Shown: in pieces, positions 1-64,000 of the stretch
Layout: every line of letters begins with the position of its first letter
Numbering within the stretch: position 1 is the stretch's first letter
NCBI RefSeq assembly: GCF_963678975.1
Contig: NC_089273.1
Location: 27,471,073-27,535,072 of the forward strand
From: Dysidea avara
Lineage: Eukaryota; Porifera; Demospongiae; Dictyoceratida; Dysideidae
Reading direction: 5' to 3'
Length of the DNA: 64,000 nt
Notes under the pieces: generated by a model
Databases searched by the model: none
The model's input: only the letters and a program-made list of their open reading frames with translations
What the model was told of the DNA's origin: nothing
Translations under genes and position numbers: made by a program

Positions 1-2050
1 CAACTTGCACACCTCGCATATGGCCGCATTATGATATCATTACTTTTTGTCGCAGTTAACTCTGCTTTACTTGGACGCGCACTTTTTTTACAGCTATAAG
101 CTGTTTTTGGATGGGATTTCAATACTTTTTGTTAGAATAAGCAATGCACTGTTGATAACAGTAGGTGAGTTTCCATGGTTTTGACAGAAACCCCAGATTA
201 CAGTGACAGAATATTAAAATGTAACTGTAATTTTAGTGGCCAGGGCCGCCCACATTGGGGTAACTGGGGGTATTTTGCCACCTACCACAGCCCGAAAGGG
301 GCCACTTGAACACCTGTTTAAAGAAAGATCGATATACTCTAATAGAGCAGTCAGGATCTAGACCCTTCCTTGCCCCTGGGCCACTCTTTAACTATTTTCC
401 CTGGGCCCTCTAATTTCTCTGGACGGCCGTGTTAGTGGCATGCAACTGCAGTCAACTAACACCCATTTTAACTAGTAAACCCTTAACAACACTTTGCCTT
501 TCATCTTGTACTGCATTGAAACGATCAAGATACTCTATTAGAGCAGTCACAAAACAGCTGTAACACAATAATCAATATTTAGCATAGTTACAACTTCTGC
601 TTAGCATCGAATTGTATAGTTTAAAATTACTAGCTACTTACACACTTTACCATATAAAAATATGGCACTTGTAGAAATTTGACTGTTCTATTAGAGTATC
701 TCGATCTACTTCAAGCATTGACTAATTCAAGTGAAGAAGCTACGCCCCTGCCAAGAGATCTTGTGAAATTAAATGAGAATAGTATAGAAAAGGCAAGTAT
801 GTACAGAGACAATAGAGGGGCGCGTAATTATGTCCTGTTGTAAATAAACGCCTTTAAAATTTATATTACTACTAAATAAATGAACCAGAATAGGCTTGTG
901 TGGCTGTTGTCTCCAAGGTTGTCTCATTACTTGTCTTTTCGTGTTGAAGGGATTTAGTCGCAATTGGTGAGTTTAACTGTACATGTATTTGTGTTGTAAA
1001 ACTTAATTTTAAAAAGGCGATTAGCACATGTCATGATAAATGTGTATTTGTCACATTAGAGTCTCTCACGAAGTCACGATTATTACGAGACATTGGACCA
1101 GGGTAAACAATTTACTTCTATATTTAGAGGTTGTAGCGTTTGTATATCTTAGTATCTTAATAAACAATCCCCCATGATCACTAATCACTAATAGTACAGT
1201 GAAAACTGGTCATTATTCAGGCCGTAGGGACAAAATTTTCTGACCTTGCCTTTTAAAGAGGTGGCTGCATTATGCGGCCTTAAAAAAGGTAAGAAGCATG
1301 CTGTTCTAACTGGCTATAGAGATGGATTTAGTGTATGACAGCGTATGAGACAGTGAGTGCTGGAAGCAAGGGGGCAGCCAATCTGTTAGAGCACCAAAAG
1401 CATTGCTTCAGACATAGGCAGTTGACTGTCAGCCCAAAGTGTAAAAAGTTTCACTATTGGTCCTTATAAGCTCCTGATGAAGAAAGTGATGAAGTCATTA
1501 TCCATAGGATATATTTTTCAGAGTATCCATTTCAGTTCTACAATATAGTAGCCAAGCATAAGATGAACATAACATAGCATTCCAGTGGTTTAGTGGTGAC
1601 CACAACACTGCCTGAGTTAAACTGGTGAGATTTGAGACTACCAGAAGCACTGGAATGTCTTCAACACATGAAATACCAAATATCTAATGCCTGGCTTTTA
1701 TCCACAGTGCATCTGTCTTGGTGGCCACTTGTACAGAAGGGAAACAGCTGCCACACAGTCTTGCGAGTGAAACAGCTAGTTGCCACACACCTTAATTATC
1801 AATTTGTAAAATCTTTAGCAAAATTGTGTGTGCGAGCAAGTGCGATGTGGCAGTGCCGTGTGTATGGTTGCTGCCTAGCAGTGACACATCACGAGTATTG
1901 AAGTCACAATGCGTTACTGTATCATTCATCTAAATACAATCTCTGAATGTGTCATTTTGTGTAGAGAGCAATCTTCCACAAGAAGTGACCTGCAGGTTTC
2001 AGTGTATATTGTTAACCATTAATATTGTTCACAATATTGTGAACTATATG
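1..2050. other. Unassigned non-coding stretch
   Basis: No convincing gene is seen. Short open frames (for example 1632-1901 and 1949-2137 on plus) have no recognisable domain and look like chance. The stretch holds three copies of the dispersed TCTATTAGAGTA motif (near 333-352, 528-548 and 681-706). A degenerate copy of a short TIR element may lie near 1195-1290, since it shares words with the element at 2051. Confidence 0.5.
681..706 (+). repeat. Dispersed GACTGTTCTATTAGAGTA motif (representative copy)
   Basis: This is one copy of an 18-20 base motif, consensus about GACTGYTCTATTAGAGTA, often followed by TCTCGATC. It is partly self-complementary around CTATTAG. Other copies lie near 333, 528, 23368, 23392, 23631, 23704, 24775, 24829, 28328, 28345, 32289, 32312, 32550, 32626, 34601, 34631, 38098, 38133, 45935, 46262, 46578, 57303 and 57476, in both orientations. 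Some sit in TE copies, others in otherwise featureless DNA. Function unknown. Confidence 0.75.
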
Positions 2051-2230
2051 TACAGTGAAACCTCACTTAGTGGCCACCTCTTTAATAAGACCACCTCATT
2101 ATATTGGCCACCTCAAGTAGGTCCCAAATATAGCTAAGCATTACTTATGACCTCATTAATAAGGCCACCTTGTTATTCAGGCCAAATTTTTTGGTCCCAC
2201 AGCCTGCCATATTAATGAGGTTTCATTGTA
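2051..2230. mobile_element. 180-bp MITE with TACARTGAAACCTCA ends
   Basis: The two ends are inverted repeats, TACAGTGAAACCTCA on the left and its near-perfect reverse complement on the right (14 of 15). The interior repeats the word GGCCACCT and encodes nothing. The CAGTGAAACCTC-type end flanked by TA is typical of the pogo/Tigger branch of Tc1-mariner, so this is probably a non-autonomous derivative; the family call is inference. Confidence 0.7.
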
Positions 2231-2682
2231 CTTATGTGAATTTTTATTTTTCGTAACTTTTCTTCAGGTTTACTGATGGGCACTATGAAGCATTGTTGAC
2301 TGGTACGTGTATAATGTGGTGACTTGAAATGCTAAAACAGTACGTAGCATGTCTTGTATGTACATGTAATGTGTTGTAATGTGTCCACACATCCACACAC
2401 ATCTTAGAAATAAATATAATTGTATTCTCTATAAATAGTCAGTTCCATTGTGCCACTGGGTCATAAGTTGGTTGAGTATGGATCATCCAGGGCACTTGAA
2501 TCACATTTTGTCCTGGCCAAGTGGATCTCATCCACTGACAGAATATATAGGATCAGATCACGTGTATAAATTACGGTGGAACTTGTTTATTGCCACCTTC
2601 ACTCATTCAGCAGGTAACAGTGTATAAATTCTCAACTGGAATTGGCTTTTTAAGAGTGGTTGTCTTTCTATACTAGTGGCCA
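2231..2682. other. Spacer between short MITE and piggyBac element
   Basis: No gene, RNA or repeat structure is recognised here. The sequence is AT-rich and ends at the TTAA target site of the adjacent piggyBac element. Confidence 0.4.
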
Positions 2683-3381
2683 TTAACCCTCTAACCGTCG
2701 GGTTTACCGCAAAAAATAGAGTGGTAAGAACACTCAGATTTTACAAGCCTACTAAAAGAAATACCACATAGCAACCATAGTTAAAGGCATTGCTTAACGG
2801 CTTGGGAATGCTACTGTACTTTGTTTGTTGTGTAAAAATACGTCTCGTTACGATGGCAAGTTGGTTTTTCAAAACTTTCGATTCGTCAAAGAAGCGGCCC
2901 CACTAAACAATACGGCAGCACCAAACTTACTTGTCGCCTGCATTCTTCGTATTATAAGAACTACAAAATCGTCCATAGAACTTCACGAATCCTTATCAGC
3001 TTCACAAAAATTCGTACCGAGTTGGCACCCATCTTTTTGTTTCCTCCTGGACGGCTTGTGCATGCGTTTGGGATCATGCGTTCTTACAATAAAACAATGG
3101 CGACGACACGCGGTCAGTTGCGCTTCTACAACAGAGGACTATTCTCAGTGAGTTTCAAGAAAATATGACAGAGAAAGTGTTTCTTTTATTCTAACATCTC
3201 GTTTGGACGGTGACATTCAGTGTGCTATTAGCAAAGGAGGGCAAATCATGTCAATACTCGTGTTAGAGCTTCATTATTCCTCTAAGAGTGTAACTACTAC
3301 CGCTACTATGCTAGAACAGTAAGGTATGGTTGGTATTTAACTCAACAAAAACTTGTATGCATAATTTACAAAATGTATAAT

Positions 3382-6195
3382 TCAAGTACTCAACCAATAT
3401 TTACTTTTTGTGTGGTACAAAGTAAAACAGTTTCTACTTTCATCTGTGCACAAATGAACATTACATTTACAACATTTTATTCTGCTTTCATGACGCATCT
3501 CCTTCCTTGTTAAGTTTCTTTTACTTCGTATTGTAGAGCAAACAATGCATTCCATTTTGTTCTCTGTGTGTACAGGCCAGTGCCCCAGCTCAACATTGAG
3601 TCTCTCAAGCTGCTGATAATCATCGGATCTCGGACGTCCTCCAGCCTTCTGTCGAGCCTCAGTAGTACCAATGAGCTGACTAGCAACTTTCAAATGGAAG
3701 GAAAGAAAGTCGAGTTTTTTACGACCCCTCTGGTTGCAGCTGTCAGGAAATTTGTTGCTATACAAGATGTAAGCATTCAGCAATGAACATTCCAACAGAT
3801 AAGCAAAACACCGTTTCCACCATTTTCGTGATCTGCGGCCCACATTGTAGTAACCTATCATCTGATCACCACGATCCACACCCTTCATGTATTGTTGGTA
3901 GTCATGGAGAAGTGGTGGACATCTGACAGCCTCCTGAGTTCCATCCTTATTTCTTCTCATTATTGTTGGTAAGTCTCCATTCATTGTTGCATTGTGCATT
4001 GTACTGATAAAATGTACAAATTTGCGGTCAAACCAGACTACAGCTAACAGAGGTCCGTTAGAACGATAATCATGGTAGCCTCTTTGTTTTTCCCTCTTTG
4101 ATTTCACCAGATCTTTAGGAAACCCTTTCCTGTTAGTATGGACAGTACCACAAGTGTTTATCCCTTTCTTGTAAAGGGCCTGAGCTAGCTGTGGACTGGT
4201 ATAGTAATTGTCCGTAAAAAGATGGAGTCCATCCTGTTCTAGTCCTTCCACCAAGTCCAATACTACCCTTGAACAAAGGCCAGTAGTAACATCAGACTCC
4301 ACCCCCTCCCAGTATATATTTGTATCCGATACACATATCCATTGGTTGCATCGCTTAGAACGAAAACCTTTATGCCCCATTTTGTTGGTTTTGCCTTCAT
4401 GTATTGCTTGAAAGAAAGTCTGCCCTTGAAAGGGATCATGGCTTCATCTATAGTGACGTGTTGATGTACTGTGTATTGAGCTTCAAACTGTGTTTTCAGT
4501 AGAGTTGCAAAACGTCTAATTTTGTAAAGTTTGTCATTACCAGGGTCTTGTGTATTGTCAGCAAGATGTAAAAATCGAAAGATTTGTTCAAATTTAGTTT
4601 TGCCTATTATACGTGAAATTCCAGGCGTCTTGATGTGCTCATTTGCCACCTGCCAGTACATTTCAAGTCTTGGCAACTTGATGATGCCCATCAATATCAG
4701 CACTCCTATGAATAGTTTCATCTCATCTGAAGTAATGTTGTTCCATGCTCTTGGGGTAGGTTTTGTAGATTGATTGTTATTTGCGTATTTGTTTGTTTCT
4801 GTCACAAGTAGATCCCAAACTTCATCTGTAAAAAATAACATAAAAAATTGTAAAGGTGTTGTGTCATCAGAAAAGCTTGTTGTTGGGCCAGGTATTTTTG
4901 TGTAACTGTAGCAGTAAGAAGTTGGTTCTTGTGTAACCCATGCTGTCTCATCCACAGGTTCTAAAGTTGGCAAATCTGGAATTGTCCTGTTAGATTGTCG
5001 TCTACGTGTACGTCTCAGAGTTGTACTATCATGTTCTGGGTCTGTACTTCGTCCACGTCCTCTTCCTCGTCCACGTCCTCTACCTCGTCCACGTCCTCTA
5101 CCTCGTCCACGTCCTCTACCTCGTCCACGTCCACTACCTCGTCCACGTCCTCTATCAGAATCACTTCCTCTACCACGACCTCTACCAGGAACACTTCCTT
5201 TGCCACGTCCGCGACCTCGTCCACGTCCTCTTCCACGTGCTGTTGTCAAGGTAGCCAAAGCAGTGTCATTATGATCAGGATCAGGTGATGCACTGGAAGA
5301 ACTTGTGTCTCCACTTGATGAAGGATCTGTATCAGTGTCAGTGCTATGTGATGTATCAGAGCTGCTCTCATCATCACTGGAAGAATTTGTTTCTGAGATA
5401 TCATCACATTCGCAGTGAGGTACCACATCATGCGTACGTGGTCGTTTACGACACCTTGAGTGAGTAGATGATTCACTGTTTGATAATTCCTCCCTCACCA
5501 TGGAAGTGTTTTCAGAATGAGGATGAGTTGTTGTACGTCGTGGCCGCTTTGCTAATGTTCTGTGTTCCTGCAAAGATAACAATTTGTATTTATTATGTGT
5601 GCTAGTATTTTACACATGTTACTTCATAATTATGATATCTATTTGTATTGATTTTCACTTATACAATAATTGGTTTCAGTTGAACTGTCATGTGTGATAT
5701 CAATTTATTTGCATTATTAGTCAATTTACAACTATGTAATACATGGTTTCTGTTGACTTTGCTGCAAGTTACATCAGTATTTGTATTTATAGTAGTCAGC
5801 TGGCTTACCACATTTGGTGTACAGTCACGTTCTTCCTCGCACATTCCCTCTTCATGAACTTCTGTGGGAACAACATTCTCAAGAAGTCGATCTTCAACAT
5901 TCTCGTCTTCATTATTCAAAGTGTTCGCTTCCAATGAGTGTTGATTCGAAGAGATGTCTACCCCCTCAGTCGTAGTTTCACCGAACAAAGTGGTGTCTTG
6001 TACTTCATCCTCTTCACTTCTCTCATCTCTTCGTGGTGCTATATCATTGTGTGTAAGGATAGTCTCCCCTACCAAAGCGTGGATATTTCCATCGTCTACA
6101 ACATCATCGTCGCTTTCCTCCTCACCAGAAAAGCCGAAATCTTCATAAAAAATTGCTTCAACAATATCACCCCATAATACTCGCGATAACGCCAT
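3382..6195 (-). pseudogene. piggyBac transposase (PGBD-like), two exons, one frameshift
   Basis: Exon 1 (6195-5809) starts at an ATG with G at -3 and +4, and encodes an acidic region rich in EEESDDD. A 241-base intron (5808-5568) has donor GTAAGC and acceptor CTTTGCAG, and joins two phase-0 ends in frame. Exon 2 opens with Ser/Asp-rich sequence, then about 60 residues dominated by Arg-Gly repeats, then the RNase H-like transposase core. The catalytic Asp triad is visible: TIDEAM (codon near 4448), FTDNYY (near 4212) and KGVDRGDQM (near 3876). A Cys/His-rich C-terminal zinc-binding region (CIVC, CCKC, HLC) follows. One frame change near 4305-4315, in a C/T-rich run, separates the first Asp from the other two. 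An ATG at 6372 in the exon 1 frame lies almost at the element tip and is less likely to be the start. Confidence 0.88.
5040..5240 (-). repeat. 18-bp coding minisatellite (Arg-Gly repeat)
   Basis: Units close to CCTCGTCCACGTCCTCTA repeat in tandem on plus. Read on minus inside the piggyBac transposase they encode alternating Arg and Gly. The 18-base unit keeps the frame, so length changes are tolerated by the protein. RG-rich tracts usually bind nucleic acids; that role here is inference. Confidence 0.85.
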
Positions 6196-6400
6196 TACGT
6201 ATCTTTCGAGCACAATGACAAATCTTTGCGCGAAGGACCCTTTTATCCTAGTTACCAAAGGGGCAGGGACGTCATCTTTTACGCAGTGCAGCGACGGCAT
6301 ATTACGTATATATTTGTGGAATGAAATTGAAAGATTTCTTTTAGATGAATGCATTATTAGAAAATCCGTCATATGGCGGTTGTGACGGTTAAAGGGTTAT

Positions 6401-9319
6401 ATAGGTTGTACTGATAGAGTGTACATACTAGAGATGCAACAATATCCTCCACTTAGTGTCATTTGATAGTGATGCAATAGAGACTATGTATTATTGCATT
6501 TAAATACTATACTATTATATTGCAACTCTAGCACGTATTTATAACAGGAATGTTTGTTAACTGTTTAGACATACTGGAGCCACACCCACTCATCTGGATT
6601 CTACAAATGGAGTCATACCAACTTGTTGTCATCATACTTACTCGTTACTCCCATTGTGGTTGGATGAATATACATGCCGTCATGTGAGACTTGCTACCAT
6701 GGCGGGCCACTGGAAAACATTTGCATAGCAGTTATATTACAGTAATTATTGTACAATTCTTATATACATTATTGTTGTGAAAAGTGCTTGGTATTCATGT
6801 GTCTCCTCTATATGCTGTAATTACATGTGTAATTTTGTGTGGGGTGCTATAAAATGCAATAATGCATGGTGACAATTGTATTAGGCGATTTTGCACACTT
6901 CCTTTTAAGCTAGCTACATGTGCTAATTACTCACAACTTGTGTCAACAACTGGTAACCACAGCTGTACTCTTGTGTCATTCTTTAAGCTGCGCCCTTAGA
7001 GGACAAATTATGTGGGGGCGACTAATTTCAAAACAAAGGATGGTATGCAGCACCATAGATTATATCTATGGACTATAATCTATGGCAGCACAATTCTTGG
7101 TGCCTATATGTACTGATTAACTACATAGAGCGCCAGTTCATCAATACCCAGTGACCGCAGTTGTGCTCTGCGTCATTCTTTAAATTCCGAGTAAATTCTT
7201 AGAGAGCAAATGACGTGGGGGCGACTAAATTCAAATTTCAAACTAGCCATTCACGAAAACAAATGTTTCAATCTGAACGAAACTTTTAGAACAGTTTAAA
7301 GACACATTGCCCTACTTGCCAAGCGAGTATTGCGGAAAACAACAATCTGGGATTTGTATTTGGCCTCTAGGTCGACTGAGGACGACCGAAACTTCGTTTG
7401 GTGCTGAAATCACGACTGTAGGGTAATCATGTATGGTGAAATCGATTATGTGAATCTTGAGGTGATTGAGTGAATACTGAAGCGATAACAGGGCGACCAA
7501 TGTTCGGAATGCACTAAGGAACGCAAGGCATACACCTGTGGTTGCGTCTAACCGCATGCGATAAAAAATAAAATATAAATATAAATGAAACTTCCCCTTT
7601 GATGTCGGCAATCTCGATCACGAAACAATCGGCATGGATTTGCTTCACTGCTTGTGTGGTAGTTACTAGTGACACGATTAGTTCAACTCCAGAGTTTCAG
7701 AGGGATAGCGTAAGTTACGGGTGGATTACAGGAAGGCCGAATTTGACAAGGTTCGTTCTTGTAAAATCCTCACGTAGTGGTCGCGTCATTTATTGTCTGT
7801 GGCGCTTTTCTGCTTTACTGGCCGCGCGACTCACTACAGTGAGTCTTGATTTATCTAGTCTGACCTGAAATGGAACACACATTCATTACATACCACCTAA
7901 GAATCCTAGGATTCCTTAAGTGTAACATTTCACATGCTTCACTTCAAACAAAATAAGCTAAATTTGTTGTCTAATTTCAAGTAATTGCCAGTCCAGCTGG
8001 TCCATGAAATTACAGTGGGATCACATGTATTTGTTACAGTGCGGGCTGCTCTGTGTTGGATTTACTCTAGAATTGAGATTTCAAGGTAGACTGCCAATGT
8101 ACCAACAGTGTTGTAGTATATTGAAGCGGAGGATAAATGAATACAGTAATGTTATATAGATTATTTATGTATGCAAACATTTTCATAATGAAATTGATAT
8201 CCCATTTTGATTTGTACCTCCACTTTGCAACATATTCAAGAACAACATGTTACCACTCTTTTAATCTCCAACCACTGTCATTAATTAACTAAGAACTCAC
8301 CAATCTTTGTTTGTTCCGTCTACAATTTTGCTTTGGAACAATAATTATCTAAAGGCTCTGATTCGTAAAGTATTTAAATCTGTAATTCACCTTATTGTAG
8401 TTGTACTAATTTTATTGATTTGTCTGTATGTTTTCTTCATTTTCCTTTGAAGTTGTACAGTATAGGTAAACAAAGATAAATCTAACCCATCTTATTCTAG
8501 GATTTCTAGTGACTAAGAATAATTTACTAGTAATTACTTGTATACAGGCTCAAATTGAGAAACTATAAATAAATTGAATTAATATTATACAATCAGTTTG
8601 CTTTTGGATATTTAATGTCTCCAACTGCAACAAAAATTTGATGAATCCATGCATCTCATCACTGGTCGTCTGAACATTCTGAAAGTGATACCTTACTCAA
8701 TCAACCATATATTCTGTTTATTAGACTGAATAAAGTCATGATCACCTAGCCTTTTCCTGTCAGCAATAACTTTCTAGTTAATTTCTCTGTGGATATTATG
8801 CTCTGAAACTGAAGGTCTTCTAAACTATCTTATCAAGATCAGCAGATACAACTGACATCCAATCGGCTACTGTATTGTAGTAACAAAACTTGCCTTGGTC
8901 ATGTAATAAATGAATTGAAGAGACCTGCTTGATATATCAGGTAGTAGAACAATCACTGCATGAGACAGCTTTTAATATTTTATTGTCACCCTATTCCATT
9001 TTCCTGGAGGCTCCACTGATAAAAATGCAATTTCAGCAATGATAGTGGCTAGCCAAGCTGCAAGTTTTGATTCAGAAAGCATTCCATTCTGTAAAATAGA
9101 CTCCATCCTGGATTCAACTTCCTACTCAGGCTGAGATATGTGGCATTTAGTCCACTACTCTGTTAATGAATCATTAATGTTCACGCAATATAGCCTCCTT
9201 GAGGTATCTGAATGTTTGCTCCCAACCCACTGCACAAAATTCCTTTAGATTCTGCTTAGACTGAATTAGTTCAGCTTGTCACCATACTTGTTACCTTTGT
9301 ACTAGTGTAGCTACATACT
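6401..9319. other. Unassigned stretch, no gene recognised
   Basis: AT-rich sequence with no supported gene. Open frames at 7312-7611 (minus) and 7599-7868 (plus) have no recognisable domain. A direct repeat of about 80 bases is noted separately at 6955-7235. Nothing else structured was seen between 7870 and 9319. Confidence 0.4.
6955..7235 (+). repeat. Pair of ~80-bp direct repeats
   Basis: The block at about 6955-7035 and the block at about 7148-7235 share words such as GTCATTCTTTAA and TGGGGGCGACTAA in the same order. The copies differ by substitutions and short indels. Between them is a small inverted word around 7060-7085 (ATAGATTATA / TATAATCTAT). Origin unknown. Confidence 0.65.
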
Positions 9320-9665
9320 GATTTATGTCGAATAGAAAGGCTGGGCCCTAGTCTGTACATTCTAAAAGCAAAAACAATTCACATACTAGTAAAAACAAGT
9401 CATGCATTAAGTTCCCTACTTGATACATAAGAAGATGAACACATTGAAACAGCTATTCCCACAATTAGGACTTCGTTACTAATGACAACCAACAAGAACC
9501 CACAATCGATCCTTAAATTCGTTTTACCTTTCTTAGGGTGCGTTTGATTACCTGCTGGAAGTGCCACCGATAACTTGTACAGCTATGGTAAGCTGCTAGC
9601 TTCAATTTGATAAAGCATTCCGTTCCGTAGTTTAGTCCATCATTCCGTGCCGTAGAATAGATCCC
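9320..9665 (+). repeat. Interspersed repeat, partner of 19505-19886
   Basis: This block matches the reverse complement of 19505-19886 over nearly its whole length, including GCATTAAGTTCCCTACTTGA and a run related to GGAACGG at its right end. The shared right edge ends in GATCTATTCT-type sequence on the opposite strand. Probably a non-autonomous TE; no coding frame seen. Confidence 0.7.
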
Positions 9666-9669
9666 ACTT

Positions 9670-10232
9670 GAAATACTTGCGCATTATTGAAAATTCCTTA
9701 GATTTTATTAACCCCTCTTTCTTAGTGAAGGAAAGGACTAACAATAAAACCCTGGATAACATCTTATTCGCCTGCTCAAGAGGAGTTGGAAAGGTTTGTT
9801 TCGTTGCAGTAGACACAACGATACCTAAGTTATGAGTGTTTGATTACGTCATTCCGAAGCGATCGTATACGATTGATTTTTCTTCATGAATTTCGCCTTT
9901 GTATGCAGTGAAGAAGGGTGAGTAAAGGAAACACTTATCCAACAATTGATTCTCCTGTTGATGGCGAACACGATTGTGAAAATGTTAGCTCCGTACCTCA
10001 ATCCGTTGGTAAGTTACAACCGTTTTTGTAAGCGCCTGTAATTTATTTTCTCTATACTTGCTGTACGTGTTGATTTTTCTGTTGCTACTTTGTAGGACTG
10101 TAACTCGCAAAGTTATTGGCATGTGAAGTTAAAACTGTTAGTGGGAACACTTGGCTAAGTAGATTATAAATATTTAATAAACAGGAATTTGAAAAATATG
10201 CGATTATGTCCTGTTATCGCAGATCCGGTCAT
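9670..10232 (+). repeat. Interspersed repeat related to the 12-13 kb element
   Basis: About 500 bases here match the reverse complement of 12240-12735, with shared words such as ATTTATTTTCTCTATAC and ATATTTAATAAACAGG. The right edge, CGCAGATCCGGTCA, resembles the terminal sequence of the element at 12018-13016. It is read as a second, shorter or 5'-trimmed member of that family. Confidence 0.65.
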
Positions 10233-10868
10233 GTGACCGTCTCAGCAAAAATCCTATTTGTTCGCACAAGTATGCGTATTGATAAAAACGAAATTTAAAA
10301 TAATTCGTAAAATTACGCATGCTACAAAAAACTATGCAAATTTTTATCAGGCCAGTACACAAAGAAGAAAGAGTTAAAACGATTAAAACTATATACCATC
10401 TTATTCGCCTGGCCATGGAGAGTTCGAATATCTTTGTTTCGTTTCTCTAGCTTCAACGGTATGCTTGTCACGTGAGTTTGTTTACTATGTTGTAAACGTA
10501 AACAAGGTTGTCATCGTTTCTTCCACCAAACCGCCGTCATATCCATATGCGCAAGTATCTACAGGGCTAACACTATACCTTGGCTGATGTGCTGATCCAT
10601 GGTGAACGTTTTAAGCCAAATTGCAACGTTGTAGGCTAATCCAAACGGAAGTTATGGCTGCGAATGTAAGCGCCTGCAGTTTATTTTCAGTGTAGTCGCT
10701 GTACAAATCGATTACCTTGCTCTTCCTGCTGTTTATCGCTATAATTCTAAAACTACACACTACAGAGGGTTAAACTGTGTGGTTCATTCCTTCGACAATG
10801 CTGATATTGCTGAGTGAATAAAAAAATTTAATTGAGCGTACAAGTCGGGTTTTTACTGAGACGGTCAC
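10233..10868. mobile_element. 636-bp TIR element (GTGACCGTCTCAG ends)
   Basis: The left end GTGACCGTCTCAG is mirrored exactly at 10856-10868, and similarity continues inward for about ten more bases (AAAAA then CC). The interior is related to the 9.7-kb and 12-kb repeats. No transposase is present. No clear target-site duplication was found, so the superfamily is left open. A truncated opposite-orientation copy lies at 61181-61744. Confidence 0.75.
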
Positions 10869-10954
10869 AAATGAAAAATGGCCTCTCGCCCGCATGAGTT
10901 TTGTTCAAATATTCCTGACGATACACTGTGAATCAACTTGGCCCTTCCTAAGCT

Positions 10955-11360
10955 TGGTATTACCTGCAAATAAAAACACATGACTTGAGATGGATTCATG
11001 CATATTATTAACATAAATAAGGACGAGAATAGGTCCTAGAATTGATTCTTGTGGAACACCACTCTTCACATCTTGCCAACACGATTTTACCCAATTAAAA
11101 CAACGCGCTGTCTCCTATTGTATAGAAATCCATCAATCCATATAAGATGGTTGCCTGTAATTCTATAATGTTCAATCTTTTACAATAAATTTATGTGGCT
11201 CACTATCAAAAGTTTTTTTGCAGATCCATGTAAATAACATCAACAGATACACCTTGAGCAAGTGATTTTGCTAAAATATCCTTAACATGAAGTAACTGAG
11301 GAGTGCACGAATGCCGCCATCACTTGCTCTCTCTCAACTACTCAATACCAGAATTCATGG
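10955..11360 (-). pseudogene. LINE reverse transcriptase fragment (CR1/Jockey-like)
   Basis: On minus, broken frames spell RT landmarks in order: SVDVIYMDLQKTFDS (motif with first catalytic Asp), then NRRQRVV, then SGVPQ.SILGPILVLIY (the GVPQGSxLGP motif). Frame changes and stops interrupt the series, so this is a dead fragment of the RT palm. There is no FADD motif before the fragment ends next to the 10,868 element boundary. Confidence 0.8.
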
Positions 11361-12017
11361 TGTATAACAGTATTAATGTCTAGAACATGTAACTATCAAC
11401 AGGTATTTGATGAGATTTGTTATTGGAAACCGTAAATAAAATAAATCACGCAACTTTTTTACGATTTCCAGCACAACATTATCGCGATTCACGTCGTATG
11501 GACAAAGATAAATAAGGTTTATTGGTACGTACAAAAATACATTGATATGTCATACAAGTTGAAATGTTAGTGGAGTAATTTCGTAATTATCGATTTATTG
11601 ATCCATATTTGCTGATAAAGATCCTAAGTTAACTGCTGTCCTACGCATTGTAAAGCTACCACATGGCATGATGTAATTGTGTATATCTCCTAGAAAAAAG
11701 AAGTTATGCGTGTAAAATTTTGTAGCAAGAGGGTTTAATAGTTGCTTTGTCAAATTTAATTTTAATAACCTCCGAAAATTTTAATTGAGTATATCCCGAC
11801 AAATTTTGCAAAGTTCCCAATTAATGATTTCACAAAATATGATCACTTATTGTATACTTTTAGAAAATGAAGATACAATTTGTATCGTAATGTTTATAAA
11901 ATCACAGAGGATGAGCCGAAACTCAGATTGTTTCTGCATTTGCTATATACCATAATTTCTAGTAGACAACAAATTGGGCAATGTTTACACTGAGTAGTTA
12001 ATTAACCAAGGTATATA
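11361..12017. other. Unassigned AT-rich stretch
   Basis: No gene or repeat recognised. It may include the far upstream part of the decayed LINE to its left, but no protein motif could be read. Confidence 0.35.
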
Positions 12018-13016
12018 TGAGACCGGACTTGCGAAAACCCGACGCAATAGCGATTTTTTGACATCTTTTAAAAAATTACCTTGTAAATATTATAGAAAAT
12101 ACAAACGACAAAAATGATATAATTAGATTCTACAAACCAAACTGTATAATCACAACGAATAAAATACAACTACTGAGAAAGGGAAGCAACAAAGAGAGAA
12201 AACAACAGGGTAAGGGGAAAGTCATCATTACTACCTTGCAGTAACCAATACCTTAAATAGCACATTTTTGAAATTCCTGTTTATTAAATATTTGTAATCT
12301 ACTATACCATGGGTACCTTCTGGCAAAATTTAACAAAACTTTCGGAGTTACAGCCTTACAAAGTAGCAACAGCAGAAAAATCGATTTGTACAGTATGTAT
12401 AGAGAAAATAAATTACAGGAACTTACTAAAACGTTGTAACTTATTAATAGATTGATGTACTGGGCTGAACATTTCACCTTCGTGTTCGCAATGGATAGAA
12501 GTATCATTTATAGGGTAAGCTTGTCCTTCTATCACCTTTCTTCAACGTATACAAAGGCGAAATACATGAAGATAAATCGATCGCGTACTATAGCTTCGAC
12601 GTGACGTAAACAAACGCTCATAACAGATATATCCTTTGGTCTACTGCAACGAAACAGCGATTTTACAACTCCTCATGCGTAGGTAAATAAGATGATATCC
12701 AGATTTTTATTGTTAGTCCGTTACTTCACTACGAATGAGGTGGTCAAAAAATTTATGGAATTTTTCTTTAATATGCACAAATATTTTTGAGACACGGCAG
12801 CATTTATTTAAAAACTACCCCATACTACTACTTATTACCTAACTATATACTCATTACTAGTTACGTACTTAAACTTAACCAATATTAAAGTCAGGAAATT
12901 CGCCCTGGCTTTGACATTCCAACCAATGTTTTCAATGCTTTTTACTGGAAATTATGGCTTAAGCTCTTGTGTCGGGTTTTCGCAGATTATTATTAGCTCT
13001 TTACAGATCCGTTCAC
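12018..13016 (-). mobile_element. ~1-kb TIR element (TGCGAAAACCCGAC ends)
   Basis: The left end reads TGAGACCGGACTTGCGAAAA and continues into CCCGAC. The right end carries the reverse complement of TGCGAAAACCCGAC at 12971-12984, with a further match (GTTCACAT, GATCCG) 18-20 bases outward, suggesting a small insertion in the right terminus. The interior shares about 500 bases with 9670-10232 in opposite orientation. No transposase frame is present. It lies about 230 bases 3' of the CARD exon, probably within the intron or former intron of that gene. Confidence 0.7.
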
Positions 13017-13243
13017 ATATTATATTGATATGGCTGTAATCACTTACGTATGACGTATGTTGGATTGTGTGTATGAATTTTAGCTATTGGTAACTGCGAG
13101 GCGAGCTACAGTTTTCCGTACCAAACATATTTTGCTTGATACTTAAATAGGTTCTTTGTATTATTTATACAATTCGGTTCAGTAAACACATCCAAAACTA
13201 ATCTTAAAACTTCTTTAAGTGTGTGTGTTGTAATACTGCTTAC

Positions 13244-13904
13244 CTGGACCTCCTATGATTAGTATTAGTCGTGGACAAGGTTGGTCCATGTATCTGAAAA
13301 TTTCTTTAAGTCCACAAATGCGAATTTTCTTAGAACGTAGTTCATCAACCTGTCCACTCAAAGTTAGTTTTGTTATCTCATTCAAGTCCTTATCTCCTCT
13401 AGTGACCATTTCTTGTTTCACCAAAGCCAGTTGAACATAATAATGAGGCCAATCCCTTGTAAGATAACTATCGTACTGTGCTTTTAATCTGCTTATCATA
13501 TTAACATCTATTCCAGAGGAGACAATTGGTTGACATTGACTGACGCTGGTACGGGAGTTGATACCTGCACAAAAGTAACAGACGTAGCTATGCATTTCAG
13601 TAAGTAGTAGCTCACATTTTTCTAGTTTGTTTGCTATAAATGCTTGTGATTTGTTAACTTTCAGTATTGCAATAAACTTTCGCAACGCACTTGGTTCTGC
13701 ATTGAGTAACTGATCAACAATGATTCGATTTTTTTCAGTTCTCGTTATATTTAATTGTACTCGCTGAGATGCAAATTTACCTAATATTTTTTCCTCAATT
13801 AGCTCATCTATAACATCTTCAGGATTTAGTTTATTTATAATAAATGTTCGATTGCTATTTAACACTCGTTCATGTTCTTGCGTATTTCTTTGAGAAGTTG
13901 CCAT
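13244..13904 (-). CDS. First exon of NLR-like receptor: CARD plus start of NACHT P-loop
   Basis: The exon starts at an ATG with A at -3 and G at +4. Residues ~11-95 have the length and hydrophobic pattern of a death-fold CARD (VIDELIEEKIL, then RTEKNRIIVDQLL, then ALRKFIAIL). Residues ~96-205 form a helical linker. The exon ends with PRLILIIGGP plus G, the start of a Walker A loop, followed at once by the donor GTAAGC (13243-13238), phase 1. The next exon would supply GKS/T and the rest of a NACHT ATPase. No such exon was found on minus between here and position 1. In animals these proteins sense microbes or damage in the cytoplasm and signal by CARD contacts. The gene may continue outside the window across a TE-filled intron, or be a cut-off fragment. 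Confidence 0.72.
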
Positions 13905-14449
13905 TATCTTTAGAGCTTATAACCTAAGTGGCTACGCTCTATCAATTTAAAGCAGGTCGCATGATATTATTGTAGACATGCGACACAAAATTTTACTTGC
14001 GAGAAATAGCAGGACAAGACTTATCAGAAATAGTTTTTTGGTTGTGTTTATGGTAAAGATTCAGAATTCTACTCTCAGTTTGACGTGCAGATTGTCATTT
14101 ATTGACTATTATTCGCAAATAATAATTTATTGGTTTAAATCACGTATAGTTTAATATAATTATCATAATCTGTCATTTTGACCATAATCTTCGAACTTGT
14201 CTTAGTCGCATCATGTAGTGTAGTCATTCCGATCACCCTTGATGCAAAGCCTCTCTACCTTTTGCAGGGTCGTAGCTACACCCTGGCCTGCATGGGCACA
14301 GGCTGGGCAATCATTGTGCCAAAGTAGCAAGCCTGATGATATCGGCTCCCGCTTGTGGCGGCCGTAATTAATACATCCCAAATATACGCACTCACAATCT
14401 ATTTGGAGCGCCTTGTAATACTTTCCATAAGCGTAATGTCAAAAATTAC

Positions 14450-14455
<6 letters not shown>
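13905..14455. other. 5' flank of the CARD exon
   Basis: This is the upstream region of the minus-strand CARD gene. No clear TATA box or other promoter element could be assigned. A second gene is not seen. Confidence 0.35.
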
Positions 14456-14487
<32 letters not shown>

Positions 14488-15530
14488 TAGCAAAGCCCAC
14501 CAGGGGCAACACGCTAATGTGCATTACAAATTACAAATTGTTTAGCTTATCTATAATGTTCTTAAAAGTGTCAAGGTTAATTGTATCAATGTTGTCAATT
14601 TTCAAGTTAATCCAATCAATAATTGTTCTTGGTAGAAAAGAATACTTTGAGCAGGGTAGATCTCGTAAACAAAATAAGGCTGAATACCTCCAAATTCTAT
14701 CAGAGCTAGATCGGTTAAATGTTACCAACTTTTATGAGACTCTTGAGATCAGCGTTTTAGGTCACTTCCAGCAATTTTCAGTCACTAACACTTACAATGT
14801 ACTACATTTTATTGATAAGGACATCAATATCACAAGGTAACTGGTTCGACGGATGCTGGATGATGCCTCGAAGGTTTGTATGACTGCATCCCAGAGGATT
14901 TTTATGGCAAGGGATTGCCGAGAGTGGTTGTGATAATGTACTTGTAATTTAATATTTTTGTTTTGTTTTGTAATTGCTGTTTTTGTTTGTAATTGTAATT
15001 ACTTTTCTCCCTTGCCATGCCCACGTTGGTATCACTTGATCACCAGCCTTGTTATCGCATTTGACCGAGGGTTACTGAATTTGTAAATGTATATACATGT
15101 CTCATTTATTATGATGGTATCAACACACATATAAATCAATTCTGGATTGCAGCTGTGCAAATTTGAGGGGATTATTGGTACGAGTATATGATACAGGGGT
15201 TGACTGGGGTAAACAACGATTTGGTAGCACCAGTAAGTTTCTTACAATCTTGAATAATAATATAAGTCTAGCATTCCTTCTCCTACTTTTAAACTTGGCC
15301 ATTGAAGGTAATTAAGCATATCTGTAATACTGTGTTGTTGACTGGATCTGTGCCATGGTTTATTAAGAGCAAATCTTGCGTTGGATCATTTCTAATTTGC
15401 TAACTGTTGTTCGGTGATAAGGATCCCAGATAGCTGAGCAGTATTCAATAGAAGGTAACAATAATTGTTTGTATAATTAGTGTATACTTGAGTTTGTCAA
15501 GATTCCTCCGTCAATTTAGTAATTATCTAT
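14456..15530 (-). mobile_element. LINE 3' part (CR1/Jockey-type RT C-terminus), interrupted
   Basis: Read on minus, the sequence runs YCSAIWDPYHRTTVSKLEMI (near 15450-15390), then SRRRNARLILLFKIV, then TRTNNPLKFAQLQSRIDLY, and after an interruption KYSFLPRTIIDW. This is the standard tail of CR1/L2/Jockey-like RT proteins. The 3' end is an (ATT)n tract at 14456-14485, preceded by AGCAAAGCCCACCAGGGGCA, which recurs at ~43066. The coding sequence is broken by stops and by a plus-strand insertion at about 14647-15115. Confidence 0.85.
14647..15115 (+). mobile_element. 3' end of an R2-like retroelement nested in a LINE
   Basis: On plus, the frame RSRKQNKAEYLQILSELDRL matches the end of the protein at 55031-56940 (RNRKQSKTEYLQLLAEFDRL). 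It continues through ISVLGHFQ and, after a frame change, ends with TASQRIFMARDCREWL, equivalent to SASQRIFLARNCTEW there. A 3' untranslated part with CCTTGCCATGCCCAC is also shared. The flanking LINE protein resumes exactly on the other side, so this fragment was inserted into the LINE after it had landed. Confidence 0.85.
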
Positions 15531-15930
15531 GTAATTCCAAGCATCAAGTGATAACATTTTAAGATTTGAGCGCGGGTCGATAGTCAAACATGTACTCAGT
15601 AGACAACACTACTCAAACATAAAATAGTTAGACGGTAAGGGTGTAAACTGATGGAAGACGGACAAAAGCCAATTCCTAAGCAGTTTTGGTGTCCGTCTTA
15701 CTGGAGGCAGGACTCAAGAGTATCCCGGCGCAGCAATTCCTAAGGTTAGTTATGCTAAAACACTCAGTGTGTGCAATTCGAGTCCTCGGTGCAAGTAGAG
15801 AAGACAAAAGAGTAAATAAAAAGTTAATTCTGGGGCTGAAGTGACTGATGAAGTATTATCATGCTTAGCTATAAAGCGCAGACGGAAAGGTTTTTAAAAA
15901 GTTAGATATTGGGGCTGGTAGCCTATAAAT
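15531..15930. other. Unassigned spacer
   Basis: No gene or repeat was recognised between the LINE and the Mutator-like element. Confidence 0.4.
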
Positions 15931-16303
15931 TAGTCTCGCGTGGCCAGACCGCTATTTCAGCGCAGGGGCTTATCGATTAGAGATTATAAGCGCCTGCGCA
16001 GAAAAGGGTATGGTCCAGTTCGCATAGGCAAGTTGTTCACAGAATCAACATCGTGGTGTTGGGTGTTGATTGGGGACACGTCATCCCATTGGTCACTACG
16101 TCATTGATTACCCGTTTGAATGCCGTATATGGATGATTGCGAAAGTCAGATGACATACCTATGATCAGCACTCTAAGTGTTGACGAAGGTGCTGAGGACG
16201 ACTTGCCTATGCGAACAGGACCAGACCCTTTTCTGTGCGGGCGCTTATAATCTCAAATCGATAAGCCCCTGCGCTGAAATAGCGGTCTGGCCACACGAGA
16301 CTA
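15931..16303. mobile_element. 373-bp Mutator-like MITE with ~100-bp TIRs and 9-bp target repeat
   Basis: Left and right arms of about 100 bases are inverted copies (shared words TGGCCAGACCGCTATTTCAG and GGGCTTATCGATT). The outermost bases are TAGTCTCG and CGAGACTA. Flanks CCTATAAAT (15922-15930) and CCCATAAAT (16304-16312) match at 8 of 9, as expected of a 9-base target duplication. Long TIRs with a 9-base duplication point to the Mutator/MULE group. Nothing is encoded. Confidence 0.82.
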
Positions 16304-17119
16304 CCCATAAATGTTTTGTTTTAGCTTCTGTATTATTCATGCAGTCGTATCTTAGTCTAATAAGGTTCGCAAACAGCAGTGTATCATAGTAGCTAGATAG
16401 GTACATGTGTAGATTGGTGGTCTATATAGGGCTGTCCCTTGTGTAACGCGAGCAAACGTGACTTTCTTTTTTACGCATGATTACAATGTTGATCAAGAAT
16501 TCAATAAAAAAACCATTTAAAAAATAGTTTGACAAACGTTTTTGATTCTTCAAAACACAAGGTGAGTTAAAATCATCTAGTCTATCATTCTAACTAGTAG
16601 CAAAGTCTTACAAAGAATGTTTTCAGCGAGTTATACTGCTTTCTGAAGGCTGGCTACCTCTTACTTGCTAAAGTTAACCTAAACGTTTATTTTCTCGATT
16701 AGTTGTAATAGATTTCGACTTAGCGAACATGGAAAGTATGTGGAAAATATACGGTAAAAATGACTATGCCTTAAAAAGGCGACCCGTCTATATCTTTAGT
16801 ACACTTTTAAACAATTTCGAAAGCAAATGTCTAATAAAGAGTCCACAGAGATGGGCTCGCGTTTCTTGCTAAATGGTTTGCATTGGGACAGTCAGACCTT
16901 GTGCCCAGGCAATCTTGAAAGCTAGCTACGCCCTGCCTTTTTGTCTAGGTGGGTTAGGTTTAAGTTAATCGGTCCTTTCTGCTTCAACTGACTTTTTAGA
17001 CTCTTGGAACAATAACGTGATTTAGCTTTAATTCTTTTTTCCATTGATGCAAACAATTATCATAACTAAAAAGGCTAGTTCATCATATAACTTTATACGA
17101 CGGAACTTCCATACTTTCC
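16304..17119. other. Unassigned AT-rich spacer
   Basis: No gene or structured repeat was seen. Confidence 0.4.
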
Positions 17120-17700
17120 CAATCAACATAAAGAGCTCACTCTATTTAAGTCTTGTAAGACCTTTCTAGAGTATACATGCAGTTTTTGGTCACCACATTG
17201 TAAAAATGATGTTTAACTCATTAAAGCTGTCCAGAGAAGAGCAACTAGGGCCGGTTCTTCTTTCTTTAAAAAAATAAATGAAAAAGAGAAGAGCAACTAG
17301 GTTTGCTGTTAACTATCACTCAAGACATCAGAGTGTTACAAACATACTACAACAACTAGAATGGCCCACTTTACACGAATGAAGAGACCAGATTATATTG
17401 ATAATAATGTACACAATATTCCATAGACTTAATTATTTCCACACAAATTACTACTAACTTACTCCAATTTAAACAACACCTCCTGAGACCATCCTCATAG
17501 ATTCATTCAGACAGCTGCTAGAGCTAGTTTTGTAAAGATTCATTTTTCCATCAACTATTTTATGCAAAACAGATTACTAAGTGTAATGGTGATGTCAGAA
17601 TCCCTGTCTCAATTCAAGAACAGTTTAAGTAATCTTACAATTAATGTGTATTTTTACACACAACTTTGAGTTCTGTACTATAATTACTACTACTACTACT
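17120..17700 (+). mobile_element. LINE 3' fragment (CR1/L2-like)
   Basis: On plus the broken frame reads SLVRPFLEYTCSFWSPHCKN, then a VQRRAT word, then NYHSRHQSVTNILQQLEWPT. These are the usual landmarks of the region after the RT thumb in CR1/L2-type elements. A ~50-base stretch duplicates the RRATR word near 17235-17300. Several stops follow. The end is a (TAC)n tract at 17685-17700. Confidence 0.8.
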
Positions 17701-19504
17701 AGACAAATGCCCAGGTGTACGTCCGATTGGAGTGGGGGAGACCCTTAGGCGTGTTGTGGGTAAGGTCATATGTTCAATTACACGTTCAGATGCATCTTTG
17801 GCTTGTGGATCACAACAACTGTGTGCTGGCCTCCCTGGAGGAATTGAGGGTGCAATCCATGCGATGACTGAACTCTTTGATGTCAGCCAGAATTTGACCA
17901 CTGGCTGGGGGTATTAATGATTGATGCTTCCAACGTATTTAATTCTTTAAACTGTATTGCCATGCTTCTCAATGTTCGTAATCTTTGGCCTCGTTGTGCT
18001 CGTTTTGTGTTTAACACTTATCGTGGCTGGTCTGTGTTGGTTTTACGTGGACAACAGAAGTTTCTCTTCAGTAAGGAAGAAGTTACCCAAGGTGATCCCT
18101 TATCTATGTTTGTATATGCTGTGGGAATCCTTCCTTTGATTCAATCTGTGCAGTCTCCCCAGAGGTGGACTCAGGCATGGTATGCGGATGATGCCTTGGC
18201 TGGTGGTTTGTTGGAGGAGTTACGAGATTGGTTTAAGTTATTATGTTCCAGGGGCCCTGAGTTTGGTTATACCCCTCAGCCACCTAAATGTTGTGTAGTG
18301 GTTGCAGTTCCCACTTTGTCTCTTGCTAATGAAGCTTTCGGTGAACTTGGTGTTCGAGTGGCCACTGGCCACAGATTTTTGGGTGAATTTCTTGGCAGGT
18401 CCGTTGAAATCCAGGACTATGTTCTCCAGAAGGTTCGTCATTGGTGTGCCCACATTAGAGTCCTGGCTGTTGTATCTGTTTCTCAGCCTCAGGCTTCTTT
18501 TATCGCTTTGACACGATCTCTACAATCTGAATGGATGTTTCTTATGAGAGTAATTCCTAACTGTAGTCCTATTTTGGCTGAGCTTGAACACTGTCTCTTT
18601 TCCTGTTTCTTTTTACCAGCATTATTTGGAGTTGAAGTATCTGTTGCTGAAAGGCAGTTATTTACTCTGCCGGTCCATATGGGTGAACTTGGTCTTTCTA
18701 ATCCGGTAGCTGTTTCCAATCATTATTTCGAGTCATCTGTAAGTTCATACGCTCTTCTTCGTGAGTCTATACTGGGTGTTGTCACTTTTGAATTAGGGGC
18801 TTATTTTGATTCAGTTCAGTCCTCAAAGTCTATGTTTGGTAAATTAAAGTCAGACTATTTTTCTGGAGTTTTTAACAGTCTGATTGGGAACTTTGCTGCA
18901 GCACAACAGCGTGCTATCTTGAGGGCTAGAGAATGTGCTTCTTCTTGGTTGTCAGTTCTTCCTTTACGGAGTCATCATTTTGATTTGTCTGAACAGGAAT
19001 TTAGGGATGCACTTGCTTTGCGTTATAGAAAGCCATTGTTAAATTTACCACCAGTTTGTGATGGTTGTGGCTCTCTTTTTAGTGTGGAACATGCCTTAGA
19101 TTGTCGTGTAGGTGGCTTGGTTTGTCAGAGACATAATGAGGTGCATGATGCAATTTGTGATCTAGTTTCATTGGCTTGGGGACAGGTTCAGAAGGAGCCT
19201 GTGGTTTGCGAAGAAAAGATGGATGATCCATCTTCTGAGACCCTGATTGCTGATGTAAGAATTCGTGGTGTTTGGCAGTCTCAAGTTGATCCTTTGTTTG
19301 ATGTTCGGGTTGTTGACACAGATGCTCCTTCATATTAATCTCGTTCACCTCAGGCTGTCCTTCGTACTGCTGAAGTTGAGAAAAGGAGGAAGTATGGTAC
19401 TGCTTGTCTGGCGCGTCGTGCCAGTTTCACGCCTCTGTGCTTTTCTGTAGATGGTTTATTTGGCTCAGAGGCTGAATATTTTTTTGCGCAGTCTTGCAGA
19501 CTCT
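17701..19504 (+). pseudogene. Reverse transcriptase with R2-like zinc knuckle and nuclease end
   Basis: The coding remnant opens with [18 protein letters not shown] and continues through [20 protein letters not shown] missing G in the G run near 17905 shifts the frame. From 17917 a 473-codon frame holds the RT motifs IDASNVFNS (first Asp), VTQGDPLSM and WYADDA. A C-terminal CDGC...H...C knuckle, RHNEV, and paired acidic positions (LIADVRI, FDVRV) resemble the restriction-like endonuclease of R2-type non-LTR elements. A TAA at 19336-19338 sits inside what should be SYLSRSP; the frame then stays open to 19504, where another repeat cuts it. The clade name is uncertain; the same protein type is common in cnidarian and sponge genomes from general knowledge. 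Confidence 0.82.
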
Positions 19505-19886
19505 CTAGGTGGGGTCTATTCTACGGAACGGAAAGGAACGGAACGGAACGGAACGGAATGATGGACTAAACTGCGGAACGGAATGCTTTCTCAGATTGAA
19601 GCTTGCAGCTTACCATTGCTGTACAAGTTATCAGTGGCACTTCCAGCAGGTAATCAAACATACCCCAAGAAAGATAAAACGAATTTAAGGATCGATTGTG
19701 GGTTCTTGTTGGTTGTCATTAGCAACGAAGTACTAATTGTGGGAATAGCTGACTCAGTGTGTTCATCTTCGGATATATCAAGTAGGGAACTTAATGCATG
19801 ACTTGTTTTTACTAGTATGTGAGTTATTTTTACTTACTTGACTTAAGAATGTACAGTCTGAGGTCCATCCTTTCTAATCGGCATAA
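19505..19886 (-). repeat. Interspersed repeat with GGAAC tract
   Basis: This is the opposite-orientation partner of 9320-9665. It truncates the RT pseudogene on its left and includes a pentamer tract of GGAAC units near 19522-19558. No coding frame is recognisable. Confidence 0.7.
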
Positions 19887-21455
19887 ATCACACTGTTAAA
19901 ACAGTTGGTTGGAAGGTCATCCCAAAACAGTGATGAAGTGGCTGACACATACAGCATACCAAATCCAGGAATAACGATTATCCCAACTCTCAATAGTATG
20001 ACCTTTATCCATATAGGTAGGATGAAGGTCATCCCTATGCTAGTATAAAAGTTATCCCCAATTGTTGTTTAGTATTTAAATAATTATTAATGTATTTCAA
20101 TTAAAGAAATTAAATACTGCAAATGCTGTTCAAATAGTCAACTCCAACCTCTGAAGTACTCGTGAGATGTTAGGACCAGCATGATCTGCAGCATTGACAA
20201 GCAATAATTATAGTTACAGTTCTTATTCAAGCATACACCATACCTTAATATTGTAAACAGCTAACAACACTTCATATACAGTCCACAGAACCTGTCAAAA
20301 CGTTATACATTGTTTCTGGTTACAGGTACACTCTATGCTTACAATTTGTCATCGATCTGCATTGCAGCAGGGAATTCCACCTGACAGTAGGGGCGTTAAC
20401 AGCAAGACAGATGCTACTATAATTTTCAAGTAACAGGAATAGCTGCCGGGCAATCAATATCCATCACAGTGTGTTATCAAAATGCAATACCACTAGAATG
20501 TTAAGTCATATTATTTGTATCAAAATTGCTGTAATACTTACATTTTGTGTACAACATGATGGAGATGAAATATCAGGAGCATACACACTACAACCTGTAA
20601 TAATAACATGTGAGAAGATAGCAATTCTTATTCAATTATGCAACTATCTACCACGTCCATATCTTGGCTAATTGTCAAGACTCAGTGCAGAAAGCATGTT
20701 GGCGCTACAACAAGCAGTCAACAAGCCAGTCATTAATCAATTACCAGACACAATACCCACATGGTGTACCTGCATGTATGTAACTGATAAAAGGAATGTG
20801 TAACTAACCTGCCGAGCTGTCTCCTAGGTTATTTGGCTGCCACCGTGCACATAGCAGAACATAACCATATCAGCATGCACACTACACTCAGCGGGTAGGA
20901 TTGGCATGATGTCAGCTGTTCTGTAAAGGGTACATAATGGCATCTATCCACTGTAAACACTCACACTTTGCTGTAACAGCTGGCAAATTGAGGTTACATA
21001 TGTAGCTTCGTCACCTGGCTGAGTTAGGCATTAAACTTCGATGTACCAGTCATTTTGAAGCAGTCATGAGACTGCGACTTTAGCATCGTCTTGCCAGTCC
21101 GTCAGCCAATAGTTCCACAGCACTGTAAATAAACTGTTTGCTGCACTTTTCATATCTAAATTACAAATTACTGTACACCAAGTTGAATATTGCTAGTAGA
21201 AATGTCACCTTCGTATTCTTCAATAGGTCAGCTGTTTCAGTCAGTTACGAACGGCCTTCCTGTTTAACGCATTGTAAAACCCTTCCGCTTAGTGAAGTTG
21301 CCTGTTCTTGTAGACACAATAACTTACAAATTTTCAAATATCTTCTTTGCCAAAACCAGTTTATTTTATGAACAAACTGATAAAACTTTCAGAGGAATTT
21401 TCAGTAATATTCATTACCACGGTAACTTTCGTCGTTAAGTAACGTACATAAACGC

Positions 21456-22436
21456 TTTTTTTTTTACCTGGGCTTAATGGACTGCCCTTGCCTACCACCC
21501 TCAGCACAAAAATGGCCTGTGCTGGACAAACCGGGACTTTCTTAGTCCACGGCAAACTTAGACTGCCCGAATCAGCTCCACAATTGGGGAGTCTTAACAT
21601 AGTGACCGATGTATGAGCGGGCTCCGCGGATGCATTGTATGGAGGACCGCAAGAGAGAAAAAGATAGACAGCACCTTAACCACCCCATGACAACAGAGTA
21701 ATCATCGCCCCACTTGTTTGAAAGTTGATGAGCCAAGCGTTGATAAAAAACAGAAGCCTCATGAGCCAGACCACCAGAGGCAGACATTACCAGGGGGGTA
21801 AAAGAGGCATGCTCCTACTCACGAATTCTCTGAGCATACGCACGTTCTTAATGTTCTCGTGCCTCCGATAACAGGAGGCCAGAGATGAGGACGCATTAGA
21901 AGCAGCCAGAGGGTTGAACACCCGCACATCCACAAAACATCTTTCACTTCTTCCACCCCAAAAACCATTCATGGCGATGTCAAGACGGGCACCATCTTGG
22001 ATATTGGCAGAAGCAGGGTAGTCCTGCTGTGAAACCGGCTGGAGCTCTGGTTCAACAGCTACCTGAGAGCATACTTCAGTCAACAGGGTAGCAGTTAGAT
22101 CTCTGATCTCATTGTGTCGGATAGAAGGTAAGCCACCCTTGGGACAGGATAAAGCATGCTCCACTGAAAAGGAAGTCTCACATGCACAGTGAGCAGGAGT
22201 CCGCTGAGGAGACCACCCATAACGTAGTGCCACGGCATCGTGAAACGCTGACTTATGCAGTGCAAAGCCATGTTCCTGAAGGGGCCGGGTAGTAAGCCAG
22301 TTGGAGGCCCCTTTGGCTGAGGCTAGATCTAAAGCGCGTTGAGAGGAGGGATCTAAGTGGGTACACAAACTGGAAGATCTATCCGAATAGTTGGAAGATT
22401 TGGAATTGCGGATTGCGGACTTGCGAGATAGCCGCA
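21456..22436 (-). mobile_element. 5'-truncated retroelement insertion with poly(A)
   Basis: Comparison with copy B gives the empty site (AAATGC then TACGTCAC near 31321), so the insertion limits are known to within a base or two. The element's 3' end on minus carries a poly(A) run (poly-T at 21456-21465 on plus). The 5' end is truncated inside the protein. Its leftmost unique word, GGACTGCCCTTGCCTACCAC, also occurs near 60865. Confidence 0.88.
21572..22436 (-). pseudogene. C-terminus of RT with R2-like zinc knuckle/nuclease
   Basis: The minus-strand frame to 21787 contains CACETSFSVEHALSC, RHNEIRDL, GARLDIAMNGFWGG and FVDVRVFNP, in the same order as the C-terminal nuclease region at 17.7-19.5 kb, although the sequence is clearly a different subfamily. 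A frame change near 21815 moves reading into a second frame with GGLAHEASVFYQRLA and VMGWLRCCLSFSLLRSSIQ. There is no RT domain because the copy is 5'-truncated. A third copy of this tail is at 61944-62692. Confidence 0.82.
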
Positions 22437-23815
22437 ACGTCACGGGGAGTGAGTATTAATTGGAAAAATGAGATTATCTCGTTGCATCAGTGGTTGCATG
22501 CTGCCAGCGGGAGACTCTAAGCAAAGTAAGGTTATAAATACTCTAGAGCATTATCTCATCCTGTACTTTTGTAGATCAGAATCATCGAAAATGTTCAGTT
22601 GAGTATATGGGTCACTGTTCCTCACCTTCTTCTCCTACTCCATTAGTAAACTACTGCGACTGATGCAGTAAAACTAAAAGTGAGACATAAATACTATATT
22701 AGTGTTTTGTGATCATGTACAGTCGATTTCAGATTACTTTCTGCATGTAATTGAACAATTTACAATGTGATTGTTCGAACATATGAGCTGATTGTTTGCA
22801 ACCTAACTCCTTTACTTGTACTACTAGATACTAGTACTAGCACAATAAATACTCACCCCTTTACTGCCAGGAGTGTGCATGTAAATACTGCAAGTAGACA
22901 TTCACATTATCACGTTTGCAAGTCATGTGTGTGAATTGTTCAAAAGCAATCTGAAATTAACTGTGGTAGTACTACCTTAGTGTGTACTGGAGTCTGTTCT
23001 GACAGTGTTGTCACAGTGCTGCAATTTGTAACCACAAACAAAGTAATTACAATAGTTGCTTATTTAAGTTCATCAATTCCAGGGGTGTATCCAGGATATT
23101 TCAAAAGTGGCTTCCAGATCTAGCAGTGAGGTACAGAGATCTGGGGCTGTGCTCCCAGCCACTAACAGATTTAGAAAGTACTTCAAATTTACTAGATTTC
23201 TTGAATTGTAACTATTTCAATTTGTACTTGATTTGTGGCTGGTGAGGCATATAATGTAGTGACCAAATACAATTCCAATTAAAATGATTAAGGTACGTTA
23301 AATTTCAACATTTTAACACCCATTTTTAAAATTGTATTCTGTTATGAATGTTGTATTAGAGTACTTTTGACTGCTCTATTAGAGTATGTCAGACTTTTCT
23401 ATTAGAGTATCTCAATGTTCTCTAAAGGTTTTTCAATACATAGCCTTAATCCAAGTTTGAGAACTAATTGTAAGTTTCCTATCAAACTGTAGCTATACTG
23501 CATGTTCATTAACACATTGGTAACTATTAAACTGTGTGCATGCGTGCGTGTGTGTGTGGCTCACTACTGATAGGTTGGAGTGCTGCACCAGCATAATGCT
23601 AGCATAATAGGTGGATGTTATGAATACTACTGATACTCTCTAATAGAGTAGTCAGTGGAAACTGCAATCGAACACTCCAATGCATTGTCCAAAGCTTCTT
23701 AGGTCGATACTCTCTAATAGAACAGTCACTTTGTAGTCAATTACTCTAATTGAGCATTCACTGATTAAAAATTTCAAAGATAATTGTAAGAAATGTTTTT
23801 GAGCACATTGGGAAC

Positions 23816-24338
23816 CAGTGTTGGAAGTAATGCATTACTTATGTAACGCGTTACGTAATATTATTACTTTTGTGGTACCTAAGTAATATAACGAAATACG
23901 CTATAAAAATAGGTAATATAACTCAAGTTACTTTACTTACAAATGTAACGCGTTACCAAAGTAATATAGTTACTGTAACGAGTCTAATAGTACGTAATAT
24001 TATTACTACAAGTAACGGAGTTACTAATCTCGTTAGTAATCCACTGAGTAATGCCTAGCCACTACAAAGTAATGAAGCCTACTGAATGAAGCTTATTCAC
24101 CAGCTTCTTGCTTAAAACCAAGATTTGCACATTGCCCAACAATGAAATCATGTCACGTGATAAGGTGGTAGTTTCACATGTGACAGCTTAAGGCTGTGGA
24201 CACAAAGTAATATAATATGTAATATTATTATAGTTACTTTATTTTATGGGTAATATGTAACTGTAACTAAATAGTTCAGTTGCAAGTAATATGTAATATG
24301 TAACTAGTTACTTTTAAAAAGTAACGTGCCCAACACTG
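23816..24338. mobile_element. 523-bp hAT-type MITE, 8-bp target repeat
   Basis: The ends are CAGTGTTGG and CCAACACTG. Perfect 8-base duplications TTGGGAAC lie at 23808-23815 and 24339-24346. Copy B shows the empty site TTGAGAAC. The interior is full of GTAACT/GTAATAT words and encodes nothing. The 8-base duplication and CAGTGTTGG ends fit the hAT superfamily. Confidence 0.92.
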
Positions 24339-24640
24339 TTGGGAACACTGAAGAGCATAACAGGCAAAAGTTTCATGAAATTTTACCCAGCCCTCAATCC
24401 AGGTCAGTCCATAAAACGGGTCAGATCTGGATTACCTGTACAAGTGACAAACTCAGCCCAGACAAAATGTGACATAGATGACCTTGTTTCAACCAAGTGT
24501 GTATGTGCTGTGCATGCGTGTGTGCATGTATGTAGTATGTAGAACTGAGCCAATCATTTCCAAAACATTTGTTGATTATGTGTCATACACTATTCCTAAT
24601 CAGGGACGAAACTAGCTCTTTAGTGAGGCTCGTAGCCTAT

Positions 24641-25109
24641 TGCTTTATGGCCTTGTGGCCTTAAATCTTGGTGATCATGAGAAAATTAGTAGAGTGTGAC
24701 ACAGCTTCTATGCATTATTGTTTCTTCGCATAGGCTTGCGTTTAGACTCCATGCCAGCATAGAACCATAAGGGAGATCGATACTCTCTAATACAACAGTC
24801 ACCTACATGTTTTTATTACAGTGGTTGACTGTTCTAATAGAGTTTTTGATTTTATGCTTGATTTAATCCTTATACTCAAAAAAGAATCATTTTAGCTATC
24901 TCTCCTCCCTAAGTATAGAAAAATTAGCCCTTCTCTTGCTACTTCTATCATTTTATTACATGTAGTTGCACCTGTGCATTCTACTGTCTTCCCAGCTACG
25001 GTACAACTCAACTATAACTTCACACACGCATGGTACCCCACGCATGATAACACGCGCGATTTCGTGTGGAACTGCAAATAACCACTCCCAAATATAATTT
25101 CCACGTAAA
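24641..25109. other. Unassigned spacer with two dispersed-motif copies
   Basis: Only dispersed-motif copies near 24775-24803 and 24829-24846 are noted. No gene is recognised. Confidence 0.45.
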
Positions 25110-25435
25110 ATATATCTAATCCAAAACAGCCAAGCTGTAAAAAAGTGTGCGGCCCTCAAAAACGCTATGGTGAAAAAAGATGTGAAATCCAAGGTGGCAG
25201 CCTAGAAATGGCTGTGATGGTAGGTTAATGGTAAAAATATTAATAATGACAATTCAGGTAAATTTTGTGAAGCGGCACAAAAATTCACCTGAATTGTCGT
25301 TATTAAAACTTTTACCATTAACCTACCATCACAGCCATTTCTTGGCCGCCACCTTGAATTTCACATCTTTTTTCACCATAGCCTTTCTGAGGGCTGCACC
25401 CTTTTTTTACAGCTTGGCTGTTTTGGAATAGATTT
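25110..25435. repeat. ~325-bp near-perfect hairpin
   Basis: Left arm from about 25110 to 25269 and right arm from 25276 to about 25435 are inverted copies. Their outer words are CCAAAACAGCCAAGCTG and CAGCTTGGCTGTTTTGG, and the loop is only about six bases (25270-25275). The arms read through each other as open frames, which explains the spurious frames at 24956-25192 and 25228-25431. Probably a foldback-type short TE. Confidence 0.85.
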
Positions 25436-25659
25436 CATTTCTTTTTGTATTTGTATACCCCAAAGCCTGCGGGACTTTTTAAACATATGTTTTTTCTTTA
25501 CTACAGGAAGAAGAAAAGATGAAGTAGATGTACTTTAAATATTTTATCAGTAAATGTACAATTATATATATAATACATATGTGACCGGATATGCAAAAAG
25601 GGGCCTTCCACACATCCAATTTGCCAACTTTGACTATTGATAACTTCAGATTGGAAAGA

Positions 25660-28320
25660 GCTATTGCCTTGAAATTTGGGCAGTGGTGATTTCTTTGCAG
25701 CTGAACTCTCTACATGATGGTTTCTTTGTAGCTGAACTCTCTACAAAGTAACTTCTTCTAACGGATCTTTCTACAGGGTGATTTGTTTGTAGCTGAACTA
25801 TCTACAAGGTAATTTCTCCTAGCTGATCTCTCTACAGGGTGATTTGTTTGTAGCTGAATTCTGTACAGGTGATTTGTTTGCAGCTGAGCTCTTTACAGAA
25901 TGGTTTCTTTGTAGCTGAACTCTCTTCTACAAGGTAACTTTTCTAGCTGATGTCTCTACAAGGTGGCTAGTTTGTAGCTGAACTCTCTACGTGGTGGTTT
26001 CTTTGTAACTAAACTTTCTACAAGGTGACTTCTTCTAGCTGATCTTTCAATAGGGTGATTTGTTTGTAGCTTCACTCTCTACAAGGTAACTTCTTCTAGC
26101 TGATCTCTCTACAGGGAGATTTGTTTGTAGCTGAACTCTCTACAGGTGATTAGTTTGAAGCTGAACTTTCTAAATGATGGTTTCTTTGTAGCTGAACTCT
26201 CTACAAGTTAATTTCTTCTAGCTGATCTATCTACAGGGAGATTTGTTTGTAGCTGAACTATCTACAAGGTAACTTCTTCTTGCTGATCTCTCTACAGGGA
26301 GATCTGTTTGTAGCTGAACTATCTACAAGGTAACTTCTTCTAGCTGATCTCTCTACAGGGTGGTTTCTTTGTAGCTGAACTCTCTACAAGGTAACTTCTT
26401 CTAGCTGATCTCTCTACAGGGTGGTTTCTTTGTAGCTGAACTCTCTAAAATGTAACTTCTTCTAACCGATCTTCCTACAGGACAATTTGTTTGTAGCTGC
26501 ATTTTTTACAAGGTGATTTCTTTGCAGCTGAAATCTCTACATGGTGGTTTCTTTGTAGCTGAACTCTCTACAAGGTAATTTCTTCTAGCTGATCTCTCTA
26601 CAGGGAGATCTGTTTGTAGCTGAACTATCTACAAGGTAAATTCTTCTAACTGATCTTTCTATAGGGCAATTTGTCTGTGGCAGAATTTTATACAGGGTGA
26701 TTTCTTTGCAGCTAAACTCTCTACATGGTGGTTTCTTTGTAGCTGAACTCTCTACAAAGTAATTTCTTCTAGCTGATCTCTCTACAGGGTGATTTGTTTG
26801 CAGCTGAGCTCTTTACAGAATGATTTCTTTGTAGCTGAACTCTCTAAAAGGTAACTTCTTCTAACTGATCTTTCTACAGGGCAATTTGTTTGTGGCTGAA
26901 TTTTCTACAGGGTGATTTCTTTGCAGCTGAACTCTCTACTTGGTGGTTTCTTTGTAGCTGAACTATGTACAAGGTAATTTCTTCTAGCTGACCTCTCTAC
27001 AGGGTGATTTGTTTGTAGCTGAATTCTGTACAGGTGATTTCTTTGCAGCTGAACTCTAAACAGAATGGTTTCTTTATAGCTGAACTCTCTACAAGTAAAC
27101 TTCTTCTAGCTGATCCCTCTACAGGGTGATTTTCTTGTAGCTGAACTATTTACAAGATAACTTCTTCTAGCTGATCTCTCTACATGGTGATTTGCTTGTA
27201 GCTGAATTCTGTATAGGTGATTTGTTTACAGCTGAGCTCTTTAAAGAATGGTTTCTTTGTGGCTGAAATCTCTACAAGGTAACTTCTTCTAGCTGATGTC
27301 TCCACAAGGTCACTAGTTTGTAGCTGAGCTCTCTACATGGTGGTTTCTTTGTAACTTAACTCTCTACAAGGTGACCTCTTCTAGCTGATCTTTCTACAGA
27401 GTGATTTGTTTGAAGCTGAACTCTCTACAAGGTAACTTCTTCTAGCTGACCTCTCTACAGGGAGATTTATTTGTAGCTGAACTCTCTATATGATGGTTTC
27501 TTTGTATCTGAACTATCTACAAGGTAACTTCTTCTAGCTAATCTCTCTACAGGGAGATTTGTTTGTAGCTGAACTCTCTACATGATGTTTTCTTTGTAGC
27601 TGAACTCTCTGCAAGGTTACTTCTTCTATTGATCTCTCCACAGGGCGATTTGTTTGTAGCTGAATTCTCTACATGGTGGTTTCTTTGTAGCTGAACTCTA
27701 CAAGGTGATTTTTTCTAGCTGAACTATCCCTTTCCATAGTTGTATGAACTCCCTACAAGGTAACTTCTTCTATTATTATTATTATTATTATTATTAATGC
27801 TTTACAATGCAACATAAAATTACAATTATACATGTGTAGGTGGGTATAGATGAAGAAAAAGTTGCATTGATGGTCTGCCAGCAACCTGTGCTGGCAGCCG
27901 GGAGTTAATTAAACTTATGAAGTAAAGTTAATTGTCAGTCCAGAATCATAGCACTTGCTGCATCTACAGCAGTAATGATAGGTGCAGGGATTGTCAGGAG
28001 AGAAATTTGTGGTGAAGTGTTGCCATAAATAGTTCTGAATAGTAGCTTTGATGACTGGTAGGGACTGGTTGATGTCAATGCAAGGTAATTGGTTCCATAT
28101 CCTGGGAATTCTATTAAAGTAAAAGTTTCTGGCATAGTTACTATTAGTGGGACATGATTTAGTTTGTTAGTAGACGAAGATCTGGTATTGGAAGAGCTAA
28201 ATGATCTAGCTGATCTCTAATTGGTTCCATGATCTTTCTAGCTGATCTCTCTACAGGGTGACTTGTGTGTAGCTGATCTCTATACAGGTTTCTTATTTCT
28301 AGCTGATCTCTTGAATTCTC
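25660..28320 (+). repeat. Minisatellite of ~31-bp units, split by a LINE
   Basis: Units alternate between GTAGCTGAACTCTCTACA followed by AGGTAACTTCTT, and CTAGCTGATCTCTCTACAGG followed by GTGATTTGTTT. This gives a basic period near 31 and a higher-order period near 62 bases. The array runs from about 25690 to 27775 and resumes at about 28200-28320 after a LINE insertion. It includes variant units and short deletions. Confidence 0.9.
27776..28200 (-). mobile_element. LINE 3' end inserted in the minisatellite
   Basis: The plus strand begins with a (TTA)n tract, the 3' tail of a minus-strand LINE. On minus an open frame reads NFYFNRIPRIWNQLPCID, then IKATIQNYLWQHF, then CTYHYCCRCSKC and a stop, which is a typical LINE protein C-terminus. 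Minisatellite units flank it on both sides, so it landed inside the array. Confidence 0.85.
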
Positions 28321-29276
28321 TTCATGGTGACTGCTCTATTAGGATGACTGCTCTATTAGAGTATCTCGATCTCGCACTTGCTGCACCAAGTTGGATTTCG
28401 TGTTATAACTCCGTGGCTTTAAGTCTGATTCTTCTACACCATTGATGATCCTTTCTAAGATGATTACTCCATCTGTACAACGATTTTCAAAGCATTACCC
28501 AAAGCGCTTTATCTGGTAGGCGTGGCAAGCAGTGGTTTTTTATTAGCAAATCTCGATTGCGTAATTGTTACACACTGTTGGTTTTTTCGGTGTATCTTCC
28601 TGTTTTTTAGCTCGATTTCTTTCAAACTACAAAAGGTTTGAGGTTCAATAGTTAACCTATTCACCCACCGATTTTCAGCTTGACTTGAGCTTCTTCCCAT
28701 ACGCGGTTTACCCTGTAGGCGTGACAACATATGGTGTTATTTTTCGTGAATAATCGCTCATAACTCTTTGCCTGCTTATTGTATTCTAGCCAAAGTTGGT
28801 ACCGAGATGCGCCTTTATATCCCCTTCTGTGTGCCAAATTTCAAGGTAATCGGACATGGCGTTCGAGTTTTATAGCAGTTTTTGTAATTGTGCAACAAGT
28901 AAAAGAAAAATAAGAAGAAAAAACGAAGAAACTTAGCCAATTTTTGAAGTCGCATATCTCGGGAACGCGCGAAGCGATTTCGCTCAAATTTGGTATGTGG
29001 AGTGCTGCAATTGGAGGGAATGTCCACAGCAAAAATCGTCTTGTTTCATAAAGGAACCACAGAGCTACGGAGGTGCGAAAATTGCGTTTTCTTTCTTCCT
29101 GTCAATATACTCACGGGTGTTACGCGCCGGCTTCTTGGGCCGCACGACATACTACCATGTGTCTTGATCCACGCAAACGTCGGTTATGTTAAATTATATG
29201 CAGTCAACTTGCGAGATACCTTCCACGACTAAGACATTTGCATGGCTACATATGGACTTTCATGAGTTATCCTGTT
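28321..29276. other. Unassigned stretch, possible dispersed repeat
   Basis: Two overlapping copies of the dispersed motif lie at 28328-28370. The block ~28790-29200 is less AT-rich than its surroundings and has the character of a dispersed repeat, but no second copy exists in this window to prove it. Frames at 28509-28730 and 28815-29032 have no recognisable domain. Confidence 0.4.
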
Positions 29277-30563
29277 GACTGCTTGTTGCAACACCAACAT
29301 GCTTTCTGCACTGAGTCTTGACAATTAGCCAAGGTATGGACGTGGTAGATAGTTGTATAAGAATTGCCGTAATCTCACATGTTATTATTACAGGTTATAG
29401 TGTGTATGCTCCTGATTTTCCATCTCCATCATGTTGTATACAAAATGTAAGTATTACAGCAATTGTGATACTAATAATACGACTTGACATTCTAGTGGTG
29501 TTGCCTTTTGATAACACACTGTGATGGATATTGATTGCCCGGCAGCTATTCCTGTTACTTGAAAATTATAGTAGCATCTGTCTTGCTGTTTACGCCCCTA
29601 CTGTCAGGTGGAATTCCCTGCTGTAATGCAGATCGATGACAAATTGTAAGCATAGAGTGTACCAGATTGTTATGTATAACGTTTTGGCAGGTTCTGTGGA
29701 CTGTAGATGAAGTGTTGTTAGCTGTTTACAATATTAAGGTATACACTGTTAAAACAGTTGGTTAGAAGGTTATCCCAAAACAGGGATAAAGTGGCTGACA
29801 CATATAGCATACCAAATCCAGGGATAACGGTTATCCCAACTCTCAATAGTATGACCGTTATCCCATATAGGTAGGATAAAGGTTATCCCTATGCTAGTAT
29901 AAAGGTTATCCCCAATTGTTATTTAGTATTTAAAATAATTATTATGTATTTCAATTACAGAAATTAAATGCTGTTCAAATAGTCAACTCTAACTTCTGAA
30001 GTGCTCGTGAGATGTTCGGACCAGCATGATCTGCAGCATTGACAAGCAATATAGTTACACTTCTTATTCAAACATACACCATACCTTAATATTGTAAACA
30101 GCTAACAACACTTCATGTGCAGTCCACAGAACCTGTCAGAACGTTATATTTACATAACAATCTGGTACACTCTATGCTTACAATTTGTCGTCAATCTGTG
30201 CTGCAGCAGTGAATTCCACCTGACGGTAGTGGCGTTAACAGCAAGACAGATGCTACTATAATTTTCAAGTAACAGGAATAGCTGCTGGGCAATCAATATC
30301 CATTACAGTGTGTTATCAAAAGGCAACTCCACTAGAATGTCAAGTCGTATTATTATAGTATCACAGTTGTTGTAATACTTACATTTTGTATACAATATGA
30401 TGGAAATGATCATGAAATATATATCAGGAGCATACACACTATAACCTGTAATAATAACATGTGAGATGACGGCAATTCTTATTCAACTATCTACCACGTC
30501 CATACCTCGGTTAATTGTCAAGACTCAGTGCAGAAAAGCATGTTGGTGTTACAACAAGCAGTC
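29277..30563. repeat. Long inverted repeat, ~480-bp arms
   Basis: The left arm 29277-29747 is the reverse complement of 30077-30563, sharing words such as CAAGACTCAGTGCAG and GGCAATCAATATCCAT in inverted order. The ~330-base loop starts with TACACTGTTAAAACAGTTGG and is the same sequence as 37335-37673 in reverse. Copy A contains only the right arm. Confidence 0.82.
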
Positions 30564-32882
30564 ATTAATCAATTACCAGACACAATACCTGCATGGTGTA
30601 CCTGCATGTATGTAACTGATAATAGGAATGTGTAACTAACCTGCCGGGCTGTCTCCTAGATTACTTGGCTGCCACCGTGCACATAGCAGAACGTAACCAT
30701 ATCAGCATGCACACTACACTCAGCGGGTAGGATTGGCATGATGTCAGGTGTTCTGTAAAGGGTACATAATGGCAGCTATCCACTGTAAACACTCACACTT
30801 TGCTGTAACAGCTGGAAAACTGAGGTTAGATACGTGGCTTCATCACCTGGCTGAGTTAGGCATTAAACTCAGAATTAAAGAGATTCAACTGTCTGAAATT
30901 TCACTATTCGATGTACCAGTCATTTTGAAGCAGCCATGAGACTGCAACTTTAGCACCGCCTTGCCAGTCCGTCAGCCAGTGGTTCCACAGCACTGTAGAT
31001 AAACTGTTTGCTGCACTTTCCATATCTAAATTACAAATTATTGTACACCAAGTTGAATACTGCTAGTAGAAACGTCACCTTCGTATTCTTCAGTAGGTCA
31101 GCTGTTTCAGTCAGTTGCGAACGGCCTTCCTGTTAAACGCATTGCAAAACCCTCCCGCTTAGTCAAGCTGCCTGTTCTTGTAGACATAATAACTCACAAA
31201 ATTTCAAATATCTTCTTTGCCAAAACCAGTTTATTTTATGAACAAACTGAACGAACTTTCAGAGGAATTTTCAGTAATATTCGTTACCACGGTAACTTTC
31301 GTCGTTAAGTAACGTACGTAAATGCTACGTCACGGGGAGTGAGTATTAAATGGAAAATGGAGATTATCTCGTTGCATCAGTGGTTGCATGCTGCCAGCGG
31401 GAGACTCTAAGTAAAGTAAGGTTATAAATATTCTAGAGCATTATCTCATCCTGTACTTTTGTAGATCAGAATCATCCAAAATGTTCAGTTGAGTATATGG
31501 GTAGGCAAGCCACCGTTCCTCAACTTTTTCTCCTAGTCTAACTCCATTAGTAATCTACTGTGACTAATGCAGTAAAACTATAAGTGAGACATAAATACTA
31601 TATTAGTGTTTTGTGATCATGTACAGTCGATTTCAGATTACTTTCTGCATGCAATTGAATAATTTGCAATATGACTGTTCGAACATATGAGCTAATTGTT
31701 TGCAACCTAGCTCCTTTACTTGTAAAACTAAATACTAGCACAATAAATACTCACCTCTTTATCGTCAAGCAATGCCAGGAGTATATATAAATACTGCAAG
31801 TAGAGCACATTTGCAAGCCATGTGTGTGAACTGTTCAAAGGCAATCTGAAATCAACTGTGCTAGTACTACCTGAGTGTGTACTGGAGTCTGTTCTGACAG
31901 TGTTGTCACAGTGCTTGCTGCAATTTGTAACAACAAACAAAGTAATTACAATAGTTGCTTATTTTAAGTTCATCAATTCCATGGGCGTATCCAAGATATT
32001 TCCAAAGTGGCTTCCAGATTTAGCAGTGAGGTACAGAGATCTGGGGCTGTGCTCCCAGCCACTGACAGATTTAGAAAGTGCTTCAAATTTACTAGATTTT
32101 TGATTTCATGAATAGTAACAATTTTAATTTGTACTTGGTTCCTCATGATTTGTGGCTGGTCAGGTATATATTGTAGTGACCAAGTACATTTCCAATTAAA
32201 ATGATATAGGTATTTTAAACGTGAACATTTTAACACCCATTTTTAAAATTGTATTCTGTTATGAATGTTGTATAAGAGTACGTACTTTTGACTGCTCTAT
32301 TAGAGTACGTCAGACTTTTCTATTAGAGTATCTCGATCTTCTGTAAAGGCTTTTCAATACATAGCCTTAATCCATGTTTGAGGACTAATTGTAAGTTTCC
32401 TATTAAACTGTAGCTATACTGCATGTTCATTAAACACATTGGTAACTATTAAACTGTGTGCGTACGTGCGTGTGTGTGGCTCACTACTGATAGGCTGGAG
32501 TGCTACACCAGCATAATGCTAGCATATTAGGTGGATGTTATGAATACTACTGATACTCTCTAATAGAGCAGTTAGTGGAAACTGCAATAGAGCACTCCAT
32601 TGCATTGTCCATAGCTCCTTAGATCGATACTCTCAAATACAACAGTCACTTTGTAGTCAATTACTCTGATTGAGCATTTACTGATTAAAAAATTTCAAAT
32701 ATAATTGTAAGAAATGTTTTTGAGCACATTGAGAACACTGAAGAGCATAATAGGCAAAAACTTCATGAAATTTTACCCAGGCCTCAATACAGGTCAGTCC
32801 ATAAAACGGGTCATATCTAGATTACCTACCCAGGTAACCCACTGAGCCCCAGACAAATGTGACGCAAATGACCTGTTTCAAC

Positions 32883-32927
<45 letters not shown>

Positions 32928-33105
32928 AAGTGTGTGTGTGTGTGTGTGTGTGTGCACAAGTGTGTGTATGTGCTGTGCACGCGTGTGTGCATGTGTGTAG
33001 TATGTAGAACTGAGCCAGTAATTTCTTAAACATTTGTTGATTATGTGTCATACATTGTTCCTAATCAGGGACGAAACTAGCACGTTAGTGATGCTAGTAT
33101 ACCCA
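29749..33105 (+). repeat. Segmental repeat, copy B
   Basis: Direct partner of 19887-24640. It keeps the pre-insertion state at both sites where copy A has gained elements. No gene was recognised in it. Confidence 0.85.
32885..32985 (+). repeat. (GT)n/(GC)n microsatellite
   Basis: Two runs of TG dinucleotides are joined by a short CGCGCG block and a TGCACAAG spacer. Copy A has only a much shorter and diverged equivalent around 24495-24540. Confidence 0.95.
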
Positions 33106-35970
33106 AAGTGTCCTAATTTGAGAGGTCTAAGCAACTACAAATGAGACCATTAATGGTGTCAAGGTACATGTCCTGATTTCAAGTACTGTATTGTCAATTA
33201 TGGCCCGGGCACTTATTACTTTCAGGCAAGTGTTTACCCTAGCCACAAGACTGGTGACTATAACTTACAAGACCAAAAATCATATTCCTTGGGATCAACT
33301 TGAGATATTCTTTTCTTGATATATTCCACATAGATTTCAAGTGTAAAGAAATGCTGTAAAATGCTTTTGCTTCACTGTTTTGTACTAGGAGTTCCTGTGA
33401 AACCTGGAATTTATTCTGTTGTACGGCTCTACACCATATCTAGCAACTACAGTGTTTATGATATAATTATATGGGACTGGCTGTAGTGCATTAATAGGAA
33501 AGATGTGAGTCTTATTTTATCATTAAATTTCATGCTTTACTTTCTTGTTTGTTTAGTGTCAAATTATGTTCAGCCAATGTAATAGCACTGAGAGAGGTAT
33601 GTGGACTATTTCGTTGAATTAAAATGTATATTTTCTTATTCACAGGCATTCTGAGAAACTGAAATCATAGCGTAAAAGATATTGGGCCAAGGGCTGAGGG
33701 GTGCATAAGAACTGTGAAGAAAGAGAACATTTAAATATCCAACTGTCACTAGATGATAGTAATGTTCCATAATGTGTTTGTGGTTTGACAAAAGTTGTGA
33801 TAATGTATTTATCACAACTTTACATGGATTAAATAGTATTTATCATTTATGGCTGCGCAGCACAGACTTTACAAAAGCGAAGCTGAGTGTGGCCCCGACT
33901 AGACATTGGGTGACCTGCAGTTCGAATCCTGGGGTTGGAGGGATTTTTTTCCTTACTTTGGCCCCTTTTCTGTTATACCTTTCCATCTATAAGTCATTAA
34001 GTCTAAGTCCTTATCATCTGCAAGGAACATGGATGTGTAGACTATAACTGACCGAACATGTTATATTACAGTACATTGTCAAGCAGCATTATGATGAATT
34101 ATTTACATACACAGTGTGGAACTCTCAAGTTGTTTGTAGGTAACCACTAGTTCCCTTTAGGAATTATATTTACGAAAGGTATTGCTAGTATACCAAATAG
34201 CCCTTGGTCATTGAAATAACAAATCAAGTACAAATAACACAAACACTAGTTATGCTATAACATTGTGATTACAAGTAATGCTGTTCATTGAATTATGCAA
34301 TAATATTTCAGTTGAGTTCCTTGCTTGTGAATAGTTTTTACAACTGCTTGACATGTAGCTGATGAGTTACAAACTTTGATCAGACTCTAGAGTCAGCTAT
34401 GTTCAATCCAGTTGGTAGTAACAAGCTGCTCATTGGGATTCATGCCTCTTTTACCCTGCAACAATTATAAACAGTTCACCCTGCAACACTATTAATATGT
34501 ACAAGTACACAAATATTACAAGCAACGCTTCCTTTTATCATGTCATCTTGCAGGGCGTACACATGCAGTAATTTTGAAAAGAGTTTTCTCTACAGCTAAG
34601 TGACTGTTATATTAGAGTATTATAATTGCCTGACTGCTTTATTAGAGTATCTCACCAAATAATATTCTTCAGAACAAGCATTGCTATTGCATGACAAACA
34701 CTATTAATACGAGGCGAAGGCTCCTATTTCATGAAAGATCCCATGATTTCTGTATACCTGTGGTTTGAATTTATGTAAAGGAGTTTCCTGAAACTTGCCC
34801 CTGCCTTGGAAGTACAAAACTCATGTACCTAGTAGATATTCTCTGTTGCATACAAAATTGTGTGTAAGAAATTAAAAGTATTATTATTATTTTCTAGGAC
34901 CGCGTCACATACAACCAAGTACATACACCAACATTGCAACCTACCCATTGGGTAAGTATAAACAGTGCCATAGGCAGCACTCAGAGCAGTGTGCGTGTAC
35001 CGGTGGAAATGATACATAGGCATATGTACACAGGCAAGGGAGTTTAACTGGCATCAGAAAACCACAATACTAAAACACAACCTACAACAAAACCCAAGCT
35101 ATATTGAAAGTAGCTATATATTGTAGGTGTGACGTGTCTCTCAAGATGACTCAGCAGTGAAGTGAGGCTATGTAGAACAAGGGACATGGTGAAGGTACAA
35201 TTAAAAATTGATCCCAATCAAGCCAATATGGCACAACAGACTCTGTTGTAACTAGAGGCCACAGGTGATGTGCCAGTATATCAGCGGTGTGGCATTGGCA
35301 CAGTGATCACAGTCTATAATATTATGCATACAGCCATGCACAACATACAGGAGATAGTTACACATTGTTGTATATGCAGCACTGCATCGGCTTCTAGTTT
35401 AGCTATTATACAGACTCACAGTAGAGTAGTAGATAAGTCCAGTGGAAAATAATTCCAGCCGCTAGCAAGCCAGATGAAGGATGAAGATGTATAATACAAC
35501 TACCAGTACAAGTATTACATTACTCATTACCTTGTTGTTCCAGCTGGTTGTTTATGAGCACATCAGCTGGTATCCCAACTGGTCATCAGCTGGTTGTTCA
35601 CTGCATGACGCCTGGAGTGCATATCCTGCACACAAAATACACAGTTACAAACATTTAAACATACTTGTAATGTTGTTGTTTACCAGTAAAGTAGTGCCTG
35701 GCCTCTCCTCGGACTTTTACTAATCTTCTCTTTTGAGCAATCTGTAATTAAACAAGGGTGTGATGCTGGGCATTATATAGAATTACACGTATGGTAAAGT
35801 CATCAGCACGAACAGGCATACTTATTATACGATTGTGCCTTCATTCACAGGCGAACCTATCCCCACTTAGTTCATGTCTCTAGGCCTCGTAGTTTTTTCA
35901 AACATTTATTTATTATTTATTCATTCATTATTAATGACGTAATGTTAACCGCATTTCGTATTATTCTTAG
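33106..35970. other. Unassigned stretch
   Basis: No gene is supported. Frames at 33772-34047, 34829-35023 and 35481-35723 have no recognisable domain. Two dispersed-motif copies lie near 34601 and 34631. A tRNA-like promoter box is listed separately. Confidence 0.4.
33870..33950 (+). other. Possible tRNA-derived SINE fragment
   Basis: The word GCAGTTCGAATCCTGGGG contains an exact match to the Pol III B-box core GTTCGAATCC, followed by a T run at 33944-33950 that could stop Pol III. The flanking bases do not pair into a proper T-arm stem, so it is not a functional tRNA. An A box is only doubtfully present. Confidence 0.35.
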
Positions 35971-35974
35971 TACT

Positions 35975-36165
35975 TGGTTGTATAATTATTATTATTATCA
36001 ATTTCGTCAATGACAGGGTACACAAAAGGCTAAGTGCCTGTACAAGGTGGTCCCCAACAAAACAAAAAGAAACCGTACAATAAACACAAATACACCAGAA
36101 ACCGTACAATAAACATAAATACAAAAACAAGACAAAGCAGTACAATTACATAGAAAATAAGAATC
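35975..36165 (-). mobile_element. LINE 3' untranslated end
   Basis: An (ATT)n tract is followed on plus by CAATTTCGTCAATGACAGGG and AGTGCCTGTACAAGGTGG, which read on minus as a 3' end running into a (TAA)n tail. No protein frame is left. Confidence 0.6.
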
Positions 36166-37321
36166 GATGAAGTTTTAATTTAAAAGACATGGCCGAGGAA
36201 GTAAATATGATGTCATAAGGGATTCTGTGTACCCTGCACTAGTCACTCTGAACTGCTTAGCTTTATTTCACTTTTAAACCGATCATACATGTATATGCAA
36301 GGGAGTATCATGCTGGCCTGTGTGCTGCATTTGAACTCTTCGTATGCCTTGAGATTTTGACTCATTGTTACTGGTAGCAATATTGTGTAGTCTCAAGTCT
36401 TGTCTTGATTGTATATCGACTTTGGTAGACTGTGCAGCAAGTTAGTTTCATGTCATCCATCCCTTCGCAAAAGTAAGGGTCTGCAGCTGGTGAAATACAG
36501 ATACTAAATAATTTCAAAAGGAATTCAATTAGACAGTGTATGTATCTACTAGTTATGTCAGATGATTACCCTTCAAAAGCATTGCGTTGCCAAGGTGATT
36601 TGTGTGCAAAAGTGATTGACACGCACTACTAAATCTGAGTGGTAGAAATCATTTAGTATCTGTACTTCACTTTTTGCGGCGGTGCCAGACTAGTCCCTGT
36701 GGCACCTCCTTGTGCAATGTGTATGTACATGCATACAAAGTTTTAATAGTTGTCCCACTCACTTTACATGAATCAAAATATTACTCCATTTTATAGCGGC
36801 TGCCACAAAATTTCACGGATGCATATCAACAGGAGCAATGAAATGTACAATTTTAAAGGACTGGTTGTATCATATTTTTACTGCTCTTAATCCTCTTACA
36901 TCTGTTCCAGTGATCCAAGGCGATCCAAGGGCAGCTGGGTACCCGGGGCAGGTGACAAACCACTTAGGTGTCCCGTATTTACTGGTGTTCCACTTTTATC
37001 TCTCTGTGCTTGAATCCATTAAGTAGATAAATCGTGACACTGGTCCGCCAAAGCACGCATGTGGCAGCATAGTGACGAATCATGGTTCAAGCGCCGCATA
37101 AAAATGACGCGCTGCGCTTTAGATTGAAATACGTAGTAAATGCACGGAAGAAAACGGAATAAGGACATCACGAAGGTATAAACGTTATACCTGTGAAGTT
37201 TTATACCAACGTGTAGGGATAACCTTCATCCCATATAGTACAACCTTCATACCGAGCGTTTTTTATACCAACTAGGTAGGGATAACCGTCATACGCCATG
37301 GTATAACCTTCAAACTTCATT
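36166..37321. other. Unassigned stretch with a partial short-element end
   Basis: No gene is recognised. From about 37165 to 37334 the sequence repeats GGTATAACNTTCAT-like words and ends in TTTTTAACAGTGTA, the terminus shared by the TACACTGTTAA family, but the matching opposite end was not found. Confidence 0.45.
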
Positions 37322-37673
37322 TTTAACAGTGTAGTGTATGCTTGAATAAGAACTGTAACTATATTGCTTGCCAATGCTGCAGATCATGCTGGTCCTAACA
37401 TTTCACGAGCACTTCAGAAGTTGGAGTTGACTATTTGAACAGCATTTAATTTCTGTAATTGAAATACATTAATAATTATTTAAATACTAAATAACAATTG
37501 GGGATAACCTTTATACTAGCATAGGGATAACCTTCATCCTACCCATATGGGATAAAGGTCAAACTATTGAAAGTTGGGATAACCGTTATCCCTGGATTTG
37601 GTATGCTATATGTGTCAGCCACTTTATCCATGTTTTGGGATAACTTTCCAACCAACTGTTTTAACAGTGTAAA
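37322..37673 (-). repeat. TACACTGTTAA-family repeat copy
   Basis: The minus-strand sequence from 37673 (TACACTGTTAAAACAGTTGG) matches the start of copies A and B and the loop of the inverted repeat at 29.7 kb. It carries the same GGGATAACCTTTAT-like internal repeats. It abuts another TTTTAACAGTGTA end at 37322-37334. Confidence 0.75.
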
Positions 37674-37965
37674 GTCTTTGTATACCACCTGTATTTTACA
37701 ACAAAATGTGGTGATAAGTTACCATCATTGTGGTAGCTGTAATTTAGAATATTTCTTACTAAGCATATAGCCATTCACAGGTTCAAAGACAGCAATGGTC
37801 CAAACCCGTTCTAGCAGCTACGTTTAGTAATTAATTTGGAAGTACAGTATTAGACACTATATATAATGGTACAAAGACTTTAAACTGACAAAACATGATA
37901 GAACATACCTTACTAAATATGCACCCCATAGAAACATCTAAAACCTACTTAGGATGATCTGTGGA

Positions 37966-38315
37966 TAGGGACCCGCCGATTATGCTGGCATAATTATGAG
38001 CATAATAGGTGCCTGAAAACATTGAGCATAATGCTAGCATAATGGGTAGAATATTTGTGTAATAGTATGAATCCTTAGCAGCTATCACAGAAAGATCGAT
38101 ATACTCTAATAGAACAATCATATAGTTGACTGTTCTATTAGAGTATATCGATCTTTTCTGTAATATGCAGTTTGACAAGTAAGTTTATGCTGCAGCCACT
38201 TATTATTTATCCATAAACTGGAAATTATTAGTAGAGCATGAGAACTGAGGCATAAATAATTGGGCATAATGTGAGCATAATAGGTAAAATTATGAGCATA
38301 ATCGGCAAGTCCCTA
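37966..38315. mobile_element. 350-bp hAT-type MITE with central palindrome
   Basis: The ends are TAGGGACCCGCCGATTATGC and the mirrored GCATAATCGGCAAGTCCCTA. Perfect 8-base duplications TCTGTGGA lie at 37958-37965 and 38316-38323. The nearby direct repeat supplies the empty site. The interior repeats GAGCATAAT words and has a palindrome at ~38087-38161 built from two mirrored copies of the dispersed motif. Confidence 0.92.
38087..38161. repeat. Palindrome of two mirrored dispersed motifs
   Basis: AAAGATCGATATACTCTAAT and its continuation on the left are mirrored by ATTAGAGTATATCGATCTTT on the right, leaving about five bases at the centre. This is the longest and cleanest version of the dispersed motif in the window. 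Confidence 0.9.
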
Positions 38316-38700
38316 TCTGTGGAGAAAGAAAGAGTGTAGTAATACTGCATGTGCGTGTAGTTATATACCAGTGCATAATTATATCTAAAGTCTTTGTATA
38401 CCACCTGTATTTTACACCAAAATGGGATGATATGTAAGTTACCATCATTATTGTAGCTCTAGTTTGGAATATATCTTACTAAGCATATAGCCATTCACAG
38501 GTTCAAAGACAGCAATGGTCCAAACCAGTTCTGGCAACTACCCTTAGTAAGTAATTTCAGAGTATCCTATTATCAATTGAAGAAAATAAAAGTAGTATAA
38601 ACACTTTAAACCAATAAAAACATGGTGTAGAATGTTTGTACCTCAGAGTACATCAATCACTTTGCCTCAATCTTCAATCAACCAGGGATGATCTGTGGAG

Positions 38701-39075
38701 AAGTAAATGTATTATAAGACACACGTAGTCTCACAAACACTAAGATGCTTAAGTAAACTTTATAGTTTACAGAAGATTTAGCTGACCATAAGACTGATGA
38801 CTAATGTTGATATGTAATTCACTTGCTTGTCAGCATAATAAATTATTGTTAATTGTTAATAAACAAGATCATTAAGCACAAATACATGAAGGTTTCCATG
38901 TGCTATGGAAGTTCCATATATGGCAATAAAAATTTTCATTTTATTACCAGAAGAGAGTTGAATATAGTTTAGGTTAAAAATGATAAAGGAATTACATTCA
39001 GTATTAATTCCTCATAGAAATTGCAGACCTGTGCGCGGATCTCATTAGAAACAGAAAATCCCTTCTATTTAAAAG
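38701..39075. other. Unassigned spacer
   Basis: AT-rich; no gene or repeat was recognised. Confidence 0.4.
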
Positions 39076-39360
39076 TACTAGTTATTATTATTATTATTAT
39101 TTGTTAATTGGTATAAGGAAGACAAAGTCTTATAAAAACCAATCTCAAGTACATCTAAATAAAATCAAACCGGCGGTCATATAAAAATACATCTAATTTA
39201 GTCTTAAAGATCAGTACATTAGGTGCAAATACAATTTCATGGGGTAAGGTGTTCCAATCATTGATGATTCTCTGTGAAAAACTATGACCTCTAATAGCAG
39301 TGTTGAAGCGATTTTTGTAAAGTTTGAGTCCATTAGATCGGTAGTGACATTCCTATATAC
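39076..39360 (-). mobile_element. LINE 3' end with open C-terminal frame
   Basis: An (ATT)n tract marks the 3' tail. On minus an uninterrupted frame reads YRSNGLKLYKNRFN, then GHSFSQRIINDWNTLPHEIV, then FKTKLDVFLYDRRFDFI and a stop, a standard CR1/L2-like RT C-terminus. It has no ATG, being 5'-truncated. Confidence 0.85.
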
Positions 39361-39997
39361 GCAATATATTTACTATAGCTATTCAGCTGTGTTTAGGCCT
39401 AATACCAGCCAGGCCAACATTACTGGATTAAAGTTCATTCAAGCACCTGACATCGCTCATCCCTTACCACTGCAATAACTAGGTCCTTAGATAATTTATT
39501 GAAACAACACTAGCCTATAGCTATGTGCTCCTTGCAACAATAGCAATAGCTAGCAACTCCACACATAATGGGTCTCATTCTGTCCTCAGGCTACATGTGA
39601 AAATAAAATTAATGTTGTAACAGAGATATACTTACCACAATGATCTTTAAATTCTGAATTAGAATTGCTCATCAACTATCCATCTATCCTTTCTTGTTCT
39701 GGCTGCCATAGTTTACAAACTCCTCACAACTATATATTATTCTGTTTAACCATACCATTGTTGCTGGATGTTGTTGAATGTAACCCAGAATACATCCTCT
39801 GTCACTTTACTTGAACTAACATTCCCTCTAGACTCAGTAAACTTCCAATCTCATTCTTTTAGATCTAGATAACAAGACAAGTCTGAATATCATCAACATT
39901 ACTTACAGAATTTTACTAGTATCTGTCAATTTCCAACAATTCATGAAATAATTGTAAATAGCGCGCTGATTCAAAACATCAAAATTTTACTTTGTAC
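39361..39997. other. Unassigned spacer
   Basis: No gene or repeat was recognised up to the hAT-type element. Confidence 0.4.
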
Positions 39998-40303
39998 TAG
40001 TGATGCACCGATTGATCGGTAAATAATTGGAAATTGGTTTATTGGCCACATTTCAGCAATATCAGTATCAGTAATTATTAGTAGATTATTTAGCTGATTA
40101 ATTTTACTGACCCTGATGGTATTGTTTTCATAAAAATAACACAAAAATGAAGTTTAAAAAGGGCAATTTTACAAAATAATAATTATTATGTGTGAAATTT
40201 TGGTAAACATAAACATTCGATCAGTTATCGGTATTGGCCATTATATGATTTTCAATATCGGCTAATCGGATAATCAGCAAAATCTCTTATCGGTTCATCA
40301 CTA
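39998..40303. mobile_element. 306-bp hAT-type MITE (TAGTGATGCACCGAT end)
   Basis: The left end TAGTGATGCACCGAT is mirrored by ATCGGTTCATCACTA-type sequence on the right. Perfect 8-base duplications CTTTGTAC lie at 39990-39997 and 40304-40311. The interior is AT-rich with ATCGGT words and encodes nothing. This end sequence is typical of hAT elements. Confidence 0.92.
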
Positions 40304-40639
40304 CTTTGTACAACTGTTTATAGCTAGCATTCAGACAGATACACAGCTTGTCCGTGTATGACATGCTCGCAAAATATTTTCATGGTTCGGAACTGTAGTG
40401 AATGGTCAACAACTTAACTGTGTTCGCTTTTTTAAATTCGGCTGTACACGTACACGTACACACACACACACCTTTCTGTCGCCACTTATACTATGATGAT
40501 CTGACTGTGGTTGCAAGAGACCTAGGTCTCATAACACAGCAAAAATAGTGCTCCAATACAAGAGAGAAAGAAGAGAGAATAAACGTCTTAATGATTAAGA
40601 CAAAATATACATTACAAGCAAACAGGGGCCTAGACACAG
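40304..40639. other. Unassigned spacer
   Basis: Short CA/ACGT-type simple sequence occurs near 40443-40473. No gene was recognised. Confidence 0.4.
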
Positions 40640-43027
40640 GGGTACCATGTGCTGATGGATCAGTACAGGAGCCCTGGCAAGACTTACATTAATTTAAATT
40701 AAATTAAATTATAATACACAAAAAAATCTATATATTTATCTATATGTAATACTTAAAGTTTACCTAAGTTGGTCTAAAAGATCCCAGTCTGGGGAGGCTC
40801 TAGAATTAAAAATTCTGTAAGAACAGGACACAGCAATGCGAGCTGCCTGCTCAATCAAGGATCTTACAGTTTTCTTTGTCACTTCACAAGCAGTAGCCAT
40901 TTGAGCAATTGTTTCGGACAAAAGTGGCCTAAACAACCAATTTCAATGGGAACAAGATTGACGGTTAACCCAAAAAGCTGAAGGTCATATTGCAAGGAGC
41001 TATATCGATCTTCCTTTCTAGCTCTAGCAGCAAGAAGATGCTGCAGGGTAATAGTTTCTACTGTCAATTCGAACAAACAAATGGAATCATTTGAAACCAA
41101 TACCAAGTCAGGCCTGCTGCGGGTGGAGGAAAGATTGGTTGGGATGGTACTAGGGGGCTGGAACTAGCTAGATAACCTGGAAGGTCAGCGTAAAGTTTGA
41201 ATGTTTCAGGTAAATGCTGTTGGAGCCTATGAACAAGGACCTGTAAAACTGAATCATGTCTCCAGGTATACCTGCCTTGGTCTAGAGCAGCAGGACAGCC
41301 AGTCAAAATATGGTTTATTGTGGGTTGAGGAGCTTGACAAAGAGCACATCTAGGATCAGTAATGATGTTCCATCTGGCCAGGTTCATAGGGGTTGGTAGA
41401 GTGTCACAACCAGCATGTAGAAGGAAGGACAGCTGTTTTTTTAGGGAGGCCATACATCAATCTCTTCCACAGAGGACAAGCTTGCTCCAGAGTTACAATA
41501 TCTAAAAATTTATTTTGAACAGTTAATGGTTCCAGTTTTGATTTCCAATATTCAATGTGAGCAGTACTTAAGTTGTGGCGAGCATGGTTCTTGAAAGTTG
41601 CAGAGTGAATGTTGGCAACTGAAGCCTTAGTAGCAGATAAACAGTCAAGGACAGCGGAAGAGATATCGGATCTGTTAGCTAAAACAGAATGTCACAGCTC
41701 TATAATCAGTGGATCAACTGACTGTTCGATAGCCAGAATGTATGAAAGCTTGGCTGATTGCTTCAGGTGTGGTAAAAAGGGGAGATCCATCATGTCCAGG
41801 TGGAAAACAGTTCCAGGAGTGCAATTTCTTGGGAGGTTTAACCAATTTTTCACAAATTTCAATATTGATGACTGTGCTGAAATAATAGAAGACACAGTAA
41901 GCCTCTCAACAGCTAAATGAAAATGTAGAACAGAAGACACAAAGTTTTTTTAAGATCCATATCTTATATTCTCCCCAAACAGAACACTAATCAATGAATT
42001 GTAAAAATTGTAAAATTTGTTGCTTCATGGTAGCAGAAGCTACCGATCGAGCAATAGTTGGAGAAACACCAATAGTGCGACCCAGAAATTTAGTACAATC
42101 CACATTACGGATATTAATGGTATTCCCAGCAACCATTGAAAATACAGTAGAGGAAACCATATGATGACCATTAAAGTAGAGGGAAATACACTTTGGAGGT
42201 TGAAATTCAAAACATATGTCTGTTGCCTTTTGGACAAGTGACGATAAAGCCTGCTGATGAGACTTGACATCTTTGGAGATGACAGTCAAGTCATCAGCAA
42301 AACCCTTTGCTCTATGTATTGATGAATAACAAATCTTAGGTAGAGCAGCAGCTGCACTAGTAGAGGTTGATGGTTGGGTATTAGGTTTATTAGAACGATA
42401 AACTCTGCGATATCTGCCTGCATAGCACCATTCCACAGTGTGAAGATCCACAGACTGTTCATTATCACCATTATCATAAACTAGATCACAGGAGCCATCA
42501 CAATGATAAGAGGTCACAATTGCTCTGTACCAACCAGATGGTGAATCATCTGAGGAATCAGACCATAACACATAGATTGCAGTCTCAACAGGAGGCAGTC
42601 CAACAGAGTTGGCAGCCTGTAGTTGAGCAGAATAGCCACAATACTCTGATGTGGAGAGATAAGCTAATAACGGGTTAATGGCTAAGTTGAATAACAAAGG
42701 TGATAAAGTATTACCCTGGAAAACTCCTCGTTGAATAGAAAATACTGAAGTGTTCCAGTTCTTGGTAGACACTTATGCTGACAATTTTGAATAACAGCTA
42801 GTAATGTACGAAATAACAGGAGAAGGCATCTTGATGTAATGTAAGATATCAATGAGGTATTGATGACATACTGACCCAAAGGCATTCCTCAGGTCAAGAA
42901 ATGACATAACAATAGGATTCTTATAGTACCTCTGGCATTCTCCAATAGTGATTATATGAACTCTGTCTTTAATCAGCATTAAGACAACTAATTCAAAAAA
43001 GTCCCTGCATTGAGAGAAAATGGACCT
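40640..43027 (-). mobile_element. R2-like retroelement with Tudor-like segment, degenerate copy
   Basis: The element runs on minus from an RT region at its upper end to a 3' untranslated part near 40640-40700. It is a diverged relative of 55031-57117 and reaches further 5'. At its upper edge (about 43027) it meets the 3' tail of another LINE. Decay is spread along its length. Confidence 0.82.
40879..42979 (-). pseudogene. RT with internal Tudor/agenet-like domain and R2-like nuclease end
   Basis: Motifs in order on minus: FLDLRNAFGSVCHQYL (first catalytic Asp, near 42900), then after a frame change RGVFQGNTLSPLLFNLAINP (near 42710). Next comes a ~50-residue segment at 42577-42428 (IYVLWSDSSDD, SGWYRAIV, CDLVYDNGD, LHTVEW), then GFADDLTVIS (near 42300) and KFLGRTIGV. 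After more broken frames the C-terminus has CALC...H...C, RYTWRHDSVL and LYADLPGY. After a shift near 41100 it has ICLFELTV and ARKEDRYSSL. The W, GWY, YD and VEW residues of the internal segment resemble Tudor/agenet folds. Frames are broken at least near 42772, 41990-41460 and 41100. Confidence 0.8.
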
Positions 43028-43029
43028 GT

Positions 43030-43345
43030 GACAAACCTATTTATTATTTATTATTATTAATTAGCAAAGCCCACCAGGGGCAACACGCTAATGTTCATTA
43101 CAATTACATACAATACCAATCAGATTGTTCTTAAAAGTGTCAATGTCAATCTTGTCAATATCAGAGATAGGTAGTTGGTTCCATTAAATAATTGTTCGTG
43201 GTAAGAAAGAGTATTTGTAAACATCGATTCTTGTTGGTAAGTGAAATAGCTTGAGGGGGTGGTTGGAACGAGTGTATGATACTGGAACTGATAGAGGTAT
43301 AAACCTATATCCAATGCTCAGTATCGGGTCTTGTGCATGGTTTCA
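43030..43345 (-). mobile_element. LINE 3' end (same family as 14.5-15.5 kb)
   Basis: After an (ATT)n tract, AGCAAAGCCCACCAGGGGCA matches the tail at 14.49 kb. On minus the frame reads VSYTRSNHPLKLFHLPTRID, then VYKYSFLPRTII, a TAA, then WNQLPISDI. This is the same C-terminal region as the nested LINE at 14.5-15.3 kb. Confidence 0.85.
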
Positions 43346-44897
43346 TTTCAGTTGTCTGTGAATAGGTAAAGACCAAAATATAGACGGCATAAATACAGGC
43401 AGTATGAATTACGCATTGTAATATATTACTAGTATTAGTATTTGTCTTACAGGTAAAGAAGGCTCAAGGAGCCTGTAAAGCCTGATCTGTACAAAAAGAA
43501 TTACGCTGCATGTACTTATCTCATTTATTCTTACTCTTCTCAATATTGAAACTAGCACACCTGTGTAGCTGCGTAGCAGTTACGCCGGATATACAAAACG
43601 AGATACTCCACGGCAGTCGCTGGTCAGTGTGATGAGAGAACGCCGTGAACTGTCGTGCATTGGCATGAACCAGCGTGGATCAGTTGTTGTACGTTACATA
43701 TAAAAACAGACGTAAATTTAAGTTGAAATATTTCCTAGCAAAGAAGGGTTTACATTGGCATCCAATCATGACGCGGAAGAAATAAACAGTTGACCGCAAT
43801 CTTGAATGCCTTCCTACAGGTAAATGTGTTCTATGTTGGTTCCACAAAGGGACGATTTTAGATTGCTATACTTAAAAGTTGTGCCTACACATGCAGCAAT
43901 GATCATCTTCAAGGAATTTTGTGTGTACTGAAAAATCTCAGATTAGGTATGTACAAAAAAATTTGGAGTGTTATGTGTTGTTTTTCATATAAAGCAGGTG
44001 TAAATCAATTTCATTTCCACCTGTAATGTGCTTATGAGATTATCGTATTGGTCATCCACTTGTCCTCTGTTAACATCAAATGTCGAGCTGGCCTACTCTA
44101 AGGTTACCATGAATGTGGCACTCTCAAGTGATTTGTTCAGTAGTCGGTAATTCTAGCCAGTACTGGGGTGGTGGTAAAGGCAGTCCATCAGTCTGAAGAA
44201 AAGAAATCATTATTCTGGCACAGGTAAAATTTGATCCAGGTCATGTCTCAGTTGTAATAAAGTTCAGTTTCACAGAGTCATTCTTCTGTCACATGCTATT
44301 GTGCTTCTTTTCTTCTATGTTCTCTGTCAGCAACTGCACACTGGTCCATTTCCTAATGTAAGTATAGTACAATACAACAATAATGGACAAAACAGTATGC
44401 ATAAAGTTAATGCACTTTAACTATTTTGTACTATTCGACATATGCTACATAATTATTATTTTTAATGCATACAGGTGAAGTTGTACTATGCTATCAGCAA
44501 CAAAAAAATTGTTTGTGTGGTGCTCGATCCAGTCAGGTAATAAAAGATCAATGTGTTGCTTATATTAACTGCTCTTATACCATTGCAGGCAATGAGCAAG
44601 GAATACTTACAGTTTATAGCTGAACAAGCCGACACATGTAGCTAGCTACTTTCACTGTCACGGGACAGCAGCATGCAGCCACATTCGCGAGTCCGCGATG
44701 ATAGAAAGATTGAACCTACTTAACGATTTTAATTGTGCAAAATAATGGTTGTACCATCAGTTGACCTCTATTATATAATTAACAATAATCGTTGTACCCT
44801 TATATGGCGAACAATGAATAATCTATTAGCACTATACGACTGTAGACATCGCGGGATACGATACACGGTACGAGCCTCGTCTAAAGGAGTGGTACCA
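43346..44897. other. Unassigned stretch
   Basis: A possible LINE tail lies at 43430-43500 (TTGTCTTACAGGTAAAGAAG). No gene is supported. The frame at 44733-44918 has no recognisable domain and runs into the broken 3' end of the P-element-like gene. Confidence 0.4.
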
Positions 44898-45827
44898 TTA
44901 CAACAGATACGCTTTTAGACGAAGGATATTGACGTTCGCGTATTCATATCGTCTAGTAATAAAAGACGACGTTAGATACGTATGTACACGTCGCGTATCA
45001 GGGTAGCAGAAATGCTGTGTCAACTTCTGGACCATTGCAGGTCCTTTGCCAGTTCCCATATTGCGCTTGCATAGATCAACAACATGTTGCCAACTAATGT
45101 ATTGTCCACAACACTGCCAAAACAAAGTTGGTTACTAAATTGCATGACAAGCACAATGACATATGTATTAACCCACAGAGGTCTTTTTGAAAAACAATTT
45201 CTAATTGTTTTGTTCAAGTGAGGTGGATCGCTAAATAAATATATGTATCGCTGGTCTTCACTGTCCTTGTTCAGTACTTTGTACTTATCAGTTTGAGATT
45301 GTGTGAGCAAGTGGTACGACCTTCGGTTTGATGTAGCTCCATCACATGTACATGAAAGTACATGGAACCCCATAAATTCTAGCCTGTGAACTGCTTCCCA
45401 AAAAAGAGGGAAAAGCTGTGAGCCTTTAATGAACTCTACTGGGAACTGAGCATAAAGTAAGGTTAAACGAGATGTTAACCTCTGACCATAATAAACATGA
45501 CTGATTTTGCCAAAGGTAACTTGCTTTCACCATCCGAATCAGAATTAGAATACCTTATAAAGTCATTGTTAATGTCTCCTAAATCTGCAAATCCAATCAA
45601 ATTTCCAGTATTCTTATCAAACACCAGCCCTTCTTTGATGTGTATTTCATCAAACAACAAGCCTACCAAATTGTTGTGATTTGGGGATTCATCTAACTTT
45701 GCATACTCCTTTAGCTGGCTGTCAGTAGCATCAGAAAACCCAGCACCAGTTGAATTAAAGTGGGTATAATCACGCAAAGTACGTTCAGAAGGTAAACACA
45801 GACACTTTGAATTCCTTAATACCTTAT
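44898..45827 (-). pseudogene. P-element-like transposase, C-terminal part
   Basis: On minus the exon resumes at KVLRNSKCLCLPSERTLRDY, which continues the part at 52.7 kb. It contains LVGLLFDEIHIKEGLVFDKN, IGFADLGDIN and VMFIMVRG. A one-base loss near 45472 shifts the frame to LFPLFWEAVHRLEFMGFHVL, then CDGATSNRRSYHLL and YLFSDPPHLNKTIRNC. A 59-base intron (45172-45114, GTTAAT to TTGGCAG) joins two phase-0 ends, giving RPLW plus CCGQYISWQHVVDL. After KLTQHF the protein similarity stops at about 45000, where unrelated sequence begins. P-type transposases cut and paste DNA via an RNase H-like core. A large transposon splits this gene at 45828. Confidence 0.85.
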
Positions 45828-45904
45828 TAGTCAGGTTCACTGTGTCAAAAAATATAATTTCGTTCAAAATTTATGGAGATTAGCAAACTAGCATATTTTT
45901 GTAT
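45828..45904 (+). repeat. Left TIR of the Academ-like element, outer part
   Basis: Begins TAGTCAGGTTCACTGTG and includes CAAAATTTATGGAGATTAGC, which is mirrored at the right end. TIR sequence resumes at 46623-46740 after an internal insertion. Confidence 0.9.
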
Positions 45905-46622
45905 ATGGAAGAATTCAATACAAAAAAATGACAGACTGCTTTATTAGAGTGTTTGAAACTCTTTCTGTCATATAACAGAGATAGCCATACTGAGAGATGA
46001 TTGATGTATACAAACATCTTTAGTTGTTAATCAGTTGTCTATCTAACCAATGAAATCCCTACAAGTGCAAATTATATTCATATGGCAATATGCAACAGTA
46101 AGCCTTTTCTATGTCGCATTAATTTTCTTTAACATGATTCATTATTGAAGGGAATTCATTAGCTCATACAGTGCACATAATAATTGTCTTCAAGGCAAAC
46201 CCTTCAATTTTTCTTCAAGTGATCACTGTTTACTATAAACAAATTAAATCCAAACCTGGCTGACTGCTTTATTAGAGAACTTCAAAATAATTGTTATTGT
46301 ATATCAGAAACAATTGTACTTAAAGTCAGTTGCTCTGTATTGCCTTCTTTAGTGGTCAGCTAGTTACTTATTCAAGTAATGAAATCCTTACAACTGTTAA
46401 GTATATTCATACCACTCAATGAGACAGGTATGACATATTTGGTTTCTTAAATGTTATTCATTATTAAAGCAAATTCATTGGTCCATATGATGTATATAGC
46501 ACTTTACTAGGTGTCTATACGCACAAACATTCTGAATGTGTTATGTATATCAATGAAATCCATGAAGACTGTATTTACATACTCTAATAGAACATTCACG
46601 GATGTCGCAAAATTGTTTCCAT
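45905..46622. other. ~720-bp insertion in the left TIR
   Basis: This segment interrupts the left TIR, because the right TIR joins the two flanks directly (ATATTTTTGGAAAGCTTAG). It contains three dispersed-motif copies (near 45935, 46262, 46578) and a partial internal direct repeat (the blocks around 45930-46150 and 46255-46480 share words such as GACTGCTTTATTAGAG and TTCATTATT). No end repeats or coding frame were identified. Confidence 0.7.
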
Positions 46623-46983
46623 AGGGAAAGCTTAGAGCATGAGGAATCTGAAAATCAATATTTACATTTGCACAGATGCCTGCATGGTTGTCAATTTTAA
46701 GTTTCAAAATAGCAGGTAATAAAACATATATATTTCAATATTTTAGCCCTCTTATTAACAAACTATTGCTTAAAAATACCAATCCTATGTTTTTATACTC
46801 ATAGAATTTGATAATGGTACCAAAAAGTGTTTAAAAACTCAAAAATAGGGTGTTTTGGCATTGTATGAAGCAAAATAGAATGTGTACATTGAGAGTAGGA
46901 TATACAGTGTATTATAAAAACATTATGGTTGTGTACGCATATATTTAGAGTAAACAATTTATTTAAAGATATAAATATTATCC

Positions 46984-49900
46984 CTAATTATCATCACTGT
47001 CACTGTCATCATTTTCGATGTTAAAGTCTTCATCATTTGTACATTCACCATCTGTACCGCACAAGTAGAGTTCCGTGCAAGGTAAGTTGTTGCATCGGCA
47101 TGAACATCTTAGCGTGGAGCAGTTAGTTTTACATTGACATCTTACCATCTCAACAATAGCTTGTGGTGCAGGAAGAACCAATGTTGTGACTGGCAGCAAC
47201 TGGCTGTCTGTGTCCTTATAGTAGCCAAATTGTAGTGGCTCAAAAGGTTGTTGATGCATGACAGTGGCTTGGTACCATACTCGACTTTGTAAACGTACAC
47301 GCTTTATATGCTCTTCTAGTGCACCAAGTGTAGGTGGCAACTTGTTGCTTTCTGCAAGTTGTTTACAGAACATGTGCCATCTTAAATCAGGTATACTAGT
47401 AATTCGAACACCTTTTGGACAGTACTTTAAGCAAACAAACTTCTCCAGTTCATCTTTAACTTCTTGTGCTAGATCACCTTCAACCGGTAGTTTCAGGAGT
47501 GCTCTTGGTAAGTCCATATCAGCTTTCATGTATTGCTGAAACCATTTCATTTTGCTTATTCCTGAGAATTTCCCTACATTGTCAGTTCCAGTGAATGCAT
47601 GGAATATAGGTAAAGCTCTTGCCTTTTCCTCACCCAAAGCTCTCCACATTGGTTGAATATCTATGATACCTGATATCATTGAAATTGATGACTTTTTACA
47701 GAGCCTTTCATAGTGTCCTATGGTCAAAACCAAAACACCTGTATCTGGAGTGAAAAACATTAGTTCTGCATTTGGACACCGCTGCAATGCTTCGGCTGCC
47801 AGACAGATCATGATTGTGTCAGCCTCTTCATGATTATTTTCTTCAAAGGTTAGGTCTCTGTTGCTTCTGGTTTGACCTGATGCTGATGTGATGAATAGCT
47901 GAGGTGAGTCCATTTTGCAATTAAGCGTTTCTTGTGCAAGATATACTGATAGGTCTGCTTTTGTTTTTTCATGTGATAAAAACCGTGTCAGCGGAATATG
48001 TTTGATGTTTATGTCATCTTCAATCTTGTACTGTACAGCAGCTTTGCCTTGTCGGCGTCTCTCTCTAGTTTTCTCTTTCAGTGAGTCAGGTTTGTATGTA
48101 TCAAAGACCAGTATAACTTCACTGAATCCTGCTGTCATATTTGTGAGCTTGCCAATGAAACCCTGGGCTAGATCTTTCACTGTGCTAAATGTCCCCTTTT
48201 TATTTTTCGTCATCTTCTAGACAAGAACCATTCCATCAACAATGGCAATCTTTGAATTTGCTAGAGATGTTAATGCAAGACCACCCTGCTCATTGGGAGC
48301 CAACATTTCATTGTGGTCATTTCGATCAACTGTGCTTGCTAATTTCTCAAGGTCATGTATCAGTTTTGACTTGTCAGTGCACACCAGCATTGATCCATCT
48401 GGTGCAAAAAGTGCTCTTGGAGTCAATGTAAATTCATAGTTACCAACTGCATTCTTTTGATCAATGTCCCTGTTGGACCTAGTTAAAACCATCAGACGAC
48501 CATACAAGTTTTTGGTCTCTTTCATATCAACTGTCTGATCACGGATCTTTAGAGTTAGCTTCTTGCTACCAGACATGTACATTTTGTTGTTCTGCTTTTT
48601 GACTGGTGCCCAAAGACTGGTGTCTCCATTGATACGTTCAGCAACATACTCTTCATAAAGCTTCTGGCCAATTTCATCAGTATTTAAGATCTGTGGAACA
48701 TATTCTTGTGGTACATATGCATTTGTGATGAAATTATATAACTGGTTTCCTTCAGCAGCAAATGGATTACCATGGCTTAGTATTGCAGCTTTGATTTTGT
48801 CAACAGCTTGACGTTCTTGTCGGATAACAGAAAGTTGTACATCATGATGCCCTTCTGGCTTGTTCACCTGGAGCCCAAACTGCCCTTTAAACTCAGTTGA
48901 TAAACGTGACATTTCTGGAGAAGCCAAGAAAAAACGTTGCCTAGCATTTGAATTATTTGAAATGCCTACTAAGCCAGTATGGACTTTCATCATCCTGTTA
49001 AGATGTTCACAGGCATGGTCAGAACCCAATGAAACAAATGGTATCTCACTCTTGGTGACAGATAAATTTCCATCTTCAAGTTCTTTCCATGTTGCTGGAT
49101 GTTTTGTCTTCAATTCATGCATGTCTGCAATATATCTTGGCCAGAGCCGTTTGTATTTTATTCGATCAAAAGCAAAGAAAATTTTGCTCAGTGCTTCCCC
49201 AGCTTCCAGATGTAGAGTGATATCAGCATTTCTGGATGCTTCAACAAAAAACAAGATAGTTTCAACCCTGTGGAGGTAATTCATCAATGACTTGAACATA
49301 GCATTAGATGACTTCTGTTCTTCCCACGTTTTAAGCTGTTGAATGACCTCCTCTTTCTTTAGGACTTCAAGCAGATTGGTGTTGGCAATCCTGATGCACT
49401 GCGGTCCATCACTTCCACCAGAGGCCATGTTGATACATGCTTCCTGTATTTCTTTTGTTGAACTCAAGCAATCCTCCATTAGGTGTGGCATCTCTGTGAA
49501 GAACTGTTCCAAGACAAGTTCATACAAAGCCATATATGTGTGGATATGTGCGCTAAGTGCTCTCTTGTAATGGCTACACTTGAGAATCTGCCTCACTGTA
49601 GAGGACCCATAAACATCAGCTTCAATCCAAGCATCATCAATTCCTGAATTCTCAATTGAGGTTCCTAGAGCCCTCAGAGAAGCCATCACGGTATGCAGCT
49701 CTCCAAGTCTCAGAACAATTTCATCTTTCAAGTTGGGTCTTGCATCTAGCAGCTGTACTGCCTTCTCATATAGTGCCATGTCAATAGTTATGACAGCTGG
49801 ATGGTCTTGACCAACTACTAAAGTCTTTAATTGAGATGCTCGCAACATTACTGTCATTATTGTAGGCCACTCATGTGCAACCTCTGGAAGTAGAGGCAAA

Positions 49901-51845
49901 GCACCCACCTGAGTAACTGACTGACCAGGTGACACTAGTGATTTGTACCCTGCCCAGCCTGGGATGTGTACTTGTAATTCACTTTCTGCTGATCGTGATG
50001 AAAGAGCAGATGCAATCATCCACCCAAGAGTGTTTAGTTGATATGATTCAGCAACACCTCCAGAATTCACTTCAAACTCATGATCTCTCTTGTATGGACC
50101 AGGTTTTGGTTTGCCACATGGCTTAATGGGTACATGATAAGGAAGAACTGATAAGTTTTTGGCTTTATGAATTTCCAGACTTGGTGCTAAATGTTCTCCT
50201 GATGCACTAGCCTTTTGATACACTGCTGTGATTGTACCATGTGTCGTGCCTTTGCCATCCACAGTGTCTTCAGCAAAGTCAGTATTGTCAATAGCAAAGA
50301 AAACAAATGTACCCTTCTTGAGGAATGGTGGTACATAGAGCCCACCAAATTTTTTAGTGTTTTCCACAACAGCATTGGCAATTGCTGTTTCTAGGAGCAA
50401 AGTACGGTTGTATGATATGCAGTAGTTCTGTGCATGAAGGAGATTCATCAGTGTCTTGTTCCTAGTGTCATGATGGATGGTGAGGGCCAACCCCAGGACC
50501 TGTGGGTTTTCTCGTGAGCGTGGTATCCGGAATGCATCAGAGGGCCTCTTGTGCTTGTGTTGCACTTGTCTCCTGGTTTTGAAGGCGTACATTATATTCT
50601 GACAAATGGTCAAAGCAGATCTATCAACTGTCCTATTTTTCACCTCTGTTTGTAGCTCCTCCTCAGATCCCACCAAAATCCACCGTATCAGGTTGTAGAG
50701 TTCAGTATGAATATCATCCCTTGTGCTGGATACTATCATCGCATTATTTTTCTCCTCCTCAGCAGATTTGGAAATGCTCTCACGTACCATTTTCGCTGTC
50801 TTATATATCATCTTTGTCTTTTCTATTTCATTGGTGGAGTTTTGCATCAAGGAAGTGCAGACCATGTCTTCTTCGCATGCTTCAGGACAGTAAAGAAGAG
50901 ATGGCTTTCTTCTATCCTTCTGTCTCGTTGACTTTACAGTTGGTAATTCTGAAAGAATTTTGTCCTTCAGCCATTGCCTTGTCAGAGTTGGAATGTGTTT
51001 TTGAGCCTCATCCTTTCCACCAAGCATAGATATGTAGGTTGTCTCAATAACATCCTTGGGAAGATAAACTTTGCTTTGGGTATGAACATCTACTAGATTG
51101 ATCAATTCAATCCAGCATGACATCTGCATTGGGAGGGGAATCTGTGGAGACTTTACTTGATTGCAGGCATCATCCCTTAGTACATGGAATACATGTTGTG
51201 TCCAGTATACCTTGTAGTATCGAACATCAATTGCATGAGCATCACCAGGTGATATTGCATTATTTAAACGTGTCATCAATACTGGATTCTGTGAGATTTT
51301 AACAGCTTGTTGAAGTTCCTTCCCAGCATTTTCAGTGCATACTGTGAAGAGATCCTGGCCATCACCCTTTTGACAAAAAAAGCAGTAATATTACCTCAAC
51401 GGTTCTGTTGCAGATCTGGTGAAAGGTGCTGAGCTACTAGGTGCTGTATCTGTTTCAGTTTCATCCATTTTAAATCGTGTTCTTTTATGTCCACGTTTTT
51501 TGCAGTATATGTTCTGGTACAAATAGCATGTTCTAAACAATCACTTGCTCGTTGGATTGATATTGCATTTGTGGCATCAGAATAACAGCTACGATGCCAC
51601 ACAGGCTTGTTTTCAATGAATGTTTTACTGCTCATTTCTTTCAAGTATCCATTGATATCAACATATACTCCATCCTGCAAACTGGCCCTTTCTTCAACTG
51701 CATTGGGTAATTTCTGATATGATTCAGTTTTGGGATTTTTAACCAATGTTCCTTTTTTAGGAGTAGATTCCTGACAAATAATGCACATTTTCCAGTCAAG
51801 TTCTTTGGATGAACTTATAGAGCTTGTTCCCAGTTCACTACTCAT
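46984..51845 (-). pseudogene. Academ-type transposase with C-terminal XPG/FEN1-like nuclease
   Basis: The N-terminal part (from 51845) has a CIIC...H...C pattern. A frame change near 51475-51490 and a TAA at 51391-51393 precede YYCFFCQKGDGQD, where the main frame starts. That frame is open for over 1,050 codons to a TAG at 48217-48219, then continues in the same frame for 409 codons. The TAG sits between IAIVDGMVLV and KMTKNKKG, where Gln (CAG) would fit. The end is an XPG/FEN1-like fold: IVDGM and LVFDTYKPDSLKEKTRERRR (N region), HEEADTIMICLAAEAL and FFTPDTGVLVL (I region), then FTGTDNVGKFSGISK (helix-turn-helix region). The second Asp expected in TPDTD is Gly here. A Cys-rich tail (RCQC, CRC, LPC and more) precedes an acidic end. 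The middle ~900 residues have no fold recognised by eye. Confidence 0.8.
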
Positions 51846-52489
51846 GATGTGCTGGGAACCGAATAAGCAACAACACTAAACACATGCACTAGCTTAAAAG
51901 GGACAGAACAAACTTACTGAGGAAATTGTGAATTGTCAGTAGAGATGTCAGTAACAGTCCTTCTCCAAACTGTAGTAAACTAAACTGAGCATGTCCTGAA
52001 GATTACTGGCTTCCAATGCAAGATTTTAGACACCAACATGCAAAGAATGTTTGATATTTGCAAGGTGTGCAGGATTTTTCATGCTGGTAAGACACCTGTA
52101 CACAGGTGTCACCTTTGACAAATAAACTGCATACTTTGTGGATTCTAACAAAACTCCACACACACACAGGCCATTGCTCAAATAATATGACACATATAGC
52201 TATTGCTAAATTCTTTAGCAGATAAACACCCCTCAGCAATGATGCAATAATCAATTATAACATCATTCCTTCAGATTGTTTATCCTCTGAAGAATCCTAG
52301 CTCTACTTGTCTTACATGCAAGAGTGACGATTAAACTACACCCTGTATAATGAACGAAGGAAACTTTCCTATGTAATAAACAAAACTTTTACTTTATGTG
52401 ACCGTTTGTGATATAGATTATTATCACCAGAGATGTAAAAGTATAACCAATAAATTTGTAGGGGACTTTCTATGTCAAACAATCATTAA

Positions 52490-52669
52490 ATACCAGATAT
52501 TTCTTATTTAGTTAGCTGCTGTTTTAAAACTGAAAATTGACAACTTTGTAAACATCTGTGCAAATGTAAACATTGATTTTCAGATTCCTCATGCTCTAAG
52601 CTTTCCAAAAATATATTGGTTTGCTAATCTCCATAAATTTTGAACAAAAGTACATAGTGAACCTGACTA
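52490..52669 (-). repeat. Right TIR of the Academ-like element
   Basis: The reverse complement starts TAGTCAGGTTCACTATG and continues through TTATGGAGATTAGCAAAC, AAGCTTAGAGCATGAGGAAT and CATTTGCACAGATG. It pairs with both parts of the interrupted left TIR. Confidence 0.9.
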
Positions 52670-53801
52670 TATAAGCACCACTACTGCAATGGTGCAGGTA
52701 TAAGCACCATTTTATGAACAGAGGATGCCAATGAACTCCTGTTTCTTTCTGTATAGCCTGATGCTGTTGCCTCCAAAATATCATCTGAAAAGAATCTTCA
52801 TCATACTGCTTGCTTACACTGTCCTCATGTTGATCTATAACAGTTACTAGGTCATCATGTAGATCTTGTTCAACATTGAGCCCTTGTGTTTCATTTAATT
52901 TCTTAACTTTTCTTGTAATTGGTTCACCAACTTGTTGCTACTGTTTAAGTGACTTTGTAATGCTTGTACTCAGAGCGAAACGTCTGGAGCTGTCAAGTAA
53001 TCAAGGTTGGCATGCATGTGGCTACTCGGAGAAGTAATGGTATGTGAAGTAGGAGATCTAGATGCATCATTTCTTGCTCTGTTGTGTAATCGTGTTGCTG
53101 TAGATTGTAAGGTTTTACGATGTGCAGCACACTTTGTATACCTGATCACTCACAATGACTTGACACTACCGGTGTCTAATAGTCTGTCTACTGTCATTGG
53201 TAACAATGTTGGCAACCAGTGTTCTACCTATATGTACAATATTAATATAATGCAAAACTAAATATATTATGAAGTATAACTTACGATCTGTTCCATAGCA
53301 TTTTCCTTTATTGTGAACTACCAGATTAGGAAATTCCAAGCACAGGCTTCCTTCACATAAATGAAAAGTGTTTATTTTATTCAACAATACAATTATATCA
53401 TTGACACAAGAAATACGAGATCCAACTGGAGTATCTAATTGTGGTAGGTTGATGGTGTAGCCCTCCAGAGTGACACAATATTCAAAGTTGGAAGATATTT
53501 GAACTCATACACTGATATGTGGAGGAGAAAATTTCATCTTGGTTAAACTAAGCCACTCAGAAGTACTCTCAACAATGTTCCAGCCTGGGATGCCATTCTT
53601 GCTCAAGCGATCATGTAACTCCATCAATCCTTTCACTTTATTATGAGTGAACGATAGTAGTGGTAATGATACAAAATCTGTGTCTGGATTGCTACTATTG
53701 GAGGATGCCACTGATTCAAAAGTTAAACTGGCTGCTAGCTTTGCTTTTCTTTTCTTTCTGTAGCCTTTAACAGAAGAAAGTTTTAACTTCTGCTTACTCA
53801 T
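52670..53801 (-). pseudogene. P-element-like transposase, N-terminal part
   Basis: The first exon begins MSKQKLKLSSVKGYRKKRK and includes LMELHDRLSKNGIPGWNIV. An intron of 57 bases (53284-53228, GTAAGT to CATATAG) joins AMEQI to VEHWLPTLLP. The next exon, with several stops, reads MTVDRLLDTGSVKSL, YTKCAAHRKTLQSTATRLHN, SSHMHANLDYL and a coiled-coil-like stretch. It ends with FWRQQHQAIQKE and HWHPLFIKWCLYLHHCSSGA, directly before the transposon insertion site. The order and motifs are those of P/THAP9-type transposases. No THAP zinc finger is seen at the N-terminus, so that exon is lost or lies upstream unrecognised. Multiple stops make it inactive apart from the insertion. Confidence 0.8.
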
Positions 53802-54521
53802 ATTGATTTACACCTGAAACAAACAAAAAAATGCGTTTTCCCCTGCGCGTTTAATCAAGCAATGGTTAGTACATTGTTGGTGATGAATGACATATTTAAA
53901 TTTTTTTTTTATTATACCTTACACAGATAAACGATTCCATACATAATCCAGTTCGATAGCATATATCTTGTTTATCCTAACCACGGAGAAATGGACTTGA
54001 CAGACAACAGTACAGGCTGTTACAGCTAGCAAAACAAAGGTCTGCAAACTCGAGCGACAAGACTGAAACAGCGAATTCAAAAGAAACAAGGCCGCAGAAC
54101 TATATTGGTTCGATTGGTGATTAAAAGTTATCTGTCCCAGGCAAGTTTGACAAACATCCCATTCAGAATCATTAACTTACGGCTAGCAAAGTGGATACGG
54201 CGATGCCCTAAAAAATCGTCTATTTCGAAGCTCCTGACTTCCCGAAAGAAACTGCAACGATGTTAAACGATAAAGGAACAGTTTAGTCCAGCACATGCAG
54301 GCTTTATAATGGTAGCGTTGTACTTGTTGAGAATTTTCTCTTCACATTCCACACCAATTAACTAGAGATGCTGATACGCCAGCAAGACTGTACAGACGGT
54401 ATTGGCTCAAGAGTGGGGTTTCCAATCCCGGGGGGTGTAGTATCTATGATAGTACCTAATTGCTAGATTCACCATGAACCCGGAGGTACGATTGTTGTCA
54501 TCACAGAAATATTGATTTTAG
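53802..54521. other. Unassigned spacer
   Basis: No gene is recognised. A block at 54455-54515 (CACCATGAACCCGGAGG and GATTGTTGTCATCACAG) resembles the reverse complement of ~60122-60245, so part of this is a dispersed repeat. Confidence 0.5.
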
Positions 54522-55030
54522 TAGAGCAGCTCAGGTATTTCCGATCACCATGTACTTTCGGACGCAATATTTCCTAAAGAAGCAACAAGACTCGATCAAT
54601 TATTACACTATTATGAAGACCTATGACTATAACCTCCATATATAAAATATAAAAAGATTCGGTTATATCGTGTGGCTGAAGGGACCTCGGAAATCCACTG
54701 TCCAAAAACGTCGATGCTCGGACAAGGACATGTACGCTCGGACCCCACCCTCTACACCCTTCCCATGCAACTTCAAAAGCTATTGTGTGGTAGTGATTGA
54801 TAGAACTAACCTTGAGCTACCCCATGATATAAGCAGATTAGATTTTTATTAGCTGGTATTGTAGATAGCCGATTTTTTTCCCAGAGGTGGTAACTTGATC
54901 AAACGTCGGACGCAAAAATTCATTTTATTTTCGACTTTTCATTTATTTGTGATAATTTTGGTATTTTATGACTTTCAGTAAAGTACTACCTGAAAAGGTT
55001 TTAAATATAGCAATTTAAACTCAGGTATAG

Positions 55031-56940
55031 GGCATGGTTATCATATCAAGATTCCGATTGAGGACTCTGAAGCTCTTCCTCCTGTTGATTCCTATGTGTA
55101 TGTAAAGTGGACAGAAGCTGGAGAGGAACCACCTGGTTGGTACAAGGCGCGAGTTGGTCAGTACTTCCTAGACAGATCGTGTAAAATTGTTTATGATGAC
55201 AGTGATGATCAAGTTGTTTCTGAAGTTGTTGCTTTACATACAATAGAGTGGAAACCATGTGCTAAAAGAGCAAGGAACTTTGTCTCCCTTGATGGGAAAC
55301 CTGCTTTTACCAAAGCCAACGGGAAACCATCAGTTAAATTTGCTGACTCAATGGAACACTCACTCAAAGGATATGCTGACGATGTCACTTTGATCTCCTG
55401 TGATATCGATGTTCATAAATCAGTTTTACAAACAATTGACCTGAAGGCAGCAGATTTGGACTTGACTTTTAAACCATCTAAATGTATTTCCTTTCTATTT
55501 GATGGCTCCAAAGTTGCGCCAATGGGCTTGCCATTATCCAAAGGTACAACTGGACCCATCAGAGAAGGCCAAACCAAATTTTTAGGAAAGTTAATTGATG
55601 TCTCTTTGAGTGCTACCAAGAAAGCTGCAGGCAAGCGTATGATAAGCCATCTTACTGACCTACTTTCTGCATTTGACTCACTCCCCATCCGTGGTGAGTA
55701 CAAACTGTGGATTTACCATACCTATATTCTCTCACTGACATGGTTTCATTTGTGTGTTGATGCTGTCTCCAGGGGGACCATCTCCAAGTTAGAATCTATT
55801 GCCACGCGGTTTCTGAAGAAATGGCTGAATTTTCCCCGGAGTGCTACACGAGTTATTCTGTACTACCCAGGTGTTTGTTGTCCTAGTATTTCTCATGTCT
55901 CCAGGGAGGCAAAACTAAGTTTGCTAGCCTGTTTCAGTGCCTCCTCTGACTTGCGGCTCCAGGAACTTAGCCTCCATTTGCGTCTTGGGAATGTTGCTCT
56001 ACAAATCCAAGACAATGACTATTCCATCCTGTCGATTGCTCAAAAACAATTATCTGCCTTCCCATCAGCTCGGTCGTTATATATTAAGGCTAAGCACCAG
56101 TTGTCAGATTCCATCAAAGCTCAATGCAAAGACCATTTACAGTCACTAACTGTTCAGTCAAAGTTTGAGAGTTCCGCTGAACTAGAGAGCTCCTGTAAAA
56201 CTTGGAACAGGCTACTGAAGGGATTCCACCCCGGTCAATTGTCATTCCTCCTTCGTGCAGCATCTGACACTCTACCCACCGCTGTGAATTTACAGAGATG
56301 GTCCATCCTATGTGAAGCGAAGTGTTTGCTTTGCGATTCACGGCGCCCAACAACTGCTCATGTTTTAAGTAGCTGCCCTGCAGCATTAAATCAACAGCGG
56401 TATACCTACCATCATGATCAGGTTCTTCGTGTTTTGGCCACTAAACTTTCTGAAGCATTTGCTGACATCCCATTTGTTAAAGTGTTTGCTGATATACCTA
56501 ATTTCCATGCTGATAATTCTCCACAGTCTACAATTCCGATGAGTCTCCTTATTACATCCTACCGTCCAGACATTGTTATATATAATTCCCAGAGTTCTTC
56601 CATCACTCTGTTGGAACTAACATGCCCTCTGGACTCCATCCATCACATCCAGTCTGCTCGCAATAGGAAGCAGAGCAAAACTGAGTATCTGCAGCTGTTG
56701 GCTGAATTTGATCGCCTAAATATTGCTAACTATTATGACACCATTGAAATCACGGTACTTGGTCATTTTCAAGTGTCTTCCATCAAGAATTTATCTAGTT
56801 TGTTAAACTTTGTTCAAGCTGATATAAGGATTTCGAAGCACATTATTAAGGAATGGTTAGATGCTGCTGCCTCTGCCAGTATCTCTGCCTCTCAGAGAAT
56901 TTTTCTAGCACGAAACTGTACAGAGTGGTGCACAAATTAG
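55031..56940 (+). CDS. Partial RT polyprotein: Tudor-like segment, YADD, CCHC, R2-like nuclease
   Basis: An uninterrupted frame of over 600 codons with no native start. The first in-frame GTG is at 55096, but the frame is open from the insertion edge, so this is a truncated body. Order: Tudor/agenet-like segment at ~55096-55251 (VKWTEAGEEPPGWYKARV, IVYDD, LHTIEW), then GYADDVTLIS at ~55369-55398 and TKFLGKLIDV. Next come a thumb-like helical region, a CLLC...H...C knuckle (~56323-56376) with YTYHHDQVL, and YRPDIVIYN with ITLLELTCP, fitting an R2-type PD-(D/E)XK nuclease. It ends ASQRIFLARNCTEWCTN. The lack of stops suggests a young insertion, but without the RT fingers and first catalytic Asp it cannot be active. 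Confidence 0.85.
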
Positions 56941-57117
56941 ACAGTTTTATTTTTGTAATTACAGTAATTAGTCTTTTTTGTTGTTGTTTTTGCCTTGCCA
57001 TGCCCACAGTGTAGTCCTCTACTTTTTGTGTTTGCATGCTGTCCGAGGTTTCACATGCCTATTTGTTTTGTTGTACATCTTTTCATCACAATTGTTAATG
57101 ATGGTTATCTCTTTGTT
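55031..57117 (+). mobile_element. 5'-truncated R2-like retroelement with Tudor-like segment
   Basis: Arm comparison puts the insertion between AGGTATAGG and the TTTTTCGTCA word, so the limits are known within a few bases. It starts inside the protein and ends with a T/G-rich 3' untranslated part containing CCTTGCCATGCCCAC, shared with the nested copy at 14.6-15.1 kb. Confidence 0.88.
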
Positions 57118-57641
57118 TTTCGTCAGTTCTAGGTGGAAGAAACCAAGCTACATATAGCTGTAGTATAGTACGTCTACACAAATTAGCTAAATAAGGCCAC
57201 TCCTCTTACTCATTTTACACTTTTGAAATTATAAAATCAATTTCAGGTAGTGGAGGTCAGCAATAAGCTGCAACAGTGTACAAAACCTCGCTAACGCACA
57301 TATGACTGTTCTATTAGAGTAGGTTTATTGGTTGAGTGAATTTCACTTGTTAACTTTCGTGTTGTAAGCTCCTGTATTTTTCTAGAATCTGTTCTGGAAC
57401 AATTCATGTATGTTGGGTCATGCAAACACGAAAACCTGTACAATTTAAACCAGCGAAATTTGCTCAATACATAAACTACTCTAATAGAACAGTCATATAT
57501 GCGGTAGCGAAGCTTCACACACTATTGCAGTTTACTGCTGACCTCCACTACCTGAAATTGACCGAAACAATATCAAAAATGTCAAATCAGTAGAGAAGTG
57601 GCCTTATTTAGCTAATTTGTATAGACGTACTATACTACAGC

Positions 57642-58273
57642 TACACTGTTAATATGAGGTGTTACAGGTGCACCGATCGTAAAGGTGTTCATGTACACCC
57701 ATGGTATTTACAACACCCTAAGGGAGTACTGTAGCACTAGGGGTGTTATTGAACACCACAAATGTCACTTTATTCCCCATAATAGCTAAGCCACTGTAAG
57801 GGTGTTTGCCTACACCTTGGTATATTGAAACCCACAATCGGATGCTTATATTAAAAATTAGGTTATAAATACATTTTGTTAACTTCTATAAGAGTGACTT
57901 GGAAACAACCATGTGATGAGTATAAAAGTGTTGCAAAAATATAATTGTGTACTGCTAATGTGGTTTGTTGTTAATCATTGCGTATAAATTGAAATCAACA
58001 TGAAGGTTACCGGAATGTTATAGCAAGCCTACGTTTCTTTTCAACAAAATGCCACTATGGAGAGCACTAGAACACCTTTAAAGTGTACTGTGATGCCTTT
58101 ATAGCTATTCCTAGAACACCCTTAGGGAGTATTGTAACGCCTTTGTATCACCTTTTAGTTGCTCCTAGAGCACCCCTGGGGAGTACTACAACTCCCTTCA
58201 AAGGAGTTTAATTTACACAGTAGTTAGAACTCCTCTAAAGGTGATTGGATTACACCCTATTTTTAACAGTGTA
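57642..58273. mobile_element. ~630-bp TA-flanked MITE (TACACTGTTAA ends)
   Basis: The ends TACACTGTTAA and TTAACAGTGTA are mirrored, with AGGTGT and ACACCCT further in. The opposite arm of the foldback gives the empty site with a single TA. The interior is built of repeated GGTGTT / AACACC words. TA duplication and CACTG ends point to the Tc1-mariner group; it is non-coding. Confidence 0.88.
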
Positions 58274-58919
58274 TATATGTAGCTTGTCTTCTTCCACCTA
58301 GAATTGACGAAAAACATCCTATACCTGTGTTTAAATTGCTGCATTTAAAACCTTTTAAGCTAGTGCTTTACTGAAAGCCATAAAATACCAAAATTATCAC
58401 AAATAAATGGAAATTCCGAAAAGAAAATGATTTTTTGCGTCCGACGTTTGATCAAGTAATCACCTCTGGGAAAAACCGGCTATCTACAATACCAGTTAAT
58501 AAAATTCTAATCTGCTTATATCATGGGGTAGCTCAAAGTTAGCTCTATCAATCACTACCACACAATAGCTTTTGAAGTTGCATGGGAAGGGTGTAGAGGG
58601 TGGGGTCCGAGCGTACATGTCCTTGTCCGAGCATCGACGTTTTTGGTTAGTAGATTTCCGAGGTCACTGCAGCCACACGATATAACCAAATCCTTTTATA
58701 ATTTATGTATGGAGGTTATAGTCATAGGTCTTCATAATAGTGTAATAATTGATCGAGTCTTGTTGCTCCTCTAGGAAATATTGCGTCCGAAAGTACATGG
58801 TGGTCGGAAATACCTGAGCTGCTCTATTTTGTGAGATGCAAATAATACTTTTAAAATTTCGTGCTCCACACAAAGAACAGGATAAAACTTGCTGCTTAGC
58901 TAGATATTATCTAGAGTTA

Positions 58920-60030
58920 ATGTAGTTAAAAAGAACGCACGGTAATAAGCAAACGATTCACTGGGTTCCCGGCACAGGGTTGCTTCCTCTCAAAAAGCAG
59001 AAAATGAAGCACGAATTTTTGAATTCAAATTGCCCTACCAGCCAAAACAAGAAAAGCCAACTCTTCCTCATAGTGATGTGATGAGGTTGGATGCATGGTC
59101 TGTCTATGCTGTTAATCTGGAAAGGGCCTGAGACTTCTCACCATCTAGGTTAAGAACGTCAAACTTTTCGTGCGTCATTTCAAGGGATTCTCTCAACGGT
59201 ACCAAAAAAAAGCAGAAAATGAAACACGAATTTTTGAATTCAAATTGCCCTACCAGCCAAAACAAGAAAAGCCAACTCTTCCTCATAGTGATGTGATGAG
59301 GTTGGATGCATGGACTGTCTATGCTGTTAATCTGGAAAGGGCCTGAGACTTCTCACCATCTAGGTGAAGAACGTCAAACTTTTCGTGCGTCATTTCAAGG
59401 GATTCTCTCAACGGTACCAAAGTTCTTTTCAGTACTTCTGATGCCACACTGGTCACTTAATTTAATTTAGAATGATGATAAATGATGGTTCAAAACGATT
59501 TTGTACCTTTTCGGTTTGTTTTGGGATGTTTTGCCGTATAATGGTGATGTAGGGTGATTAATGAAGGTTTGAACTGCTGTGGAGAGTGAGAGGTGAAGTC
59601 AAATTTGGACGATTTTGCTGCCTCCCTTGATGCATAGCTTAGAGCAAGGCTTGGAAGCTGTGGATGAAATAATAATGGACAACCGCTGCTACCAAACGTT
59701 CAGTGACATCATTTGCTATAGTTTTAGTCGATAATTGATTATTGTTGTAGCTGCAGAGGCGCTGGAAATGGCTAGAAAGCGCGACACGCTTCTTTGATGC
59801 TACAGAAAAATGTGACGCTCGTCACCCAGATGATGAGAAGTCTCAGATCTTTTCCAAACTAACAGCATGGACAGAATATGCACCCAACCATATCGAAACA
59901 CTATGAGAAAGAGTTAGCTTCTCTTGCCCTGGGTGGTAGGGTATTTTGAATTCGAAACTTTGTATTTCTTTGTCTGTTTTTTAAAAGAAAGCAACTCTCT
60001 TCCGAGAACCCAGCAAATCAATCACTTAGT
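58920..60030. repeat. Tandem and inverted copies of a gene-like fragment
   Basis: A unit of about 211 bases occurs twice in tandem (about 58995-59205 and 59208-59419) and once inverted on plus at about 59745-59985. On the coding strand of each copy two short conserved open stretches can be read: GEKSQALSRLTA / DEKSQIFSKLTAW, and MHPTSSHHYEEELAFLVLAG / MHPTISKHYEKELASLALGG followed by a stop. Which frame is real is unclear; CTAACAG before the second stretch could be a splice acceptor. Function unknown. Confidence 0.65.
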
Positions 60031-61104
60031 TCTTTGAGTACTTTTCAATTACAACAACTCTGGATATGATCTCACTAAGTAGTAAGTTTCATCTGGTCCT
60101 TTTTGCGGGGCACGAATAAATTTAGCATCCTGCGAGATATTGAAAACAATATTTCTGTGAAGACAACAATCGTGCCTCCGGTTTCATGGTGGATCTAGCA
60201 ATGGGATACAACACTGAACATCCCACAATGGTAGGGGGATTGACTTGTAGAAGTCGATTTTTCGGATTGCGGACCCTATCCAAGTTGCATGCAACATTTA
60301 AATCACTGCGCATGCATCTCTATCATATAAAGCGTTAATATACGTAGTTAATGAAAGAGTGTGTAAATGTGACAGCTTCTTAAGTTTTATTGAATCTATT
60401 TTAATTTAGTAACTAGTAATTGCAACGATTTGCTTATTACTGATTTATTCATTTATTTCTTGAAGCTTTTACAGATACAGTATTCCAACAGATATGTACG
60501 TTATCGATGTGATATTGTATGGGCTTAAAAATTACAAATTAATATTTGTATGTGGAAATACTTTAAAATAATTATATTTCGTCCTGAGTGTAATCTGCAA
60601 AAATTTTGTTTGAGTAATTAACGTTATAAATGTGTGTATGATTGTTTTGAAATTTACACATATACAATGCCATATGTGAGCCTCTGAGTAAAAACCGGTC
60701 ATTTCGGCAAAATTATATTTTGTTTAGCTATTAGCTAAAACGTATTGAAATAAACTGGGTAAAAGTACGCGTTCTACAAAATAATTTACACACGTTCCAA
60801 TCGATTTGTTATGTACACAAACAAATAAAGCCTATACACTACAAGATTTTTTCCCCGGGCTGGATGGACTGCCCTTGCCTACCACCCCCAGCACAAAGAA
60901 AGCACGTGCTGGACAACTGAATAAAAAGGACCAGATTGCTGAAAGTTTAAAAGTCCCTGTGCTCATCAATGCGGCCTATCTCAGGAGAGGCATACAAGAT
61001 ACTCATTTTCATTGAACAAGTTACTCCTGTTCACTGGAAGTACAAAAATCTTTGTTTTGTGTTCCAGGTGTTCGTACAGTGTACGATACGTTAGTTATGA
61101 GCAC
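60031..61104. other. Unassigned stretch with repeat fragments
   Basis: The 60122-60245 block resembles the reverse complement of 54455-54515. The 60845-60915 block (GGACTGCCCTTGCCTACCAC) matches the tail of the retroelement at 21.47 kb. No gene is supported. Confidence 0.5.
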
Positions 61105-61180
61105 TTATTATTATCATTATTATTTGATTAGCAGAGCCCACCTGTGGCGTAAAGCTAATTTTACAAGTGCAATTGTATTT
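61105..61180 (-). mobile_element. LINE 3' tail fragment
   Basis: A (TTA)n-like tract followed on plus by TTAGCAGAGCCCACCTGTGG resembles the tails at 14.49 and 43.06 kb. No protein frame is left. Confidence 0.65.
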
Positions 61181-61744
61181 GTGACCGTCTAGCAATAACC
61201 CGTCTAGTTAGCACAATCAAACTTTTTAATTCACTCACCATTATCTGCAGTGTCCAAAGAATGGATCACCAAAATTTTAGCCTTCTCTGGTGTGTAGTAT
61301 TGAAATTAAATCGCTAGAAAGTAGGAAGAACAAGGAAATCGATGTGCTCAGTTACTATACTAAAAATAAACTATAGACGCTTGAATTCGCAGCCATATCT
61401 TCATGTTTGGATTAGTCTACAAATTTGGAATTTGGTTTACAATGGATTGGCAGATCAACCAAGGTATAGTTTTAGCCTTGCAGTCACTTTCGCATAGGCG
61501 TATTAAGGCGGTTTGTTAGAAGAAACGATAACGATCTTGTTTACATTTACTGCATCATAAACAAACGCACGTGACACCCATACCATTGAAGATACAAAAA
61601 CACAACAAAGATTTTCGAACTCTCAATGAGTAGGCGAATAACATGGTATATAGTTGTAATCAATTTGAGTTTATCTTTGTCTAGTACTGTCCCCATAAAA
61701 GCTTGCATACTTTCTTGTAGCATGCGTAATTTTACGAAATATTT
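61181..61744 (-). mobile_element. Truncated opposite copy of the 10.2-kb TIR element
   Basis: It starts with GTGACCGTCTAGCAATAACC, matching the right terminus of 10233-10868, and continues collinear in reverse through ACATGGTATATAGTTGTAAT and AGCATGCGTAATTTTACG. The opposite terminus is missing. Confidence 0.75.
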
Positions 61745-61943
61745 TAATTTTATTCATTTATTTATTTATTATTGCTTTATAGCATACATACAAGATACAT
61801 ACAGTATAAACATTGGTCCTTAAAATCTGGTGTATGCTGAAGGTCCACTGGCATCCAGTGCCAGTGGCCAGGAGTAAGTAGTAATTTTTTTTGTTTTATA
61901 GAATAAATATAAGATTAGAACATATAAATAAACAGTTAAACAA
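61745..61943 (-). mobile_element. Possible LINE/SINE tail next to an R2-like pseudogene
   Basis: A TTTATT-rich tract, then CTTTATAGCATACATACAAG and CCAGTGCCAGTGGCCAGGAG, resembles in layout the tail at 27.78-27.9 kb. A T8 run at 61887-61894 could be the poly(A) of the minus-strand pseudogene to the right. The assignment is weak. Confidence 0.4.
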
Positions 61944-62692
61944 TTAAATCAAAAAACTGAGTCTGATTGCAACAGAAGCACTTTTTATGTAATGACCTTG
62001 TGAAGATCGCGCTCCTCTAATGTACTGGATTGCTGAACGTAGTAAACAAAATGACAACCTACATCTAATCCATCCTAGTACTGTGGCACAAGGGTCATTC
62101 CAATTGTCAGACAATAAACTCGCCGATCGCTTGTAAAATACAACGGCTTCATGGCCCATTTCCCCGGAAGCAGAGAACACTAGAGGAGTAAAAGAACAAT
62201 GTTCCACTTGACGGATTCGCAACTCATAAATTCTCTTCTTTGTTATTTCGTGTTTCCTGTAACATGACTGAAGGGTGGTTCTACTGTTGGATGGTTCAAG
62301 TGGGTTAAAACTCTGACGTCCGTATAACATTTTTCATAACGACCACCCCAAAATCCATTCATGGCAATGTCCAAGTGTACGCCATCCTGAGTGTTGGCAG
62401 TCTTCTGTTGAAACCTTTTATTACTAAGAGGCTGCAAATGAGGCTCAACCTCCACATCATTGCACACTTCAGTTAATAATTCAGCTGTGATATCCCTCAC
62501 TTCGTTGTGGTGTAAAGGGAATCCAACGTTTGCACAAGATAGGGCATGATCAACAGAAAAGTTAGTACCACAAGCACAGTCGGAAGGTGTACGAGAGGGC
62601 ATTCAGCCATACCTCAAAGCAAGGGCATCTTGAAAGGCAGTCTTGTGTAGGGAGAAACCATGTTTTTGTATAGGTAGGGCAGTAAGGGGGTA
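61944..62692 (-). pseudogene. C-terminus of RT with R2-like zinc knuckle/nuclease (third copy)
   Basis: On minus: KTAFQDALALRYG then TGA where TGG is expected, then CACGTNFSVDHALSC, HHNEVRDITAELL, VHLDIAMNGFWGG and YTDVRV. A frame change near 62310 follows, then FNPLEPSNSRTTLQSCYRKH, SGEMGHEAVVFYKRSA and VLGWIRCRLSFCLLRSAIQY. This is the same subfamily as 21572-22436. The 5' edge at ~62692 is a truncation point. Confidence 0.82.
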
Positions 62693-63024
62693 TTTATTTT
62701 GCGGATCTGACCGGACCGTAGGACCGGAAGCTCCTGCTTAACAAGCTAGGTGTTTAAAAGGTCTATTTTACGGACCATGCAGACCGGAAGAGGTATAATT
62801 AAGGCATGCATGCACGTGGATCGACACTTTCATGATCGTGCGTGTTTTTTGAATTCCGTATGTATACTCTCACACATATATCTTTGTTGCTTGTACAGAA
62901 TTTTTGGCAGGCTCCAATGAGATTCTTTGAAGAATCACTTTAAATCTGTGTTTACATAGGAAAACTTGTTAACAATGCCTATTATGGATAGTAAAACTGA
63001 AGTACTCTACATGCCTGATATAAC
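62693..63024. other. Unassigned spacer
   Basis: Repeated ACCGGA words (62713-62790) hint at a short repeat. No gene was recognised. Confidence 0.4.
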
Positions 63025-63560
63025 CATGGAGAAGAAATAATAGAGACAGCATCATTATCATCCTTGAAAACTTGCAATGGCCTACACTACAAGAACATCG
63101 CAAATCAGCTAGACTAGTTTTACTATATAAAGTACTACATGATTTATTGATTATACCAAACTGTTACCTCCCATTTAAATCTACTGTATTATGGACCCAA
63201 CACTCACACAACTTTAAACTAGTACCTTACTAGCCAAGAATTGATGTATATAAATATCCCTTCCTTCCAAGAACTGTACCAAAATGGAATAGATTAGATG
63301 CTGAGATTATTGAGACTGACTGTGTTGAAGAATTTAAGCAAAAGTAGCCCCTTCTATGTAAATAGTTAAGTAACTTATCGTAATTGTATATATTTTTATA
63401 GTTTAGTATTGTAATTGTACATATGTATATAATTAAGTAACTTGTCATAATTGTATATACTTACATAATTAAGTAACTAATTGAAATTGTACACATGTAA
63501 TTTCACATCAGCATTATACCCCTAGAGGGTCCTGCTGATTAACAATAAATAATAATAATA
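63025..63560 (+). mobile_element. LINE 3' end (CR1/L2-like)
   Basis: On plus the frame reads LENLQWPTLQEHRKSARLVL, then LYKVLHDLLIIPNC, HSHNFKLVPY, a TAG, then YKYPFLPRTVPKWNRLD and VEEFKQK with a stop. The tail ends in (TAA)n at 63548-63563. One in-frame stop and 5' truncation make it inactive. Confidence 0.85.
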
Positions 63561-64000
63561 ATATCTATCTCACAATCTGGAATACATAAGTTTCTTATAA
63601 CACTTGATACAAATAAAGCTAGTGGTCCAAACTGTATATCCCCTTACATCTTGAAGCATTGCGCAGATGAAATAACACCAATATTACATGTAATATTCAA
63701 TCATTCTCTGTCAACTAACTCATTGCCATCTGATTGGTTAAAAGCCAATGTATGTCCAGTATTCAAGAAAGGTAATCACAGTAGTGTTAGTAATTATCAC
63801 CCCATATCTTTGACCTCCATTTGTGCAAAGGTTATGGAACACATTATATATCATTCCATCATGAACCATCTAAACAAAAACAACATATTAATTGAAAATC
63901 AACATGGCTTCAGATCTAATCATTCATGCATAACTCAACTAAATACTCTTACAGAAGACATATACTTTGCTCTAGACCATCAGAAACAGATAGATATCAT
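63561..64000 (+). CDS. LINE reverse transcriptase, N-terminal part, runs off the window
   Basis: An open frame with no native start begins directly after the (TAA)n tail of the preceding LINE and is unbroken to the window edge. It reads FLITLDTNKASGPNCISPYI, then DEITPILHVIFNHSL, WLKANVCPVFKKGN, NYHPISLTSICAKVMEHII, and ILIENQHGFRSNHSCITQLN. These are the first RT blocks (fingers and start of palm) of CR1/L2/Jockey-type LINEs. The upstream endonuclease is absent here, so the copy is probably 5'-truncated. The catalytic motifs would lie beyond 64000. Confidence 0.85.
   Translation, partial: MSISQSGIHKFLITLDTNKASGPNCISPYILKHCADEITPILHVIFNHSLSTNSLPSDWLKANVCPVFKKGNHSSVSNYHPISLTSICAKVMEHIIYHSIMNHLNKNNILIENQHGFRSNHSCITQLNTLTEDIYFALDHQKQIDI

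Follow-up and report, generated by a model that had tools for sequence, protein, structure and literature searches.

The R2 elements (R2Tg and R2Bm) are among the nearest described counterparts of the family reported here; both have reverse transcriptase (RT) motifs, then the thumb, the zinc knuckle and an RPD..E endonuclease, in this order. In the parts of the R2Bm study covered here, that element also has N-terminal ZnF and Myb domains and inserts into 28S rDNA (PMC10499050), and neither feature was seen in this family. The HERO clade likewise consists of RLE LINEs, many of which are described, in the portion of the source covered, as not site-specific (PMC4640811). For the RTs themselves, the covered part of PMC5678591 lists insertions 0, 2a, 3a and 6a in LINEs and reports insertion 4a in Prp8, group II intron RTs and others. 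If 4a corresponds, as we assume, to the stretch that separates motif 4 from motif 5, the module described below is a 4a insertion in a LINE; in that same part of the source, the extra sequence at 4a in Prp8 and group II intron RTs is not described as a Tudor domain (PMC5678591). That an insertion of the RT can have a share in target choice has a precedent in R2Bm, where insertion 6a touches the target DNA and nicking is inhibited when 6a is deleted (covered parts of PMC10499050), although this insertion lies at another place in the enzyme and is not a Tudor domain.

LINEs with a PHD or esterase in ORF1 have also captured extra domains, going by the covered part of PMC5563155; in those elements the extra domain lies in ORF1, whereas in this family it lies inside the RT catalytic domain. 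In the titles, abstracts and passages covered by the literature search, no LINE RT was described as containing a Tudor or Agenet domain, which is weak evidence of absence. It is unusual for a captured domain to be nested within the RT as a constant feature of a family. Chromodomain LTR elements carry a captured chromodomain in their integrase.

Anatomy of the elements in the window and in the genome

The window (the whole stretch of DNA analyzed, 64,000 nucleotides) holds a minus-strand LINE copy, copy 1, at 40561..42958, which is 5'-truncated and has several frame breaks. Its end points are approximate, position 42958 being the start of protein similarity and the opposite limit a TC-rich 3' tail near 40561-40580. 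With the protein of L002, an open-frame relative, as the tblastn query, copy 1 was recovered in the pieces 42958-41942, 41949-41437, 41441-41154, 41157-40915, and 40924-40763, and its 3' hairpin and tail were compared with those of L002, L004, and L007. The longest open piece of copy 1 (41987..42772, minus strand) encodes 261 aa comprising motif 4 (B), the Tudor-like insert, motif 5 (C), and the start of the thumb, and it matches Pfam RVT_1 (E 8.4e-10) in two separate stretches. The original prediction did not state a strand for this ORF; the plus strand across 41987-42772 is stop-rich, and the ORF is that of the minus strand. The motif order that it reported, QGNTLSP and then FADD with about 130 residues between, was confirmed, in that motif 4/B (QGNTLSP) lies at 42698..42718 and the catalytic motif 5/C (FADD) at 42290..42301, both on the minus strand, with 132 residues from SP to FADD. 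Between them is the 69-aa Tudor-like module (42395..42601, minus strand), in which we found all of the landmarks that had been named for the insert (W, GWYRA, YDNGD, and VEW).

The 5' truncation of copy 2 (55012..56937, plus strand) falls within the RT, a short way before the module, and from there the copy is open to its stop. Similarity begins at 55012-55036, and QG..SP is missing as a result of the truncation. That this element, at 55.1 kb, carries the same module ahead of its YADD despite strong divergence also held, as the copy 1 and copy 2 pieces share 36% identity. The copy 2 module is 71 aa in length (55072..55284) and is followed on the same plus strand by the catalytic motif 5/C (YADD, 55372..55383), by a zinc knuckle (CX2CX8HX4C, 56323..56376) within a Pfam zf-RVT match (E 1.5e-7) and, as read from the sequence, by the restriction-like endonuclease motif RPD...LELT (56563..56619). 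A third copy is a 3' fragment (14607..14930, plus strand) encoding the C-terminal 108 aa, which are 85% identical to those of L022.

On its sequence, the family belongs to the RLE-type LINE retrotransposons, R2 superclass in the broad sense, and the element is a single-ORF LINE of ~3.4 kb. Profile searches with the family matched R2 (9nl3, E 2.2e-46; R2Tg 9dou, E 4.7e-46) and LINE-1 ORF2p (E 1.1e-24), and in individual members Pfam RVT_1 was matched with E-values of 1.3e-23 (L002), 7.3e-24 (L022), and 2.2e-26 (L024). The alignment with R2 covers the RT, the zinc knuckle, and the restriction-like endonuclease, extending from the segment before motif 1 nearly to the C-terminus in two parts that are split at the insert. 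At the split, profile positions 381 and 487 correspond to R2 residues 644 and 651; that is, ~105 profile positions before FADD/YADD stand where the R2 hairpin has 6 residues. Pfam zf-RVT scored above its cut-off in copy 2, L002, and L022, and just below it in L024. The knuckle spacing given for RLE LINEs in the covered part of PMC5678591 is CX2-3CX7-8HX4C, a range that includes the CX2CX8HX4C of this family. An RPD..ELT endonuclease motif follows the knuckle, as identified by eye. Upstream of the RT, the three open frames inspected for a zinc-finger or Myb domain (L002, L022, and L024) contain no accepted Pfam domain, and no CCHH pattern was seen there by eye. The DNA shared by the L022 group is 3.4 kb long, and the longest 5' ends begin near ATCACGTGA or ACGTGA, with the start codon presumably within ~20 bases of them.

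The insert as a probable Tudor-type domain

The module had been proposed as a family trait on the basis of the two elements in the window, and the genome bears this out. A search of the same 550-Mb genome with the 261-aa piece gave at least 150 matches, as did a search with the module itself, made to find a host donor gene; a weaker donor would rank below the matches listed. Forty family loci were fetched. In 29 of them (the window copy included), a single open frame, 250 aa or longer, spans both motifs; the other 11 gave no spacing by the pattern used. The distance from QG..SP to xADD is 132 residues in 11 loci and 133 in 18, and so is nearly constant in all 29 measurable loci, although many of these loci are near-identical copies and represent far fewer than 29 independent lineages. 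In an alignment of 12 rows, the other members have 33-41%, 68%, or 97% identity to the copy 1 piece. Nine loci (L002, L011, L021, L022, L023, L024, L025, L026, and L029) have stop-to-stop frames of 1053-1115 aa, lengths that include some codons upstream of the presumed start.

By comparison, 21 other RTs of the same genome, picked by hand and therefore illustrating the usual state rather than an unbiased census, have 20-34 residues between the two motifs. Eight of these are LINE RTs of another type with 20-21 residues (six measured by pattern, two by eye); they came from the best 150 of 11004 RVT_1 candidates and were chosen for a match length of ~735 bases, which leaves no room for a long insert. 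The remainder came from a search with an R2 segment, in which 14 of the best 150 of 3813 candidates, all outside known places of the family, were taken and 13 could be measured: the spacing is 29-34 residues in ten RTs that we label R2/R4-like (one by eye) and 20-21 in the remaining three. A tree of 20 RTs groups the seven that carry the module in a single clade with a support of 100; with local RTs and the R2 segment included, the supports at the placement of its neighbors are 46 and 55. The simplest reading is that the module was gained once, before the sublineages split. No relatives were found in viral contigs, and the genome-contig search returned one 21-residue match over QG..SP in a contig titled Mollicutes (L041).

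The insert had been called Tudor/agenet-like, and of this description the conserved domain between motifs 4 (B) and 5 (C) and its profile match to Tudor stand, whereas the Pfam Agenet match stays below cut-off. Agenet is nevertheless the Pfam family that the modules match most often, always under the cut-off, and the sole family matched by more than one of the 12 aligned modules (5/12, best E 0.0014; TUDOR, 1/12). Six further modules gave Agenet in three and TUDOR in one, leaving 9 or 10 of the 18 modules scanned with neither match, the uncertainty arising from the TUDOR member among the 12, which is perhaps also an Agenet member. The copy 1 module matched Agenet with E 0.0051 as a 113-aa segment and E 0.0029 as an 85-aa segment, both below cut-off, and the copy 2 module alone had no Pfam match. 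The highest Agenet (PF05641) score was 19.1 bits, short of the gathering cut-off of 27 bits. Unrelated Pfam families were also matched with E-values of 0.027-0.3, four of them by one each of the 12 modules (best E 0.039) and others by single modules among the six (best E 0.027), and no Tudor-type family was matched by any of 10 shuffled modules.

Stronger evidence came from comparison of profiles. One 3584-aa frame of the genome contains 18 TUDOR matches, and eight of these, trimmed to a core of 62 columns, served as the host Tudor set. (This open frame, with its 18 TUDOR family matches, lies at G000:C13:17457779-17468206.) Aligned with these eight domains, the module profile scored 33.0 (probability 89, E 2.1e-6), a score reached by none of 200 column-shuffled controls (mean 10.1, maximum 21.3). 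When a window of 71 residues was slid along the LINE protein, the six windows over the module scored 30.4-36.9 and the 76 windows away from it averaged 8.9 with a maximum of 13.3; another four, which overlap the module at its edges only and are not among the twelve best, were set aside. The SMN Tudor domain, used as a single-sequence positive control, scored 38.3 against the same set. Single modules matched the host Tudor domains with E-values of 5e-6 to 4e-3, and the 113-aa segments of copies 1 and 2 did so in hhalign with E 3.5e-5 and E 0.0014, respectively. Against SMN alone the family profile gave a modest score of 15.2, which 4 of 200 shuffles reached. Profile searches of the PDB with the family found no Tudor chain, and in a PDB search with a single module the only Tudor chain was L3MBTL3 (E 7-8), which ranked behind two unrelated chains. 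A relationship of the module to the Tudor superfamily is well supported by these sequence comparisons, and we consider a Tudor-type domain to be very probably a fixed part of this RT.

Ten positions are invariant in the 12 aligned modules (P3, Y10, W13, G23, W24, Y25, A27, C38, Y42, and W58). In 20 further, partly decayed stretches judged by eye, W13 is kept in 19, Y25 in 18, and Y42 in all 20. In the hhalign alignment to SMN, W13, Y25, and Y42 fall on three SMN aromatics, which we take to be W102, Y109, and Y127 of its cage. For the remaining cage residue of SMN, presumably Y130, the modules have no conserved aromatic counterpart. With conserved aromatics at three of the four SMN positions, a methyl cage in the module is plausible, albeit incomplete by the standard of SMN. 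The module also shares a WY(R/K)A motif with the host Tudor domains, as it does the W, Y, Y positions with SMN. It differs from SMN in the longer distance from the first W to the Y of WYRA, and from Tudor and Agenet domains generally in being nested inside an RT and in having no conserved fourth cage aromatic.

Purifying selection acts on the module. Among the 12 representatives, its median dN/dS (Nei-Gojobori) is 0.27, with a range of 0.10-0.76, in the 18 of 66 pairs that were usable; pairs with dS of 0.02-1.5 were kept, and most pairs were saturated and dropped. The corresponding medians are 0.13 for the RT after the insert (8 of 66 pairs) and 0.24 for the RT before it (4 of 45 pairs), and the endonuclease part had zero usable pairs. 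Constraint on the module is perhaps a little weaker than that on the RT downstream of it.

Insertion sites and possible roles of the module

The 3' ends of the elements have a possible short hairpin, then GTT, and then a simple-repeat tail. The terminal hairpin is GTCTTAA/TTAAGAC in the group of window copy 1 (about 40561-40600) and TCATCA/TGATGG in the L021 and L024 groups; in the L022 type, the L035 type, and the copy 2 stretch that was folded, the minimum-energy fold differs from the terminal hairpin. The combination of a sublineage-specific 3' hairpin, GTT, and repeat tail is a candidate RNA signal for the RT.

A single site in 28S rRNA genes, such as that of R2, is not what the family uses, as its copies lie on contigs C1 to C15 with unlike 3' flanks. 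Of the 12 bases past the 3' junctions (n=13, counted on the downstream side, with L026 omitted because the end of its tail is uncertain), 10 positions carry at most 0.1 bit. The two exceptions are +3 (0.37 bit) and +9 (0.54 bit), which make a weak site preference conceivable. No target-site duplication was seen by eye in L024, L025, L026, L029, or L036. The full-length L024 copy lies inside a satellite with a 31-bp unit (stretches 706-1605 and 4934-5391 of that locus), and L029 is near such an array (6728-7498). Satellite targeting is not claimed, since the short flanks of 14 copies gave no hint of it by eye and, in L008, the sole further locus so scanned, the array finder gave no array of 31-bp period.

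We tentatively propose, with a confidence somewhat short of even, that the RT-embedded Tudor-type domain is a methyl-reader tether to a host protein. The Tudor-type domain was very probably gained by the ancestor of the family, within the hairpin that joins RT motif 4 (B) to motif 5 (C); it belongs to the working enzyme and is retained by selection. Movement would be by target-primed reverse transcription, as suggested by the anatomy of the element, and the module may dock the element RNP on a methylated host protein, either a chromatin protein or a histone tail. Docking would position both RT and endonuclease close to DNA with no need for a target sequence, and might in this way do the job of the N-terminal zinc-finger/Myb domains and RT loop 6a of R2. 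It is the module to which we would assign the docking because there is no recognized N-terminal DNA-binding domain in the three open frames scanned and little shared flank sequence. We infer that a barrel fold would be in place within the RT and exposed at its surface, and that it may bind a methylated ligand and have a role in targeting; RNP assembly, also named in the original prediction, would be another possible role. A further step, which we regard as rather doubtful, is that a LINE lineage swapped sequence-specific DNA recognition for a Tudor domain that reads histones or methylated proteins and is wired into the palm. The reading of a host mark would then be linked to the FADD hairpin itself and would gate or place target-primed reverse transcription.

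Although the conserved aromatic positions favor a reader, a run of basic residues that follows the presumed barrel (KRARKFV or RYRKVYR) is equally suited to nucleic-acid contact and keeps alive a credible, if somewhat unlikely, alternative. The Tudor-fold insert would then extend the palm, either as a structural element or to bind RNA or DNA, much as the 2a, 3a, 4a, and 6a insertions of related polymerases do, with the 3' RNA hairpin of the element or target DNA as its partner rather than a methylated protein. This would fit with the segment past the barrel being basic in both major lineages, with a terminal 3' hairpin of varying sequence being possible in several sublineages, with the touching of target DNA by R2 loop 6a and the inhibition of nicking on its deletion (covered parts of PMC10499050), and with the report of 4a insertions in Prp8 and group II intron RTs, absent though they are from the LINE list in the covered part of PMC5678591. 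However, a structural insert would not require a Tudor domain, and the retention of W13, Y25, and Y42 at methyl-cage positions would be unneeded for pure nucleic-acid binding. The Tudor domains of Tdrd and SMN proteins bind the dimethyl-arginine tails of Piwi-type or Sm proteins, and the module could bind such tails as a means of docking to germ granules or the piRNA pathway, either placing the RNP in the germline or disturbing silencing. The Tudor relatives matched are indeed extended, Tdrd-type domains, and there are large multi-Tudor frames in the same genome; however, the comparison set was one of convenience, made up of Tdrd-type rather than histone-binding Tudor domains, and nothing ties the element to germ granules, so we judge this version distinctly unlikely.

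Two readings would deny the module any such function. That the segment is an expanded RT loop without a domain, its Tudor likeness being due to chance, might be argued from the single Pfam matches, which are sub-threshold and missing from about half of the modules, and from the modest match to SMN alone. Yet no shuffle of 200 equaled the match to the host Tudor domains, the match is limited to the module and is near the score of the SMN control, and none of the 10 shuffled modules matched a Tudor-type family, making a loop very improbable. For a captured host exon carried as a neutral passenger without function we found no supporting point, and the nearly constant length in 29/29 measurable loci, dN/dS well under 1 in the usable pairs, and retention of the module in sublineages just 33-41% identical to copy 1 leave it the slightest of chances.

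A methyl-reader tether remains the reading that we tentatively prefer. What sets the family apart is that the extra domain sits within the polymerase's catalytic core, where every measurable copy has kept it, and several of these copies have long open frames; a LINE RT can accommodate an entire domain in its motif 4/5 hairpin. As the candidate is one small domain that can be expressed alone, mutated, and assayed, the target choice of LINEs that are not site-specific becomes directly testable.

Other features of the window

Just downstream of copy 2, at 57155-57643, are nested inverted repeats with arms of 52 nt (96% complementarity) and 89 nt (88%), which resemble a small non-autonomous DNA transposon. 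On the minus strand at 46984-51279 there are two adjacent long ORFs of 1020 and 409 aa without an accepted Pfam family. The longer has a DUF6589 match below cut-off (E 0.0022) and the shorter ends in a Cys-rich tail, and together they may be one mobile or repetitive gene. At 63549-63998 of the plus strand, the start of another LINE RT, with an RVT_1 match below cut-off (E 7.3e-6), runs off the end of the window.
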